Of a stretch of 64,000 nucleotides of DNA, positions 1 to 64,000 are shown in pieces; position 1 is the stretch's first letter; every line of letters starts with the position of its first letter. The stretch lies in assembly GCF_000147355.1 (NCBI RefSeq), contig NC_014506.1, forward strand, positions 1,054,001-1,118,000, in the 5' to 3' direction. The position numbers were made by a program, and so were the translations under genes. Source of the DNA: Sulfurimonas autotrophica DSM 16294. Lineage in GTDB: Bacteria > Campylobacterota > Campylobacteria > Campylobacterales > Sulfurimonadaceae. A model generated the notes under the pieces. It was not told the DNA's origin and ran no database searches. It saw nothing but the letters and a program-made list of their open reading frames with translations.

Positions 1-850
1 CTCAAGTGCAATTGAGCATAGTGGAGATAGTGTTGTAATAACAGATAGAAACGGAGTTATTGAATATGTAAATTCTGCATTTGAACAACAAACAGGTTTT
101 ACAAAAAAAGAGGCAATTGGTAAAAAGCCAAATATTGTAAAATCTGGAAGGCACTCTATTGACTTTTACAGAAATGAATTATGGGCAACTATACTATCTA
201 AAAATATATTCAGAAGCTATATGTTAAACAAAAAGAAAAATGGTGAGCTTTACCATGAGTACAAAGCAATTGCACCAATTGTTGATGCAAAAGGTAATAT
301 AAGCTATTTTGTATCAACAGGAAAAGATGTTACCGAGCAGATGTTATTGGAAGAGAAGCTTAGAGAGTTAGCTGCAATTGACAAGTTGACAGGTATCTCA
401 AACCGTCTTAGATTTGATGAAGTACTTCAATTTTCTATAGATAGGGCGAAACGCTATAAAGTAAATCTGTCAGTCATCTTATTTGATGTAGATAAATTTA
501 AAAAAGTAAATGATACATATGGGCATCTTTGCGGTGATGATGTTCTAAAAATGATTGCTAAGATTGGGCATGATAGTATCAGAAAAAGTGATTTGATTGC
601 GCGTTGGGGCGGGGATGAGTTTATCATACTTCAGTCAGACATTCCATCAGATGAAGCACAAATTTTGGTAGAGCGTTTAAGACACAATATAGAATCATAC
701 AACTTTAAAGATGTTGGAAAAGTTACTGTAAGTTTTGGAGTGACACATTTTAAAGAAGATGATACGAAAGAGTCATTAATAAAGCGAGCGGACGATGCAC
801 TTTATGAAGCTAAAGAACACGGAAGAAATAGAGTCGAAGTAATAAAATAG
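1..850 (+). CDS. PAS-GGDEF diguanylate cyclase, 5' end outside the window
   Basis: The reading frame is open from the first bases of the window, so the N-terminus is missing. The visible part begins in a PAS domain (codons from base 2, containing VVITDRNGVIEYVNSAF), a ligand- or redox-sensing fold, followed by the short PAC-like segment and a complete GGDEF domain. The active-site motif WGGDEF is intact at about 605-622. An RxxD inhibitory site (RKSD) lies five residues before it, so the enzyme should make cyclic di-GMP from two GTP and be feedback-inhibited. The first ATG at 221 lies inside the PAS domain and is not a credible start. The sensing part cannot be judged because more domains may lie upstream. 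Confidence 0.9.
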   Translation, partial: SSAIEHSGDSVVITDRNGVIEYVNSAFEQQTGFTKKEAIGKKPNIVKSGRHSIDFYRNELWATILSKNIFRSYMLNKKKNGELYHEYKAIAPIVDAKGNISYFVSTGKDVTEQMLLEEKLRELAAIDKLTGISNRLRFDEVLQFSIDRAKRYKVNLSVILFDVDKFKKVNDTYGHLCGDDVLKMIAKIGHDSIRKSDLIARWGGDEFIILQSDIPSDEAQILVERLRHNIESYNFKDVGKVTVSFGVTHFKEDDTKESLIKRADDALYEAKEHGRNRVEVIK

Positions 851-940
851 ATGTTTTTTCTTCAAATTCGAGAGGTGATAAATTAAACTTTTTGCTGGTC
901 TCAAAAGAGTTAAAGTTGTATCAAAACAATGAATTAGTGC

Positions 941-946
941 TATAAT
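941..946 (+). promoter_or_regulatory. -10 box (TATAAT) of the histidine-kinase-like gene
   Basis: TATAAT preceded by TGC, an extended -10 of the kind common in Campylobacterota. It lies 17 bases before the ATG at 964, with an AAAGGA ribosome binding site between them (952-957). Confidence 0.6.
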
Positions 947-963
947 TATTTAAAGGAATATAT

Positions 964-2361
964 ATGTATCTGCATAATGAATTAATTATTTTAGGTTTAA
1001 TTTTTATTAATATTGTCATTATATTTTATATATATAAATTTTTTAAAAATAAATATAAAATACAAATAAAAGAGCTTCAGGAACAGGTTGCTACTTTAAA
1101 GAAACAAGAAGCTCCAGCACTTACACAAGATAAATATACTGATACAAAAAAAAGTTTTGTATCAGAACAAATTAAAAAAATGGAAGCGCTTGAAAAAGAA
1201 CTTGCAAAGCAAAAAAAACGTGTTTATGATATTAAAACAATTGCAAAAGAAGCCTCAGATATTAAATCGAAATTTTTGTCAAATGTTAAAACAGAGTTGC
1301 GTACACCGCTTAATGAGATTATTATAAATGCCGGTGTTTTAAAAAAAGAACTTCAAAATACCCAAACATCCCAATATGCACAAAATATTTTCAATGCAGG
1401 GAATCACTTGCTTGAACTAGTCAATAAAATACTAAAATCCACAAATATGCAAAACAATAGTTTTAAAATTGAAGAACATGCTGTGGATATTGTTAAATTA
1501 ATCTCAGATATTGTCGAAGAAGAAAAAAATAATGCAGTGAAAAAAGAATTGCAGCTAAGCATTCAGGTAGATCCAAATGTGTCGCATTCTTTGATTTTAG
1601 ATGCCAAGAAAGTTAAAGAAATAGTACAAAATTTAGTACAAAATGCCATAAAATTCACACAAGATGGTTATGTAAAAGTTATAATCAGCGCTGATGAAAC
1701 AAATATTCTTAAAAATTCTTTGAATCTTTCTATAAGTGTAGAGGATAGTGGAGTGGGTGTCGATTCCACCAATCAAAAGAAAATATTTGAAGCATTTGGC
1801 AATGAAAACATAGCCTTAGGTCTCTCTATAAATAAAAAAATGGCTCAACTAATGCATGGGGATATTACTTATAAAAATAATAATCAAAAAGGTTCGATAT
1901 TTACTTTATATTTGCCTAGTATTGAAATCGCACTTAATGATGCTACGGTTACATGTAAAGAGGATTATAATATCGATTTTGCACTTATAAAGCCCGATGG
2001 TGCGAATGTCATGGTTATTGACAAAGACAATCATACAAATAATATTGTGCAAAAAAGTTTTGCTAATACGGCTGTTGGTGTATATACTTATACAAATGCG
2101 AAAGAAGCAATTGAACAGCTTAAAAAGACGCATATTGACATGATTTTGATTGATATAGATATTTTATGCTCAGAGCAAAGTGCTGTATCAAAAGTTATTG
2201 CAAACATTTCGGATGCACCTATGGTTACATTGGTTTCAACAAGGGTAAAAAATAAAGACTTGGATTCTGTCAAGTCTGATATCGCGGGGCATTTAAAAAA
2301 ACCAATTTGTGAAGCTGAGCTTTTTAAAATATCACTGAAAATTTTGAATTCGCTTAAGTAG
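964..2361 (+). CDS. Histidine-kinase-like protein lacking the phospho-acceptor histidine, with a C-terminal receiver-like domain
   Basis: One transmembrane helix (residues about 7-27) is followed by a Lys/Glu-rich coiled coil (to about 95) and a HisKA-like helix pair. The H-box reads VKTELRTPLNE, so Thr110 stands where the phosphorylated His is expected. An HATPase domain follows with a recognisable N-box (NLVQNAIKFT) and G1 box (EDSGVGV), and the G2 box is altered to ALGLS. The last 115 residues resemble a receiver domain, with the acceptor Asp region MILIDIDI, a Ser-Thr (LVST) and the conserved Lys (KKP). The N-terminal acid pair reads DKD. I read this as a pseudokinase or an adaptor that may bind ATP and dimerise. 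A strong RBS and promoter argue that it is expressed. It is not obviously paired with a regulator gene. Confidence 0.8.
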   Translation: MYLHNELIILGLIFINIVIIFYIYKFFKNKYKIQIKELQEQVATLKKQEAPALTQDKYTDTKKSFVSEQIKKMEALEKELAKQKKRVYDIKTIAKEASDIKSKFLSNVKTELRTPLNEIIINAGVLKKELQNTQTSQYAQNIFNAGNHLLELVNKILKSTNMQNNSFKIEEHAVDIVKLISDIVEEEKNNAVKKELQLSIQVDPNVSHSLILDAKKVKEIVQNLVQNAIKFTQDGYVKVIISADETNILKNSLNLSISVEDSGVGVDSTNQKKIFEAFGNENIALGLSINKKMAQLMHGDITYKNNNQKGSIFTLYLPSIEIALNDATVTCKEDYNIDFALIKPDGANVMVIDKDNHTNNIVQKSFANTAVGVYTYTNAKEAIEQLKKTHIDMILIDIDILCSEQSAVSKVIANISDAPMVTLVSTRVKNKDLDSVKSDIAGHLKKPICEAELFKISLKILNSLK

Positions 2362-2378
2362 GGTTTATAAAAGTATAG

Positions 2379-2384
2379 TATAAT
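2379..2384 (+). promoter_or_regulatory. -10 box (TATAAT) of ppaC
   Basis: TATAAT 25 bases before the ppaC start codon, with an AAAGG ribosome binding site at 2397-2401. Confidence 0.55.
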
Positions 2385-2409
2385 TCGAAAAAAAATAAAG
2401 GCCTGTATT

Positions 2410-3330
2410 ATGTCTGTATATGTTTTTGGACACAAAAATCCTGATAGTGATTCTATAGTTGGCGCTATTTCATTATCTTATTTAAAAAATCAAGTAGAAA
2501 AAGAAGAGTATATTCCTGCCCGTCAAGGTGAAATTACTGCTGAAACTGAGTTTATTTTAGATAAATTTGGCGGCAAACTGCCGGTACTTAAAACCTCAGT
2601 TGCAGGTGAGAGAGTTTTTATAGTTGACTCTACTGATAAAGCGCATTTTCAAGATGATATTGACGAAGCTACAATTATCGGTATTGCCGATCATCATAAA
2701 CTTGGTGATTTGACTACTGATACACCTCTTGAAGCATGGATCCGACCTATAGGATGTTCTAATACGGTAATTTATGAAATGTACAGATGCTACGGTGTTG
2801 AAGTACCAAAAGAGATTGCAGGACTGATGATGATGGCAATACTGAGTGATACTGTAATATTTAAATCGCCTACATGTACAAAAGTAGATACAAAAGCAGT
2901 CAAAGAGTTGGCTGAAATTGCTGGTGTAAAAGACTATAAAAAACTTGGTATGGAGATGTTTATCGTTAAATCTGCAGTTGAAGGTGCAAGTGCGCGTGAT
3001 TTAAATACACGTGATTATAAAGAGTTTGATATGCACGGTACAAAAGTCGGTATCGGACAGCTTGAAATGGTTGATATTTCAGTCTTAGAACCGCGTGAAG
3101 ATGAACTTTTGGAAGATATGAAAAAAATGAAAGAAGAGGGCGGTTTACATACTGTTTTAATGCTTTTGACAGATATTATGAAAGAGGGTTCAAAACTTTT
3201 GGTTGTAAGTGATGATGAATCAAAAATAGAAGCCGCATTTAATATAAAACTTCAAGATCATAAAGTATGGCTAGATGGTGTACTAAGCCGTAAAAAACAA
3301 GTTGTACCTTTTGTTCAGCCTCAATTCTAA
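2410..3330 (+). CDS. ppaC: Manganese-dependent inorganic pyrophosphatase (family II)
   Basis: A 306-residue cytosolic DHH-superfamily enzyme that hydrolyses pyrophosphate to phosphate and so pulls biosynthetic reactions forward. The N-terminal metal motif GHKNPDSDS is intact, the DHH-type motif appears as ADHHK near residue 96, and the C-terminal DHHA2 substrate-binding domain ends with the expected SRKKQVVP (Arg/Lys contacts to PPi). Length is normal for the family, whose short members lack CBS domains. An AAAGG ribosome binding site precedes ATG 2410. The gene converges on the next one and the two share their stop-codon bases. Confidence 0.95.
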   Translation: MSVYVFGHKNPDSDSIVGAISLSYLKNQVEKEEYIPARQGEITAETEFILDKFGGKLPVLKTSVAGERVFIVDSTDKAHFQDDIDEATIIGIADHHKLGDLTTDTPLEAWIRPIGCSNTVIYEMYRCYGVEVPKEIAGLMMMAILSDTVIFKSPTCTKVDTKAVKELAEIAGVKDYKKLGMEMFIVKSAVEGASARDLNTRDYKEFDMHGTKVGIGQLEMVDISVLEPREDELLEDMKKMKEEGGLHTVLMLLTDIMKEGSKLLVVSDDESKIEAAFNIKLQDHKVWLDGVLSRKKQVVPFVQPQF

Positions 3331-3683
3331 GCGTTGACAATATCTCCAATTATAGCTTTGTGATAGAGGTAAGGTTGTTTTATATTTTTTATAACATACC
3401 TGCCTCCTGAAGCTGTGATAACCTCCAATGTTCCTACATCAACAATATGACTAAATCTTTTACTTATTGGCTTGATATAGATTGTTCTGATTTCTTCAAG
3501 ATTTATGGGAAAAATCTCTTTTGTTGTATGACCCTTTAAAATAATAAGCCTTTTTTGTGTGAGCAGGCAGTTGTATGATTTTTTTTCTTTGATTTCATTC
3601 AGGTTAACAAGAAAGGTTCTAATGACAAGTACCGCACCGATAACACCTATTTCATACTCGTATCCTATAAGCAAAAGCAACAT
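3327..3683 (-). CDS. Small membrane-anchored protein resembling bacterial PH-domain proteins
   Basis: The visible product has a hydrophobic N-terminal stretch (about residues 1-25). A beta-rich region follows with LTQKRLIILKG and a basic, strand-forming tail, as in bacterial PH-like (DUF304-type) proteins. ATG 3683 is the first canonical start, but the frame stays open and protein-like back to the stop of the upstream ligase gene. The extra residues (including DESILIKAEISNTFY and a second half of the hydrophobic segment) look like the true N-terminus of this fold. No ATG, GTG or TTG occurs there; an ATT at 3786-3788 follows a GAGGAT ribosome binding site. The protein is therefore probably longer, about 153 residues. 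Function unknown; it is probably co-transcribed with the ligase. Confidence 0.6.
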   Translation of the reverse strand: MLLLLIGYEYEIGVIGAVLVIRTFLVNLNEIKEKKSYNCLLTQKRLIILKGHTTKEIFPINLEEIRTIYIKPISKRFSHIVDVGTLEVITASGGRYVIKNIKQPYLYHKAIIGDIVNA

Positions 3684-3806
3684 CCCTAAAGCATAGAGTT
3701 TTATAATTGGCAGGTAAAATGTATTTGATATTTCTGCTTTGATTAAAATCGACTCATCTTTATGTAGAATTTTATCTATATTTTTAATGCGGTTATCCTC
3801 TGTACT

Positions 3807-5471
3807 TTATTCTATATAAAGATATCTTTTAATTTTTTTCGTCGGTGTTTTTACAAAAGGTTCTATTTGTTCTATAAACTTTTGAATCTTGGTAAAAGAT
3901 GCCAATTGGGAATTGATCTCAACGCGCATATTTTCTAAATAATCTGCAATCTTTTGTCTTACTTCATTCTCCGGCATATTGTGTGCTTTGAATATTTTAT
4001 CAATCAACTCATAATCCAAATGTATTCTGGCAACAAGTTTAGCGTCTTGTTCGAGTACAAGAGAATCCAACACTGCTTCATTTTGGTTAATGATTGCTTC
4101 AATCTGTTCAGGGTATATATTTTCTCCACCGGGTCCTATGATGACATTTTTACTTCTTCCGCTGATAAACAGGTAACCGTCTTCATCTATATAACCTAAA
4201 TCTCCGGTATAAAACCAACCGCCTTTTATAACTTCTTTTGTCTGCTCTTCATCTTTATAATATCCAAGCATTACACTGGGAGATTTGGTTATTATTTCTC
4301 CTTCACCATTCGCTGGATTTGGGTCTTTTATTTGTACTTCAACACCAACCATTGGTAATCCTGTTGAGCCTATTTTAATTGGGTAACCGATTCTTCCGCC
4401 TGCAATAAGAGGAGATGTCTCCGTAAGACCATAACCTACAATATATGGAAACTCTGCTTCTGCTAAAAACTTTTCAACATATGGAGATAAAGCTGCCCCG
4501 CCTATACCAAAAAATTTTATTTTTCCACCAAAAGTTTCAATAAGTTTTTTACCGGCAATTTTATTGAGTATTTTTCGTATAAAAGGAATGGAATAGAGCA
4601 TTCTCATAATCAATGAACCTGTAAATTTTGGCAATATTTTATTTTTATATATTTTTTCAATAATAAGAGGAACGCTGAGCATCATGGTCGGTTTGACACT
4701 TGCAAATGCTTTTATAAGTACATTGGGTGTCGGAACTTTGTCAATATAGACGATATCGGAGCCATGCAGTATTGGTAAAATCATGCCAACTGTACATTCA
4801 AACGTGTGTGCCAAGGGTAAAATGGACAAAAACGTGTCTTCTGGTAAAACGGTAACATTTTTATAAGCACTCATTGCATTGGTGACAAGGTTTTTATGTG
4901 AGAGCATAACGCCTTTTGAGTGTCCTGTTGTACCGGATGTATACAAAAGAGCAGCTATATCATCTTCATGCGGTTTTGGCAACTCTTTAGAAGTCATTTT
5001 TTGTGCGAATTTTGATATATAACTATGGTTTGTCATGTCATCTATCATTGTTAAAGCATCAAGCTTTATAACAAACTTCATATTGGAATTTTCCAATTCT
5101 TCTATGGTTTGAAGGTGTTTTTGCGACACAAAGACAGCTTTTGCTTCTGAGTGTCTGATAATATGCTGCACATCTGCAGGATGAAAATCAGGAAGTATCG
5201 GAACAATGACTCCGCCAAAGTAAGTAACGGCAAAATAGGCGACAGCCCAATTTGGCATATTTTCACTTAGCAGAGCGACCTTGTCCCCTTTTCTTACACC
5301 GTTTTGTTTTAAAAGCTTTATCATAGACTGAACATTTTCATTAAGTTGCTCATATGTCATAGGCTCTTGATCAACTTTAGATAAAACTTTTTTAGATCCA
5401 TAAAGTTTAATCGAACGCTTCAACAGGCTCGGCAGTGTAAAATCTTTTATATTTTCATAAGGATATAACAT
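3807..5471 (-). CDS. Long-chain fatty acid-CoA ligase (AMP-binding family)
   Basis: A 554-residue ANL-superfamily adenylating enzyme that activates a fatty or other carboxylic acid with ATP and joins it to CoA. The P-loop-like A3 motif YTSGTTGHSKGV lies near residue 177, A5 reads YGLTETSP, and A7/A8 is TGDLGYIDEDGYLFISGR followed by IGPGGENIYP. The C-terminal lysine (PTKKIKRYLY) matches the catalytic A10 lysine of the family. Length and motifs agree with FadD-like or acyl-CoA/acyl-ACP synthetases. The substrate cannot be told from sequence alone. The small PH-like gene follows directly downstream. Confidence 0.88.
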   Translation of the reverse strand: MLYPYENIKDFTLPSLLKRSIKLYGSKKVLSKVDQEPMTYEQLNENVQSMIKLLKQNGVRKGDKVALLSENMPNWAVAYFAVTYFGGVIVPILPDFHPADVQHIIRHSEAKAVFVSQKHLQTIEELENSNMKFVIKLDALTMIDDMTNHSYISKFAQKMTSKELPKPHEDDIAALLYTSGTTGHSKGVMLSHKNLVTNAMSAYKNVTVLPEDTFLSILPLAHTFECTVGMILPILHGSDIVYIDKVPTPNVLIKAFASVKPTMMLSVPLIIEKIYKNKILPKFTGSLIMRMLYSIPFIRKILNKIAGKKLIETFGGKIKFFGIGGAALSPYVEKFLAEAEFPYIVGYGLTETSPLIAGGRIGYPIKIGSTGLPMVGVEVQIKDPNPANGEGEIITKSPSVMLGYYKDEEQTKEVIKGGWFYTGDLGYIDEDGYLFISGRSKNVIIGPGGENIYPEQIEAIINQNEAVLDSLVLEQDAKLVARIHLDYELIDKIFKAHNMPENEVRQKIADYLENMRVEINSQLASFTKIQKFIEQIEPFVKTPTKKIKRYLYIE

Positions 5472-5607
5472 GTTTCATCTTTCATATTTATTTGTTAAGA
5501 TTATTATACAGAGTATTTGTTTAATTTCAAATGTAGCCTAATTAAATATACTATTAATTTTAATAGAGGTACAATTTAGTATCTTTTTCATTTTGGAGAA
5601 TGCGTCT

Positions 5608-5988
5608 ATGAATATGCACAAAATTATGTCCGGTTCTTTTTTTATACTTGCAATGACAGTAAACTTCGGTTTTTTTTATGGAGATCCGACCATACTTATA
5701 GAACACAGTTCTTATGAGCTTTTTGCGGCAATTATTGTCAACCTGATTGCAACGGTATTAAAACTTGGTGACAGAACACAGCTTGGAGCGGTTTTGCTTG
5801 CTACAAGTATTGTGGCGGATATTCAGCTAATAGCCTCGGCAACAGTTTGGGCGTTTGCTATGTATGTTATGAGCAGTGTCGGTACAGAAGCCATCACGGC
5901 AATTATTTCTCTCTCGGGCGGCGCACTCTTGGCAAATATAGTTTCAGTTATATTATTTATCGGCGATACACTTAAATCAAAAAGATAA
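5608..5988 (+). CDS. Small four-helix membrane protein (DUF6394-like)
   Basis: About 126 residues with four hydrophobic segments (around residues 5-22, 33-52, 58-85 and 97-118) and a short basic tail ending KSKR. I place the start at ATG 5608, because a GGAG ribosome binding site sits nine bases upstream. The frame could begin at an upstream TTG (5593), but that lies across the ribosome binding site. Only six bases separate it from the potassium channel gene, so the two are almost certainly co-transcribed and the product may be a channel partner. The DUF6394 assignment is from memory of Campylobacterota proteins and is less certain than the topology. Confidence 0.7.
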   Translation: MNMHKIMSGSFFILAMTVNFGFFYGDPTILIEHSSYELFAAIIVNLIATVLKLGDRTQLGAVLLATSIVADIQLIASATVWAFAMYVMSSVGTEAITAIISLSGGALLANIVSVILFIGDTLKSKR

Positions 5989-5994
5989 TTCAAT

Positions 5995-7647
5995 ATGAAT
6001 GAACAGATAATATGGATTGTTCTTAAGCGCTTAAGAACGCCTTTTTTAGTCATTATAATAACTTTTGCCATATCCATACTTGGATTGGTGCTTATTCCGG
6101 GCACGGACAACAACGGTAATCCTTATCAAATGACATTTTTTGACGCTTTTTATTTTGTAACATATATGGCAAGCACTATAGGTTTTGGTGAAGCGCCTTA
6201 CACATTTAATTATGAACAGCGTATGTGGGTGAGTTTTGCCGTATATTTTACAGTTATCGGCTGGTTTTACGGCATAGGTGCGATTGTCTCTTTAATTCAA
6301 GATGAGGCATTAAGAAAAGCACTGAGTACAAACTCTTTTAGAAATCAGGTTAAGCATATTAACAAACCTTTTTATATTATACTCGGCTATAACAGCATAA
6401 CAAAAAGCATTATTGACAGACTTAACGGCAGAGATTACAGAGTAGTTGTCCTAGATAAAGATGATAAAAAAATTGATGAGTTGATATTGGAAAATTTTTA
6501 TCCTGATGTTCCTGCTTTTGTAGGGGATGCGACAAATCAAAAAATGCTTAAAATTGCCGGTATTCATCAAAAAAATTGTGCAGGTATTATCTCTTTATTT
6601 GAAGATGATATGGTCAATTCCAAAATAGCCACTATCAGTAAACTGCTCAATAAAAAACTTGATATTATTGTAAAAGCGACATCCCAACAACAGCTTGAGC
6701 ACTTTAGAAGCATGGATTTAAAACATGTAAAAAATCCCTTTGATATTATATCAAAACGTATCTATTACGGTATTACCGCACCGCATATCTGGCTTTTGGA
6801 GATGTGGATGTACGGGCATATACTCAAACTTAAAAAGCGGGATCATTTTCCGCAGGGAAAATATATTATTTACGGCAACGGCAGAATGGGCAAAGCCATT
6901 AAAGAGGGATTGGAAAAAGCCGGTGTTGAATATGTAATCAAAGATTTTGATTCACAAAAATATATACAGGATAAAAATACAACTATTTTCGGGGATGATG
7001 ATGATATGGAATCGCTTTTAAAACTTGGCGTCAAAGAGAGTTCCTGCATCATTGCCGCGACACAAAATGATTTGTTAAATCTTACCATTTTAAATAAGGC
7101 AAAACAGCTCAATCCTAAAATATTTACAATGGCACGTGAAAATGCACTGGATGATTTAAATATATTTCAGGCATCTAAAATCAATAAAATATATATCGTT
7201 GAAAAGATATTGGCTGATGCGACTTATAACTATATAGCAAGACCTTTGGCGGATTTGTTTATACAAGAAGCAAGAAAAAAAGATGATGAATGGGCAGAGG
7301 TCATTGTGCATATGCTCAACAATATAACAGGAATGAATCCGATGTACTTTGAAACCAGGCTTAATGATGACAATGCGTATGCACTGACATTGGAACTGCA
7401 AGAAGGTGAAAATATAACTCTGGCAGATTTAAGAAGATCCCGTGCTGACAGAAATGAGCTGTTACATATAGTCTTTTTGTTGCTTAAAAGAGGGGATGAA
7501 GTATATTTAATGCCTGATTCAAGAATGAAGTTGGAAATTGGCGATGAATTACTGATAGTTTCTGATGAAGAAAATTATGATGATTTTGAGTATATTGTCA
7601 ATAATATATATGAATTGGAGTATGTCTTGGGTTGTGCAACCTCATGA
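5995..7647 (+). CDS. Potassium channel with two cytoplasmic TrkA-N/RCK modules
   Basis: The N-terminus has the two-helix pore layout: TM1 about residues 14-35, a pore loop with selectivity filter STIGFGE near residue 63, and TM2 about 77-99. The filter is the GFGE variant of the classical GYGD. Two Rossmann modules follow, the first beginning FYIILGYNSIT (about 122) and the second YIIYGNGRMGK (about 287). A TrkA-C-type domain ends the protein (about 465-540). RCK modules gate such channels in response to NAD(H), nucleotides or ions. Length fits one-chain RCK channels with duplicated modules. Cotranscription with the small membrane protein upstream is likely. Confidence 0.88.
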   Translation: MNEQIIWIVLKRLRTPFLVIIITFAISILGLVLIPGTDNNGNPYQMTFFDAFYFVTYMASTIGFGEAPYTFNYEQRMWVSFAVYFTVIGWFYGIGAIVSLIQDEALRKALSTNSFRNQVKHINKPFYIILGYNSITKSIIDRLNGRDYRVVVLDKDDKKIDELILENFYPDVPAFVGDATNQKMLKIAGIHQKNCAGIISLFEDDMVNSKIATISKLLNKKLDIIVKATSQQQLEHFRSMDLKHVKNPFDIISKRIYYGITAPHIWLLEMWMYGHILKLKKRDHFPQGKYIIYGNGRMGKAIKEGLEKAGVEYVIKDFDSQKYIQDKNTTIFGDDDDMESLLKLGVKESSCIIAATQNDLLNLTILNKAKQLNPKIFTMARENALDDLNIFQASKINKIYIVEKILADATYNYIARPLADLFIQEARKKDDEWAEVIVHMLNNITGMNPMYFETRLNDDNAYALTLELQEGENITLADLRRSRADRNELLHIVFLLLKRGDEVYLMPDSRMKLEIGDELLIVSDEENYDDFEYIVNNIYELEYVLGCATS

Positions 7648-7655
7648 TGGCAGTG

Positions 7656-7704
7656 TTAAGTGCTAGACCAGAATAAATGACATTTATTCTGGTCTAGCAC
7701 TTAA
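7656..7704. repeat. 49-bp perfect palindrome related to the ends of the 9430-9700 element
   Basis: Two perfectly complementary 24-base arms (7656-7679 and 7681-7704) are separated by a single A. The arm starts TTAAGTGCTAGACCAG and agrees at 21 of 24 positions with the terminal inverted repeat of the element at 9430-9700. It therefore looks like that element with its whole interior removed, or an element reduced to its two ends. It lies between two convergent genes and could act as a transcription terminator. The right arm supplies the last codons (SARPE and stop) of the histidine kinase gene on the minus strand. Confidence 0.85.
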
Positions 7705-8751
7705 AATAAAGGTAGTTCCAGATGGTTCGTTTTTTTGAACAACTATTTTTATATCCATAGCGTATGCCAATCTTTTAACTATATCAAGTCCTAAGCCGCT
7801 ACTGTTTTCATCACTATAGGAACGTTCAAAAATTTTTGCAGGTTCTTTAATCCCTTTACCGTTATCTTCAATATATAAGGCATTGTTTTTATGATAAATT
7901 TTTATATATCCATTTGAAACGTTATATTTGCAGGCATTAGAGATGATATTTTGCAAAATTTGTTTCATGGCATGTGTATTTATTTTTGCTTTGAACGTAT
8001 TACATTGGATATGAAAAATTATATTTGGATAAAGAGCTTTTTGTACATCAACAACTTCTTGCACTATTTGACAAATATTTTGATTTTGTATTTGAAAAGT
8101 TTCTTCTTGGAGAAGTATGGTTAGATTTTCATGGAGTTCTGAAATATTATTTATACTTTTATTTAATCTGATCAGCGCTTTGTTGTTTTGAAGTTGTGGA
8201 ATTTTTTCTATGAGTTTCATGTTGAGCTGTATTGAGGTTACGGGGGTATTTAAATCATGAATTAAATCTTTTGCAAATTTATCAAGCGTTATTATACTCT
8301 CTTGTAAAGGTTTTAAGGCACTTTTAGCTAGTTTGTAACTTATGTATGCAAAAATAAGAAGAAGCAAAAACTGCATGGCTATAATTTTTTTCTTTAGGTT
8401 CCACAGTTTTTCATCAAAGCTTTTCTTTGATTTAAATACTTTTAAATATTTTGTATTTCTATTCATTGGTAATAATTTTGAAAATTCTGTAGTTCCTGCA
8501 GTAAAATTTTTAATGTTAATATGTTTTGGTACATGGAGAAAAGAATGATGATAATCTTTACTATATTCATCTAAAGAATTACCCATTTTAATATGTCTTG
8601 CATACTCAATAAGTGAAAATTCTTCTTCTTTTAAAAAATGGTTTTTTGTCTGTTCAAAATAGAAATATCCTGCGACTAAAATTAGTAAGGCAATACTAAT
8701 AAAATAAACAAGAAAAAATTTAAAAAATGCCAGTTTTTCATGATGATGCAA
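7684..8751 (-). CDS. Two-component sensor histidine kinase
   Basis: The layout is TM1 (residues about 9-32), a periplasmic or extracytoplasmic loop (about 33-120), TM2 (about 123-143), a HisKA helix and an HATPase domain. The acceptor is His165 in LIHDLNTP, and the ATP-binding boxes NIISNACKYN, IEDNGKGI and SGLGLDIVK are intact, so the kinase should be active. The start is a TTG at 8751 with AGGAT six bases before it; it overlaps the end of the response regulator gene by 14 bases, the usual sign of a translationally coupled pair. Its final codons are formed by the arm of the palindrome at 7656-7704. The loop gives no clue to the signal sensed. Confidence 0.9.
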   Translation of the reverse strand: MHHHEKLAFFKFFLVYFISIALLILVAGYFYFEQTKNHFLKEEEFSLIEYARHIKMGNSLDEYSKDYHHSFLHVPKHINIKNFTAGTTEFSKLLPMNRNTKYLKVFKSKKSFDEKLWNLKKKIIAMQFLLLLIFAYISYKLAKSALKPLQESIITLDKFAKDLIHDLNTPVTSIQLNMKLIEKIPQLQNNKALIRLNKSINNISELHENLTILLQEETFQIQNQNICQIVQEVVDVQKALYPNIIFHIQCNTFKAKINTHAMKQILQNIISNACKYNVSNGYIKIYHKNNALYIEDNGKGIKEPAKIFERSYSDENSSGLGLDIVKRLAYAMDIKIVVQKNEPSGTTFILSARPE

Positions 8752-9394
8752 GACGGTATCCTATACCTTTTATCGTTGTAATGGGTAGCCCAATTTTACG
8801 AAGTTTGTTTATATGTACGCGTAATGCTCCTTCGCTCATCTCTTTATTCGCGCTAAGCTCTTCAAAAATGAGCTCTTTTTGCACTGTTTTATTTAAGTTT
8901 TTAAAGAAGAGTTTTGTAATTTGCAATTCATAAGGGGAAAGTGCTATAAAATTGGACTTATTATAAAGTTCATCTTTATCAATCACAAAGCGAAAATTAT
9001 TCACCCGCAATTCATTTTGATACGTATGATATGCTTTTTTGAGAAGAGCATGTATGCGTATAAGTAGTTCATCGAAGTCAAATGGCTTTTTAATATAGTC
9101 ATCCGCACCGACATCAAAGCCGTTTGCCAAAGAAGCAAGATCGCTTAAAGAGGTGAGAAAAATAGCCGGTGTCATATCCCCGCTTTCACGTAAACTTTTT
9201 AAGAACTCGAAACCATTGAGCAAAGGAACATTGACATCCAAAAGCAGTAAAGTGAATTTGTTTTCAAAAGTAGCATCAAGAGCAGCTTCGCCATCCTTTA
9301 CATGTAATACTTCAAATGCTTCATTCTCTAACAGTTCAATCAAGGTCTCAGATAATATTTCATCATCTTCTACTAACAATATTTTATTAGACAT
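8738..9394 (-). CDS. OmpR-family response regulator
   Basis: A receiver domain (residues about 3-115) with acid pair EDD, phospho-acceptor Asp53 in LLLLDVNVP and the conserved Lys in YIKKPFDFDEL. It is followed by a winged-helix DNA-binding domain (about 130-218) ending in IKGIGYRL, the typical OmpR/PhoB wing. The most likely start is ATG 9394 (MSNKILLVEDD); a TTG six bases upstream is also possible. It is the first gene of a two-gene unit with the kinase. The pair is bordered on one side by the 49-bp palindrome and on the other by a 271-bp element with related ends. Target genes are unknown. Confidence 0.92.
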   Translation of the reverse strand: MSNKILLVEDDEILSETLIELLENEAFEVLHVKDGEAALDATFENKFTLLLLDVNVPLLNGFEFLKSLRESGDMTPAIFLTSLSDLASLANGFDVGADDYIKKPFDFDELLIRIHALLKKAYHTYQNELRVNNFRFVIDKDELYNKSNFIALSPYELQITKLFFKNLNKTVQKELIFEELSANKEMSEGALRVHINKLRKIGLPITTIKGIGYRLASS

Positions 9395-9429
9395 AGTCAA
9401 AGTATATACAAAAGTGTATTAGCTCAATG

Positions 9430-9700
9430 TTAAGTGCCTGACCATAATAAATGTCATATTCAACAACGCTTAAAAGGTTTAGCTTTAAGGCAAACTTTGG
9501 TTGGCGATACTAGTATCGTTAGCCTAAGTTTAACGAAGAAGATAAGCCTTTTAAGTGTTGCCCTTCGGGTGAAGAAAGAAAACACAATCTACTTCGTTGA
9601 AAATCCTTGAAGCTACTAGTAGCTCCTACGGATTTTCGCCTTGTATCTTATGGTTTCTTTCTTCATTGAATTATGACATTTATTATGGTCGGGCACTTAA
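9430..9700. mobile_element. 271-bp MITE-like element with terminal inverted repeats and two nested hairpins
   Basis: No gene lies between 9395 and 9774; this element fills most of it. Terminal inverted repeats of 28 bases (9430-9457 and 9673-9700, one G-T mismatch, start TTAAGTGCC) enclose two modules. Module A has outer arms 9464-9477/9547-9560, a fixed AAGGC (9487-9491), stem AAACTT/AAGTTT, inner palindrome CGATACTAGTATCG (9505-9518) and fixed AACGAAG (9532-9538). A CCCTTCGGG linker hairpin follows (9561-9569). Module B has outer arms 9571-9581/9654-9664 and the same core on the opposite strand, with stem GAAAATCC/GGATTTTC and inner palindrome GCTACTAGTAGC (9612-9623). The element at 46712-46975 has the same plan with different stems. 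I see no coding capacity. Confidence 0.7.
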
Positions 9701-9774
9701 TAACAAATAATCTTTTCTTTTGTATAAATAGTGTATTATTAGCATACTATTTTACATCTCCAAAAGGCCATATC

Positions 9775-11556
9775 TTGAGCAGACGAAACAAAAACAAACA
9801 CAACAATCCAAAAAGAGATACTGTCACTTTCAGTGAAAAAGATTTTCTTCCGACAACCCGTGCGGAGATGGATGCAAAAGGATGGGATTATTGTGATGTG
9901 ATATTAGTCAGCGGTGATGCTTATATAGACTCTCCCTTTATTGGCGTTGCGATGGTTGGACGTATGCTTGAGAAAATGGGATACAAAGTTGGGATGATAG
10001 GACAGCCTGACATTGATAAGCCTGATGATATTATGCGTTTGGGCGAGCCGCGTTTATATTGGGGTGTAAGCGGTGGCAGTGTTGATTCTATGGTGAGTAA
10101 CTATACGGCTACAAAAAAGTTCAGAAACTCAGATGATTATACACCGGGCGGAAAAAACAACAAACGTCCTGACCGTGCACTCAGTGTTTATTGTAATCTT
10201 ATCCGTCGTTATTTTAAAAATACTGTACCTTTAGTTCTTGGCGGAATTGAAGCATCTTTACGTCGTGTCAGTCATTATGATTACTGGTCTAATAAACTAA
10301 AAAAACCTATATTGTTTGATTCCAAAGCGGATGTTATGATTTATGGTATGGGAGAAATAGCCTTAGAACAGTTGACCCGTGCCATAGATGAAAAGAGAGA
10401 CTATAGAGATATAAGAGGGGTCTGTTATATATCCAAAGAGCCTGTATATGAGTATACTCAACTCCCTTCACATCAAGAGTGTTTGGATGATAAAGAAAAA
10501 TATATAGATCTTTTTGATGATTTTTATGATAACAATGACCCTATATCGGCAAAAGGACTCTGTCAGCCGGTGGACAGCCGTTATCTTATTCAAAATCCTC
10601 CCTGTGATTATTTGAATGAAAATGAAATGGATGCAAACTCAAACCTGCCTTTTACAAGAGAGTTGCATCCCTATTATGCAAAAGATGGAAAAGTGAAATG
10701 CTTGGAGACGATTAAGTTCTCAATTATGACACATCACGGCTGCTGGGGTGAGTGTAACTTTTGTGCTATCGGCGTGCATCAGGGACGTACTATCAGAACG
10801 CGTTCCGAGACAAATATTTTATCTGAGGCAAAAGATTTTAACAAGTATAAAGATTATAAGGGCATTATCTCTGATGTCGGCGGACCGACTGCAAATATGT
10901 ACGGCTATGAGTGCGGTAAAAAGCTGAAACTGGGAACCTGTGATCATCAGCGTTGTGTGGATGCAAGTCATTTGTGTAAAACTATGAAAGTTGATCATGC
11001 AAGAAATATTAATCTTTTAAGGCAGGTTCGCGAAGTTGAAGGTGTTAGAAAGGCATTTGTGGCTTCGGGTGTAAGATATGACTTGATTACAGCCGATAAA
11101 CAGCATGGATACAGCTACTTAAAAGAGATGGTAGAACATCATATATCGGGACAGATGAAAGTAGCTCCTGAACATACACAACAGCATGTACTTGAGCTTA
11201 TGGGAAAACCGGGGAAACAGACACTTATTGATTTTAAAAAGCTTTATGACAAACTCAATAAAGAATCGGGTAAAAAGCAGTTTTTAACTTATTATCTTAT
11301 AGCTGCTCATCCTGGTTGTGAGGAGAAAGATATGCATGAGCTCAAGCGTTTTACAACGGAGGAACTGCAGATGAACCCTGAACAGGCTCAGGTCTTTACG
11401 CCGACACCTTCGACCTATTCGGCGGTGATGTATTACACTGAGTTAGACCCTAAAACACGCAAAAAAATATTTGTGGAAAAAGATATGAGAAGAAAAGAGA
11501 AACAAAAACAGATAGTTGTGAAAAAAGACAGCTTCTGCAGTGGTTTTGCATCTTAA
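9775..11556 (+). CDS. YgiQ family radical SAM protein
   Basis: A large radical-SAM protein of the YgiQ/UPF0313 family whose reaction is not established. The iron-sulfur cluster motif is CWGECNFCAIG (CxxxCxxC) in the middle third, preceded by a B12-binding-like N-terminal region (CDVILVSGDAYIDSPF) and followed by GGPTANMYG and a C-terminal domain with APEHTQQHVLELMGKPGK. The open frame reaches back to an ATG at 9673, but that ATG lies in the terminal repeat of the upstream element and the leader it would add is not protein-like. I choose TTG 9775 (MSRRNKNKHNN) because AAGG lies seven bases before it. A TATAAAT at 9723-9729 could be the -10 box. Confidence 0.88.
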   Translation: MSRRNKNKHNNPKRDTVTFSEKDFLPTTRAEMDAKGWDYCDVILVSGDAYIDSPFIGVAMVGRMLEKMGYKVGMIGQPDIDKPDDIMRLGEPRLYWGVSGGSVDSMVSNYTATKKFRNSDDYTPGGKNNKRPDRALSVYCNLIRRYFKNTVPLVLGGIEASLRRVSHYDYWSNKLKKPILFDSKADVMIYGMGEIALEQLTRAIDEKRDYRDIRGVCYISKEPVYEYTQLPSHQECLDDKEKYIDLFDDFYDNNDPISAKGLCQPVDSRYLIQNPPCDYLNENEMDANSNLPFTRELHPYYAKDGKVKCLETIKFSIMTHHGCWGECNFCAIGVHQGRTIRTRSETNILSEAKDFNKYKDYKGIISDVGGPTANMYGYECGKKLKLGTCDHQRCVDASHLCKTMKVDHARNINLLRQVREVEGVRKAFVASGVRYDLITADKQHGYSYLKEMVEHHISGQMKVAPEHTQQHVLELMGKPGKQTLIDFKKLYDKLNKESGKKQFLTYYLIAAHPGCEEKDMHELKRFTTEELQMNPEQAQVFTPTPSTYSAVMYYTELDPKTRKKIFVEKDMRRKEKQKQIVVKKDSFCSGFAS

Positions 11557-12470
11557 CTTTTACGAATAGATGTAGCCGTTACAAAGATATAATCTTTGCC
11601 TGTAACGGTCACACGAAACTTTTTTTGCTGCAGGTATTTTTTTGCGAACATAACATCTTTGTAAAGCAGTCCCATCTCTGAAAAAGCATAGTTTTTTACC
11701 TTTGCCCCGTATATCATTTCACCGTCAATCCAACGGCAGTTTGGAAAGCCGAGTATCATGGCTCCATCTTTTTTAAGCTGATTTTGCACTAGAGACATTA
11801 AAAGTTTGTTATATTCAAGATTTGAACTTTGAAGTGTTCCTATGCTTATGATGAGGTCAAATTCTCCTAAATTAAGCGAGTTTAACTCATTTATATCGGC
11901 TACATGTAAAGATATGTTGGGCATATTTTTAAATTTTTCTTTTGCTGCGGCTATGGCAGATTCACAGTAATCTATACCGACAAGTTTCAAGTCATTAAAA
12001 TTCTCTGCATAGGCCTTTATGGCTTCAAACTCATCACCGCTGTTGACACCGAGATTTAAAATGCGCACTCTTTTGTTTACATGTACGTTTTGTAGAGCTT
12101 GTATATAGCTATAAATAAAAGAGGCTTCTTCATTTTTGTGAATTTGTCCGAAAATAGAGTCTTTTCCGTATTTCTCTTCTTTGTCTGTGATATTTTTGTG
12201 AAAGCTGCTCTCTTCGTCGAGTTTTTCATAACACATAACTATATAATACTCATCAACTATTTTAGGTGTGAGCATTCTGCACTTGAGTAAATGTGCCAAA
12301 TCAACCCAGCTTTTATACCCTCTATAAATATGCGCTACACCGTTACATGTAACGACATTTCCATTATAAAGAGAAGATACAGTGTCAGGATTAAGCACTT
12401 TAAATTCAATTATCTCTTTTTGCTGCAGTGTGCCGAAAGTATTTTGTAGTATTTTTGTGATTTGTGTCAT
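11553..12470 (-). CDS. SAM-dependent methyltransferase-like protein
   Basis: The middle of the protein is a class I methyltransferase fold. Motif I is ILNLGVNSGDEF, followed by LVGIDYCESAI (acidic ribose-binding position), VADINELNSL and FDLIISIGTLQSS. An N-terminal domain of about 110 residues precedes it and is not recognised. The frame opens at a GTG (12509) and an ATG (12494), but a TATAAT box lies across that region (12500-12505). I therefore prefer ATG 12470 (MTQITKIL), though no clear ribosome binding site supports any start. The gene ends tail to tail with ygiQ, the two sharing the bases TTAA for their stops. Substrate unknown. Confidence 0.75.
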   Translation of the reverse strand: MTQITKILQNTFGTLQQKEIIEFKVLNPDTVSSLYNGNVVTCNGVAHIYRGYKSWVDLAHLLKCRMLTPKIVDEYYIVMCYEKLDEESSFHKNITDKEEKYGKDSIFGQIHKNEEASFIYSYIQALQNVHVNKRVRILNLGVNSGDEFEAIKAYAENFNDLKLVGIDYCESAIAAAKEKFKNMPNISLHVADINELNSLNLGEFDLIISIGTLQSSNLEYNKLLMSLVQNQLKKDGAMILGFPNCRWIDGEMIYGAKVKNYAFSEMGLLYKDVMFAKKYLQQKKFRVTVTGKDYIFVTATSIRKS

Positions 12471-12499
12471 AGTTTGATAGGTAAAGGTTAACATACTTG

Positions 12500-12505
12500 A
12501 ATTAT
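12500..12505 (-). promoter_or_regulatory. -10 box (TATAAT) of the methyltransferase-like gene
   Basis: TATAAT on the minus strand, about 30 bases before ATG 12470. It coincides with the apparent N-terminal codons of the longer open frame, which argues against the upstream starts. Confidence 0.45.
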
Positions 12506-12551
12506 ACACTGTTATTGGATAAAATGATAAGAAAGAACAAAAGAGAGATGT

Positions 12552-13808
12552 ATGCTATCGATGAAAATTCCTTATCTGGATGATGTAATTCAATTAATCA
12601 ATGATAATGAAGATTTAATAGCGTACAACTATAAAGGCAAAGATAATCAACTTTTGATGTCTAAAGAGTTAGTTGATGCAATTTATGCTTTCATAGAAAA
12701 GAACAAACCTGATAATATTGATGAAAAAGAACTTTTAAAGGTAGTCATCAGGCAGGCGTTTGAGCTGTCAAAAAATGATGTGGTTGTGAGTCGAAGCGGA
12801 CAGATATTTATTAAAATATTTGATGAAAAGACAAAGCAGGATGTCAAAGAAAAAGATGTAGGTACGGTTGCCGGTCGTTATAATGGATTTAGTGAAGAAG
12901 AATTACACGATTTTTATCAAGAATTTTTTGCAGATGAAGAGAACAAAGACTTTTTTCAATTTATAGCCAAAGAATTTTTTCAAAAGTATTTTGTAGAGCA
13001 CCCCATCAATAATGAAATATATGAAAAATATGTTTTTTCTTATATAAAGCAAATAATTGCCGAGCAGTTAGATGCTATGTATGATGATGATAACGACGGT
13101 TTTTTTCAAGGATTTTCAGGGTATATTTTCAGGATTCATTTTAAGGAAGTTTTTGAGCATATAGCAGATTTGATGTTGTATGAAATATCAATAAACAACA
13201 ACTATATAATAAAGTTTTTAAAATACTACTCTTTAAACATTTTAGTTGTCGGCGGAAAAAAATATAAAATTCCGAGTTTGGAAACAGAAGACGGCTTACG
13301 ATGGAATGTCGTTTCTATGCTTTCTATCGCCAAAGTCTATACAAAAAGTAAGAAAAATCTCGATAAATTTAAAAAAGAGATGAACAAAATAAAAAAAGAG
13401 ATGTCTCAATTTTATGTAGAAGGACTCTCTCCGCTTGAATATAACGCTTTGGCATATGACAAAATAACCAATCTTGAAAAAGATATTGAAGATCAAAAAC
13501 TTGAATTAGAAAAAAATTATGATTCTCTTGAACTCTCAACTGATGAAAATGAAGATAAAAAAATTAAAAGAGACATTATAAGAATTAAAAGCCATACAGG
13601 AACAATGGTAAATCAAAAAAGAGAGATTTTCAACTCTATGATAAGCAAAGCCAGGTTCCATCAATATGCAAATCTGCAAAAAGAGCTGGAATCGTTGCAG
13701 AAAGAGTACAAAAAAGAGAAAAAAGTAATATTGCAAAATCAAAAGGCATATATGTCGATGCGAAACTCTTTGGTAAAGGCACTTACTGAAAAAAGACAAT
13801 TGTTATAA
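12552..13808 (+). CDS. Uncharacterised cytosolic protein with a C-terminal coiled coil
   Basis: I do not recognise this 418-residue protein. It has no signal peptide or membrane segment. The first 250 residues are acidic and mixed alpha/beta. From about residue 265 to the end it is strongly charged and heptad-like, rich in Lys and Glu (KFKKEMNKIKKEMSQF, LEKDIEDQKLELEKN, LQKELESLQKEYKKEKK), indicating a long coiled coil. Two starts are possible (ATG 12552 and ATG 12561). It stands alone, divergent from the methyltransferase gene and upstream of a GGDEF-EAL gene with its own promoter, so context says little about its job. Confidence 0.75.
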   Translation: MLSMKIPYLDDVIQLINDNEDLIAYNYKGKDNQLLMSKELVDAIYAFIEKNKPDNIDEKELLKVVIRQAFELSKNDVVVSRSGQIFIKIFDEKTKQDVKEKDVGTVAGRYNGFSEEELHDFYQEFFADEENKDFFQFIAKEFFQKYFVEHPINNEIYEKYVFSYIKQIIAEQLDAMYDDDNDGFFQGFSGYIFRIHFKEVFEHIADLMLYEISINNNYIIKFLKYYSLNILVVGGKKYKIPSLETEDGLRWNVVSMLSIAKVYTKSKKNLDKFKKEMNKIKKEMSQFYVEGLSPLEYNALAYDKITNLEKDIEDQKLELEKNYDSLELSTDENEDKKIKRDIIRIKSHTGTMVNQKREIFNSMISKARFHQYANLQKELESLQKEYKKEKKVILQNQKAYMSMRNSLVKALTEKRQLL

Positions 13809-13825
13809 AAGTGTTAAAGTTGTGA

Positions 13826-13831
13826 TATAAT
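13826..13831 (+). promoter_or_regulatory. -10 box (TATAAT) of the GGDEF-EAL gene
   Basis: TATAAT with a TG two bases ahead (TGATATAAT), 32 bases before the ATG at 13864. AAAGG lies between them as ribosome binding site. Confidence 0.5.
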
Positions 13832-13863
13832 TACTTTATCTTATAGCAAAGGTCTTTATACCT

Positions 13864-15708
13864 ATGAATGATAATATTCATTTTTATAATTTTATGCACA
13901 AACAAATCCTAGTTGTTATTGCACTGTTTCTAGGTACTGGACCGGGTTATATCTTAATGGGTTTTTTATATTCATCAATATTTATAGAGACATTATGGTT
14001 TTTAATCGTTGTTTTGGTCTCTGTATGGGGATACAAACTTTATAAACGATACTCTTTTGATATGACGATAAAAGAGAAAAACCGCTGGCTGTTACATGTA
14101 AGGTATTTCATGTTTGTCTATTTTTCTTTATGGACAGTTATCTTTTTGTATTACATTTCCAAAGATAATATTCATCTGCATTATATTGCTATTGCTACCC
14201 AGCTGGGCAGTGCTGTTGTGGCATCAACGATTTTAGCTTCCCAAAAAAGACTTGTTATAATTACGGTTGCCTCTTTGATGCTGCCTATTATACTCTACTT
14301 TTTAGCTATCGGGCAGATATATTCTTATCTGCTTGCCTTTTTTACCGTTGTTTTAACAATCGTTTTACTCTATGCTGCAAAAAACACCTATGAATATCTG
14401 CTAAAGAGCAGATTTCAGGCTTACCATGATTATTTGACAGGATTGGGTAATCGACGCTACTTTATAGAACATTTGGCTAGTTCAGTAAAAGAAAATAAAG
14501 ATAAATACACCTATCTGCTCTTAATAGATTTGGATTATTTTAAAACTATTAATGATACGTTGGGACATGATGTAGGTGACAAACTCTTAATAGAAGTTTC
14601 ACAAAGGCTGACAAAATTATCATCTGTGCATCACAATATTGTTGCCAGACTGGGTGGAGATGAATTTTGTATCTTAAGTGATGCGTTTGACACCAAAGAG
14701 TTGTGCCTTGCTGAAGCAGAAGAGTTTTCAAACAAAATTTTAAAAACGATAAAAGAGGCATATTTTATAGAAGACAGCAGTCTGCATATCAGTGCAAGTA
14801 TCGGTGTAAGTATTATAAACAATCCTCAGCTTAATGCAAATGATTTTTTAAAAGAGGCTGACATTGCCATGTATGAGGCAAAGCACAATGGCAGGGATGA
14901 TGTTATTATTTTTAATGATGAACTTTGCAGAGTTATTGAAGAGAAGCTTCAAATTGAAAGATTACTGCACTTTGCCATAGAAAAAAATGAAATATTTTTA
15001 CAATACCAGCCCCAAACAACCTGCAAAAATAAGATTATCGGCTGTGAAGTCCTTGCTAGATGGAAAAGTGCACAACTCGGTATGGTTAGTCCTGAAGTAT
15101 TTATAGCGGTTGCCGAGAGTACCGGTTACATCATAGAACTGGGTGAATATATTTTAGAAGAATCCATAAAAACTCTGCAAAGATGGGAAAGTATGCATAT
15201 GAACCTGCATCAGTTGTCTGTCAATATCAGCATGAGACAGCTTCTAAATAAGGACTTTACTATTACAGTGAAACGCTTGTTTGAAAAGTATAATGTTGCA
15301 GATTTTAAAACAAAACTGATTTTTGAAATCACCGAGACAAGTACATCAGAAGATTTAAAAAGATTGATCAGTATCATTAATGAGTTAAAAAAATATAATA
15401 TTCAATTTTCCATAGATGATTTTGGAACCGGATATTCATCATTAAGTTATATACGTGATATTCCTGCATATGAGTTGAAAATTGATAAATCTTTTATAGC
15501 AGAACTTGATGATAAACGACAGGCCTCTTTAGTAAAAAGTATCATAGATATTTCAAAAAACCTAAATCTTAGAATAGTGGCCGAGGGTGTTGAAGCACAA
15601 GAACAAAAAGATTTTTTGGCAAATTTGGAGTGTGATTTGTATCAAGGGTATCTTTTTTCTAAGCCACTTTTAAAAGAAGATTTTGAAAAATTGATGCAGA
15701 ATAATTAA
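13864..15708 (+). CDS. Membrane-anchored GGDEF-EAL protein (cyclic di-GMP turnover)
   Basis: Six or so hydrophobic segments in residues 1-180 form a membrane sensor region of unrecognised type. A GGDEF domain follows with intact ARLGGDEF near residue 263 but no RxxD inhibitory site before it. The EAL domain has EVLARW in place of the textbook EALLR. The other metal-binding and catalytic segments are close to consensus: NISMRQL, FEITET, IDDFGTGYSSLSY, LKIDKSF, AEGVE and QGYLFSKPL. Both cyclase and phosphodiesterase activities are therefore plausible. Compared with the PAS-GGDEF protein at the window start, it probably answers a membrane or periplasmic cue. It is a single gene with its own promoter. 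Confidence 0.9.
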   Translation: MNDNIHFYNFMHKQILVVIALFLGTGPGYILMGFLYSSIFIETLWFLIVVLVSVWGYKLYKRYSFDMTIKEKNRWLLHVRYFMFVYFSLWTVIFLYYISKDNIHLHYIAIATQLGSAVVASTILASQKRLVIITVASLMLPIILYFLAIGQIYSYLLAFFTVVLTIVLLYAAKNTYEYLLKSRFQAYHDYLTGLGNRRYFIEHLASSVKENKDKYTYLLLIDLDYFKTINDTLGHDVGDKLLIEVSQRLTKLSSVHHNIVARLGGDEFCILSDAFDTKELCLAEAEEFSNKILKTIKEAYFIEDSSLHISASIGVSIINNPQLNANDFLKEADIAMYEAKHNGRDDVIIFNDELCRVIEEKLQIERLLHFAIEKNEIFLQYQPQTTCKNKIIGCEVLARWKSAQLGMVSPEVFIAVAESTGYIIELGEYILEESIKTLQRWESMHMNLHQLSVNISMRQLLNKDFTITVKRLFEKYNVADFKTKLIFEITETSTSEDLKRLISIINELKKYNIQFSIDDFGTGYSSLSYIRDIPAYELKIDKSFIAELDDKRQASLVKSIIDISKNLNLRIVAEGVEAQEQKDFLANLECDLYQGYLFSKPLLKEDFEKLMQNN

Positions 15709-15789
15709 TAATGCAAAAAATGTTCCAACTTTTTTCTTTTCTTACATTATTTTCAGTTTTATTTGTCTACAATAAACAAACTATACTTT

Positions 15790-15863
15790 AAATAAGTAAT
15801 TAACTTTTAGAGGACAAATCCTCCCGTTGGTCTGAGCCTCAAAAAGCAAATCACTTATTTTTT
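15790..15863 (+). ncRNA. Possible structured RNA or leader ahead of the S4-trpD operon
   Basis: An 8-bp outer stem (AAATAAGT 15790-15797 with ACTTATTT 15853-15860) closes a segment holding a perfect hairpin, GAGGA-CAAA-TCCTC (15810-15823), and a second possible pairing with CCTC at 15837-15840. The region is GC-richer than its surroundings and ends in a T-run. A TATACT (15782-15787) could be a -10 box, but its start point would fall inside the outer stem. I recognise no known riboswitch or small RNA family. It may be a leader, a small RNA or the terminator of the upstream gene. Confidence 0.3.
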
Positions 15864-15883
15864 AAAAAATAAAAAGATAAAGA

Positions 15884-16132
15884 ATGAGAATAGATAAATT
15901 TTTAAATTCGGTTAATATTACAAAAAGACGTTCCGTTGCACAAGATATGATAAGTAACGGCGTAGTGGAGATAAACGGCGTAGTTGCCAAAGCCAGTAAA
16001 AATGTGGAAGTGGGTTCTGTTGTTACAATCAACTATCTCAACGAATCAAAAAAGTATGAAGTGCTGCAAATCCCTACAACAAAATCAACACCTAAATCAT
16101 TACAAGGCCAGTATATAAAGGAACTCTCATGA
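15884..16132 (+). CDS. Small S4-domain RNA-binding protein
   Basis: An 82-residue protein whose first 60 residues are an S4 RNA-binding domain (MRIDKFLNSVNITKRR, ISNGVVEINGVVAK, VGSVVTINYL). The family includes HslR/RluB-like S4 proteins that bind rRNA or tRNA-containing ribosomal complexes. It is the first gene of a tightly packed run: its stop overlaps the trpD start in ATGA at 16129-16132. A weak A-rich sequence rather than a clear Shine-Dalgarno precedes its start, and a possible structured RNA lies immediately upstream. Its biological target cannot be told from sequence. Confidence 0.85.
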   Translation: MRIDKFLNSVNITKRRSVAQDMISNGVVEINGVVAKASKNVEVGSVVTINYLNESKKYEVLQIPTTKSTPKSLQGQYIKELS

Positions 16133-17115
16133 CATATGATGAAGCAATAGCAAAATTTACATCACTTTTTAATCATGAAATGAGTGATGAAACTATGCGT
16201 GAATTTCTTGAAGGTATGAGGCTTGATGAGAGTACTCCTGTAACAGTGATTGCAGCTGCTGCACATGTAATGCGAAGTTTTGCTATTCCTTTACCTATTT
16301 CTGATGAACTTAGAAATAACGCTTTAGATATTGTAGGGACGGGCGGTGATAAAATAGGCAGTTTTAATATCTCCTCAACTGTGGCTTTGCTTGCTGCTTC
16401 TTGTGGTGCAACCGTTGCAAAACACGGAAGTCGCTCTATCACTTCAAAAAGCGGTAGTGCTGATATGTTTGAAGCACTAGGCGTTCGGCTTGATTTAAGT
16501 ATAGAACAAAGCGCAAAACTTTTAGAAGAGACCAGTTTTACATTTATGTTTGCACAAAACCATCATCCTGCCATGAAATTTATTGTACCGGTGCGCAAAA
16601 GTATCCCCGATAAAACTATATTTAATATACTGGGTCCTTTAACAAACCCTGCCGGTGTAAAAAAGTCGATGCTGGGTGTATTTGACAAAGCTTTTGTACC
16701 AAAAATGGCCCAAGCTTTAAAAATAAACGGCGCAAAATCAGCCTTAGTTGTAAGTTCAAATGAAGGGATGGATGAAATAAGCATCAGTGATATCACCTAT
16801 GCTTCACTTTTAAAAGGTGATGATATGCAGGAGTTGATAATAGATCCGCAGGAATACGGCATTAAAAAAGCACCTTTGAGAGCTATAATGGGTGGAGATG
16901 CAAGAGTGAATGCCAATATTTTACGAAATATTTTTGATGACACGGCAACAGAGGCTCAAAGAGATATAGTTCTAATCAACACGGCAGCATCATTAATGGT
17001 TGACGGTTTGGCGCGAGATATACAGGATGGTTTGGAAATGGCAAGAGAAGCTATCGCCAATGCAAGACCTAAAGTGAAATTAAAGCAAATAATAGAAACA
17101 TCAAATAAATTATGA
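16129..17115 (+). CDS. trpD: Anthranilate phosphoribosyltransferase
   Basis: Second step of tryptophan synthesis: joins anthranilate to PRPP. The PRPP-binding loop DIVGTGGDKIGSFNISS is intact near residue 67, followed by CGATVAKHGSRS and SGSADMFEALGV, and the anthranilate tunnel region QNHHPAMKFIVPVRK is present. The length of 328 residues is normal for the stand-alone enzyme. It is coupled on both sides, starting inside the stop of the S4 gene and ending inside the start of tsaE (ATGA at 17112-17115). It is separate from other trp genes, a common arrangement in this phylum. Confidence 0.95.
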   Translation: MTYDEAIAKFTSLFNHEMSDETMREFLEGMRLDESTPVTVIAAAAHVMRSFAIPLPISDELRNNALDIVGTGGDKIGSFNISSTVALLAASCGATVAKHGSRSITSKSGSADMFEALGVRLDLSIEQSAKLLEETSFTFMFAQNHHPAMKFIVPVRKSIPDKTIFNILGPLTNPAGVKKSMLGVFDKAFVPKMAQALKINGAKSALVVSSNEGMDEISISDITYASLLKGDDMQELIIDPQEYGIKKAPLRAIMGGDARVNANILRNIFDDTATEAQRDIVLINTAASLMVDGLARDIQDGLEMAREAIANARPKVKLKQIIETSNKL

Positions 17116-17528
17116 AAAGCGCTTATAAACTGAACTTGAAAGAACTTGACTCTTTGGTAAATGATATTATCCGTGATTTTAAAGATGGTGTTGTTATCTT
17201 AAAAGGTGATTTGGCTGCAGGAAAAACAACTTTGGTGAAAAAGATAGCAAAAGAATTAGGTTATAAAGAGGATGTCACATCACCCACATTTTCACTGCAG
17301 CAATACTATGGAGACAAACTATTTCATTATGATATTTACAATCATGGACTTGAACATTTTATATCATTGGGAATGCTCGAAGAGTTAGAAAAACCGGGAC
17401 TTCATTTTATAGAGTGGGGTAGTGATGATTTGGTAGATATCTTACTGTCTGCCGGAATCCAAACAATGACAATAAAAATAGAAAAAATTTCAAACGATGC
17501 AAGAGAGTATAAAATATGCACACATTAA
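17112..17528 (+). CDS. tsaE: tRNA threonylcarbamoyladenosine biosynthesis ATPase TsaE
   Basis: A short P-loop ATPase (138 residues) with Walker A GDLAAGKTTLVKK and the family segments VTSPTFSLQQYY and LHFIEWGS. TsaE cycles the TsaB-TsaD complex that installs t6A37 in ANN-decoding tRNAs. The final Gly of the P-loop is kept, while the usual GAGKT appears as AAGKT. The gene overlaps trpD by 4 bases and lptB by 13, so the run is translated as a coupled operon. Confidence 0.93.
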   Translation: MKSAYKLNLKELDSLVNDIIRDFKDGVVILKGDLAAGKTTLVKKIAKELGYKEDVTSPTFSLQQYYGDKLFHYDIYNHGLEHFISLGMLEELEKPGLHFIEWGSDDLVDILLSAGIQTMTIKIEKISNDAREYKICTH

Positions 17529-18238
17529 AAGCAGCGGATTTAAAAAAGAAAATCAAAGATTTAGAAATAGTAAAAAGTGTAAGCCTTGAAGTTCATAGTG
17601 GAGAAGTTGTAGGCTTACTTGGTCCAAACGGAGCAGGAAAAACTACAACTTTTTATATGATATGTGGCTTAGTAGAAGCAACAGAGGGCAAAGTCTATTT
17701 TGACGGTGAAGACTTGATAGGTATGCCTCTGCATGAAAGGGCACTCAAGGGTATTGGTTATTTACCTCAAGAAGCTTCGATTTTTAAAGATTTGACAGTT
17801 GAAGATAACTTGATGATTGCAGCTGAAGTTGGAATAAAAGATAAGCAAGAGCAAGAGGCAAGAATAGTAGAACTCCTTGATATGTTTAATATTGAGCCTA
17901 TACGATATAGAAAAGGAATCAGCCTCAGCGGTGGAGAACGTCGTCGGGTAGAAATTGCACGTGCGCTTGTGAATAAACCAAAATTTTTATTGCTTGATGA
18001 ACCTTTTGCAGGAGTTGACCCTATCGCAGTAATGGATATACAAAAAGTTATACACCAGCTTATATCATATGATATTGGCGTGCTTATTACAGACCATAAT
18101 GTACGTGAAACACTTGATGTGTGCGACAGGGTATATGTTATAAAATCAGGCGAACTGCTTGCACAGGGAACCAGTGATGAAATCGGACAAAATGAAGATG
18201 TTCGTACGCATTATCTCGGCGAGAGCTTCAAGCTTTAG
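17516..18238 (+). CDS. lptB: LPS export ABC transporter ATP-binding protein LptB
   Basis: An ABC ATPase of 240 residues with Walker A GPNGAGKTTT, signature LSGGERRRVEIARAL, Walker B FLLLDEPFAGVDP and the switch His in LITDHNVRETL. The LptB-specific coupling region (YLPQEASIFKDLTVEDN) separates it from other branched ABC families. LptB powers lipopolysaccharide extraction from the inner membrane with LptF, LptG and LptC. The position immediately before rpoN is the classic lptB-rpoN order of Gram-negatives. Confidence 0.95.
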   Translation: MHTLKAADLKKKIKDLEIVKSVSLEVHSGEVVGLLGPNGAGKTTTFYMICGLVEATEGKVYFDGEDLIGMPLHERALKGIGYLPQEASIFKDLTVEDNLMIAAEVGIKDKQEQEARIVELLDMFNIEPIRYRKGISLSGGERRRVEIARALVNKPKFLLLDEPFAGVDPIAVMDIQKVIHQLISYDIGVLITDHNVRETLDVCDRVYVIKSGELLAQGTSDEIGQNEDVRTHYLGESFKL

Positions 18239-18252
18239 GAGTTTATGAAAAT

Positions 18253-19524
18253 ATGGGAGCATTAAGACAGACACAGGGGGTTGAAACAAAGCATAAGCTC
18301 TCAAACACTCTGCGTAATTGGCTTCCTATTTTACACTCAAGTCTCTCGGATTTGGGCGAAGCCATGACTCCTTTTGTAGAAGCCAATCCTGTCATAGAAG
18401 TAAAATCAGGCTATGAAGAAGATTTTGAAAAAAGAATTCCAAAAAAAATAATTTCTCGTGGGGTGAGCAACTCTAGAACAGAACAGATAGAAGCGTTGAC
18501 TATTCAACACAAAAGCTTATATGATGTTTTGGATGAGCAAATCGGTGCGCCGCTTTTTCCGACACCGATATCGCAGGAGATAGCTTCTTTTGTCATTGCA
18601 AATTTAGATGAACAGGGCTACTATGACGGCGATACAGAAGTTTTTTGTCAAGAACATGATATAAACATACAAAATTTTGAAAAAATCCGTCTGCGCTTCT
18701 TACATGTAGATCCGGTGGGTATAGGTGCAAAAGATTTGGCAGAGTCATTTTTGTTTCAGCTTGATAATGCAAATATTAGTGACAAGGCATATAGTTTGGC
18801 TGTAGAAATCATTAATGATATTCAAAATATTCATGCCTATTCCAAAGAGGAATCTTTTAGTGAAGTGATGCATGTCATTGCAACATTTAAAAACCCTCCA
18901 AATATCGAGTATCAGGAAGATTCCGCGCAGATAGTTCCTGACTTAATGATATACTTTAATGATGAACAACAGATAGAAGTCAAACTTAATGATGCTTATT
19001 ACCCTATTATAAATATTGACACCTCTTATGGTGTGGAACATGAATTTGTTACGCAAAAAATTAAAGAGGCAAAAAGTCTGGTAGATGCACTCGATATGAG
19101 AAAAGCAACGCTGTATAAAGTAGGGCTGATGATAGTCGAGTACCAGTATGAATTTTTTACAGGCGGACAGATTATGCCTTTGACGCTTAAAACTCTCGCT
19201 GATGAGTTTGGACATAATCCTTCAACTATTTCACGAGCTATTGCAAACAAATATATAGCCTGTGACAGAGGCGTACTTGCTATGAAAGAGTTTTTTACAA
19301 CCGCCATTGATGAAGATGTCAGTAATGCTGCCATAAAAGAGTATCTTATAGGACTTGTGAAGCAAGAAAGTAGAGCGAAACCTTTGAGTGACATGAAACT
19401 TTTAGACTTGATTCAAGAAAAGTTCAAAGTAAAAATGGTCAGACGAACCATAGCAAAATATAGAAAACAGCTCAACATTGCAGGTTCAAGCGAGCGGAAA
19501 AAACTGTACCAGTTGGGATTATAA
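18253..19524 (+). CDS. rpoN: RNA polymerase sigma-54 factor
   Basis: Region I is Gln/Leu-rich and binds activators (LRQTQGVETKHKLSNTLRNW). The central core-binding part spans about residues 60-200, and the DNA-binding part contains a helix-turn-helix (LADEFGHNPSTISRAIANKY). The RpoN box that reads the -24 element is present as VRRTIAKYRK near residue 395. Start at ATG 18253; an earlier ATG at 18245 opens only a six-codon frame. Sigma-54 drives the flagellar hook and basal-body class in Campylobacterota, which agrees with the GG-N10-GC promoter before flgL at 38516. Confidence 0.95.
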   Translation: MGALRQTQGVETKHKLSNTLRNWLPILHSSLSDLGEAMTPFVEANPVIEVKSGYEEDFEKRIPKKIISRGVSNSRTEQIEALTIQHKSLYDVLDEQIGAPLFPTPISQEIASFVIANLDEQGYYDGDTEVFCQEHDINIQNFEKIRLRFLHVDPVGIGAKDLAESFLFQLDNANISDKAYSLAVEIINDIQNIHAYSKEESFSEVMHVIATFKNPPNIEYQEDSAQIVPDLMIYFNDEQQIEVKLNDAYYPIINIDTSYGVEHEFVTQKIKEAKSLVDALDMRKATLYKVGLMIVEYQYEFFTGGQIMPLTLKTLADEFGHNPSTISRAIANKYIACDRGVLAMKEFFTTAIDEDVSNAAIKEYLIGLVKQESRAKPLSDMKLLDLIQEKFKVKMVRRTIAKYRKQLNIAGSSERKKLYQLGL

Positions 19525-20268
19525 GTGGATGTTAAAAAACTGTTGGATGCAGAGGCAGCTTTACGAAATATTTCAAGTGAAATAAATCAGGAAAAACCTG
19601 ACCCGATTTTAGTGGCGCACAGATATAAAGACCCTGTAATTGCTCTCATTTGTGCGCTTTTTGCCTATGGAAACGTGAAGCAAATTGTAAAATTTTTAGA
19701 CTCTTTAGATTTTTCACTTTTAAATGAAGATGATGCCGTGATAGAGAATGCTTTGCAAAATTACTATTATAGATTTCAAACCGGTGCAGATATTTCCGCA
19801 CTTTTTATAGCGCTCAAACGGTTACATGTAACCCAAACATTAGAATCCGTGTTTCAAAGTGCATATAATGAGAAAAAGAACGTCATAGACGGCATAAATG
19901 CGCTGATTGAAAAGCTCAACTCACTCTATACACATAATTCAAGAGGCTATACTTTTTTACTCTCAAAGGTAAGCACAAAAACAAAAGGTGCAGGTTCATT
20001 AAAGCGGTGGATGATGTTTCTCCGTTGGATGGTTAGAGATGATAATATAGATATGGGCTTATGGAAAGGGATAGACAAAGCCGATCTGATTATGCCACTT
20101 GATACGCATACATTTAATGTGAGCCGGCGTTTAGGACTGCTGCAAAGAAAAACATATGATTTAGAGGCGGCAATAGAACTTACACAAACATTAAAAAAAT
20201 TTGACCCAACAGACCCGTTAAAGTATGATTTTGCCTTGTACCGGCTCGGGCAGGAAAAAATAATATAG
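19525..20268 (+). CDS. TIGR02757/DUF2400 family protein
   Basis: A 247-residue cytosolic protein with the family's C-terminal signature, MPLDTHTFNVSRRLGLL followed by KKFDPTDPLKYDFALYRLG. This part resembles the helix-hairpin-helix fold of DNA glycosylases, but no function is established. The start is GTG 19525, directly after the rpoN stop, with no ATG in frame nearby. It closes the S4-trpD-tsaE-lptB-rpoN run, and the patatin gene follows after 22 bases. Confidence 0.85.
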   Translation: MDVKKLLDAEAALRNISSEINQEKPDPILVAHRYKDPVIALICALFAYGNVKQIVKFLDSLDFSLLNEDDAVIENALQNYYYRFQTGADISALFIALKRLHVTQTLESVFQSAYNEKKNVIDGINALIEKLNSLYTHNSRGYTFLLSKVSTKTKGAGSLKRWMMFLRWMVRDDNIDMGLWKGIDKADLIMPLDTHTFNVSRRLGLLQRKTYDLEAAIELTQTLKKFDPTDPLKYDFALYRLGQEKII

Positions 20269-20290
20269 CTAAAATACTGGAGTATGCGAA

Positions 20291-21061
20291 ATGAAAAATA
20301 ATCAATTTCCAAAAGAGATAGGCTTGTGCCTCTCAGGAGGAGCAGGTCGTGGGGCTTATCATTTGGGTGTTATTTCAGTATTGCAAGAAAATAATATACA
20401 AATTAAAGCCATAAGCGGTACAAGTATTGGTGCCCTAATCGGTGCATCTTTGGCATGTGGGAAGAGTGCTGAGTATATTTTGGAAGTGATACAATCAAAA
20501 GAGTTTCGCTCTGTTTTTCAAATCTCTTTGGGACGTGGCTATATGTTTAAACTTAAGTCTAACGCAGCAGTTATCAATAAACTTATTGATAAAGAGAGCT
20601 TTGAAGAACTTGACATACCCTTAAGTGTTGTGGCATGCGATGTAAAAAATGAAAGCGCAGTTTATTATAATAAGGGCAAGGTCCTTAAAGAAGCAGTCTT
20701 AGCGTCTTGTTCTATTGCACCAATATTTTGTCCTGTGTATGTAAATGAGACACTAGTCGTAGACGGCAGTTTGGTAGATAATTTCCCGGTTGAACAGTTA
20801 TATAAGTATAATTATCCGATACTTGGCATAAATCTTTTTCCAAAGTATAAAGAGGTTCCAAAAACTATGCTGGGCTGGCTGAAAAAGAATATACATACAG
20901 CATGGCACTCTAAATATGCCGTTAAAAAAGAGCTGTGCGATATATACTTGTGCAATGAAGAACTTCTAAATGTAAAAATATTTTCATTTAAAGATATAAA
21001 TAAAGCATATATGCTGGGAAGAGAAGATATGCAAAAAAATTTAGAAAAAGATGCGCTATAA
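20291..21061 (+). CDS. Patatin-like phospholipase
   Basis: A 256-residue patatin-fold lipid acyl hydrolase of the bacterial RssA/YlbK type. It has the oxyanion-hole Gly-rich turn LSGGAGRGAYHLG, the nucleophile Ser in GTSIGAL (GxSxG) and the dyad Asp in VDGSLVDNFPV. No signal peptide is seen, so it probably acts on the inner face of the membrane. A GGAG ribosome binding site lies before ATG 20291. It is the last intact gene before a small scar of decayed accessory genes. Confidence 0.88.
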   Translation: MKNNQFPKEIGLCLSGGAGRGAYHLGVISVLQENNIQIKAISGTSIGALIGASLACGKSAEYILEVIQSKEFRSVFQISLGRGYMFKLKSNAAVINKLIDKESFEELDIPLSVVACDVKNESAVYYNKGKVLKEAVLASCSIAPIFCPVYVNETLVVDGSLVDNFPVEQLYKYNYPILGINLFPKYKEVPKTMLGWLKKNIHTAWHSKYAVKKELCDIYLCNEELLNVKIFSFKDINKAYMLGREDMQKNLEKDAL

Positions 21062-21086
21062 TTTAATTATTAAATAATAGGAGTTT

Positions 21087-21259
21087 ATGATGAATCGTGA
21101 TTATGTTTTAAGTTTATTAGCACAATAGAAGAAAAATAATTACGATAAATACGGCATAGAGAAGTATTGATATATTTGGCTCCGTTGCTCGTGGAGAAGC
21201 AACAGATTTGAGTGATGTAGATGTTTGCATATAAGCAAAAACTCCTGATATGTTTATAG
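21087..21259 (+). pseudogene. Decayed MNT-type nucleotidyltransferase (antitoxin-like)
   Basis: The start MMNRDYVLSLLAQ follows an AGGAG ribosome binding site, but a TAG interrupts it after residue 13 and a TGA follows YGIEKY. After a frame change the protein continues IFGSVARGEATDLSDVDVCI, the GS-x-D-x-D signature of minimal nucleotidyltransferases. It is broken again by a TAA before AKTPDMFIEV and a TAG. At least three stops and one frameshift make it a pseudogene. Intact relatives pair with HEPN proteins as toxin-antitoxin or abortive-infection modules. No HEPN partner is seen here. Confidence 0.8.
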
Positions 21260-21733
21260 AGGTGTAGTATATTTTTAAACAATCACTCTTTTTCGCCTTA
21301 TAGAAGTAATGATATGGCTTATACTCTCTTATTTGATATGAATCTACTCTTTGAATCTTATGTTGCATATTTTTTCAAAAAAAATTATCAAGATAGAGAT
21401 GTTAAAACACAAGACAGACAATATAAACTTGTAGAATCTCATGATTTATTTCGATTAAAACCTGATATTGTAATTGATAAAAATATTATATTAGATACAA
21501 AATGGAAATTGATAAATCAAGAGAGTAAAAATTATGATTTGTCACAGGCAGATTTATATCAAATGTATGCCTATGGTAAGAAATATGATGCTAATGATAT
21601 TTATTTAATTTATCCTAAAACTAAAGATTTTCAATCATCTTTAGATGTTGCTTTGGCATATGATGAGAGTTTAAATGTTCATATTTTATGTTTTGATTGT
21701 ATAGATATTAATAAAAATATATTTATTTTTTAA
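21260..21733 (+). pseudogene. C-terminal remnant of McrC-type restriction subunit
   Basis: The frame is open from 21260 and reads as the C-terminal half of McrC: NNHSFSPYRSNDMAYTLLF, then MNLLFESYVAYFF, then the PD-(D/E)xK nuclease core LKPDIVI...ILDTKWK and QMYAYGKKY. The N-terminal half is missing and there is no McrB. The first ATG (21314) falls inside the conserved region, so this is a truncated leftover, not a small gene. The nuclease residues are intact, so a short product might still fold. It abuts the decayed nucleotidyltransferase, which marks a deletion junction in a former defence island. Confidence 0.75.
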
Positions 21734-21777
21734 TTTTTTCTATGTATTTATGTTTTCATACCATGTTAAATTTATCA

Positions 21778-21870
21778 ATGACTTTATTATTTTTAGATAT
21801 AATTTCTTCAACAGAAGAGTTCGGCCTTGCTAACCTTACTGAAGTTAGTTCAACTAGAGTCGGATATTAA
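21778..21870 (+). CDS. Possible 30-residue ORF in the scar region
   Basis: A short frame (ATG 21778, stop 21868-21870) encoding MTLLFLDIISST followed by EEFGLANLTEV and SSTRVGY. There is no clear ribosome binding site. The second half is GC-richer than the surrounding DNA and looks protein-like, so it may be the tail of a lost gene rather than a real small protein. The stop overlaps an ATG of the next open frame. Confidence 0.2.
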   Translation: MTLLFLDIISSTEEFGLANLTEVSSTRVGY

Positions 21871-21896
21871 TGATAAAATATGAAAAAGGCGTAAAC

Positions 21897-22328
21897 ATGG
21901 AGTGCGAATTTCCTACAATAAACTTGAATACGGATGAAGTAAAAGAAATTTTTGAGAGTGTTAAAACTATTGCAGTTTTAGGACTTTCACCTGATGAGAG
22001 TAAAGACAGTCATAGAGTAGCTAAATATCTTCAGGCTCATGGCTATAAAATAGTGCCGGTTTACCCAAAAGGTGAAACTATTTTAGGCGAAAAAGTCTAT
22101 AAATCCTTAGCAGATATTCCTTTTGAAGTTGATATGGTTAATATTTTTAGAAAACCTGCTGCACTTGATGCTATTGCTGATGCTTGTATTGCCCGCGGTG
22201 ATGTGAAGGTGTTTTGGGCTCAAAAAGGCATCGTTAATAATGAAGCTGCAAAAAAAGCACAAGATGCGAGTATGAAAGTAGTACAAAATCGATGTTCTAT
22301 GGTTGATCATAGAAATCTTCAGGCGTAG
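21897..22328 (+). CDS. CoA-binding protein (YccU family)
   Basis: A Rossmann-fold protein of 143 residues related to the CoA-binding domain of succinyl-CoA synthetase alpha. It has KTIAVLGLSPDESKDSHRVA at the nucleotide-binding turn, YPKGETILGEKVYKSLADIP and VFWAQKGIVNNEA near the end. The family's role is not established. I choose ATG 21897 because AAAGG lies seven bases upstream; the frame opens nine codons earlier at 21870. The ilvA-type gene follows three bases after its stop. Confidence 0.88.
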   Translation: MECEFPTINLNTDEVKEIFESVKTIAVLGLSPDESKDSHRVAKYLQAHGYKIVPVYPKGETILGEKVYKSLADIPFEVDMVNIFRKPAALDAIADACIARGDVKVFWAQKGIVNNEAAKKAQDASMKVVQNRCSMVDHRNLQA

Positions 22329-22331
22329 CCG

Positions 22332-23534
22332 TTGATACCATTACAAAAAATAAAAGATGCACAAAAACGTATAGAGGGTGTGGCTGTAAATACACCTTTT
22401 TCTCATGCTCCTTATCTCAGTGAAATTGCCGGATGCAATGTTTATTTGAAAAAAGAAAATTTACAGATAACCGGTGCTTTTAAACTTCGCGGCGCATATA
22501 ATAAAATAGCTACCTTAACACCGCAGCAAAGAGAATGCGGTGTTGTTGCGGCAAGTGCAGGCAACCATGCACAAGGCGTTGCCTACTCAGCTGCAGCATT
22601 TGACACAAAAGCAGTTATTGTTATGCCTGAATCTACACCGCTTACAAAAATAGACGGTGTGAAACATTTCGGCGCAGAGGTCATACTTGCAGGAGCAAAT
22701 TATGATGAAGCCTATGCTTATGCAAAAGAATACGGCGAAAAAAATCATTTAACTTTTGTACACCCTTTTGAAGATGAAGAGGTTATGGCCGGGCAGGGTA
22801 CTGTTGCCTTAGAGATTTTAGACAAATGCAATGAACTTGATGCTGTCCTCATTCCTGTCGGCGGCGGCGGCCTTATAGCAGGTATGGCCAGTGCGATTAA
22901 AGCGATAAACCCAAATATAAAAGTCATCGGTGTAAGTGCCAAAGGTGCTCCGGCATTTAAAAATTCTTTTGATTTAAAAAGGGCTGTTGATTCAACAAGT
23001 GTGAGAACTATAGCTGACGGAATAGCCGTACGAGATACATCATCCATTACGCTTGGATATGCCTTAGAATGCGTAGATGAAATAATCAGTGTAGATGATG
23101 AGGAGATAGCGAGTGCTATACTGTTTTTACTTGAAAAACAAAAACTTGTCGTAGAAGGAGCAGGCTCTGTCGGTGTTGCCGCTTTATTGCATCATAAGTT
23201 AGATTATTTAAAGGAAAAAAATGTTGCAGTGGTATTGAGCGGCGGGAATATGGATGTCACTTTACTTTCTGTAATTATAGAAAAAGGTCTTTTAAAATCC
23301 CATCGTAAAATGAAACTCACAGTCACATTAGTTGATAAACCGGGTTCATTAATGCGTTTTACGCAAATACTGCAAGAGTTAAATGCAAATATCGTTCATA
23401 TTTCTTATGACAGGACTTCTATATCGCTGGATTACGGTGATGCAAACGTTACTGTGCATATGGAAACAAAAGGTAAGCAGCATCAAGAAGAAATTAAAAA
23501 GGCTCTCATTAAAGAGGGTTATTTAAGGAATTGA
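22332..23534 (+). CDS. ilvA: Threonine ammonia-lyase (biosynthetic/catabolic type with ACT domain)
   Basis: A PLP enzyme that deaminates threonine to 2-oxobutyrate, the entry to isoleucine. The PLP lysine lies in TGAFKLRGA, the phosphate-binding glycine loop is VGGGGLIAGM, and ASAGNHAQGVAY is typical of the fold II family. The last 75 residues form a single ACT domain (VTLVDKPGSLMRFTQIL), as in the shorter TdcB/IlvA enzymes of 400 residues. The start is TTG 22332, three bases after the preceding stop; no ATG suits. The ilvBN genes lie 2.2 kb downstream, and the two together cover the first steps of branched-chain synthesis. Confidence 0.92.
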   Translation: MIPLQKIKDAQKRIEGVAVNTPFSHAPYLSEIAGCNVYLKKENLQITGAFKLRGAYNKIATLTPQQRECGVVAASAGNHAQGVAYSAAAFDTKAVIVMPESTPLTKIDGVKHFGAEVILAGANYDEAYAYAKEYGEKNHLTFVHPFEDEEVMAGQGTVALEILDKCNELDAVLIPVGGGGLIAGMASAIKAINPNIKVIGVSAKGAPAFKNSFDLKRAVDSTSVRTIADGIAVRDTSSITLGYALECVDEIISVDDEEIASAILFLLEKQKLVVEGAGSVGVAALLHHKLDYLKEKNVAVVLSGGNMDVTLLSVIIEKGLLKSHRKMKLTVTLVDKPGSLMRFTQILQELNANIVHISYDRTSISLDYGDANVTVHMETKGKQHQEEIKKALIKEGYLRN

Positions 23535-23537
23535 TTT

Positions 23538-25664
23538 ATGAAACTCGTCAATAGTAAAAGTGTAGTACAGTCGGTAGTATTACTACAGATATTGGACGAT
23601 AATACTCTTGTAGTTGTTGACGCAAACACAACAGTTCGATATTTTAAACATGACAGCTTAGAATTATTTGGCGGTTTTAAGGTGGGGATTAATCATGAGC
23701 GATACAAATCCAGTGTTGTTGCATATAGTCAAAATGGAGAATATCTGGCAACTTTAAGTGCAGACTGTAGAGAATCCAGACTTTATAATACACAATCCAA
23801 ACAAATGGTGACAAAAGTTGACAGGCATCATGGAGAGGCTTCTTGTGTAGGTATTGATCCTCTTTCAAGATATATGTTTTCATGTGGAGATGATGGAAAA
23901 ACTTTCGCAATCGATGTCAAAAGTGGAAAACTAGTCTTTACTCTTCCTCACCACGCTGATACAATAAATGATATTGCATTTACAAAAAATGCAAATTGGG
24001 TTGCGACAGCAAGTTATGATAGAAAAATTTCTCTTTTTAATCTTGTCACTATGTCTCCGAAAGATAAACTAATCGCACATTCTGCACCTGTTATAAAATT
24101 AAATTTTTTTCATAAAAACAAACTTGTAAGTGTAGATAAAAACTCAAGTGCCATTATATGGGATATCTACACAGGCAAAGTGTTGCAGCGTTTAGAAGGT
24201 ATTCATGATGAAGTTACACAAATGTGTATCAGCGGGGATGAACAGTTTTTATTTCTTGGTACGACATTGGGATATATTCTGCTTTATGATTTAAATACTT
24301 ATGAATTAATATCAGGTAAATATATTAAAATGGTTTCTCCAATAACAGCTTTAGAGTTTGATGTAGAGCTGAATTATCTTATTGTTGGGACAGATGATGG
24401 CTTTTTAATGCAGTATGATATTTATGAGGGAGAAGAGAGATTAAAAGAACTACTCAAACGTAAAGATTTTGCCGAGATACACAAACTTGCAGAATATAAT
24501 CCCATACTAACATATACAAAAGTATATAAGCTTATATCTAATCTTTGGAAAAATACTTTCAAACAGGCCAAAATAGCACTGCAAAATGGTGATAAAAACA
24601 AGGCAATGCTGTTGTTTAATCAATTTAAAAATATTCCTTCAAAAAATAGAATTATTCAAAAGTTAATAAAAGATTATGTTGAATTTGACAAGTTCTTAAA
24701 TTTTGCAAAAGAGGGAAAATTGGCACTAGCTTACAATCTTGTAAATACATATCCTGTGTATAAAGAATCAAAAATTTATCAGGCACTTGAAGAGCGATGG
24801 AAAAAAGCATTTGTTCAGGCCCAAAAATATATTTTACAGCCAAAGGGTATACCAAAAGCTAAAGAAATTTTAGCTCCATACAGAGGTATAAGTGAAAAAA
24901 CAAAATTTGTTCAAGAAATATTGACAAAAGGTGAAATTTATAAACGGCTTAAAGATGCTATTGGACAAAAAGAGTTTAAAATATGCTTCGAACTCATTAA
25001 ACGCCATCCTTTCTTAAAAGAATTTCCTGATTATGATGCCCTGATGACATATGGAGACACACTTTATATTCAAGCACACAAATACATTAAAGAAAATAAT
25101 ACGCATTCTGCTTTAAAACTTTTACAAGTATTAAAAGTTTTCAGTGATTTTAGCGAAGAAGCACAAGAACTTATTCAAGAAATACAAACAAAACAAAAGT
25201 TTTTTAATGCTGTACAAGATAATGATATTGCAACTGCATACAATATGATGGCAGTTTCAGAAGATTTACTGGAAACAGATGATGGTGTAATATTGCAGCA
25301 ACAATGGAATAATGATGTCATGAAGGCTAATAAATATGCTGCTCTTGGGAATGTGCAGGATGTATATGCGGTTTTAAAGCCATATATGAAAATAGAGTCA
25401 AAATATACTTCTTTGGCAACAATATTTGGATGGTGTTATATAGTTCAACTCGAAACTGCTTTAGAACAAAATATTCCACAAACTGTTCTGGAAAAGGGTA
25501 TTAAAAATTATATACTAAGTTTTGGTTTACAGGACCAAATTGAAGATTATTTTGAATCTTTTAAAAAAAAATATCCAGCTTCAAAATTAAACTTTGAACT
25601 TTTAAAAAAGGGTGCTATCTCAATGTGGCGGCCTTCAATGATTGTAAAATCAATTTTAGATTAA
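23538..25664 (+). CDS. Uncharacterised protein with WD40-like propeller and helical repeats
   Basis: Residues 1-300 form a beta-propeller of WD40-like blades. Recurrent core signatures are SAVIAYSQNGEYLATLS-like turns, CGDDGKTFAIDVKSGKL, TASYDRKISLFNL, SAIIWDIYTGKVL and LGTTLGYILLYDLNTY. From about 310 to the end it is all-helical, in repeated units of about 70 residues that share AYNLVNTYPVYKE or CFELIKRHPFLKE turns. There is no signal peptide or membrane segment. The layout recalls eukaryote-like scaffold proteins, but no family is assigned. It follows ilvA after three bases, so it is probably expressed with it despite no evident link to amino-acid synthesis. Confidence 0.75.
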   Translation: MKLVNSKSVVQSVVLLQILDDNTLVVVDANTTVRYFKHDSLELFGGFKVGINHERYKSSVVAYSQNGEYLATLSADCRESRLYNTQSKQMVTKVDRHHGEASCVGIDPLSRYMFSCGDDGKTFAIDVKSGKLVFTLPHHADTINDIAFTKNANWVATASYDRKISLFNLVTMSPKDKLIAHSAPVIKLNFFHKNKLVSVDKNSSAIIWDIYTGKVLQRLEGIHDEVTQMCISGDEQFLFLGTTLGYILLYDLNTYELISGKYIKMVSPITALEFDVELNYLIVGTDDGFLMQYDIYEGEERLKELLKRKDFAEIHKLAEYNPILTYTKVYKLISNLWKNTFKQAKIALQNGDKNKAMLLFNQFKNIPSKNRIIQKLIKDYVEFDKFLNFAKEGKLALAYNLVNTYPVYKESKIYQALEERWKKAFVQAQKYILQPKGIPKAKEILAPYRGISEKTKFVQEILTKGEIYKRLKDAIGQKEFKICFELIKRHPFLKEFPDYDALMTYGDTLYIQAHKYIKENNTHSALKLLQVLKVFSDFSEEAQELIQEIQTKQKFFNAVQDNDIATAYNMMAVSEDLLETDDGVILQQQWNNDVMKANKYAALGNVQDVYAVLKPYMKIESKYTSLATIFGWCYIVQLETALEQNIPQTVLEKGIKNYILSFGLQDQIEDYFESFKKKYPASKLNFELLKKGAISMWRPSMIVKSILD

Positions 25665-25695
25665 TACTTTAACCTCAATTATAGTTCTCCTAAAG

Positions 25696-25701
25696 TATAA
25701 T
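25696..25701 (+). promoter_or_regulatory. -10 box (TATAAT) of ilvBN
   Basis: TATAAT 43 bases before the ilvB start, followed by an AGGAG ribosome binding site at 25733-25737. No leader peptide or attenuator hairpin is visible in the short leader. Confidence 0.5.
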
Positions 25702-25744
25702 TAGCGAATTTTTAAAATTATATATTATTTATAGGAGACTTTTC

Positions 25745-27442
25745 ATGCAAATTAGTGGCGCACAAATGGTCATTGAAGCTTTAATTGCGGAAGGTGTAGA
25801 CACAGTTTTTGGCTACCCCGGCGGAGCAATTATGAATGTCTATGATGAAATTTACAAACAAGATAGTTTTCAACATATTTTAACTCGCCATGAGCAGGCA
25901 GCGGTTCATGCTGCAGAGGGGTATTCTAAAGCCAGCGGAAAAGTCGGTGTATCAATGATAACAAGCGGCCCGGGATTTACCAATGCCGTAACAGGTTTAG
26001 CTGATGCTTACATGGATTCGATTCCTTTGGTTGTAATATCAGGACAGGTTCCTATGAGCCTTATCGGCACAGATGCATTTCAAGAAATTGATGCCGTTGG
26101 AATCAGCCGTTCTTGTACGAAGCATAATTATCTTGTAACAGATGCAAAAGATTTACCGCGTATTCTTAAAGAAGCTTTCTATATCGCAAGAACCGGTCGT
26201 CCTGGTCCTGTACATGTAGATATTCCAAAAGATGTTACTGCACAGATTGCAGAGTTTGATTATAATGTGGAGCTTGATTTAGAGACATATAAACCGCATG
26301 TAAAAGGGAATCCTCGTCAAATTAAAAAAGCAATGGAAGCCATAGCCAATGCGAAGCGTCCTGTGTTTTATCTTGGCGGCGGTATTATTAACTCAAATGC
26401 AGCATATGAAGTAAGGGATTTGGTGCATACTACAGGTATTCCTGCTGTTGAAACGTTCATGGCTCGAGGTACACTCTCTTATGATGACGACTTGCTCATA
26501 GGTATGCTTGGCATGCACGGTTCGTATGCGGCAAATATGGCGATGAGTGAAACAGACTTGGTTATTGCTCTTGGTGCCAGATTTGATGACCGCGTAACGG
26601 GAAAATTAAGCGAGTTTGCTAAAAATGCGGCAGTTATACATGTAGATATAGACCCGGCAAGTATTTCAAAGCTAGTTCATGCTAATTATCCTATTGTCGG
26701 TGATATAAAAAATGTTGTGAATGAGATGCTCAAGCTCAGCTCTATGGTAGACAGTAACAATTATGAGCCATGGAGAGAAACAATAGAAAACTTTGCACAG
26801 CTGCATCCACTTACATTTCATGAAGACAGTGAAAACATCAAGCCTCAGTGGGTTGTAAAAAGAGTAGGTGAATTGCTTGGCGATGATGCAAATATCTCTA
26901 CAGATGTTGGACAGCACCAAATGTGGACTGCACAATTTTATCCGTTTACGAGACCCCGTCAGTTTATAAGCTCCGGCGGACTTGGAACAATGGGGTTCGG
27001 CTTTCCGGCGGCTATTGGTGTAAAAGCTGCAGTACCTGAAAAAACGAGTATCAACTTTACAGGTGACGGTTCTATATTAATGAACTGCCAAGAATTAATG
27101 ACAGCGGTTGAGAAAAAACTACCGGTTATCAATATTATCTTAAATAATAACTTTCTTGGGATGGTTCGTCAATGGCAGACACTTTTTTATGACAAACGCC
27201 ATAGTGAGACTGATCTTTCCGTACAGCCTGATTTTGTAAAACTCGCTGAGGCTTTCGGCGGAATAGGGTACAGAGTTTCTACAAAAAAAGAATTTGATGC
27301 AGCCTTAAAAGAGGCAGTTGAGAGAAATATTGTTGCATTTATTGATGTAAAAGTTGAAAGATTTGAAAACGTTATGCCAATGGTTCCGTCAGGCGGAAGC
27401 TTGTTCAATATGATGTTGTTAGAGAAAAAGGAGAGTAAATAA
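25745..27442 (+). CDS. ilvB: Acetolactate synthase large subunit
   Basis: The thiamine-diphosphate and FAD enzyme that condenses two pyruvates, or pyruvate and 2-oxobutyrate, in valine, leucine and isoleucine synthesis. The catalytic Glu is in TRHEQAAVHAAEGY, the ThDP/Mg site is GDGSILMNCQELMTA, and the FAD-site region (GARFDDRVTGK) is intact. Length (565) is normal. It overlaps the regulatory subunit gene by one base (TAATG at 27440-27444), so the two are translated together. A promoter with TATAAT precedes it. Confidence 0.95.
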   Translation: MQISGAQMVIEALIAEGVDTVFGYPGGAIMNVYDEIYKQDSFQHILTRHEQAAVHAAEGYSKASGKVGVSMITSGPGFTNAVTGLADAYMDSIPLVVISGQVPMSLIGTDAFQEIDAVGISRSCTKHNYLVTDAKDLPRILKEAFYIARTGRPGPVHVDIPKDVTAQIAEFDYNVELDLETYKPHVKGNPRQIKKAMEAIANAKRPVFYLGGGIINSNAAYEVRDLVHTTGIPAVETFMARGTLSYDDDLLIGMLGMHGSYAANMAMSETDLVIALGARFDDRVTGKLSEFAKNAAVIHVDIDPASISKLVHANYPIVGDIKNVVNEMLKLSSMVDSNNYEPWRETIENFAQLHPLTFHEDSENIKPQWVVKRVGELLGDDANISTDVGQHQMWTAQFYPFTRPRQFISSGGLGTMGFGFPAAIGVKAAVPEKTSINFTGDGSILMNCQELMTAVEKKLPVINIILNNNFLGMVRQWQTLFYDKRHSETDLSVQPDFVKLAEAFGGIGYRVSTKKEFDAALKEAVERNIVAFIDVKVERFENVMPMVPSGGSLFNMMLLEKKESK

Positions 27443-27918
27443 TGAATGACAATAATGAAAGAAGAGTAGTTTCAGTTATCGTTGTAAATGAAGCGAGTGT
27501 TTTATCTCGCATTACCGACCTTTTCTCCGGACGTGGTTATAACATAACATCTTTAACTGTTGCTCCGATTCCGGAGAGTAAGTATTCTCGTCTGACAATT
27601 GTAACATCAGGTTCTGTGCGCGTGATTGAGCAGATTACAAAACAGCTTCACAAGCTTATTCCTGTTCTAAGGGTATATGAGCATGCTGATTTAGTTGAAA
27701 AAGAAATGGCTCTTGTGAAATTTCCAATCACAGAAAACATCAGTGATATCAGTGCAATATGTAATGCATATAATGGAAAAATAGTAAATGTCGGTAATGA
27801 TGTGATTATAACAATGGTTGCCGATGAGCCAAAAAGAGTAGATCATTATCTTGAAGCCATTAGAAAGTATAATCCAAAAGAGATAGTAAGAAGCGGCGCT
27901 GTCGCATTAGAGAGATAA
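27442..27918 (+). CDS. ilvN: Acetolactate synthase small (regulatory) subunit
   Basis: An ACT-domain subunit (158 residues) that stimulates the large subunit and carries valine feedback inhibition. The N-terminal ACT motif is VNEASVLSRITDLFSGRGYNI, shown here in part, and the C-terminal IlvN domain contains AICNAYNGKIVNVG and EIVRSGAVAL. The gene starts within the stop of ilvB, and lpxD follows after four bases. Confidence 0.95.
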   Translation: MNDNNERRVVSVIVVNEASVLSRITDLFSGRGYNITSLTVAPIPESKYSRLTIVTSGSVRVIEQITKQLHKLIPVLRVYEHADLVEKEMALVKFPITENISDISAICNAYNGKIVNVGNDVIITMVADEPKRVDHYLEAIRKYNPKEIVRSGAVALER

Positions 27919-27922
27919 AAAT

Positions 27923-28873
27923 ATGAAGCTGAGTAAAATAGCTTCAATTTTAGAATGTAATTTTGAAGGTAGTGATACTGAAATTATTGGTATTAATACT
28001 CTCAAGGATGCAAAAGAGGATGAAGTCTCTTTTGTCTCCAACTCTAAGTATGTCAAAGACCTTGAACATACAAAAGCAGCAGCAGTTATAATTTCTGAGA
28101 ATCTTGCATCTCAACTTCCTGCAGACTGTATACCATTGGTTACAAAAAATCCTTACTGGTCTATGGCAATTCTTTCAAAATATTTCGCACCGCCGATAGA
28201 AGATGATACCCCTTCTCAGCCAAAAATCGGTAAAAATTCAAAAGTTTCTCCCAAAGCTGAAATAGCAAACAGTGCTGTCATTGGTGAGAACTGTACAATT
28301 TTGGCGCATGTTTACATAGGTGCCCAAGCTGTTATCGGTGATAATACCGTTATTTACCCAAGCGTTACCGTTTATAGAGATTGTGAAATTGGCAATAACT
28401 GTATGATACATGCAAATACAGTAATCGGCTCAGACGGGTTTGGGTTTGCTACAAATGAGAAAGGCGAACATAAAAAGATTTACCAAAACGGGAATGTTGT
28501 TATAGAAGATGATGTCGAAATAGGAAGCAATACAAGTATTGACAGGGCAGTATTCGGCTCTACTGTCATTAAAAAAGGTGTTCGTATAGATAATCTTGTA
28601 CAGATAGGACACAACTGTGAAATAGGCGAATACAGCGTTCTAGTTTCACAGGTTGGACTTGCAGGTTCTTCTAAACTTGGCAGAAATGTTGTTATGGGCG
28701 GTCAATCAGCGACAGCAGGACATCTTGAGATTGCACCATTTTCAACTTTTGCAGCTAGAAGTGGAATTACAAGCTCCATAAAAGAGCCTGGTAAAACATA
28801 CGCCGGTTTTCCTCTTATGGGACATAGACAATGGCTTAAACTTCAGGCAAAACTTGCTAGACTTATTAAGTAA
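27923..28873 (+). CDS. lpxD: UDP-3-O-acylglucosamine N-acyltransferase
   Basis: Third step of lipid A synthesis: adds a hydroxyacyl chain from acyl-ACP to the 2-amino group. It has the small N-terminal uridine-binding domain followed by a left-handed beta-helix of hexapeptide repeats (IGENCTILAHVYIGAQAVIG and onward). The catalytic His lies in VQIGHNCEIG, and GHLEIAPFSTFAARSG and the C-terminal helix (HRQWLKLQAKLARLIK) match the trimeric enzyme. Length of 316 is slightly short but usual for Campylobacterota. It is co-transcribed with ilvBN. Confidence 0.94.
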   Translation: MKLSKIASILECNFEGSDTEIIGINTLKDAKEDEVSFVSNSKYVKDLEHTKAAAVIISENLASQLPADCIPLVTKNPYWSMAILSKYFAPPIEDDTPSQPKIGKNSKVSPKAEIANSAVIGENCTILAHVYIGAQAVIGDNTVIYPSVTVYRDCEIGNNCMIHANTVIGSDGFGFATNEKGEHKKIYQNGNVVIEDDVEIGSNTSIDRAVFGSTVIKKGVRIDNLVQIGHNCEIGEYSVLVSQVGLAGSSKLGRNVVMGGQSATAGHLEIAPFSTFAARSGITSSIKEPGKTYAGFPLMGHRQWLKLQAKLARLIK

Positions 28874-28891
28874 AAACAATAAGGAGTCAAG

Positions 28892-29095
28892 ATGTCAAAA
28901 ATAATTGCATTAAGCGGAACGAAAAACGGTGTTATATCTATAAGAAAAATCAATGAACCTTATGGTCCGGGAAGCGGTACTGTTGCCAGTGTTGGAATTT
29001 CACTCTCAGGTGAATCAGAAAATCCTGAATGGAAAGTCCATATTCCATTGGATAATTTAGATGAAGTTATTAAGGCTTTATCAGAACTAAAGTAG
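28892..29095 (+). CDS. Small conserved hypothetical protein
   Basis: A 67-residue protein with a good AAGGAG ribosome binding site before ATG 28892. It has no signal peptide or membrane segment. The sequence reads as one small beta-rich domain (IIALSGTKNGVISIRKI, then WKVHIPLDNLDEVIKALSEL). I do not recognise it. It follows lpxD by 18 bases and is probably the last gene of that unit; the aspartate aminotransferase gene faces it from the other strand. Confidence 0.65.
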   Translation: MSKIIALSGTKNGVISIRKINEPYGPGSGTVASVGISLSGESENPEWKVHIPLDNLDEVIKALSELK

Positions 29096-29103
29096 GGTAA
29101 AAC

Positions 29104-30276
29104 CTACTTTGCTTTGAGTTCGCCAACGAACGCATCAATTCTTTTTATACCTTCTCTTATGCTGGCAATGCCGGTAGCAAAACTAAATCTGAAATAGCCT
29201 TCACTCCCAAAACCTACACCGGGAACAACGGCAACACCTTTAGTTGCCAAAAGTTCTTTTGCAAATGTAAGTGAGTCGTTACTGACTTCTTGAATGTTTA
29301 CAAAGAGATAAAAAGCACCATCAGGTTTTAAAACACTCAAACCGTCTACTTCGTTAAAAAGTTTGACTGCTTCATCGCGGCGTTTTACAAACTCTTTTCT
29401 CATCATTTCAATATCTTCATCTGCACTGCCGTCAAGCCCTGCAATAGCAGCATATTGTGTCATTGTATTTATATTGGAAGTACTTTGAGACTGCAGTTTT
29501 TTTGCTGCTTTTATAATCTCAGTATGATATGCAGCCATATACCCGAATCTCCAGCCCGTCATTGCTACAGATTTACTTAAACCGTTGATTGTAATAGTTC
29601 GTTTAAACATATCTTCACTTACGGCTGCAGCAGAAGTAAAATTACCTTCATAAATAAGCTTCTCATACATTTCATCACTTGCGACTAAAACATCTGTTCC
29701 CTTAAGGACTTCGCCTAAAGCAGTAAGCTCTTCTTTTGAATAAACTGCACCGGTTGGATTAGACGGTGTTGTTAATATCAGCATTTTTGTTTTTTCTGTC
29801 AAAGCATTTTTTAACTGCTCAGGTGTGATTTTAAATGCGGTAGCATCACTTGTTGGAAGTTCAACAACTGTTCCGTCGAAGTACTTTACAAGTTCAGGGT
29901 AGGTTACCCAGTAAGGTGCAGGAATAATCACTTCGTCACCTTTTTCAATTGTTGTAGAAAAGAGATTAAACAAAGAATGTTTTGCTCCATTGCTTACAAT
30001 AATTTGATTTGGCTGATATGTAAGATCGTTATCTCTTTGTAATTTATGAGCGATTGCTTCTCTCAGAACCGGAATCCCATCAACTGCAGTATATTTTGTA
30101 AATCCATTGTTTATTGCATCTATAGCAGCATCTTTAATTACACGCGGTGTATCAAAATCCGGTTCACCGGCTGAAAAACTGAGAATATCTTTCCCTTCAG
30201 CTTTTAATTCTTGTGCAAGAGCAGTGATTGCCATTGTTATAGATTCTGATAGTTTGTCTATGCGTTTTGCTAGCAT
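29104..30276 (-). CDS. aspC: Aspartate/aromatic aminotransferase (class I PLP)
   Basis: A PLP-dependent transaminase of the aspartate aminotransferase I-gamma type, converting oxaloacetate to aspartate. The PLP lysine is in TINGLSKSVAMTGWRFGY, the substrate-binding Arg in FRFSFATG, and TPSNPTGAVYSKEEL is the family signature. At 390 residues it has the usual length. The ATG at 30276 begins the protein with a normal family start (MLAKRIDKLSESITMAITA). It sits 76 bases beyond cysE on the same strand and may have its own promoter. Confidence 0.92.
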   Translation of the reverse strand: MLAKRIDKLSESITMAITALAQELKAEGKDILSFSAGEPDFDTPRVIKDAAIDAINNGFTKYTAVDGIPVLREAIAHKLQRDNDLTYQPNQIIVSNGAKHSLFNLFSTTIEKGDEVIIPAPYWVTYPELVKYFDGTVVELPTSDATAFKITPEQLKNALTEKTKMLILTTPSNPTGAVYSKEELTALGEVLKGTDVLVASDEMYEKLIYEGNFTSAAAVSEDMFKRTITINGLSKSVAMTGWRFGYMAAYHTEIIKAAKKLQSQSTSNINTMTQYAAIAGLDGSADEDIEMMRKEFVKRRDEAVKLFNEVDGLSVLKPDGAFYLFVNIQEVSNDSLTFAKELLATKGVAVVPGVGFGSEGYFRFSFATGIASIREGIKRIDAFVGELKAK

Positions 30277-30352
30277 TGAAACCCTTTAAATGATATATTT
30301 AAAGAATTATACTAAAAAATTTATGTATATTAGTTGAGAAAAGAGTAAAAAA

Positions 30353-31054
30353 TTAATTTTTCATTGATTTTATAAAAGATTCGTATATATGTTCAAGTTC
30401 CAGATCCTGATCTAAAAGATTTTTATTCTCTTTGACAAGAATATGCTCCAGTATAGCAACTCTTTTAAGCAGGTATTCAAACATTTCTTTGTTAATATCA
30501 GGCAGCATATTGTGCATAAAAGGGTCTTTACATCTTCCTTTTTCAATGATATGTGCGGGAATACCGACAGCGGTAGAACAGTCTGGAACCTCTTTTACAA
30601 CAACTGAGTTTGCACCAATTTTAGCATGTTCACCTATAACTATATTACCTAAAACTTTTGCGCCGGCACCTATAACTGCACCTTGTCGTACAGTCGGATG
30701 ACGTTTTCCGTGTGTTAAAGAGACACCGCCGAGGGTAACACCTTGGTATATCAGCACATCATCTTCAATGACAGCAGTTTCTCCGATGACGACACCAAAA
30801 CCATGGTCAATAAAAACGCGTTTACCAATAACCGCAGCAGGATGGATATCAATATTTGTGAGTACTTGGTTTAATCCCATAATAATTCTTGCTGTTCTTG
30901 TAAAATTTGATTTGTAAAGCTTATGTGCTATTCTGTACCATGCAACTGCCCAAACACCAGGATAATTAAATAAAAAATCAATTTTTGAGTTTAATGCAGG
31001 ATCATTTTTATATGCGTTTGAAAAATCTTCTTTTATTTCTGCAAATATTCCCAT
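30353..31054 (-). CDS. cysE: Serine O-acetyltransferase
   Basis: Makes O-acetylserine from serine and acetyl-CoA, the first step of cysteine synthesis. The left-handed beta-helix (hexapeptide repeats) is clear from about residue 60, with DIHPAAVIGKRVFIDHGFGVVIG, shown here as separate segments, and the catalytic His in TLGGVSLTHGKRHP. The N-terminal helical domain is short, as in Campylobacterota CysE. It follows speA by 8 bases on the minus strand and is probably part of the same transcript. Confidence 0.93.
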   Translation of the reverse strand: MGIFAEIKEDFSNAYKNDPALNSKIDFLFNYPGVWAVAWYRIAHKLYKSNFTRTARIIMGLNQVLTNIDIHPAAVIGKRVFIDHGFGVVIGETAVIEDDVLIYQGVTLGGVSLTHGKRHPTVRQGAVIGAGAKVLGNIVIGEHAKIGANSVVVKEVPDCSTAVGIPAHIIEKGRCKDPFMHNMLPDINKEMFEYLLKRVAILEHILVKENKNLLDQDLELEHIYESFIKSMKN

Positions 31055-31062
31055 GATAATCC

Positions 31063-32892
31063 TTAGTTTGTTGTTCTTAAGTAGCCATTTTGATGCAAAA
31101 ATCTTTCAAGCTGTGCAAGTGTATCATTTTTTTCTTTTTCTGTAATAAAGTCAGCATTTGCGAGTTTACTTTTAAGTTGATTTAATATTTCATTTTTATC
31201 ATATCCGATTGATTCAAGGATGTCTAAAATAGTTTTGGATTCGACTGCATTTGTTATACTGTATCCTGTATCCGTTATTGCAATAGTGTATTCATTTGGA
31301 TGCGTAAAGAGATTATGATCCATTCCTAAAGTTTCTTGATAGGCTCCGACATTAAAAAAGGCGAGAAAGTAATCCTCTTCATCTATATTTACATCATGCA
31401 AATAGAGAGGTTTTTCAGGATTAAAGCCTATCTCTCCATCGCTGTCACATGTGATATCCCACAAAGAAGCAGCACGCAGAGGTGTTGTATTTAAATGGTG
31501 AATAGGCATAACGGGAAAGTGCTGTCCAAGTCCCCAATAATCAGGCAGACTTTGAAATATTGAAGCATTTATCAAGTAGCGTTCCTGTAGTTTTATCTGC
31601 AGTTGTTCAAGTTCATTTGTAGGGTTGGCTGATTTTAAGTAAAGGGCTTTTTTTATAATATTATGAACTAAAATTTCTGCATTGGAACGGTCTTGAAGAT
31701 CAATATAGCCTAAATCAAAAAGTGTAAAAAGAGACTCCATATGATCAAGCGCATCATGCAGGTATTCAATACAATTAGCATTGTTTAACAGCCGATTGAG
31801 TTCTATAAGTTCTCCAATAAGGGGAGGATTTGTCTCTTTGAAATTTAAAAGTTTTTCTTGGTAATCCTGCGTAAAAAGCTCTAAAACAGGGGTAATGAGT
31901 ACAGCATGAGAAGCGACAATAAATCTTCCTGATTCGGTAAATATATCCGGATGTGCAACATTTTTTGCATTCATGATTTCACCGAGCAAAAAGACAACAG
32001 AACTTGAAAACTCATCTATAGAGTAGTTACGTGCATGTGATTGTTCATGCTGGTCATATTCGACTGCCAGTCCGCCGCCGATGTTTATGCTTGAGAGCGA
32101 CTCTGCACCCATTTTTTTAAGTTCGGCATAAATATTACCTGCTTCTCTGAGTGCTTTTTTAAGCGGTGCGATATCTGCCATCTGTGAACCTATATGGAAG
32201 TGAATCATTTTTAGTTGCTGAATTAAACCGGCATCTTTTAAGAGATTTACAGCTTCAATGATTTCAGTGGAAGTAAGTCCGAATTTTGCATCCATACCGC
32301 CGCTTTTTGCCCAGATGCCACTGCCTGCACTATGCAATCTGACGCGTATACCGATATTAGGAACTTTTAGACTGCATTGAGCAGCAACTTCAATAATCGT
32401 TTCAAGTTCATTTAGCCCTTCTATCGTAACGGTTATATTGTGACCGCTTTGCGCGGCTATAAATCCAAGAGTGAGCATCTCTTCATCTTTGAAACCATTG
32501 ACAGTGATGTTGGCACCATCGAGTGTTTTGCTCATTGCTAAGATAAGTTCAGCCTTGCTTCCAGCTTCTAGCCCATAATTGTATTTTGCACCTTGTGATG
32601 TAATTGCTTCAACGGCTGCAGGAAATTGATTGACTTTGAGAGGAAAAACAGCATTAAAACTTCCTTTATAATTATTCTCTTCAATGGCTTTTTCAAAATA
32701 ATTATAAAGTGTTTTAATCTGCCTTTTTATTAAATGCGGAAATCTCAAAATAAGCGGTCCCTTGAGATCATCTGCCCGTATCTTGCTGACTATTTCAAGC
32801 AAAGAGGGCATTGATTTGTAGTTGAGTTTTATTTCACCGTCTTCTATTATGAAATTTTTGTTTGACCAAATATTAAGACCGAAATTATTCAT
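31063..32892 (-). CDS. speA: Biosynthetic arginine decarboxylase
   Basis: A fold III PLP enzyme of 609 residues that turns arginine into agmatine for polyamine synthesis. The PLP lysine lies in VFPLKVNQFPAAVEA, the PLP phosphate region in INIGGGLAVEYD, and the second active-site segment in TCDSDGEIGF. The alanine-racemase-like barrel and the C-terminal sheet are both complete. Spacing to the upstream glutamate-synthase-like gene (8 bases) and downstream cysE (8 bases) implies cotranscription. Confidence 0.94.
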   Translation of the reverse strand: MNNFGLNIWSNKNFIIEDGEIKLNYKSMPSLLEIVSKIRADDLKGPLILRFPHLIKRQIKTLYNYFEKAIEENNYKGSFNAVFPLKVNQFPAAVEAITSQGAKYNYGLEAGSKAELILAMSKTLDGANITVNGFKDEEMLTLGFIAAQSGHNITVTIEGLNELETIIEVAAQCSLKVPNIGIRVRLHSAGSGIWAKSGGMDAKFGLTSTEIIEAVNLLKDAGLIQQLKMIHFHIGSQMADIAPLKKALREAGNIYAELKKMGAESLSSINIGGGLAVEYDQHEQSHARNYSIDEFSSSVVFLLGEIMNAKNVAHPDIFTESGRFIVASHAVLITPVLELFTQDYQEKLLNFKETNPPLIGELIELNRLLNNANCIEYLHDALDHMESLFTLFDLGYIDLQDRSNAEILVHNIIKKALYLKSANPTNELEQLQIKLQERYLINASIFQSLPDYWGLGQHFPVMPIHHLNTTPLRAASLWDITCDSDGEIGFNPEKPLYLHDVNIDEEDYFLAFFNVGAYQETLGMDHNLFTHPNEYTIAITDTGYSITNAVESKTILDILESIGYDKNEILNQLKSKLANADFITEKEKNDTLAQLERFLHQNGYLRTTN

Positions 32893-32900
32893 AAATTTTC

Positions 32901-34628
32901 CTATACTTTGAGTTTTTGATGAAAATACTCATCAATGTCAAAATATATTTCACCGCTTCTGTTTTTAAAAGTAAGCAATCTTTTATTTAAATCATTAATA
33001 CTTTTGACACCCATAACCGCCAGAATTGTTTTTATGCTTTTAATGAGGTTTTTATGATAGTTTCCTATCTCTATACCTTCTTTAACAACAAGATATGAAG
33101 CTCTTTTTTTTGGGTCTTGCGTAGCCATGCCGACTGGACACACATGTGTTCCGAAACCTGAACACATACGGGCGCGAATGCATCCGCCGCTCATCATGAA
33201 TCCGCGTGCAATTCCAACAGCATCTGCACCCATACACATTGTAATTATTACATCATCAGGTGTAAGTATTTTACCACTGGCTATTATTTTGATATTGTCT
33301 CTTAAATTATGTTTTTTAAGCATCATATCTAGAATATATAAAGCATTTGGTGTTGTGAGTCCGACTGACTCCATAAGTTCCAGCGGTGCCGTAGCACTGC
33401 CTCCCTCTCCGCTGTCAACTGTTATAAAATCAGGAATATTTCTGCCTTCTCTTTTTCTTTGTGCAATTATTGATGCCAGCTCGTTGACAGAATCAGCATC
33501 GGAAATAACTATTTTAAAACCAACCGGTTTTTGCGAAAGTTCTTGCAGTTGTTCAACAAAATCAAGCAGATGTTCCGTTGTGTCCGCATAAGGAAATCTG
33601 TTTGGAGAAAAAATATCTTTTTGTTCCTCGACGCCGCGATAGTATGCAATATCGGCAGTTACTTTTGCACCGGCAAGTTTCCCGCCGGTCTGTTTTGCAC
33701 CTTGGGCGATTTTTATCTCTGTCATGCGACAAAATTTCATTACCTTTTGATACTTTTGTGCATCAAATTTTCCATCTTTATCTCTGACGCCGTAAAGACC
33801 TGAACTCATTTGAAAAATGATGTTAGGAATGGTATCGGGAACAGTTTTTGGAAAACTCTCAAGAGGTGCATCCCAGTTTACTCTAAAGAGTGAATGTGAA
33901 GCTGTGTCGTAGATGTAGGTATTTTGCGTTTTTTTATTTAAAAGTACGGTTCTATACCATTTTATAGCAACGGCATGGTTAAAAAAGAAGGTGCCAATTT
34001 TAAAAGCTATTTCTGCTAAAGGTTTGCTTTGAACAACTTCCAGATAGGGTGCATTACTACAATCAGGTTTAAGTGTAAAAAGATGATTAGATGTCAAAGA
34101 ACCTTCGCCTGTATTTATTGTCAGGTTTGAATTCATACCGGCAAGACTAAAGGCGCGAATTGCCTCAGGACTGAGCGAACCGTCGCTCATGGCTGAACGG
34201 ATTATGGGTGTGGCTGACACAAATGGGTGCTTTGTATTTTTTCCAAATATAACAGATGTATCATTATCAACTTCATCATCATTTAAAACACTAGAGGCAT
34301 GTTTGATAACAAATCTGGAGCCTGAAAAAGGCTGTAAAACGGAAAAAGATTTATAATTGGGCTTATCTTTTGCCGCCTTGTAAACCCAGTCCACTTTGTC
34401 TTTAGACTCATAAAAAGTCTCATCTGCAAAGTATTGTCTTAAAGGTTCGCGAAGGGACTCAAAAAGGTAACGCATTCGTCCAATTACGGGGTAGTTTATT
34501 AAAAGTGCATGCTGTCTTTGTACAAATTTATCATATATATAAAGCATTAAAATACCAAGAAATGCAGCGAGCAAGAAAAACTCAATAAAATTTATAAAAA
34601 AATTCCACATTTCTTGAAGCAAACTCAT
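32901..34628 (-). CDS. FMN-binding glutamate-synthase-like protein
   Basis: A 575-residue protein comprising the FMN/Fe-S barrel of glutamate synthase without the glutaminase domain, preceded by a membrane-spanning N-terminus (about residues 10-30). Visible parts are SALSLAG-like early segments and FNSNLTINTGEGSL-type region, the FMN barrel motif DFITVDSGEGGSATAPLELM, and the cysteine cluster GGCIRARMCSGFGTHVCP. It may act as a glutamate synthase subunit or another ferredoxin-linked flavoenzyme. The anchor suggests a membrane location, unlike GltB. It directly follows hisS, with no gap. Confidence 0.8.
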   Translation of the reverse strand: MSLLQEMWNFFINFIEFFLLAAFLGILMLYIYDKFVQRQHALLINYPVIGRMRYLFESLREPLRQYFADETFYESKDKVDWVYKAAKDKPNYKSFSVLQPFSGSRFVIKHASSVLNDDEVDNDTSVIFGKNTKHPFVSATPIIRSAMSDGSLSPEAIRAFSLAGMNSNLTINTGEGSLTSNHLFTLKPDCSNAPYLEVVQSKPLAEIAFKIGTFFFNHAVAIKWYRTVLLNKKTQNTYIYDTASHSLFRVNWDAPLESFPKTVPDTIPNIIFQMSSGLYGVRDKDGKFDAQKYQKVMKFCRMTEIKIAQGAKQTGGKLAGAKVTADIAYYRGVEEQKDIFSPNRFPYADTTEHLLDFVEQLQELSQKPVGFKIVISDADSVNELASIIAQRKREGRNIPDFITVDSGEGGSATAPLELMESVGLTTPNALYILDMMLKKHNLRDNIKIIASGKILTPDDVIITMCMGADAVGIARGFMMSGGCIRARMCSGFGTHVCPVGMATQDPKKRASYLVVKEGIEIGNYHKNLIKSIKTILAVMGVKSINDLNKRLLTFKNRSGEIYFDIDEYFHQKLKV

Positions 34629-35843
34629 CTAAAAATCTTCTCTTTTAATAGTTAATTCTGTTTTGCTCTCCAAATTTTTTACCCAGATAGTTCCCTCATT
34701 CATCTCATTTGTACCTATGACACAGCAGTATTTTGCATTGACTTTGTCAGCACTTTTGAGATGGTTTTTCAGGTTTTTTGCTTTGTAGTCACACACAGCT
34801 TTATCTGCTGCTCTTTTTTTATGTGTTAAAGAGACAATAGTGTCAACAGCTTCTTCATCCATAGCACCGAGGTAATATCCTTCTCTTGATTCTTCAGGCA
34901 TTGCAATAAGCTCTAAAAGTCTTTCAATTCCCATAGCAAAACCGACAGCAGGAGTAGGGCGCCCGTCTAAAAACTCCACAAGTCTGTCATATCTCCCGCC
35001 GCCGGCAATAGCACTTTGACTCCCGATATTATCACTGACAAATTCAAAAGCGGTCTTTGAGTAGTAATCAAGTCCGCGCACAAGATTTGTATCTATTTCA
35101 TAACTGATGTCATTATCATCAAGTATTTTTTTCAGTTTGTCAAAATCACTTTCACAGCCTTCACACAGTGAATTTATAAGTTTTGGCGCATTTTCATATA
35201 AAAACTGGCATTTTTCATTTTTACAATCAAGCACGCGAATAGGATTTGTACTTTTTCTGCGTTTACAGTCTTCACATATTTGCTCTTCCACACTCTCTAT
35301 AAATGAAACGAGACTATCACGGTACTGAGGCATGCAGTTGTTATCACCCAAAGAGTTGAGCTGCAGTCGGTACCCTATGCCGAGTTTTTTAAGAATATCT
35401 GCAACCATCATAATCATAGCTGCATCTTCATATACGCTTGCAACACCGAAACTTTCAACACCGAACTGATGAAATTCTCTTAAACGTCCTTTTTGCGGTC
35501 TTTCATAACGAAACATTGGTCCATAATAAAAAAACCTGTGAATGCCGCCTGCCTTGTCCAGTTTTTTTTGAATAAAAGCCCGTACAACACCGGCAGTTCC
35601 TTCAGGACGCAGACAAACATCATTTTCACCTTTGTCTATAAACTGGTACATCTCTTTACCGACAATATCGCTGCTCTCGCCGACACTGCGTTTAAAAAGT
35701 GCCGTCTCTTCTAAAAGAGGTGTTTCAATATAATGAAAACCATATTTTTTAGCAACATCTGCTGCTACCTCTAAAAAATAAGTAAATCGTTTATACTCAT
35801 TTTCATCAAGTATATCGTTCATGCCTCTGAGTGATTTAATCAT
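34629..35843 (-). CDS. hisS: Histidyl-tRNA synthetase
   Basis: A class II synthetase of 404 residues that charges tRNA-His. Motif 2 is seen as the FRYERPQKGRLREFHQFGVE segment, the histidine-binding loop is LVRGLDYYSKTAFEF, and motif 3 is GFAMGIERL. The anticodon domain is at the C-terminus. The length is normal for the bacterial enzyme. It lies between tmk and the glutamate-synthase-like gene in the minus-strand run. Confidence 0.95.
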   Translation of the reverse strand: MIKSLRGMNDILDENEYKRFTYFLEVAADVAKKYGFHYIETPLLEETALFKRSVGESSDIVGKEMYQFIDKGENDVCLRPEGTAGVVRAFIQKKLDKAGGIHRFFYYGPMFRYERPQKGRLREFHQFGVESFGVASVYEDAAMIMMVADILKKLGIGYRLQLNSLGDNNCMPQYRDSLVSFIESVEEQICEDCKRRKSTNPIRVLDCKNEKCQFLYENAPKLINSLCEGCESDFDKLKKILDDNDISYEIDTNLVRGLDYYSKTAFEFVSDNIGSQSAIAGGGRYDRLVEFLDGRPTPAVGFAMGIERLLELIAMPEESREGYYLGAMDEEAVDTIVSLTHKKRAADKAVCDYKAKNLKNHLKSADKVNAKYCCVIGTNEMNEGTIWVKNLESKTELTIKREDF

Positions 35844-35856
35844 ATAATAGTCCTTT

Positions 35857-36432
35857 TTAATTGTTGATATTACTTAATATTTCTTCTGTTATTTCATTTA
35901 TGGGTTTTGTTGCATCAATTTCGATAAGTGTTAAGCCCAGAAGCTCGCTTGCTTTTTTGATGCTCTCTTGAATTTGAAGCAAATATTCACTGCCTCGAAG
36001 CTCTATGCCGTCAAGTTCTTTTTGTGAAAGTCTGAATTCCAGCTCTTCTTTTGTTAGGCGCAGCAAAAATATCTTTTTCGGATATATTTTTTTTGTTGCA
36101 AAATCATTCAAATAAACTAAATCTTTTGTATCTATATCCTCTTGAATCAAAGCGTAAGCAACGCCGCTTACAGCACTTCTGTCAGATATTATTACTTTAT
36201 GGAGATTCGGCTCTATAACCTCTTTTATATGTTCTGCACGGTCTGCAAGAAAAAGAAGAAATTCTGCTCTTTTACTTTTCGTTTTAGCACTTAGTACCAT
36301 TTCTCTTATCTCTTTTCCTATCTCAGTGCCTCCCGGCTCTTTTGTAGTTACAGCTTGTGGAAAATGCTTTTTTAATGCTGCAATTTGCGTACTTTTACCG
36401 GCTGTATCAATACCTTCAATCGCGATATACAT
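35857..36432 (-). CDS. tmk: Thymidylate kinase
   Basis: Phosphorylates dTMP to dTDP. The P-loop is EGIDTAGKSTQI at the N-terminus, followed by TKEPGGTEIG with the DR(Y/H) counterpart ISDRSAVSG. The length of 191 residues is slightly short but typical in Campylobacterota. It overlaps coaD by one base and hisS follows after 13 bases, so all three are probably co-transcribed. Confidence 0.94.
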   Translation of the reverse strand: MYIAIEGIDTAGKSTQIAALKKHFPQAVTTKEPGGTEIGKEIREMVLSAKTKSKRAEFLLFLADRAEHIKEVIEPNLHKVIISDRSAVSGVAYALIQEDIDTKDLVYLNDFATKKIYPKKIFLLRLTKEELEFRLSQKELDGIELRGSEYLLQIQESIKKASELLGLTLIEIDATKPINEITEEILSNINN

Positions 36433-36914
36433 TAGTTGAGGCTCCCTATGATTTTTTGCACCTCAATCGGGAGTAAATGCTCCGTTTTGCCGTTAAATTT
36501 CAATAAATTTCTTACAATAGAAGAGCTGATAAAAGCATGTTTTAGTTTTGGCATCAAGTAAACGGTTTCTATCTCCTCATCAAGAGAATTATTTAAATAT
36601 CCCAACTGCAGTTCATACTCAAAGTCACTCACTGCACGAAGCCCGCGTATAAGCACCCCTGCATTATGCTCATGTGCCAGTTCTACTGTTAAGTTGTTAA
36701 AACCTACTACGTGGACTCCGTTTAAATTTTTTACGGCTATTTGTGCCATATGGATTCTCTGTTCAAGCGTAAACAGCGGATTTTTATCTTTTGACTCTGC
36801 AACTGCGACTATGACTTCGTCAAACAAATTCCTAGCACGCTCTATAATGTCATAGTGTCCGTTTGTTATAGGATCAAATGTTCCCGGATATAAAGCGATT
36901 TTACGACTCTTCAA
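36432..36914 (-). CDS. coaD: Phosphopantetheine adenylyltransferase
   Basis: Fourth step of CoA synthesis: transfers AMP to 4'-phosphopantetheine. The nucleotidyltransferase motif YPGTFDPITNGHYDII and the C-terminal HAFISSSIVR are intact. The frame extends further upstream, but 160 residues starting at TTG 36914 (MKSRKIALYPGTFD) match the family length. GGTGG sits a few bases before it. The first codons overlap the end of ubiX by 14 bases, so the gene is translationally coupled to ubiX. Confidence 0.93.
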   Translation of the reverse strand: MKSRKIALYPGTFDPITNGHYDIIERARNLFDEVIVAVAESKDKNPLFTLEQRIHMAQIAVKNLNGVHVVGFNNLTVELAHEHNAGVLIRGLRAVSDFEYELQLGYLNNSLDEEIETVYLMPKLKHAFISSSIVRNLLKFNGKTEHLLPIEVQKIIGSLN

Positions 36915-37443
36915 TTTGCCACCTTTGGTATAAATTATTTTCAATGTCCAACAGATCAAACCATTTACCGATAATGAAATTTTCCATATCATCTAAAGTC
37001 TGCTGTTGCGAGTAATAAGCCATAACAGGCGGTGCAATAATGATTCCCAGACTTGAGAGTTTGTGCATATTTTCCAAAGTAATAGCAGAAAAAGGCATCT
37101 CTCTTGGTGCTAATATAAGCTTTTTTTGCTCTTTTATCATCACGGCGGCACATCGTGTAATGAGATTATCTGCGATTCCGCAGGCTATTTTGGCGAGTGT
37201 ATTCATCGAACACGGAGCGATTATCATAGCGTCAATTCCAAAAGATCCCGAAGCGATAGAAGCAGATATATTTTTATTGTCATGTGTCGTTACATCATGC
37301 ATTTCATGGGAAAGTACGGTCTTGGAGTTTTGCGACATTATAAAATGTTTTTCGACAGATTCAGGAAGCAGATGAAGCATTTTTATACCAAGATTCACAC
37401 CGCTCGCTCCGCTGACTGCAACTACTATTTTTGTTTTTTTCAT
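36901..37443 (-). CDS. ubiX: Flavin prenyltransferase UbiX
   Basis: Makes prenylated FMN, the cofactor of UbiD-type decarboxylases. The flavin-binding turn is VAVSGASGVNLGIKML, with SGSFGIDAMIIAPCSMNTLA and LILAPREMPFSAITLENM downstream, all typical of the Pad1/UbiX family. The length of 180 residues is normal. It overlaps flgA by 4 bases and coaD by 14. Its UbiD partner is not in this window. Confidence 0.93.
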   Translation of the reverse strand: MKKTKIVVAVSGASGVNLGIKMLHLLPESVEKHFIMSQNSKTVLSHEMHDVTTHDNKNISASIASGSFGIDAMIIAPCSMNTLAKIACGIADNLITRCAAVMIKEQKKLILAPREMPFSAITLENMHKLSSLGIIIAPPVMAYYSQQQTLDDMENFIIGKWFDLLDIENNLYQRWQIEES

Positions 37444-38315
37444 TTTACCTCTGCTTTATTTCTTCCAACCACAACAACTTTTAATTTTTTGTCGTTTTTT
37501 TGCATAACACTGATACTGTCACCGAGTCTGCCATTTTGAAGCGCTTTTGCCGAGAAAAAGATATCTATTCCCGCATTTTGCAGGCTTACGTTGACATTTG
37601 AGCCTCGTTTAACTAAATATAAACCTATTACATCTCTACTAGTTATAATGTCATTGGCTTTTAAATTATGTTTTGCCTGGTACCTGCTTACATGTAACCC
37701 CTGCAGAGGCATTGCTCTAAATTTATTTAGTATTATACTATTTTTTCGTGTATTTACACTGCTGAGTTCGCTATCTTTTTTAATGTTATTTCTGGCTGTT
37801 AAAACAGAAACGGCAGCGAGAATTTGATAATTAAAAAATATCTTTTTATTATCATCTGTTTTTATATACAAAACACCTTTTTTTGACAAATGGGCTCTTT
37901 TGTTAAAATGTATACTGTAATTTTTAGGAAGTTTATCCAGGTAGCGTGTAGGAACAAGAGTAATTAAAGATATATTTATGGTTTTATATTTTTGAGTATA
38001 GAGTTTTTTTATACTGTTTTGTATAAGTGTTGTGTCGATAGGACTTCGTTTTGTAAATTGGATATAACTGTGTTTTGAGGCATAGTTGCTGTAACCGTTT
38101 TTTTGAAGTATTTTTAGGAGTTTGTCTCTTTTTATTCGTTTAGAATGTCTATATTTGTCTATATTGAAAAGTTTTTTATCATCTTTTTTGTTTACATGTA
38201 TAATATCGGAGAGCATAATAAAATCATTTTTTATAAAATAATTACTTTGTAAATTATTTGCTGCAAAAATAAGTATAGGGAAGATGAGTAGAAAAATTAT
38301 TTTAATAAATAACAT
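37440..38315 (-). CDS. flgA: Flagellar basal body P-ring formation protein FlgA
   Basis: A periplasmic chaperone for the flagellar P-ring. It has a signal peptide-like hydrophobic start (MLFIKIIFLLIFPILIFAA) and then a SAF-type C-terminal domain with QGLHVSRYQAKHNLKANDII, shown in parts, RDVIGLYLVKRGSNVNVSL and SAKALQNGRLGDSISV. Total length (291) is longer than the enteric form because of the extra N-terminal region. It heads a minus-strand run of otherwise housekeeping genes, which is unusual for a flagellar gene. Confidence 0.85.
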   Translation of the reverse strand: MLFIKIIFLLIFPILIFAANNLQSNYFIKNDFIMLSDIIHVNKKDDKKLFNIDKYRHSKRIKRDKLLKILQKNGYSNYASKHSYIQFTKRSPIDTTLIQNSIKKLYTQKYKTINISLITLVPTRYLDKLPKNYSIHFNKRAHLSKKGVLYIKTDDNKKIFFNYQILAAVSVLTARNNIKKDSELSSVNTRKNSIILNKFRAMPLQGLHVSRYQAKHNLKANDIITSRDVIGLYLVKRGSNVNVSLQNAGIDIFFSAKALQNGRLGDSISVMQKNDKKLKVVVVGRNKAEVK

Positions 38316-38352
38316 GATTATCTCTCATTTATGAGAACTAACAACTGTAAAA

Positions 38353-38436
38353 TGGTACCAGAGAGGGGATTTGAACCCCTAAGCCGTGAGGCGGCGGATT
38401 TTGAATCCGCTATGTATACCGTTCCATCACTCTGGC
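38353..38436 (-). tRNA. tRNA-Leu (CAA)
   Basis: The minus strand folds into a class II tRNA with CCA encoded at the 3' end. The anticodon stem is GCGGA/TCCGC around a loop with anticodon CAA, the T loop reads TTCAAAT, and a long variable arm (CGCCTCACGGC) fits leucine. The acceptor stem GCCAGAG pairs with CTCTGGT, leaving a G-U at position 1-72. Confidence 0.93.
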
Positions 38437-38515
38437 TAAATCAGTTGTTGAAGTCGAAATGATAGTGATAATTTACTTAAAAGTAAATAATATTTGGTCG
38501 ATTATATGAATATAT

Positions 38516-38529
38516 GGAACTTTTATTGC
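38516..38529 (+). promoter_or_regulatory. Sigma-54-type promoter upstream of flgL
   Basis: TATGGAAC followed by TTTTATTGCTAT: the -24 GG (38516-38517) and -12 GC (38528-38529) are separated by ten bases, as RpoN requires, and match the Campylobacter form GGAA-N6-TTGCT. The flgL ATG lies 56 bases downstream of the -12 element. A TATACT overlaps the same segment, so a sigma-70 reading is not excluded. Confidence 0.65.
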
Positions 38530-38584
38530 TATACTTTTAGCAATATTAAAGAACTAGACAATAATCTGTAAGCGGAGAGATATT

Positions 38585-40711
38585 ATGCGTGTAACATCAA
38601 GTATGTACTACAACAGCCTATATGGTACAAATAATTTAAAAATAAATAATGAACTTTTTGATGTAAACAAACAGATTGCTTCAGGATTAAAAATCCAATA
38701 TGCAAAAGATGATGTAAAAACCTTTACTGAAACAATGCGACTGGATAATGAACTTGTCACCATTGGACAGGTTAAAAAAAGTACTGAAAGCGGTTATAAA
38801 GTTTCTAATCAAACAGATGTTGTGCTCAATGAATTTGAAACTTCTATGAATAGAACGAGAACACTGCTTGTAAATGCTGCAAACGGGACGCATAGTGACG
38901 ATTCGCTTGATGCGATAGCCGGCGAGCTTCGAGGATTGGAAAAGCATTTTAAAAATCTTGCAAATACTTCTATAAACGGGCAGTTTTTATTTTCCGGTTC
39001 TGCTGTAAATACACGACCTATAGACGACAATGGTGTTTATCACGGTAATGATGCCGGTATGAATTCTTTTTTAGGTTCCAATTCTACGCAAAAATACAAT
39101 CTTACAGGCTCAGAACTCTTTTTAGGCGAAGACAGGCTTACTCGAAGAAATGTTACAACAAATGTAATACAGGAAAATTTAAGTAAAAAATATCCAGAAT
39201 TCACTGCAACAAGTGCTGAAAATGGTAGCTTCGCAACAATTACCAAGGATGACACTATCAGGGATTTAATGGGTGATACCGACTCTACTGTTGACACTGC
39301 AACACAAAAACATCATTTTTACATTCGCGGTGTAAAAAGTGACGGCACATCATTCAATAAACAGATTGATATGAAAGACAGTGATAAAATTGATGATCTT
39401 TTAAATGGAATTGGTAAGGCGTATGGAAATACTTCCAATCTTCAAATAGTTAATGTCGGATTAAACAGCAACGGGCAGATTACCATAGAAGATAAACTGC
39501 AGGGTTCTTCAAAACTTGATTTTCATATGGTCGGAGCGGTTGATTTTGATCAAAGCGACGGAAATGATGAGGCAGACATTAATGATGCCGTATATGCAAC
39601 TGCTGGACAAATCAGCAACTTGGATGGCGGTGAAACAAATTTCGCTGAAATCATAAACCCTACAACGCCTCCTGCGAATGATTTATATGTCAAAGAGTTT
39701 GTAAAATCGCCTTACGCATCGGCAGCTACAAGTATAAGCAATATTGACGGTTTGTTGTATGACAGAACAAGTTTTGTAAAGGATGGTTCAACTCTGAGTT
39801 CAAATGTTTCTCAGGTTTTAAAAAATTCTAATGAATTTGCTACTGCTGCAACAAAAATTTCTGAAGTAGCAGATTTGTCTCAGGGAACTGCAGGCACGCT
39901 TGATGGTACTACTTTTAATTTAAATGGAAAAGATGTCAATGGAAATAGCTATACTGCAACGATTGATTTTAAGAGTGCAGGTTCTACATTTTCCTTAGAC
40001 GGTGGTACAACAAATTATGATATATTCAATATGGAAACTCCAAGAGCAGCAGTAGATGCAGATAAAATGACGTATCAACAACTGATGGATGTTGTGAATA
40101 TGGCAGCAACCAATACTCTGCCGGCAACAACAAATACAACAACAGACTATGACGCTGCAATCAAACAGTCAAATGTCGTGGGAAATACAAAACTCTCATA
40201 CGATGGTAAAATTGAATTTACTGATTTAACAGCAAGTAGTACAAACGCTTCACTCGCTATCTATGATGCAAATAGTGGTGATTTTACCAATCCTTCTTCT
40301 GTAATGTCTTTTAATGCCAACAATGCCCTGACAATTATTGACCCAAAAACTGACTTTTTCAAAAATCTTGATGAAGCTATTACAGCGGTGGAAGATCATA
40401 AGCTTTACCCTGACAGCTCAAGCGGTACAATGAGAAATCAAGGGATAGAAAATGCAATAGCAATGCTTGATAAACTGCAATCACATATTTCAAGAAGTCA
40501 TTCTACAGTAGGTGCACAATCAAATACTTTGACAAGTTCTTTAGAAAGGTCTCAATTACTTGAAATAAGCACAATGACCCTTCGTTCATCAGTAATAGAT
40601 ACTGACGTTGCTGAAGCATCTCTAAAGTTACAGCAATTAAATCTGAATTACCAGGCAATGCTCTCAACAGTAGGAAAAGTTTCACAGTTAAGTCTTGTGA
40701 ATTATTTATAG
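38585..40711 (+). CDS. flgL: Flagellar hook-associated protein 3
   Basis: Hook-filament junction protein. The conserved N-terminal helix begins MRVTSSMYYNSLYGTNNLK, followed by QIASGLKIQYAKDD, and the C-terminal D0 helix ends LQQLNLNYQAMLS with LSLVNYL. Between them is a central region of over 500 residues, so at 708 residues the protein is far longer than the enteric FlgL (about 317). A sigma-54 promoter precedes it, consistent with a late basal-body/hook gene. An inverted repeat follows its stop. Confidence 0.88.
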   Translation: MRVTSSMYYNSLYGTNNLKINNELFDVNKQIASGLKIQYAKDDVKTFTETMRLDNELVTIGQVKKSTESGYKVSNQTDVVLNEFETSMNRTRTLLVNAANGTHSDDSLDAIAGELRGLEKHFKNLANTSINGQFLFSGSAVNTRPIDDNGVYHGNDAGMNSFLGSNSTQKYNLTGSELFLGEDRLTRRNVTTNVIQENLSKKYPEFTATSAENGSFATITKDDTIRDLMGDTDSTVDTATQKHHFYIRGVKSDGTSFNKQIDMKDSDKIDDLLNGIGKAYGNTSNLQIVNVGLNSNGQITIEDKLQGSSKLDFHMVGAVDFDQSDGNDEADINDAVYATAGQISNLDGGETNFAEIINPTTPPANDLYVKEFVKSPYASAATSISNIDGLLYDRTSFVKDGSTLSSNVSQVLKNSNEFATAATKISEVADLSQGTAGTLDGTTFNLNGKDVNGNSYTATIDFKSAGSTFSLDGGTTNYDIFNMETPRAAVDADKMTYQQLMDVVNMAATNTLPATTNTTTDYDAAIKQSNVVGNTKLSYDGKIEFTDLTASSTNASLAIYDANSGDFTNPSSVMSFNANNALTIIDPKTDFFKNLDEAITAVEDHKLYPDSSSGTMRNQGIENAIAMLDKLQSHISRSHSTVGAQSNTLTSSLERSQLLEISTMTLRSSVIDTDVAEASLKLQQLNLNYQAMLSTVGKVSQLSLVNYL

Positions 40712-40734
40712 TTCCTTTATGGAACGTTTTTGGC
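40711..40734 (+). promoter_or_regulatory. Terminator-like hairpin and/or sigma-54-like site before ftsK
   Basis: GTTCC-TTTAT-GGAAC (40711-40725) followed by GTTTTT could end flgL transcription. The same bases form TATGGAAC...GGCTATACTTT with GG and GC ten bases apart (40721-40722 and 40733-40734), a near copy of the flgL promoter. Which role applies cannot be decided from sequence. Confidence 0.45.
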
Positions 40735-40784
40735 TATACTTTCTTTATAAAAAATCAATTCATTTATTATAAAGGTTCTCTAAT

Positions 40785-42971
40785 TTGAAAGATACTGCGT
40801 TTATTATTATTTTTGGTGTATTAATCTATCTTGGTTTTTCGACTCTCTTTGGTTCAACAGGTTTAATGGGTAGTTACGGTGCTACTTTTTCTTCATATAA
40901 TCAACTCTATTTTGGATATATTTCTTTTGTCTATTTGTTTATTTTACTTGCACCTTTGTATTATTTATACAAAGATACATCCTTTGGATTTAGAAAAGCA
41001 GAAGTAACTATTGCTTCTTTTTTACTTTTATGTTCTGCATTGATTGCACAGGCTTTAGTCGTAACAAATAACTATAGAGGAAAGTTCGGTGCGGATTTTG
41101 TAGACTTTTTATCTCCATATATCGGTGTTTTTGGATTATGGGTATTTTGGTTTATGATTACAGCCGTTGCTATGGTTATTCTTTTCGATAAAAGCAGTTC
41201 GGAAATCTTACATGTACTCGTATCTTCACTCAAATCAAACAAATCGCAGGTAGCTCTTGCCTCCGTTGAGAAAGAGAGTGCAGACACAACGCAGACTACA
41301 GTGCAAACAGAAATAAAAGAGCCGATGCTTGAAGAAGAGATAGATAAGCCGGCATACTTAAGAAAAGAAAAAAAAGTTGATACAAAAGAAACTGATACAA
41401 AAGATGAAAGTACTGGTATAATAGACGAAAAAAGTGATACCAAAAAAACAATATTAGATATTGCCGCTGATGTCAAAGAGCATAAAAATACTGTAATTGT
41501 CGATGAACTTGAAGAAAATGCAAAACTATTGGCAAATATTGAAAAAGGGAAAGTAGAAAAACCTAAAAATTTCAAACTGCCTTCTGTGGATTTTTTACAA
41601 AAGCCCAATAAAACAACACACAATGTTGATGAAAAAGAAGTAGATGAAAAAATCAGATATCTTATAGAAAAACTGGCACACTTTAAAATTGAAGGTGACG
41701 TTGTGCGTACATATGCTGGTCCTGTTGTCTCTACATTTGAATTTAAACCCGCAGCCAATGTCAAGGTAAGTAAAATACTCAACTTGCAGGATGATTTGGC
41801 AATGGCACTCTCAGCAGAAACTATCCGTATTCAAGCGCCGATTCCGGGAAAAGATGTCGTCGGAATAGAAATTCCAAATGAAACAGTAGACACTATTTAC
41901 CTGCGTGAACTCTTAGATGATAAACTCTTTAAAAATTCTGCATCACCGCTTACCATAGCCCTTGGAAAGGACATTGTAGGCAAGCCTTTTGTTACAGATT
42001 TGAAGAAACTCCCGCATTTGCTTATAGCGGGAACTACGGGAAGCGGGAAAAGCGTTGGCATCAATGCTATGATACTTTCACTTTTATATAAAAATTCTCC
42101 CGACCAGCTACGGCTTTTAATGATTGACCCGAAAATGCTGGAATTTTCTATATATAATGATATACCGCATCTACTCACACCTGTTATTACAAAACCGAAA
42201 CAGGCGATAATTTCACTCAATAATATGGTTAATGAGATGGAACGCCGTTATGAACTTATGGCAGAGAGTAGAACGAAAAATATTGAAAACTATAATGAAA
42301 AAGTAAAACGTGAGGGCGGTGAGCATTTTCCTTATATTGTTGTTATTATTGACGAGCTGGCTGATTTGATGATGACAAGTGGTAAAGATGTGGAACTTTC
42401 CATTGCAAGACTTGCACAAAAGTCACGTGCCTGTGGTATTCACTTAATCATTGCGACACAAAGACCTTCTGTAGATGTTGTTACAGGGCTTATAAAAGCG
42501 AATCTTCCTTCGCGTATATCATACAGAGTAGGGCAAAAAATAGATTCAAAGATTATCTTAGATCAAATGGGAGCAGAATCGTTACTTGGTCGTGGTGACA
42601 TGCTCTTTACACCTCCGGGCGCACCTGCACTGGTGCGTCTGCATGCTCCATGGGCAACAGAAGAAGAGATAGAAAAAATTGTAGATTTTATAAAAGCACA
42701 ACGAGAACCGAATTATGATAAAAGCTTTCTTATTGAAGAAACAAATGGTGAGGGCGGTAACTCCTCTGCATCCGGTGAGAGTTATGAAGAGTTGGATCCT
42801 CTTTTTGAAGAAGCAAAAAGTGTTGTTTTAAATGATAAAAAGACATCTATTTCTTATCTGCAGAGAAAATTACAAATCGGTTATAACCGTTCGGCAAGGG
42901 TTATAGAACAGCTAGAACACGAGGGTATTCTTTCCTCGCCAAATACAAAAGGCGTGAGAGAAATTTTATAA
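40785..42971 (+). CDS. ftsK: DNA translocase FtsK
   Basis: Septum-located DNA pump that resolves chromosomes at division. It has four transmembrane helices (residues about 3-20, 42-62, 73-92 and 107-128), an acidic Lys/Glu/Thr-rich linker (about 150-275), the ATPase core with Walker A GTTGSGKSVG and Walker B IVVIIDELADLM, and a winged-helix gamma domain at the end (SYLQRKLQIGYNRSARVIEQL, in parts). The start is TTG 40785 with AAAGG nine bases before it. At 728 residues it is short, in the SpoIIIE-like range. The next gene overlaps its stop by one base. Confidence 0.93.
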   Translation: MKDTAFIIIFGVLIYLGFSTLFGSTGLMGSYGATFSSYNQLYFGYISFVYLFILLAPLYYLYKDTSFGFRKAEVTIASFLLLCSALIAQALVVTNNYRGKFGADFVDFLSPYIGVFGLWVFWFMITAVAMVILFDKSSSEILHVLVSSLKSNKSQVALASVEKESADTTQTTVQTEIKEPMLEEEIDKPAYLRKEKKVDTKETDTKDESTGIIDEKSDTKKTILDIAADVKEHKNTVIVDELEENAKLLANIEKGKVEKPKNFKLPSVDFLQKPNKTTHNVDEKEVDEKIRYLIEKLAHFKIEGDVVRTYAGPVVSTFEFKPAANVKVSKILNLQDDLAMALSAETIRIQAPIPGKDVVGIEIPNETVDTIYLRELLDDKLFKNSASPLTIALGKDIVGKPFVTDLKKLPHLLIAGTTGSGKSVGINAMILSLLYKNSPDQLRLLMIDPKMLEFSIYNDIPHLLTPVITKPKQAIISLNNMVNEMERRYELMAESRTKNIENYNEKVKREGGEHFPYIVVIIDELADLMMTSGKDVELSIARLAQKSRACGIHLIIATQRPSVDVVTGLIKANLPSRISYRVGQKIDSKIILDQMGAESLLGRGDMLFTPPGAPALVRLHAPWATEEEIEKIVDFIKAQREPNYDKSFLIEETNGEGGNSSASGESYEELDPLFEEAKSVVLNDKKTSISYLQRKLQIGYNRSARVIEQLEHEGILSSPNTKGVREIL

Positions 42972-43363
42972 TGTCCAAACCCTATTTTACATTTACAAAA
43001 CACAAAAATTCTTTCAGTGTGCATGTAGAGAACTTGGAAATGCTAAGTGTACGGCAGATTCAAGAGATTGAACATTTTGTTAGTGAAAGAAAGGGATATT
43101 TTGATTTTGATACATATACATTTACTATTAGAAAAAATTTAGAGTATCAAGAATTTATTAGACTGCTGCAAACTTTACATGTAGAAGCTACTACACGAGA
43201 AGCTGTGGCTAATATACAAAACAGTGTAAGAATTAATTTTGGACAATACAAAGGCATGCCATACAATGAATTGCCTGATTCTTATCTTTTATGGTTAAAA
43301 AACAACTATATTGGTAGCGATAGAGAAATAATTTGCGGTGAAATAGCTAAGCGTAATATTTAG
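42971..43363 (+). CDS. Small protein with a DUF3820-like C-terminal motif
   Basis: A 130-residue cytosolic protein. The C-terminal half contains INFGQYKGMPYNELPDSYLLW, matching the F-G-K-x-K-G-x-x-x-x-E-L-P-x-x-Y-L-x-W pattern of the DUF3820 family of small proteins, whose function is not settled. The N-terminal 75 residues are not recognised. ATG 42971 overlaps the ftsK stop by one base, so the two are probably translated together. Confidence 0.65.
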   Translation: MSKPYFTFTKHKNSFSVHVENLEMLSVRQIQEIEHFVSERKGYFDFDTYTFTIRKNLEYQEFIRLLQTLHVEATTREAVANIQNSVRINFGQYKGMPYNELPDSYLLWLKNNYIGSDREIICGEIAKRNI

Positions 43364-43451
43364 GTGTTACTTTTTTTCACAATAAATGAATTTAACAAAA
43401 TATAAGTGTTTACATAAGTAACACCATTAAAATCATTACTTATCTTTTGGC

Positions 43452-43457
43452 TATAAT
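43452..43457 (+). promoter_or_regulatory. -10 box (TATAAT) of acnB
   Basis: TATAAT with GGC immediately before it (TTGGCTATAAT), 33 bases before the acnB ATG, and a TAGGAA ribosome binding site at 43479-43484. A separated inverted repeat GGTGTTAC/GTAACACC (43363-43370 and 43418-43425) lies just upstream. Confidence 0.6.
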
Positions 43458-43489
43458 ATCTGCAAATTAAACTGACAATAGGAAATATT

Positions 43490-46039
43490 ATGGGATTTAG
43501 AGAAGCTTATAAGGCACACGTAGAAGAAAGAGCGGCACTTGGTGTACCTTCATTACCTTTAACTGCAGAACAAACAGTAGAAGTTATAGAATTCATTAAA
43601 ACAGGCGAATATATTGGAGAGATGCTGGACCTTTTGGAAAACCGTGTATCTCCAGGCGTGGATGATGCTGCGTATGTAAAAGCCGCTTTTTTAAACGAAG
43701 TAGCAGGTGAAGAACATCATGTAGCTGCTATACCGCCGGAAAAAGCTGTACAAATGCTTGGGACTATGCTTGGTGGTTACAATGTTAAGCCAATGATTGA
43801 CTCATTGACATCTAAAAATGTTAAAGTTGTAGCAGCTGCAATTGAAGCACTTTCAAATACATTACTTGTTTATGATGCATTTAATGATGTTGAAGAGTTA
43901 CATAAAAAAGGTGTTACTGCTGCGAGTGAAGTTTTAACTGCTTGGGCAAATGCTGACTGGTTTACTCACAAATCTGAATTACCTGAAAAAATCACTGTAA
44001 CAGTATTTAAAGTTCCTGGTGAAACAAATACTGATGACTTGTCTCCGGCTTCTGAAGCGTTTACTCGTTCAGATATTCCTCTTCATGCAAATTCTATGCT
44101 TGGGGCAAAAATGGAAGATCCTATAGGAACTATTAACAAACTTAAAGAGTTTGGTCATCCTGTTGCTTATGTTGGTGATGTTGTAGGAACTGGTTCTAGT
44201 CGTAAATCAGGTATCAACTCTGTACAGTGGCATATGGGTGAAGATATTCCTGGTGTTCCAAACAAACGTACAGGTGGTGTTATCCTTGGTGGAATAATTG
44301 CTCCGATTTTCTTTGCAACTGCCGAAGATTCAGGTGCATTACCATTAGAACTTGATGTAACACAAATGGAAATGGGTGATGTTATTGATATCTATCCATA
44401 TAAAGGTGAAGCACATAAAAATGGTGAGTGCATTGCTACATTTAAATTAAATCCAAACACTATTACTGATGAAGTTCGTGCAGGCGGACGTATCCCATTA
44501 ATTATTGGTCGTGGTTTGACTACTAAAGCCCGTTCAGTTTTAGGTATGGGTTCAACTGATATTTTCTTAACTGCTGATCAGCCGGAAGATACAGGCAAAG
44601 GGTATACTTTAGCTCAAAAAATGGTTGGAAATGCATGTGGTATTGACGGTGTTCGTCCTGGTATGTATTGTGAGCCGCAAATGAGTACTGTTGGTTCTCA
44701 AGATACAACTGGTCCAATGACAAGAGATGAAATTAAAGAACTTGCAGCACTTGGTTTTAATGCTGATTTTGTACTTCAATCATTTTGTCACACAGCTGCA
44801 TATCCAAAACCGTCTGATGTAAAAATGCACCATACTTTACCTGACTTTATAGCAAACCGTTCGGGTGTTGCACTTCGTCCGGGTGATGGTGTTATTCACT
44901 CATGGTTAAATAGAATGGTTCTTCCTGATACTGTTGGTACCGGAGCAGACAGCCATACACGTTTCCCTATTGGTATATCATTTCCTGGTGGTTCTGGAAT
45001 CGTTGCGTTTGCAGCAGTAACTGGTTCTATGCCTCTTACGATGCCTGAGTCTGTTTTAGTGAAATTTAAAGGTGAAATGCAGCCGGGTATCACTCTGCGT
45101 GACCTTGTAAATGCCATTCCCCATCAAGCAATTAAAGAGGGCCTTTTAACAGTTGAGAAAAAAGGTAAGAAAAATATTTTTGCCGGACGTATTTTAGAGA
45201 TTCAAGGTCTGCCTGATCTTAAAGCTGAGCAGGCATTTGAACTCTCTGATGCTTCAGCTGAACGTTCTGCTGCTGCATGTACTGTACAGTTAAACAAAGA
45301 ACCTGTAATTGAATACCTAAAATCAAACATTGTATTACTTGATCAGATGATTGAAGCAGGGTATGAAGATCACAGAACACTTCGTCGTCGTATTACAAAA
45401 ATGGAAGAGTGGTTAGAAAAACCAGAGCTTATGGAAGCGGACAATGATGCAGAATATGCTGCAGTACTTGAGATTGATTTAGATCAAATTACAGAGCCTA
45501 TTTTAGCATGTCCTAATGATCCGGATGATGTTGCAACACTTTCTGAAATCTTAGCAGATGGCAAACGTCCGCATAATATTGATGAAGTATTTGTCGGTTC
45601 ATGTATGACAAATATCGGTCACTACCGTGCATTGGGTGAAGTACTAAAAGGTGAAGGTCCTGTTCCTACTCGTTTATGGGTTTGTCCTCCGACAAAAATG
45701 GATGAAAAACAACTTGTAGAAGATGGTTATTATGCACTCTTTGGTGCAGCGGGTGCGCGTACTGAAATCCCTGGATGTTCATTATGTATGGGAAATCAAG
45801 CACGTGTTGCTGACAACGCTACTGTATTTTCAACATCTACTCGTAACTTTGACAACCGTTTAGGTAAAGGTGCACAGGTTTATCTTGGGTCTGCAGAGCT
45901 TGCAGCCGTATGTTCACTTCTTGGAAAAATTCCAACAAAAGAAGAATATTTGGCATTAACGAAAAAAATCGAAGGTAAAGAGGATGATATCTATAAATAT
46001 CTTAACTTCAACCTTATCAAAGATTATAAGCTTAACTAG
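43490..46039 (+). CDS. acnB: Aconitate hydratase B
   Basis: Interconverts citrate and isocitrate, and can also act on 2-methylisocitrate, using a [4Fe-4S] cluster. The HEAT-like N-terminal domain (residues 1-160) is specific to AcnB. The swivel domain and the catalytic domains follow, with [35 protein letters not shown], and the cluster cysteines in VGSCMTN and CSLCMGNQ. At 849 residues it is full length. In a reductive TCA cycle it makes citrate from isocitrate for cleavage. It has its own promoter and a strong terminator. Confidence 0.96.
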
Positions 46040-46071
46040 CTGTATGCAGAAATGAACTAAATTCACAGTGC

Positions 46072-46096
46072 AATAAACGGACTTTGTCCGTTTATT
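46072..46096. terminator. Bidirectional terminator between acnB and lolA
   Basis: AATAAACGGAC-TTT-GTCCGTTTATT forms a perfect 11-bp stem with a 3-base loop (46072-46096) between convergent genes. The T and A runs on both sides would work in either direction. It includes the lolA stop codon on the minus strand. Confidence 0.8.
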
Positions 46097-46610
46097 ACTC
46101 TGTTACAATATCATATTCATCCGGAATATGAGGTATATATTTTTCTTTCGATATTTTTTTATTTTCTTCTTGATTTTTAAACATTATTTTTATGTCATTA
46201 TCCAACTCATCTTTATAGGAAATAGATTTTATTTTAGAGTCTTCTATTTTTATTATGTATTCTTTATTTTTAAATTTTGCCAAATATTTGTTTTTATCAA
46301 TCTTTTTTGCATTATGAATAATTTTAAAGAGATCAAAATTTTCATTGAGATGTTTAATGATAACCTGTTCTAAATCTGGCTCAATTACAATAATTTTATT
46401 TGGCAGAATATAAACACTCTTTTGAATCGGTTTATGGTACTGCCATAATGCATATCGTGGCTTTGAGGCTGTTATATGTCCGCTGTATGTAATTTTGACA
46501 CCTTTATCATCTGTGATATTTTGTAAAAAATCAGCTTCAAAACTATTTATATTATTTAGGGTTGCATAGGCTGATGTTGCCAATAATGCAGCTAAAATTA
46601 CTCTTTTCAT
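46095..46610 (-). CDS. lolA: Outer membrane lipoprotein carrier protein LolA-like
   Basis: A 171-residue secreted protein with a signal peptide (MKRVILAALLATSAYA). The next segments match the LolA fold: FEADFLQNITDDKGVKITYSG, shown here in part, SKPRYALWQYHKPIQKSVY and LPNKIIVIEPDLEQVII. LolA ferries lipoproteins across the periplasm from LolCDE to the outer membrane. A LolC/E-type permease gene lies 3 kb away, after secA. The sequence diverges from enteric LolA, so the assignment rests on the N-terminal half. Confidence 0.8.
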   Translation of the reverse strand: MKRVILAALLATSAYATLNNINSFEADFLQNITDDKGVKITYSGHITASKPRYALWQYHKPIQKSVYILPNKIIVIEPDLEQVIIKHLNENFDLFKIIHNAKKIDKNKYLAKFKNKEYIIKIEDSKIKSISYKDELDNDIKIMFKNQEENKKISKEKYIPHIPDEYDIVTE

Positions 46611-46629
46611 TTGTATCCTTTGTTTAGAA

Positions 46630-46635
46630 ATTATA
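46630..46635 (-). promoter_or_regulatory. -10 box (TATAAT) of lolA
   Basis: TATAAT on the minus strand, 20 bases before the lolA start, with TTTGC immediately before it and AAAGGAT as ribosome binding site. It shows that lolA keeps its own promoter despite the element placed upstream. Confidence 0.55.
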
Positions 46636-46711
46636 GCAAATTATTCATTTATACTATTTATTAGATTTAATGTGATAAAATAAGAACAATTTCAGCGATT
46701 ACTATATAGTA

Positions 46712-46975
46712 ATACCAATCCCAGCTAAAAGGATGAATGTAAAATAAAAGATAAGTTATTAGCTGCAAGGCAGAGAATTGCAGGAGCTACTAGTAGCTTC
46801 AAAGTTCTCTAACGCAGTCAGATGATGACTTATCTTTTACCCAAAGGGCAGATATATTGCACCAGATTACTTCGTTGAAAGTTCTTGAAGCTACTAGTAG
46901 CTTCTGCAAACTTTCGCCTTGTACTCCAGTACAATATATCTGTTTTACGTTCATCCTTTTAGCTGGGATTGGTAT
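46712..46975. mobile_element. 264-bp MITE-like element with terminal inverted repeats and two nested hairpins
   Basis: It fills most of the gap between 46611 and 47006. Terminal inverted repeats of 33 bases with one mismatch (46712-46744 and 46943-46975, starting ATACCAATCCCAGC) enclose two modules. Module A has outer arms 46746-46756/46828-46838, fixed AAGGC (46767-46771), stem AGAGAA/TTCTCT, inner palindrome AGCTACTAGTAGCT (46785-46798) and AACGCAG (46811-46817). The linker is CCCAAAGGG (46840-46848). Module B has outer arms CAGATATATTG/CAATATATCTG (46849-46859/46932-46942), fixed ACTTCGTTG, stem GAAAGTT/AACTTTC and a palindrome at 46887-46904. A 10-base repeat TATATAGTAA lies near both edges (46703-46712 and 46980-46989). 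The architecture matches 9430-9700. Confidence 0.7.
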
Positions 46976-47006
46976 AAATTATATAGTAACAATAATAAGG
47001 TTGCAA

Positions 47007-49598
47007 ATGCTACAAGCATTCATGGGTAAGGTATTTGGTACTGCAAATGACCGAGAATTAAAAAAATATACTAAAAAAGTTCAAAAGATTAATGATCTTG
47101 AAAGTAAATATGAAGTTTTAAGTGACGATGAACTTAAAGAAGCTTTTAACAACTTGAGAGAAAGTATAATAAGCGGTGAAAAGAGTTTAGATGATGTTAT
47201 GTACGACTCTTTTGCCATAACAAGAGAGGCCTCAAAGCGTGTATTAAATATGCGTCATTTTGATGTACAGCTCATAGGCGGTATGGTTTTACATGAGGGT
47301 AGAATTGCCGAAATGAAAACCGGTGAGGGAAAAACCTTAGTGGCTACACTTGCAATTACTCTTAATGCAATGACAGGCAAGGGTGTTCATTTGGTAACAG
47401 TCAATGATTATCTGGCCTCCCGCGATGCAAAAGAGATGGGCGTACTCTATAACTTTCTTGGTTATAGTGTAGGAACGATCTTAGAGGATATGCACGACCC
47501 TGTTGAGAAAAAAGCTGCTTATGATGCAGATATAACTTATGGTACAAATAATGAATTCGGTTTTGACTATTTACGCGATAATATGAGCTACTCAAAAGAT
47601 CAAATGGTACAGCGTGGACATAATTTTGTTATCGTAGATGAAGTGGATTCTATTTTAATTGATGAAGCCAGAACACCTTTGATTATTTCAGGTCCAACAA
47701 ACAGAAATATGCAGGATTACGTTCGTGCAAACCAAATTGCACTGCAGTTAAACAAAGATAAGCATTTTACTGTTGATGAAAAAGACAAAGTTGTATTAAT
47801 AACAGAAGAAGGTATTACTAAAGCCGAAGAACTTTTCGGTGTTGAAAATCTTTACAGTGCAGAAAATTCTTCACTGCCGCATGCACTTGACCAGGCTCTA
47901 AAAGCAAATCATCTGTTTGAAAAAGATGTTGATTATGTTGTCAATGACGGTGAAGTGGTAATTGTAGATGAGTTTACCGGAAGATTAAGCGAGGGACGCC
48001 GTTTTTCTGAGGGTCTTCATCAGGCACTCGAAGCAAAAGAGGGTGTTGAAATTAAAGAAGAGACACAGACTCTTGCAGACATTACCTTTCAAAATTACTT
48101 TAGAATGTATGATAAACTCGCAGGTATGACAGGTACTGCTGAAACTGAAGCAACAGAATTTGCGCAAATTTACAACCTGGATGTTGTCTCGATTCCTACA
48201 AATATTCCAATTGCCAGAAATGATTTAAATGACCTTATTTATAAAACTGAAGAAGAAAAATTCGGCGCTGCTATAGAGACTATAAAAAAACTCAGCAAAA
48301 CAGGACAACCGATTCTTATAGGTACGGCTTCTATTGAAAAATCTGAAGTTTTACATGAAGTGCTTAAACGTGAAAAAATTGCCCATACAGTACTTAATGC
48401 AAAAAATCACGCACAAGAGGGTGAAATCATTAAGTCTGCCGGAGCCAAAAGTGCTGTAACAATTGCGACAAATATGGCAGGACGCGGTGTTGACATTAAA
48501 GTAAGCGAAGAAGTCAAAGATCTTGGCGGTTTATACATAATAGGAACGGAGCGCCATGAGAACCGTCGTATTGACAACCAGTTAAGAGGTCGTTCAGGAC
48601 GTCAAGGTGATCCGGGAACAACACAATTTTATCTTTCACTGGAAGATAATCTTTTGCGAATATTCGGAAGTGATAAAATCAAGTCTATTATGGAAAGACT
48701 TGGTGTTGAAGATGGTGAATACATAGAGTCAAGAATGGTAACCCGTGCAGTTGAAAAAGCACAGAAAAAAGTTGAAAATATGCACTATGAAGGGCGTAAA
48801 CAGATTGTTGAATATGATGATGTTGCAAATGAGCAAAGAAAAATCGTCTATAAATTCAGAAATCAACTTTTAAGTGATGATTATGACATTGGTGCAAAAG
48901 TTGATGAAATTAGAGAAGAATATGTTGCCAATCTTTTAGCGCTCTCAGATATATTTGCAGGTGCAGATAAAGAAGACTTTAATCTTGAAAAATTAGCACA
49001 GCTCATTAAAGAAGAGACAAACTTTGATTTAGATCTAGCAGAGCTTAACGATTTAGAGTATGAAGAATTATATGCTAAAATTGTAGAACTGTTAAAAACT
49101 GCTTATGATGAAAAAATGGGTGTATTGGATGATGGAACAAGAAAAGATATAGAAAAAGAGTTTTATCTTAAAGAGTTAGATAATGCATGGAGAGAGCACC
49201 TATATGCGATGGATAATATGAAAACAGGTATTCGTTTACGTGCTTACAACCAAAAAGATCCTTTGGTTGAGTATAAAAAAGAGAGTTTCAGTCTTTTTGG
49301 TGAATTGATTAATGATATAAAATTCAATACCATCAGAACCTTGCAGATTATACAATTCCAGATGGAATCACCAGAAGAAGAAGCTGCTAGAATCTCCAAA
49401 CAGTTAGAAGAGGAGAAAAAAGCACAAGAAGCATTAATGCGACTCAATCACCATGACAATGTAGATATAGATGCTGAAGATGACTTGGTTGTAACTAAAA
49501 AAATTGCAAGAAATGACCCTTGTCCATGCGGAAGTGGTAAAAAGTATAAACAATGCTGCGGTAAAAGCGGTCCTAAAAAAGGTGTTTTTGCTTCTTGA
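47007..49598 (+). CDS. secA: Preprotein translocase ATPase SecA
   Basis: Motor of the Sec export pathway. Nucleotide-binding motifs are [11 protein letters not shown] (Walker A) and [17 protein letters not shown] (Walker B), with GRGVDIKV and the PPXD and helical scaffold regions following. The C-terminus carries the zinc/SecB-binding cysteines [15 protein letters not shown]. The frame opens at 46857 inside the upstream element, which adds 50 non-protein-like residues. The family start is ATG 47007 ([20 protein letters not shown]) with an AAGG nearby. At 863 residues its length is normal. The LolC/E-type gene overlaps its stop. Confidence 0.95.
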
Positions 49599-50797
49599 AA
49601 AAGTCAATAGTTTCTTATCTGGTAAAAAGGTTTTTGCGCTTTGACAAAGACCAGCCTTTTATCTTTATTTCAGCGCTCCTTGCCTTTATAGGTATTACGC
49701 TGGGTGTTATGGTGTTGCTTATTGCCATGGCGTTGATGAATGGGTTTGACAAAGAGTTCAAAGACAAACTTACCGTTATGAACTATCCTTTAACAATAAT
49801 TCCTAAATTTTACGGTGCAGTAAATAACAATCTGCTTATAGATTTGGAAGAAAAATTTCCCTCTTTGTATTTTAGTCCTTATATACAATCTTCAGTAATG
49901 GCAAGAAGTGGTTCAAAACTCGAAGGCGGTTATCTTTTCGGTGTCAATTTTGAAGATGAAGCTAAGGTTAATTCGGTCCTTGCCAAGGCTATAACTGGGC
50001 ATACATTTAAAAAATTTGATGTACTTATAGGAAAAAGTCTAAAAGAAGAGTTTAATCTGCATGAAAATGACAAGCTTATGTATATATTTACAAATGTAGA
50101 ACCGGGAGGACTCTCTGTTACTCCAAAGATTAAACGATTCAAAGTCAAGTCAGTTTTTGATTCAGGACTTTCTGCGTATGACAAAGCATATGCATATACA
50201 ACTTTAGAATCCATGCAGGCGATAGAGCATATGGCTGCCAATCAGTATGACGGTATACATATATTTTCAAAACACCCCAGAGCTGATATATTAAAAATTA
50301 AAAAAGAACTACCTATTAGTGTTACAATTAAAGGTTGGTGGGAAGATAATGTGAATTTCTTTGCTGCTTTGGAGATGGAAAAAACATCGCTTTTTATCGT
50401 ACTGATGCTTATTATTCTCATTGCTTCTATCAATATAATATCTTCTCTTTTAATGACTGTTATGAACAGAAGAGGTGAGATTGCACTTTTGCTTTCATTG
50501 GGCGCAACAACATCTGAAATTAAAAAAGTTTTTTTATATCTTGGAATTGTTATCGGTATTGCAGGGATTTTAGCCGGTATTGTTCTGGGTCTCAGCGGCA
50601 TATGGGTCCTCAGCACTTTTGATATTGTACATTTACCTAAAGATGTTTATCCAACATCAAGGCTTCCTCTTGACTTGACACTGCAGGATTTCAGTTTCAT
50701 CGTTCTTGGCGCTTTTGGTATAGTCATCGCTTCTTCTTACTATCCGGCTAAAAAAGCGAGTGAAGTAGATATATTAACTGTATTGAGAAATGAATAA
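49595..50797 (+). CDS. LolC/LolE-type ABC transporter permease
   Basis: An ABC permease of 400 residues with the LolCE/MacB layout. It has an N-terminal helix (about 20-45, [18 protein letters not shown]), a large extracytoplasmic domain (about 50-255) and three C-terminal helices (about 260-285, 305-330 and 360-380, FtsX domain). LolC/E with LolD release lipoproteins to LolA. Only one permease is present here, as in Campylobacterota where one protein seems to serve. TTG 49595 overlaps the secA stop. No LolD gene is adjacent. Confidence 0.82.
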
Positions 50798-50803
50798 TAT
50801 TTT

Positions 50804-53800
50804 TTAATACAGTTTTTTAATAAGTTCGTACGGAAGGGTAAGTGTTCTTTTTATAATATTTAAAGGCGCTACGACAATATCTTTTGCAAGCATTGTTTTT
50901 ACAGTTGGGTCATCGAGTTTTCCTGTTACCTTTAAAGTAGTCGATATATTTTTTCCATCGAATATAATATATCCTACCAGAGGTACTTTTGATAAGTTGC
51001 TTCCCAAATCAGTTTTTAGATTCAATGTCAGGTCGATACTGTTTTTTTCAATATCTGCAGTGCCTTTGCCCAAAATTGTCATCTCTTTTGATTCAAGATA
51101 AATATCTGAAATGTCAAAAACACCTTTTTTTGCATGAAACTTCACATATGCGTTCTTTACATGTAAGCCTTTTTTGTTGTAACCGGGCAGTGAAAAAGTA
51201 ACAAGAGAGGGGACAGTGTTGATGAATGCCAAAACATTATTTAAAAGTTTGTAGTCAATCATTGTAGTGTCATACATGTAAAAAACACCTTTATAATCAT
51301 CAAGTGTACCATCTATAGAAAAGTCTAAACTTCCACCGCTGAATTTAGACAAAACAAAGAGTTTTTCCATGAATTTATCATTAAAATTCTTCCCATATAA
51401 ATGAAATGTATTATTTTCTAGTTTAAATCCTGTGTTACCCTTTTCGTGCATAAGCTGTGTTGTTAAAATATTATTATAATACTGTAGATGCATCGCATCA
51501 GAAATAACATATCTCCTGTTGCCGAGATAGAGATACGAATTTATTGCATCTATTGAAAGCTTCAATTTGCTTTTACCTGAACTTGACTGTACTATTTGTT
51601 TCGTAAAATCAATGATTGCATCAATATTTAAGCCGGTATCATGCATTTTTATTTTAATCTCTTTATTTATTTTTACATTGATATTTTTGCTCACAGTGAG
51701 ATAAATTTTATGCTCTTTGGTAATCTCTCCCGAAATGCTATAGCGGGTAATTTTTTTATCTTTATTAACAAGTAAACAATAAGGGTAGCGTATATTTGCA
51801 TTAAACTGAGTATACAGGGCATCACTTTTTTTATAAAAACTGATTTCTCCCTCATTAAGTTTATATTTTTCTAAAAAATGTGATTTTTTTGCTATAGTTG
51901 CAAGAGAACCCAGCGTCAGTCTCCATTGTTCACTGCTTGAAACAAACGTAGCATCCAGCTCTTTTGAATTAATTGTAATATTTTCACCATCAATATGTCC
52001 GCCAAGCAATATTTTGTTATTTTCATACAAAACCTCACCTGTGTCTGGGTTTTTTAGTATAAAATCGCTCAAGCTTATATGCGCTTTTTTAGAATTAAAA
52101 TCATAATTGGCATAAATCTTCGTACTGATATATTGGCTTATTTTCAGCAGCGTATGCTTTAAGTAAACGCTTTCTTTCTCAAAACTGATATAAAAATCTT
52201 TTGCTTTATATTCTGAACCGTTCACACTAAAATAGATATCAGCATTAGAAGAAACTGATAAAAACTTATTATATGTTACTTTTAACGGCGTGACAGTTTG
52301 GGACAACTCCACGCCGCCGTATTTTAATTTGAGTAAATCTACATCCAAATTCATTTGCGCTGTTTTTAGATGAATCATTCCGTTAGCATATCCATTTGCC
52401 ATTTTGTCGACTTTGAAAAATGTTACAGGTATTTTTGCCCTAAGAGTATTTAAATCAAAATCAACCAAAAGCTTATCGAGCGTCACTTGCTTGTTTTTGT
52501 ATTTCCATTGAGATTTTTGAATGTCAATGGTATCTTGTTTGGGATCAATATTGTATGCAATATGCAGAGGTATTTTGTCTGTTATAAGTGACAAATCATG
52601 CGTCTGTATTTTATGAAAATCAAGATTGATAATTCCGGTAGATTTTTTTGCATTAAAGGTTACATGTACATCAGCTTGAGCAATATCTTTGTATTGTGCA
52701 TTCATCTTATCTATCGCAACATCATAATTATCAAGATGTATATGTGTGTCATAAATGTCTATGTTGAGACCAAGATAATCAAAATTTGCTTTTTTTGTAT
52801 AAAAGTCGCCTTTTGCATCAACATTAATCGTGCGCAGATTAACTGTTATAATGAGATTTGTATCAACCTTGCCTTTTCTTTGTAAAAAAGGCAGTTTTAT
52901 GTCGTAGGTGCTTAATACATGTAGCATATCTTTGTTGAGCATGCCGTCAAATAATAGATGCAGCGTCAGAAGTTCTTCTTTTTTGCTAAAATCTATTTTC
53001 AGCCAGCTTTTGTCTAAATTCATACCATAAGAGGAGGGCTTCTGCGGTCTTATATATAAAACACCGTTTTTAAACTCAAGGTTAGTCTGCTGTGTATGTA
53101 CGGCATCAAGTTTTGGATTATAAGCATAAGTGAGTTTTTTTCCAACCGCTTTGATATAGATATTTTTATAGGCATTTTCTAAATCAGTATAATCCATAAA
53201 ACCATTAAATTTTTCAATATCCAAATGCTGCATCTTAATAGCGGTATATGCCCAATATATAACTTCTTTTGGTAAATGTGCCATTTTAATTAAGTAGGAT
53301 ATATCAGATATACTTTTATTGCTGTGAACATTATATACAAGGCGTTGTGAATCTGCTACAGAATAAAAAGTCAGGTTCGTGTCATTATGAATATCAAGAT
53401 TTACTTCTGTATATATTTTTTTTGCATTTGTATCAAAAATAACAATGCCTTTTGCCTGCAATGCTCTTTTTTTATCTGTGAAATTATCTATGGAAACTTT
53501 TAACAGATGCGATTTAAAATAAATCTTTGACTCTAAATTCAAAGTAGGAGACTTAATAACCAGAAAGCCTTGATTGTCACTTGTATATTTAAATGAACCC
53601 GAAGCATTGTTTACATGTAAATTGGCGATGACAATAGAATGAAACCAATTTGTAGTTTGTGAAATGACTTTAAGCGACTTGCTAATCTCTTTAAAGGTAG
53701 TATGATGTTGAATTTTACTGTTTGTCGTATCAATTTTTAACTCTTGCACAGAGACATTGAGTTTGTTATCCCATTTGATATAAATATTTTTTGCATGAAT

Positions 53801-53944
53801 ATTTGATATGGAAACATTATCAAGATATAATCCGTTTTGTAAAACTATAAACAAACCAATAAAGAGAATAAACATGAAAGTAAAAAAGCTTACTATACTT
53901 ACATATGTTTTAGCAATAATTTTCGTGATTGTTTTATCTCTCAT
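50804..53944 (-). CDS. AsmA/YhdP-like envelope protein (DUF3971-type)
   Basis: A 1046-residue protein with one N-terminal transmembrane helix (about residues 14-36) and a very long periplasmic beta-strand repeat region. The sequence alternates short strand-like hydrophobic segments throughout, as in AsmA-family proteins, which form lipid-transfer grooves between the membranes. The C-terminal third contains the typical FDISDIYLESKEMTILGKG and FDGKNISTTLKVTGKLDDP segments. An AAGG lies six bases before ATG 53944. Its 5' end overlaps mltG by 71 bases on the opposite strand, so both genes' regulatory DNA lies inside the other's coding region. The family is clear, but the cargo is not. Confidence 0.78.
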   Translation of the reverse strand: MRDKTITKIIAKTYVSIVSFFTFMFILFIGLFIVLQNGLYLDNVSISNIHAKNIYIKWDNKLNVSVQELKIDTTNSKIQHHTTFKEISKSLKVISQTTNWFHSIVIANLHVNNASGSFKYTSDNQGFLVIKSPTLNLESKIYFKSHLLKVSIDNFTDKKRALQAKGIVIFDTNAKKIYTEVNLDIHNDTNLTFYSVADSQRLVYNVHSNKSISDISYLIKMAHLPKEVIYWAYTAIKMQHLDIEKFNGFMDYTDLENAYKNIYIKAVGKKLTYAYNPKLDAVHTQQTNLEFKNGVLYIRPQKPSSYGMNLDKSWLKIDFSKKEELLTLHLLFDGMLNKDMLHVLSTYDIKLPFLQRKGKVDTNLIITVNLRTINVDAKGDFYTKKANFDYLGLNIDIYDTHIHLDNYDVAIDKMNAQYKDIAQADVHVTFNAKKSTGIINLDFHKIQTHDLSLITDKIPLHIAYNIDPKQDTIDIQKSQWKYKNKQVTLDKLLVDFDLNTLRAKIPVTFFKVDKMANGYANGMIHLKTAQMNLDVDLLKLKYGGVELSQTVTPLKVTYNKFLSVSSNADIYFSVNGSEYKAKDFYISFEKESVYLKHTLLKISQYISTKIYANYDFNSKKAHISLSDFILKNPDTGEVLYENNKILLGGHIDGENITINSKELDATFVSSSEQWRLTLGSLATIAKKSHFLEKYKLNEGEISFYKKSDALYTQFNANIRYPYCLLVNKDKKITRYSISGEITKEHKIYLTVSKNINVKINKEIKIKMHDTGLNIDAIIDFTKQIVQSSSGKSKLKLSIDAINSYLYLGNRRYVISDAMHLQYYNNILTTQLMHEKGNTGFKLENNTFHLYGKNFNDKFMEKLFVLSKFSGGSLDFSIDGTLDDYKGVFYMYDTTMIDYKLLNNVLAFINTVPSLVTFSLPGYNKKGLHVKNAYVKFHAKKGVFDISDIYLESKEMTILGKGTADIEKNSIDLTLNLKTDLGSNLSKVPLVGYIIFDGKNISTTLKVTGKLDDPTVKTMLAKDIVVAPLNIIKRTLTLPYELIKKLY

Positions 53945-54818
53945 GTATTACCTTAATAAACCTATTTACACACCAAAAGTTCTCTACATTCCTGCAGGTT
54001 CTATTAATAAAATTATAACACAATTGCAGTCTAAAAATTACGATGTTTGTAAAATTGATTCTTTTATATTAAGGCTTCTTGGTTCCCCCCAAAGCGGATG
54101 GATAGACATGCAGACAAACAGTAATACCAAAGCAGATTTTCTATACAAACTGACAACATCAAAAGCAGCCTTACAAAATGTAACATTAATTCCTGGTGAA
54201 ACCACATATGTCTTTTTAAATCAACTTGCAAATAATTTGCATCTAAACAGGACGAAACTGCAAAATGAATTTGAGAGGTATGCACCAGTAAAAGAGGGCG
54301 TCTTTATCCCAGATACATATAAACTCCCTGTGGGAATTACAGAAAAAGAACTTATCAGGGTGTTACTTAATATCTCACATAAAAAAATGAAAGAGCTTTC
54401 TGCAAAGTTTTTTGGTACCTATAATGAAAAAAAATGGTTTCAATATGTAGCAATAGCTTCTGTAATACAAAAAGAATCGGCCAATACAGCCGAAATGCCT
54501 CTTGTGAGTTCTGTTATATATAATAGAATAAAAAAAGGAATGAAACTGCAAATGGATGGAACACTTAATTACGGCAAATATTCTCATCAAAGAGTAACAT
54601 CGTATAGAATTAAAAACGACACCACTTCCTATAACACATACAAGCACAGAGGACTTCCAGACACACCTGTGTGTAATGTGAGCATAGAAGCGATTAAGGC
54701 TGCAATATTCCCTAAAAAAACAAATTATCTCTATTTTATGAAATCTAAAAATGGAATGCATGATTTTGCATGTAACTATTCTACACATTTACGTAATATT
54801 AGGCGTGCTACAAAATGA
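53874..54818 (+). CDS. mltG: Endolytic murein transglycosylase MltG
   Basis: Cleaves nascent peptidoglycan strands. It has an N-terminal membrane anchor (residues about 6-27) and then the YceG-like catalytic domain. The Glu-containing motif ASVIQKESANTAEMPLVSSV and the segments LQMDGTLNYG, YNTYKHRGLPDTPVCN and KSKNGMHDFACNYSTHLRN are characteristic. I choose ATG 53874 (MKVKKLTILT), preceded by AAGAG, not the upstream frame opening at 53808. The start overlaps the AsmA-like gene of the opposite strand. Confidence 0.9.
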   Translation: MKVKKLTILTYVLAIIFVIVLSLMYYLNKPIYTPKVLYIPAGSINKIITQLQSKNYDVCKIDSFILRLLGSPQSGWIDMQTNSNTKADFLYKLTTSKAALQNVTLIPGETTYVFLNQLANNLHLNRTKLQNEFERYAPVKEGVFIPDTYKLPVGITEKELIRVLLNISHKKMKELSAKFFGTYNEKKWFQYVAIASVIQKESANTAEMPLVSSVIYNRIKKGMKLQMDGTLNYGKYSHQRVTSYRIKNDTTSYNTYKHRGLPDTPVCNVSIEAIKAAIFPKKTNYLYFMKSKNGMHDFACNYSTHLRNIRRATK

Positions 54819-54952
54819 AACAAAATAGAAATATAGTGTAATCTTTTCGCCGGGTTTACCAATATTACTTATCTTAGTGTTATTATTTAGATTGTAAAAT
54901 TCATAAAGTGTAGAAATTTGTGAATAAAAAATATTAATCACGAGGACAGAAC

Positions 54953-57130
54953 ATGTCAAAAATTATTTGGTCAAAAATTGATGAAGCTCCGGCTTTAGCA
55001 ACATATTCACTTTTACCAATCGTAAATGCTTTTACAAAAGAAGCAGGTGTAGAAGTAGTAACTAGTGATATTTCACTGGCAGGTAGAGTTTTAGCGGCAA
55101 TGGGTCTTGCTGAAAATGAATTAGCTAAGTTAGGTGAATTAGTACAAAAACCGGAAGCTAACATTATTAAGCTTCCAAACATTTCGGCTTCTGTCGGTCA
55201 ATTAAAAGATTGTATCGCTGAACTTCAGTCTCAAGGGTATGATATTCCTAATTATCCTGAAAATCCTACAAATGCAGAAGAAGAAGCGACTCAAGCAAAA
55301 TATAGTACATGTCTTGGTTCTGCAGTTAACCCTGTTCTTCGTGAAGGAAATTCTGACAGACGTGCAGCACATGCAGTTAAAAAGTATGCGCAAGAGCATC
55401 CACACAGACTAAAAGCATTTTCTGAAAACTCAAAAGCTTATGTTGCTCACATGAATGGTGACGGTGATTTTTATGGGAATGAAAAGTCTGTAACAGTAGA
55501 CAAAGCTCAAAAAGTTACAATTGCCTTGAATGGTAAAGAGCTTAAAATTATTGATGCGCTTGATGCTGAGATTTTAGACGGTACATTTATGTCAGCTAAA
55601 AAACTTCGTGCATTTATCCAAAAAACAATCGATGATGCAAAAGCAAACGGTGTTTTATGGTCTATTCACTTAAAAGCAACAATGATGAAAATCTCTGACC
55701 CTATTATGTTTGGTCATGCTTTTGAAGTATTCTTCAAAGATGCATTTACTAAATATGCAGACGTATTTGCAGAATTAAAAGTAAATCCAAACCTTGGTAT
55801 GAGTGATTTAGAGAAAAAAATTGCAGGTCATCCAAAAGAAGTAGAAATCAAAGCGGCTTTTCAAGCAGTGGTTGATTCTGATAACCCGGAAATTGCAATG
55901 GTTGACTCGGATAAAGGTACAACAAACTTCAATGCGCCAAATGACGTAATTATTGATGCTTCTATGCCTGTCGTTGTTCGTGAAGGCGGGAAACAATGGA
56001 ATCGTAAAGGTGACGCGATAGAGTGTGTTGCAGTTATTCCTGATTCTACTTATGGTGTATTTTATGAAGAGATGATAGCTGACTGTGTTAAAAATGGTCA
56101 ATACGATGTTACAACTATGGGTAATGTGGCAAATGTTGGACTTATGGCACAAAAAGCAGAAGAGTACGGTTCTCATCCGACTACTTTTGAAATGGCAGAA
56201 AACGGTACTGTAACTGTAACAGCCGAAGATGGAAGCGAGCTTATGAGTTTTGAAGTAGAAAAAGGTGATATCTGGAGAATGAGCCGCGCAAAAGACATCC
56301 CGATTAAAGACTGGGTTCGTTTAGCAGTTGAGAGAGCTCGTCTTACAGGAAACCCTGCGGTATTCTGGTTAGATGAAGAGAGAGCACATGATGCACAAAT
56401 GATTCAAAAAGTAAACAAATATCTTAATGAGTATGACACAATAGGTCTTGACCTTAAAATTATGGATATTGCATCAGCTACAAGATTTACAAACGAAAGA
56501 GTAAGAGCCGGAAAAGACACAATTTCTGTTACTGGTAATGTTCTTCGTGATTATTTAACTGACATGTACCCGATTTTAGAGCTTGGAACATCTGCAAAAA
56601 TGCTTTCAATTGTTCCATTATTAGCAGGCGGCGGTCTTTTTGAAACAGGTGCAGGCGGATCAGCTCCAAAACACGTTGAACAATTCTTAGAGTGCGGTCA
56701 CTTACGTTGGGATTCACTGGGTGAGTTCTTGGCGCTGGCTGAGTCACTTAGAATGATGTATCAAAAAAGTGAAGACAGCAAAATCGGCGCATTAACAGAA
56801 GGTCTTGATAAAGCAAACGAAGGATACCTTGATAATGATAAAGCACCTTCAAGAAAATGCGGAGAACCGGATAACAAGGCATCTCACTACTGGGTAGCAC
56901 GTTACTGGGCTGAGGCACTCAGCATAGAGACTGCTGATACTGCTTTATCCGATAAATTCACTCCAATAGCAGAGGAACTTATTAAAAATGAAGAAAAAAT
57001 TCTTTCTGAATTAGCAGCTGCAGAAGGAAAACCTCAAGATATTGGCGGTTATTTCCATCCAAATGATGAAAAAGCTGCAAATGCTATGCGTCCATCTGCG
57101 ACACTTAATGCAATTATTGATGCTATATAG
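54953..57130 (+). CDS. icd: Isocitrate dehydrogenase, NADP, monomeric type
   Basis: The 80-kDa monomeric isocitrate dehydrogenase converts isocitrate and 2-oxoglutarate. In an autotroph it can run in the carboxylating direction. Typical segments are TDISLAGRVLAAMG, CLGSAVNPVLREGNSDRRA, DKGTTNFNAPNDVIIDASMP, and NPAVFWLDEERAHDAQMI. At 725 residues it is slightly shorter than the usual 740. A GAGGA sequence precedes its ATG. A terminator follows the stop, so it is separate from the mdh unit. Confidence 0.95.
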   Translation: MSKIIWSKIDEAPALATYSLLPIVNAFTKEAGVEVVTSDISLAGRVLAAMGLAENELAKLGELVQKPEANIIKLPNISASVGQLKDCIAELQSQGYDIPNYPENPTNAEEEATQAKYSTCLGSAVNPVLREGNSDRRAAHAVKKYAQEHPHRLKAFSENSKAYVAHMNGDGDFYGNEKSVTVDKAQKVTIALNGKELKIIDALDAEILDGTFMSAKKLRAFIQKTIDDAKANGVLWSIHLKATMMKISDPIMFGHAFEVFFKDAFTKYADVFAELKVNPNLGMSDLEKKIAGHPKEVEIKAAFQAVVDSDNPEIAMVDSDKGTTNFNAPNDVIIDASMPVVVREGGKQWNRKGDAIECVAVIPDSTYGVFYEEMIADCVKNGQYDVTTMGNVANVGLMAQKAEEYGSHPTTFEMAENGTVTVTAEDGSELMSFEVEKGDIWRMSRAKDIPIKDWVRLAVERARLTGNPAVFWLDEERAHDAQMIQKVNKYLNEYDTIGLDLKIMDIASATRFTNERVRAGKDTISVTGNVLRDYLTDMYPILELGTSAKMLSIVPLLAGGGLFETGAGGSAPKHVEQFLECGHLRWDSLGEFLALAESLRMMYQKSEDSKIGALTEGLDKANEGYLDNDKAPSRKCGEPDNKASHYWVARYWAEALSIETADTALSDKFTPIAEELIKNEEKILSELAAAEGKPQDIGGYFHPNDEKAANAMRPSATLNAIIDAI

Positions 57131-57144
57131 TTCTTTAATTAATT

Positions 57145-57181
57145 GAAACTGCATGCTTTGTGCATGTAGTTTTCACTTTTT
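57145..57181 (+). terminator. Rho-independent terminator after icd
   Basis: A 12-bp stem with one bulge and one G-T pair (arms 57145-57156 and 57162-57174, around CATG) is followed by CTTTTT. It lies 15 bases after the icd stop codon. Confidence 0.75.
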
Positions 57182-57244
57182 ATATACAGCCTGTATAAAG
57201 CTTTATATAAAAGGTGAAATTAACACACCTTACAATGATGTTTA

Positions 57245-57288
57245 GTATACTTAAGTGTTATGTGTTCGCACATGTTGTTTAAGTGTAT
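57245..57288 (+). promoter_or_regulatory. 20-bp hairpin with UUCG loop ahead of mdh
   Basis: Arms of 20 bases (57245-57264 and 57269-57288) pair around TTCG with five or six G-U pairs and one mismatch. The G-U pairs form only in RNA read from the plus strand. No T-run follows, so it looks more like a leader structure or stability element of the mdh transcript than a terminator. Confidence 0.5.
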
Positions 57289-57327
57289 CTTATTAGTCAT
57301 CATAGTAATTAATATTAAGGAGCATAT

Positions 57328-58284
57328 ATGAGTCAAGGAAAAAGAGTAGGGATAGTAGGTGCTGGTAATGTTGGCGCAACAGTAGCTTACTCTCTGGCAA
57401 TGCTTGGATCATGTCATGAAATTATACTTCGTGACAATAAGATAGATGTAGCAAAGGGAAAGGCTCTTGATATGTCCCAGGCAGCTTCTGCTGTAAGAAG
57501 TCATACTGTAGTAAGTGTTGCTGAAGAGATGTCTGATTTAGTTGATTGTGATGTCGTTGTAGTAACTGCAGGCAGTCCAAGACTGCCGGGTATGAGCCGT
57601 GATGATTTACTGATGATAAATGCAAAAATCACAAAAGAGGTAATTGAAGGTATTGCAAAGTATTCTCCAAATGCAATTGTAATTATGGTCTCAAACCCAC
57701 TTGACGCTATGACATATGTAGCACTCAAAGAGAGTGGATTTGATAGAAGCCGTGTTATAGGAATGGCTGGAATACTTGACAGTTCAAGAATGGCTGCATT
57801 TATTCAAGAAAAGCTTGGATATGGCGGTGGACAGATTCGTGCTTCGGTTATGGGCGGTCATGGAGATGACATGGTGCCTCTTCCTCGTTATTCTACTGTA
57901 GCAGGTGTTCCTCTTTCGGATGTACTTACTAATGATGAAATAGCTGAAATTGTTGACAGAACGCGCCATGGTGGTGCTGAAATAGTCGGTTATTTAAAAA
58001 CAGGCTCAGCATACTATGCTCCTGCAAAATCAACAGCAATTATGGTAGATGCGATACTTAAAGATACAAAACAGATTCATCCGTGTGCAGTATGTTTAGA
58101 GGGTGAATACGGTTACAGTGATGTTGTTTCAGGTGTTCCTGTAATGCTTGGTGCCAAAGGTGCTGAAAAAATCATCGAAGTAACTCTTGATGAAAAAGAA
58201 AAAGCAATGTTTGCTCAATCTTGTAAATCTGTTCAAGATTTAATAGATACTTTAAATAAAAATAAATTTTTTGAAGGGAAATAA
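57328..58284 (+). CDS. mdh: Malate dehydrogenase
   Basis: An NAD(P)-dependent LDH/MDH-fold enzyme of 318 residues. The Rossmann motif is [14 protein letters not shown], the substrate-binding Arg region is [14 protein letters not shown], and the catalytic His is in [30 protein letters not shown] is the family signature of the bacterial/archaeal-type enzyme. In the reductive cycle it reduces oxaloacetate to malate. AAGGAG precedes the ATG. fumC follows after 3 bases. Confidence 0.94.
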
Positions 58285-58287
58285 ATA

Positions 58288-59679
58288 ATGAAAACTCGTA
58301 TAGAAAAAGACACAATGGGAGAAATTGAAGTACCTCAAGATGCTTATTGGGGAGCTCAAACACAAAGAAGTATTCAAAACTTTAAAATCGGTGAAGAAAA
58401 AATGCCATATGAAATTACTCGTGCATTTTCATACCTGAAAAAAGCAGTAGCACTTGTCAATAAAGACCTTGGAAAACTTGATGCTAAAAAAGCCGATGCA
58501 ATTGCGCAGGCTGCTGATGATATGTTAGCAGGTAAACTTGACGGAAATTATCCTCTAGTTGTATGGCAAACAGGTTCAGGTACGCAATCAAATATGAACA
58601 ACAACGAAGTGCTTGCAAATCGTGCTACTGAAATACTTGGCGGTGATTTTACAAAAGAAAAGCTTGTTCACCCTAATGATGATGTAAATAAATCTCAATC
58701 TTCAAACGATACATATCCAACTGCTTTACATGTAGCTTCTGTTATCGCTGTTGAAGAGCAGCTGCTTCCAGCTATTGCAAAACTTAAAGCTACGCTTCAA
58801 GCAAAAAGTGAAGCTTTTAAAGATATCGTAAAAATTGGTCGTACACATTTACAGGATGCAACGCCTTTAACGCTTGGTCAAGAAATAAGCGGCTGGGTTG
58901 AAATGCTTAACAAATGTGAAAAAATGGCTAAAGATTCACTTGAAGCTGTTCGAGAATTAGCACTTGGCGGAACTGCAGTTGGAACAGGATTGAATGCTCA
59001 CCCTGAGCTCGGCGAAAGAGTCGCTAAAAAATTAAGTGAACTTACTGGTCATGATTTTATCACTGCACCAAACAAGTTTCATGCACTTACTTCACATGAT
59101 GCACTTGTTTTTGCTCATGGTGCCCTAAAAGCGCTGGCAGCAGATATGATGAAAATCGCAAATGATGTAAGATGGTTGGCTTCTGGACCACGTTGTGGTT
59201 TAGGTGAAATTGAGATTCCTGCAAATGAACCTGGAAGTTCTATTATGCCGGGTAAAGTAAATCCTACACAAAGCGAAGCAGTAACAATGGTTACTTGTCA
59301 AGTTATGGGTAATGATGCAACAATCGGTTTTGCAGCTTCACAAGGTAATTTTGAATTAAATGTTTTTAAACCTGTTATTGCTTACAATTTCTTACAATCA
59401 GTGCGTCTTTTAAGTGATTCTATCGTTTCATTTAATGACAATGCTGCTGTAGGTATTAAACCTGTTGAGAGTAAAATAGATCACTATCTGCATGATTCAT
59501 TAATGCTTGTAACTGCTCTTAACCCATATATTGGATATGAAAATGCAGCTAAAATTGCAAAAACTGCGCATGCAAATAACTCTACATTGAAAGAAACAGC
59601 TGTTGAACTGGGTCTTTTGACACCTGAGCAGTTTGACGAATATGTAAAACCAGAAGAAATGATAGCGCCCAAGGCCTAA
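58288..59679 (+). CDS. fumC: Fumarate hydratase, class II
   Basis: An iron-free fumarase of 463 residues of the aspartase/fumarase superfamily. The signature [17 protein letters not shown] is intact, with [19 protein letters not shown] and the catalytic His-containing [16 protein letters not shown]. It dehydrates malate to fumarate in the reductive direction. This stable class II type differs from the oxygen-sensitive class I fumarase found in some related taxa. It is co-transcribed with mdh. Confidence 0.95.
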
Positions 59680-59708
59680 ACATCCCCAATTTAAAACAAG
59701 GAGAATAG

Positions 59709-60884
59709 ATGAATATACATGAATATCAGGCAAAACAGATTTTTGCTCAGTATGGTGTTCCAACACCTAGAGGTATGGTGGCAAACACACCAGATGAAGC
59801 AGTAAAAGCTGCACATGAATTAGGTGGAAACATTTGGGTAGTAAAAGCACAAATACATGCTGGAGGACGCGGACTTGGCGGTGGTGTTAAGCTTGCAAAA
59901 TCTATAGAAGAAGTAAAAGAGTTAGCAGGCGAAATCTTAGGAATGACACTTGTAACTCACCAAACAGGACCAGAAGGTAAACTTGTACAAAAAGTTTATA
60001 TAGAAGAGGGTGCAGATATTAAAGATGAGTTATATCTTTCTGTAGTACTTGACCGTGCACAAGAGATGCCTATTATTATGGCTTCAACTGAAGGCGGTAT
60101 GGATATTGAAACTGTTGCGGAAAAAACTCCGGAAAAAATCATTAAAGTGACTATTGATCCTTCTATTGGATTTCAGGGATTTCACGGTCGTGAATTAGTT
60201 TTTGGTCTTGGAATTACAGATAAAAACGAACAACGTAAAATGATTGATTTTGCTTCTAAACTTTATAAAGTTTATATGGATAAAGATGCAGAAATGATTG
60301 AAATCAATCCATTGATTAAAACCGGAGCAGGGGATTTTATTGCACTAGACGGTAAAATGGGATTTGATGATTCAGCTCTTGGGCGTCATCCTGAACTCGA
60401 AGATATGCGAGATATATCTGAAGAAGACCCGGATGAAAGAGAAGCGAGTCAATATGGTCTTTCTTACATCGCTCTTGATGGTGAGATTGGTTGTATGGTA
60501 AATGGTGCCGGCCTTGCGATGGGTACTATGGATACTATTAACTATATGGGTGGAACACCTGCAAACTTCCTTGATGTTGGTGGTTCAGCAAATGCTGAGA
60601 CAGTTGCGAAAGGTTTTGAAATTATTTTGAAAAACCCAAATGTAAAAGCTATTTTTGTAAATATTTTCGGTGGTATTGTACGTTGTGACCGTATTGCAAA
60701 CGGAATTTTGGAAGCTACAAAACTTGTAGATGTTCATGTTCCTGTTATTGTTCGTCTTGATGGTACAAATGCACCAGAAGCAGCAGAAATTCTTAAAAAT
60801 GCAAATATTGCTAATGTTATTGCTGCAACAGATTTAGCAGACGGTGCTGCAAAAGCAGTAGCTGCAGCAAAAGGAGAGTTATAA
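59709..60884 (+). CDS. sucC: Succinyl-CoA synthetase, beta subunit
   Basis: The nucleotide-binding subunit (391 residues) of the enzyme that makes succinyl-CoA from succinate. The ATP-grasp start MNIHEYQAKQIFAQYGVP, the phosphate-binding VVKAQIHAGGRGLGGGVKLA and the NIFGGIVRCDRIANGI signature are present. An AAGGAG ribosome binding site is seen. sucD follows after 3 bases. In the reductive cycle it supplies the substrate of the Oor complex. Confidence 0.96.
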   Translation: MNIHEYQAKQIFAQYGVPTPRGMVANTPDEAVKAAHELGGNIWVVKAQIHAGGRGLGGGVKLAKSIEEVKELAGEILGMTLVTHQTGPEGKLVQKVYIEEGADIKDELYLSVVLDRAQEMPIIMASTEGGMDIETVAEKTPEKIIKVTIDPSIGFQGFHGRELVFGLGITDKNEQRKMIDFASKLYKVYMDKDAEMIEINPLIKTGAGDFIALDGKMGFDDSALGRHPELEDMRDISEEDPDEREASQYGLSYIALDGEIGCMVNGAGLAMGTMDTINYMGGTPANFLDVGGSANAETVAKGFEIILKNPNVKAIFVNIFGGIVRCDRIANGILEATKLVDVHVPVIVRLDGTNAPEAAEILKNANIANVIAATDLADGAAKAVAAAKGEL

Positions 60885-60887
60885 AAT

Positions 60888-61763
60888 ATGTCTATTTTAG
60901 TAAATAAAGATACAAAAGTTATCGTTCAGGGTTTTACTGGTAAAGAGGGTACTTTTCATGCTGAGCAATGTATTGATTATGGTACAAAGATTGTTGGCGG
61001 CGTAACGCCAAACAAAGGTGGTGAGACACATCTTGGTAAACCGGTTTTTAATACTGTTAAAGATGCAGTAGATGCTACCGGCGCTACTGTTTCTATGGTT
61101 TTCGTTCCACCTGCATTTGTTGCAGATGCCGTAATGGAAGCTGCTGATGCTGGAATTGAACTTGCTGTAATTATTACAGAAGGTGCTCCTGTTAAAGATA
61201 TGATGTATGCTAAACAATATGCTACAAAACATAATATGAAAACAATAGGGCCAAACTGTCCCGGTATTATTACTGCTGATGAGTGTAAAATCGGAATTAT
61301 GCCTGGTATGATTTTCAAAAAAGGAAATGTCGGATTGATTTCTAAATCTGGTACATTAACGTATGAAGGTGCAAACCAAGTTGTTAAAGAAGGTTTTGGT
61401 ATTACAACTGCAGTTGGTATTGGTGGAGACCCGATTATTGGTCTTTCATACAAGCAAATTTTACCGATGTTTGAAGCAGATCCAGAAACTGAAGCAATCG
61501 TTATGATTGGTGAAATTGGTGGGGATCTTGAAATTCAAGCTGCAAAACTTATTAAAGAACAAATAACTAAACCTGTTGTTGCATTTATTGCGGGTCAAAC
61601 TGCTCCTAAAGGCAAACGCATGGGGCATGCCGGTGCCATTATCTCTGGAAGTGCCGGAACTGCAAAAGAAAAAATGGATGCATTAGAAGCAGCTGGTGTA
61701 AAAGTAGTTGTTTCTCCTGCTGAAATTGGAAAAGCTGTTGCAGAAGTGTTGGCTGCTAAATAG
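60888..61763 (+). CDS. sucD: Succinyl-CoA synthetase, alpha subunit
   Basis: The CoA-binding subunit (291 residues). The phospho-histidine lies in [13 protein letters not shown], and [19 protein letters not shown] and [20 protein letters not shown] are typical. It pairs with sucC directly upstream. A complex inverted repeat follows before oorD, so the two operons may be separated or differently expressed. Confidence 0.96.
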
Positions 61764-61780
61764 TTATTGAAATTCTAGCT

Positions 61781-61834
61781 TGTGTGAGCCTCGTTATGTA
61801 ACACTTTTGTTACTAACGGAGCGTCATCAGCACA
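61781..61834 (+). promoter_or_regulatory. Imperfect inverted repeat between sucD and oorD
   Basis: GTAAC/GTTAC (61798-61802 and 61809-61813) extended by CGTTA/TAACG, and at the edges TGTG/CACA, make a branched stem of about 50 bases. It has no following T-run. It may end the suc transcript, stabilise it or form part of the oor leader. Confidence 0.45.
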
Positions 61835-61924
61835 TTTTAGAATAAAATTAATAAAACTTAGATACTCTTTGAGTATAAAAAGTAGTATACAAAGTTAATT
61901 TGTATCTTAAAAATAGGAGAATAA

Positions 61925-62275
61925 ATGGGAACTTTTAAAACTGAAAACCCAGGCGATCAACCTGTATGGGTTAATACAAGCAACTGTAAAGCATGTGATA
62001 TTTGTGTATCAGTATGTCCTTCAGGTGTACTTGGAATGGTTTATGAAAAAACATCTACACTTGGAGCAATGATTTCTATTGATCATCCAGAAGCTTGTAT
62101 TGGATGTATGGAATGTGAATTGTCTTGTCCTGATTTTGCAATTTATGTGGCTGATAGAAAAGAGTTAAAAACTGCTGGATTAGGCTTTGCTAAACTAACA
62201 GATGAGTCAAAAGCTAGACAAGCTGCGATTGTCGCAAATAATTATATGTCTTTAGACGAAGAAGGAGCTAAATAA
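61925..62275 (+). CDS. oorD: 2-oxoglutarate:ferredoxin oxidoreductase, delta (ferredoxin) subunit
   Basis: A small iron-sulfur protein of 116 residues with two [4Fe-4S] binding motifs, CKACDICVSVCPSGV and CIGCMECELSCPDFA. It shuttles electrons to or from the Oor complex. TAGGAG lies before its ATG. oorA begins within its stop codon (TAATG at 62273-62277). The order oorD-oorA-oorB is the Campylobacterota arrangement; the gamma gene (oorC) would be expected just past the window. Confidence 0.93.
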   Translation: MGTFKTENPGDQPVWVNTSNCKACDICVSVCPSGVLGMVYEKTSTLGAMISIDHPEACIGCMECELSCPDFAIYVADRKELKTAGLGFAKLTDESKARQAAIVANNYMSLDEEGAK

Positions 62276-63429
62276 TGGCAAGAGAAGTAATTTCAACTGG
62301 TAATGAACTTGCAGCAAAAGCTGCAGTAGAAGCTGGTGCTAGATTTTTTGGAGGATATCCGATTACTCCATCATCAGAGATTATGCATGTATCTTCAGAT
62401 ATGTTACCAAAAGTTGGCGGAACAGCAATACAAATGGAAGATGAAATAGCCGGTATTTCCGCTGCACTTGGTGCTTCTATGGCTGGTACAAAATCATATA
62501 CTGCGACTTCAGGTCCTGGTATTTCACTCAAAGCTGAACAAATTGGTCTTGCTTTTATTGCTGAAATTCCATTGGTAATTTTCAATGTAATGCGTGGTGG
62601 CCCATCAACTGGTCTTCCAACTCGTGTTTCTCAAGCAGATATTGGTCAAGCACAATACCCAACGCATGGTGATTATGCATCAATTACTTTATGTGCCGGT
62701 TCACTAACTGAGTGTTATACACAAAGTGTTCGTGCATTTAATTTAGCTGAAAAATATATGACTCCTGTATTTATGCTTTTAGATGAAACAATTGGGCACA
62801 TGCATGGCAAAGCGATGCTTCCTGATACTGAAGAGATTGAAAGTTCAATTATAGATAGAGAAAAATTTCATGGTAATCCGTCTGATTATAAGCCTTATGA
62901 TGTGCCTATGAATAAACCAGCTGTACTTAATCCTATGTTTGAAGGATATAAATATCACATTACTGGTCTTCACCATGGTGATGAAGGCTTCCCGACAGAA
63001 GATGCTGCACAATGTGAATTCAATATTGAACGTTTAGTTGGTAAAATAAACACTGTACATTTAGAAAATAATGGACTTGATGATTTACCGGATTATGAAG
63101 AAGTTGATTTGGAAGATGCAGATGTTTGTATCATCGCTTATGGTTCAATAGCACTTGGTGCTTATGAAGCTGTTAAAAAACTTCGTTCAGAAGGTATTAA
63201 AGCTGGTCTATTTAGACCAATTATGTTGTGGCCATCTCCTATTAAAAGACTAGAAGAGATTGGTAAGAAATTCGAAAACAGAATTATGGTTACTGAACTT
63301 AATATGGGTCAGTACTCAAAAGAAATTGAACGCGTTATTAAGCGTAATGATTTTACTACTTTACTAAAAGCAAATGGTCGCCCAATAGCACCTGCTGAAA
63401 TGGTAGCAAAAGTTAAGGAGATGATTTAA
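62275..63429 (+). CDS. oorA: 2-oxoglutarate:ferredoxin oxidoreductase, alpha subunit
   Basis: A 384-residue alpha subunit of the OFOR family (domains I and II). The family start GNELAAKAAVEAGARFFGGYP is followed by ITPSSEIMH and by GPGISLKAEQIGLAFIAEIP, with AYGSIALGAYEAV in the second domain. In autotrophs it fixes CO2 onto succinyl-CoA using reduced ferredoxin. It overlaps oorD and oorB by one base each, so the three are translated as a unit. Confidence 0.95.
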   Translation: MAREVISTGNELAAKAAVEAGARFFGGYPITPSSEIMHVSSDMLPKVGGTAIQMEDEIAGISAALGASMAGTKSYTATSGPGISLKAEQIGLAFIAEIPLVIFNVMRGGPSTGLPTRVSQADIGQAQYPTHGDYASITLCAGSLTECYTQSVRAFNLAEKYMTPVFMLLDETIGHMHGKAMLPDTEEIESSIIDREKFHGNPSDYKPYDVPMNKPAVLNPMFEGYKYHITGLHHGDEGFPTEDAAQCEFNIERLVGKINTVHLENNGLDDLPDYEEVDLEDADVCIIAYGSIALGAYEAVKKLRSEGIKAGLFRPIMLWPSPIKRLEEIGKKFENRIMVTELNMGQYSKEIERVIKRNDFTTLLKANGRPIAPAEMVAKVKEMI

Positions 63430-64000
63430 TGGCATTTAATTATGATAAATATTTACGTGTAAACAAGATGCCGACACTATGGTGTTGGGGTTGTGGTGAT
63501 GGTGTTATTTTAAAAGCAACTATCCGTGCTATTGAGAAAATGGGTTGGGATATGGACAATGTTTGTGTTGTATCTGGTATTGGTTGTTCTGGCCGTTTTT
63601 CTTCATACATAGATTGTAACACTGTTCATACAACGCATGGTCGTACTGTTGCATATGCAACAGGTGTTAAGCTTGCTAAGCCGCATGCAAATGTAATCGT
63701 TGTTGCAGGAGACGGTGATGGTCTTGCAATTGGTGGAAATCACACCATTCATGGTTGTCGTCGAAATATTGATTTGAATTTCATTTTAATCAATAACTTT
63801 ATTTATGGCCTTACAAACTCTCAAACATCTCCAACTACACCTCGTGGTTTTTGGACTGTTTCTCAAAAGAATGGTAATATCGATCCGACTTTTAACGCTT
63901 CTAACTTGGCAATTGGGGCAGGAGCTTCTTTTGTTGCTCGTGAAGCAATGACAGACCCTAAAAAATTAGAAAAAATTCTTGTAAAAGCTTTTTCTCATAA
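63429..64000 (+). CDS. oorB: 2-oxoglutarate:ferredoxin oxidoreductase, beta subunit, 3' end outside the window
   Basis: The frame is open from ATG 63429 to the window end (about 190 residues seen). It begins MAFNYDKYLRVNKMPTLWCW, has a CWGCGDG cysteine motif and the thiamine-diphosphate site GDGDGLAIGGNHTIH with the downstream NN (FILINNFIYG). The beta subunit of this enzyme family binds ThDP and a [4Fe-4S] cluster. It starts within the oorA stop codon. The rest lies outside the window. Confidence 0.95.
   Translation, partial: MAFNYDKYLRVNKMPTLWCWGCGDGVILKATIRAIEKMGWDMDNVCVVSGIGCSGRFSSYIDCNTVHTTHGRTVAYATGVKLAKPHANVIVVAGDGDGLAIGGNHTIHGCRRNIDLNFILINNFIYGLTNSQTSPTTPRGFWTVSQKNGNIDPTFNASNLAIGAGASFVAREAMTDPKKLEKILVKAFSH

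Follow-up and report, generated by a model that had tools for sequence, protein, structure and literature searches.

A probable IS630-moved MITE superfamily in Campylobacterales with an inverted pair of conserved, strand-polar core hairpins

Background

MITEs are commonly presented as deletion derivatives of insertion sequences, with only their ends being of importance. Several described families of small folded elements resemble, in part, the two intergenic elements analyzed here. RUP of Streptococcus pneumoniae is a 107-bp element linked to IS630-Spn1 (PMC2229807, PMC3049150) and, like the present elements, is an IS630-linked MITE with a TA target, an intergenic position and a strong fold. 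However, RUP is a simple streptococcal element, and the available excerpts of its descriptions present neither a two-arm cloverleaf with inverted cores (PMC2229807, PMC3049150) nor an interior that several end types have in common. The CIR elements of Caulobacter and Brucella also consist of two arms and a linker, with a structure kept between genera (PMC2229807). They differ in exposing GANTC in a loop and in occurring in other bacteria, and no IS630 link is reported in the portion of that source available, the comparison being one of descriptions.

The Correia/NEMIS elements of Neisseria are likewise TA-flanked MITEs located beside genes, and their folded transcripts serve as targets of RNase III (PMC10969869, PMC2229807). 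In contrast to the present elements, their hairpin is formed by the terminal repeats, and conserved inverted cores are not described in the excerpts of those papers. REPINs and GTAG palindromes with RAYT share the pair of inverted small hairpins (PMC3733652), whereas here the GTAG tag is mostly absent, the Y1 transposase is unassociated and IS630 ends are present. The initial annotation of this DNA had stated that no family with this plan was known. We found no described family that matches the plan as a whole, but RUP and CIR share parts of it. We regard the elements as a new MITE superfamily of the familiar IS630-linked type, with an unusual interior that appears to be selected.

Two elements in the window

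The window analyzed here is a stretch of 64,000 nucleotides from Sulfurimonas autotrophica DSM 16294. The features first named for its two intergenic elements (plan, motifs, stems and linkers) were all found in the sequence. Element 1 is a whole MITE of end type A (TAAGTGCCTGACCATAATAAATG) at 9431..9699, with matching terminal inverted repeats and a site that is empty in the relative G115. Its exact ends are TAAGTGCC...GGCACTTA, and its neighbours are a divergent response-regulator gene and a YgiQ/UPF0313-like gene. The left terminal inverted repeat (9431..9459, + strand), where TA is the target duplicate, is closely similar to the ends of the IS630 copies in G195; the right one occupies 9671..9699 on the - strand. 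Between them lie core hairpin 1a (9487..9538, sense on the + strand, AAGGC...AACGAAG), the CCC-TTC-GGG linker mini-hairpin (CCCTTCGGG, 9561..9569) and core hairpin 1b (9592..9642, sense on the - strand).

Element 2 (46713..46974) is a whole MITE of end type B (TACCAATCCCAGCTAAAAGG) with the exact ends TACCAATC...GATTGGTA, flanked on both sides by TAA and situated between the divergent lolA-like and secA genes. Its terminal inverted repeats were located at 46713..46744 (left, + strand) and 46943..46974 (right, - strand), and TACCAATCCCCATTAAA ends are found on an IS630 copy of G165 (L281). Its interior consists of core hairpin 2a (46767..46817, sense on the + strand, ending in AACGCAG), the CCC-AAA-GGG linker mini-hairpin (CCCAAAGGG, 46840..46848) and core hairpin 2b (46870..46920, sense on the - strand). 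The whole elements and the linkers were assigned to neither strand.

The elements are 262-269 bp in size and contain no complete ORF of 60 aa or more. Their fold energies were -129 kcal/mol (element 1) and -139 kcal/mol (element 2), corresponding to z values of about -16 and -17, and no shuffled sequence folded as well (0 of 200 for element 1, 0 of 100 for element 2). Promoter and terminator scans across both elements showed no excess. The home genome (2,153,198 bp) contained four strong cores, all of them within the window, and a decayed third element at genome position ~96,243.

Architecture and end types

Nearly all complete copies have one plan: terminal repeat, core arm, CCCNNNGGG, inverted core arm and terminal repeat. 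The linker CCCNNNGGG was present in 40 of 44 elements, with many loop triplets, and the spacing of paired ends clustered at 240-260 bp. Terminal repeats were grouped into types A (TAAGTGCCTGAC), B (TACCAATCCC), C (TAAGTACCTCTCC), D (TAAGTAATAGG), E (CTGACCTTACGC), F (GGGCACCTCTAAAAACCC) and G (TTGAACCCTCTGA), plus others. Terminal sequences thus differ among subfamilies, while the two inverted ~51-nt hairpins and the CCC-NNN-GGG linker persist throughout the order.

Some loci departed from this plan. Palindromes of ~52-60 bp with type-A ends and no arms (L071, L073, L074, L077 and L078) were considered as minimal or collapsed MITEs. The terminal sequence TTATGGGTGCTTATACTGTGCAGTGGTCTC of a diverged element was doubled in tandem at its right end (L226, G298). 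About 130 bases to the right of the core at L018 (G150), a foldback CATTAAGTTAAG...CTTAACTTAATG lies inside a type-A element and represents a second structured MITE family. In addition, separate elements (L079, L018 and L022) have an insert of ~20 bp, TTTGCTATGCCCTTTGGGTA or the complementary sequence, with small changes, within or beside their cores. The insert forms a mini-hairpin of its own and could be a very small mobile element or have arisen by template switching.

Insertion sites

When the flanks of element 2 were joined, they aligned unbroken with G115, G137 and G184 (83-85 % identity, ~620 bases) and with G478 (95 % over 370 bases); the site was also empty in G167 and G001. In relatives TAA occurs once, against one copy on either side of the element in the home genome; the target duplication is either TA with one additional base or 3 bp long. 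Element 1 has a TA on each side in the home genome, and its site in G115 was empty, with a single TA. The comparison of orthologous loci recommended at the outset yielded clean empty sites in relatives for both elements. Type-B IS630 copies are flanked by TTA on each side, and TTA...TTA is likewise found on type-B MITEs. A different foldback of ~205 bp occupies the very TA of element 1 in the sister genome G478 (L301; 94 % identical). It lies between CTCAATG and AACAAATAATC, and has TTAACA.CACGGT ends and nested hairpins of its own.

Among the classifiable insertions (n = 34), the neighbouring genes were divergent in 15 cases, co-oriented in 18 and convergent in one, and no insertion was within an ORF. 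Divergent and convergent insertions differed (p = 0.0005, uncorrected for gap length), although convergent gaps are probably shorter. Three species carry an element just upstream of secA, each with a different end type, namely the type-B element at 46713-46974, L054 (G123) with type-A ends and L024 (G179) with type-F ends.

IS630 partner

The IS630 transposase domains considered were Pfam DDE_3 and HTH_23/29. An ORF bounded by a type-A end was found in G068 and G196, and in G068 it carries the IS630 HTH and DDE_3 domains. Full-length IS630 copies with both ends matching were found for type A (G195), type B (G165) and C-like ends (G197 and G137, the latter reading TAAGTACCTAATC...). In G020, an IS630 gene is preceded by a type-D end, and the MITEs of that genome bear this end as well. 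An IS630 partner was thus tied by end sequence to types A-D, out of types A-G and the order-level types. The type-D IS630 gene of G020 (L205) is spread over more than one frame, which suggests programmed frameshifting or decay. The core was absent from autonomous IS630 copies; matches were obtained at a single locus, L208, where a MITE lies close to the IS.

DDE_3 was enriched in element-bearing genomes (17/29 versus 58/171, p = 0.013), and no association with the elements was found for Y1_Tnp (42/105 versus 33/95, p = 0.47). No IS630 was detected in most element-bearing genomes, many of which are draft genomes. As no DDE_3 match was found in the home genome, its elements are now orphans that cannot move with a partner of their own. 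The elements have matching ends and a TA-type target, are short, transposase-free and multicopy, and show insertion polymorphism; they are MITEs of the IS630 type. The suggestion of a non-autonomous mobile element is borne out by the many copies, the clean empty sites, the TA-type targets and the same-ended IS630 partners.

Distribution across Campylobacterales

A covariance model was built from the four window cores and searched in 200 genomes of the same family, of which 75 contained matches, with a maximum of 29 per genome. Many core matches were identical inside one genome and some were at contig ends, as with repeats. When 84,980 species were scanned with a DNA pattern, at least 120 stretches were obtained and, among the matches listed, all belonged to Campylobacterota. 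In a phylum-wide sample of 298 genomes, the core was confined to the order and was present in 6 further families. Many of the relatives surveyed were metagenome-assembled genomes. The phage and plasmid records searched contained no related element. The family, searched with a covariance model as first proposed, thus extends far beyond the window's two loci.

Conservation of the core hairpin

In the alignment of the four window cores, 98 % of cells were paired and two-sided changes were observed in 9 of 15 pairs, versus 3.5 in shuffles. With 32 diverged cores, 96.3 % of cells paired and 135 cells had two-sided changes, versus 36.7 when shuffled; the covariation noticed initially thus persisted as the number of cores rose from 4 to 32. 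AGGC, AACG and the last G were invariant in the 32 diverged cores, and the 8-bp core stem was free to vary in sequence with compensation (97 % paired). This stem is usually followed by a GNA/AA internal loop and then by an inner hairpin of variable sequence. The core consensus is RAGGC - 8 bp - GNA / inner hairpin / AA - 8 bp - AACGNNG, of ~51 nt. Throughout the order, GGC, AACG, GNA/AA and the 8-bp spacing are retained, though the terminal sequences differ.

No plausible match to the elements was found in Rfam at gathering or lax thresholds, and a literature search joining Sulfurimonas and MITE returned nothing. Identity with REPIN/RAYT was rejected because a GTAG-type tag 5' of the hairpin was found in only 9 of 82 cores and Y1 gave p = 0.47. 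Integron attC was also rejected, as paired RYYYAAC...GTTRRRY boxes are lacking and, at its foot, the hairpin has the invariant GGC opposite AACG. The core hairpin is apparently undescribed, with neither an Rfam family nor a description in the retrieved literature found.

Strand test on wobble pairs

A transition in a stem gives G.U on one strand and A.C on the other, so that duplex DNA, a cruciform or template-switch repair predict equal numbers of the two. Cores were delimited by the flanking GGC and AACG anchors alone, without use of pairing, and 82 distinct cores from 44 elements were obtained. In the 8-bp stem, read on the AAGGC strand, 61 distinct stems contained 406 Watson-Crick pairs, 60 G.U, 4 A.C and 18 others. 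G.U:A.C was 22:1 in loci retrieved with a DNA pattern that makes no use of the 8-bp stem, and 35:2 in partner cores lacking the pattern's motif. The cores are not all independent; when changes were counted along a tree of 90 cores, 42 led to G.U and 4 to A.C (p = 5e-9). The flanking outer arm stems showed no such bias (G.U 141 versus A.C 111, p = 0.07).

Strand-biased mutation cannot account for the G.U excess because the two cores of an element are on opposite strands. The presence of the bias in the core stem and its absence from the arm stems indicate that the selected unit is the core hairpin as a single strand. Since G.T is also better tolerated than A.C in DNA, the bias fits RNA or single-stranded DNA. 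From these sequence comparisons, the core would function in a folded, single-stranded form and in one polarity, most likely as RNA. The initial view of a kept structure, possibly a structured RNA, is supported for the ~51-nt core by its strand-biased wobbles. It does not extend to the pairing of the outer arms and terminal repeats, which alone is not evidence of an RNA function because transposition itself requires matching terminal repeats and no strand bias was seen in the arm stems.

Proposed explanation and alternatives

The elements probably form a Campylobacterales-wide MITE superfamily moved in trans by IS630, with an interior core kept as a single strand, most likely RNA. Judged by their sequences, IS630-family (Tc1/mariner-type) transposases would recognise the terminal repeats and insert the elements in trans at TA-type targets. 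The terminal repeats would track whichever IS630 is present and would for that reason differ between subfamilies (four end types). The interior can be drawn as a cloverleaf of terminal stem, arm A, CCC-NNN-GGG mini-hairpin and arm B, and may have been retained because each arm bears the ~51-nt core, to which the wobbles assign a single polarity. The core would most likely act as RNA in transcripts running through the element. Because the cores are inverted, any transcript has one sense core in its 5' half, and the inverted arrangement would make the element act alike in either orientation. The effect is likely post-transcriptional, with a putative protein-binding or processing site placed in the leaders of neighbouring genes, and such a site would limit harm to the host or benefit the element. 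More tentatively, the core may be an undescribed functional RNA motif (protein-binding, possibly self-cleaving) with two conserved internal loops, in an orientation-proof inverted pair, which has been passed between IS630 mobilisers across Campylobacterales and seeds regulatory RNA structures into leaders; we consider this extended version possible but rather doubtful.

The core could instead be a single-stranded DNA hairpin for a recombinase or transposase, as in attC, IS200/IS605 ends or REPIN-like elements. Polar hairpins with fixed unpaired bases do resemble such sites, and the inverted pairs resemble REPINs. However, this is unlikely because ends, targets and partners all belong to IS630, whose substrate is duplex DNA. 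Moreover, Y1_Tnp is not associated with the elements, the GTAG tag occurs in just 9/82 cores and the foot of the hairpin lacks GTT/AAC pairing of the attC type.

It is quite improbable that these are ordinary IS630 MITEs with a functionless interior, in which pairing is maintained through template switching (quasi-palindrome correction) in replication and the motifs are shared by descent. Template switching makes compensatory changes without selection, the arm stems have no strand bias, and the existence of palindromes of ~52-60 bp with terminal repeats only implies that the interior is dispensable for existence. Against this, the core stem is biased 60:4 (42:4 as tree events), and GGC, AACG, GNA/AA and the 8-bp spacing are kept order-wide despite the differing ends. 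Cruciform-forming duplex DNA with an architectural or replication function, another of the initial suggestions, can hardly hold: the very long inverted repeats could extrude, but both strands of a cruciform fold without strand preference and G.U should equal A.C, whereas 60:4 was observed.

We thus favour an IS630-moved MITE whose core is kept as a single strand, most likely RNA. The ends vary by subfamily while the strand-polar internal hairpin is kept order-wide, so that the interior itself appears selected, and the elements offer an opportunity to test whether a bacterial MITE carries a functional RNA. The strand bias of G.U versus A.C is also a simple general test for separating RNA selection from palindrome-maintaining mutation. 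As to the fold, 39 of the 44 elements fold preferentially as two self-paired arms, versus five, including element 2, in which pairing of arm with arm is preferred in the lowest-energy RNA fold; two alternative states are thus possible.
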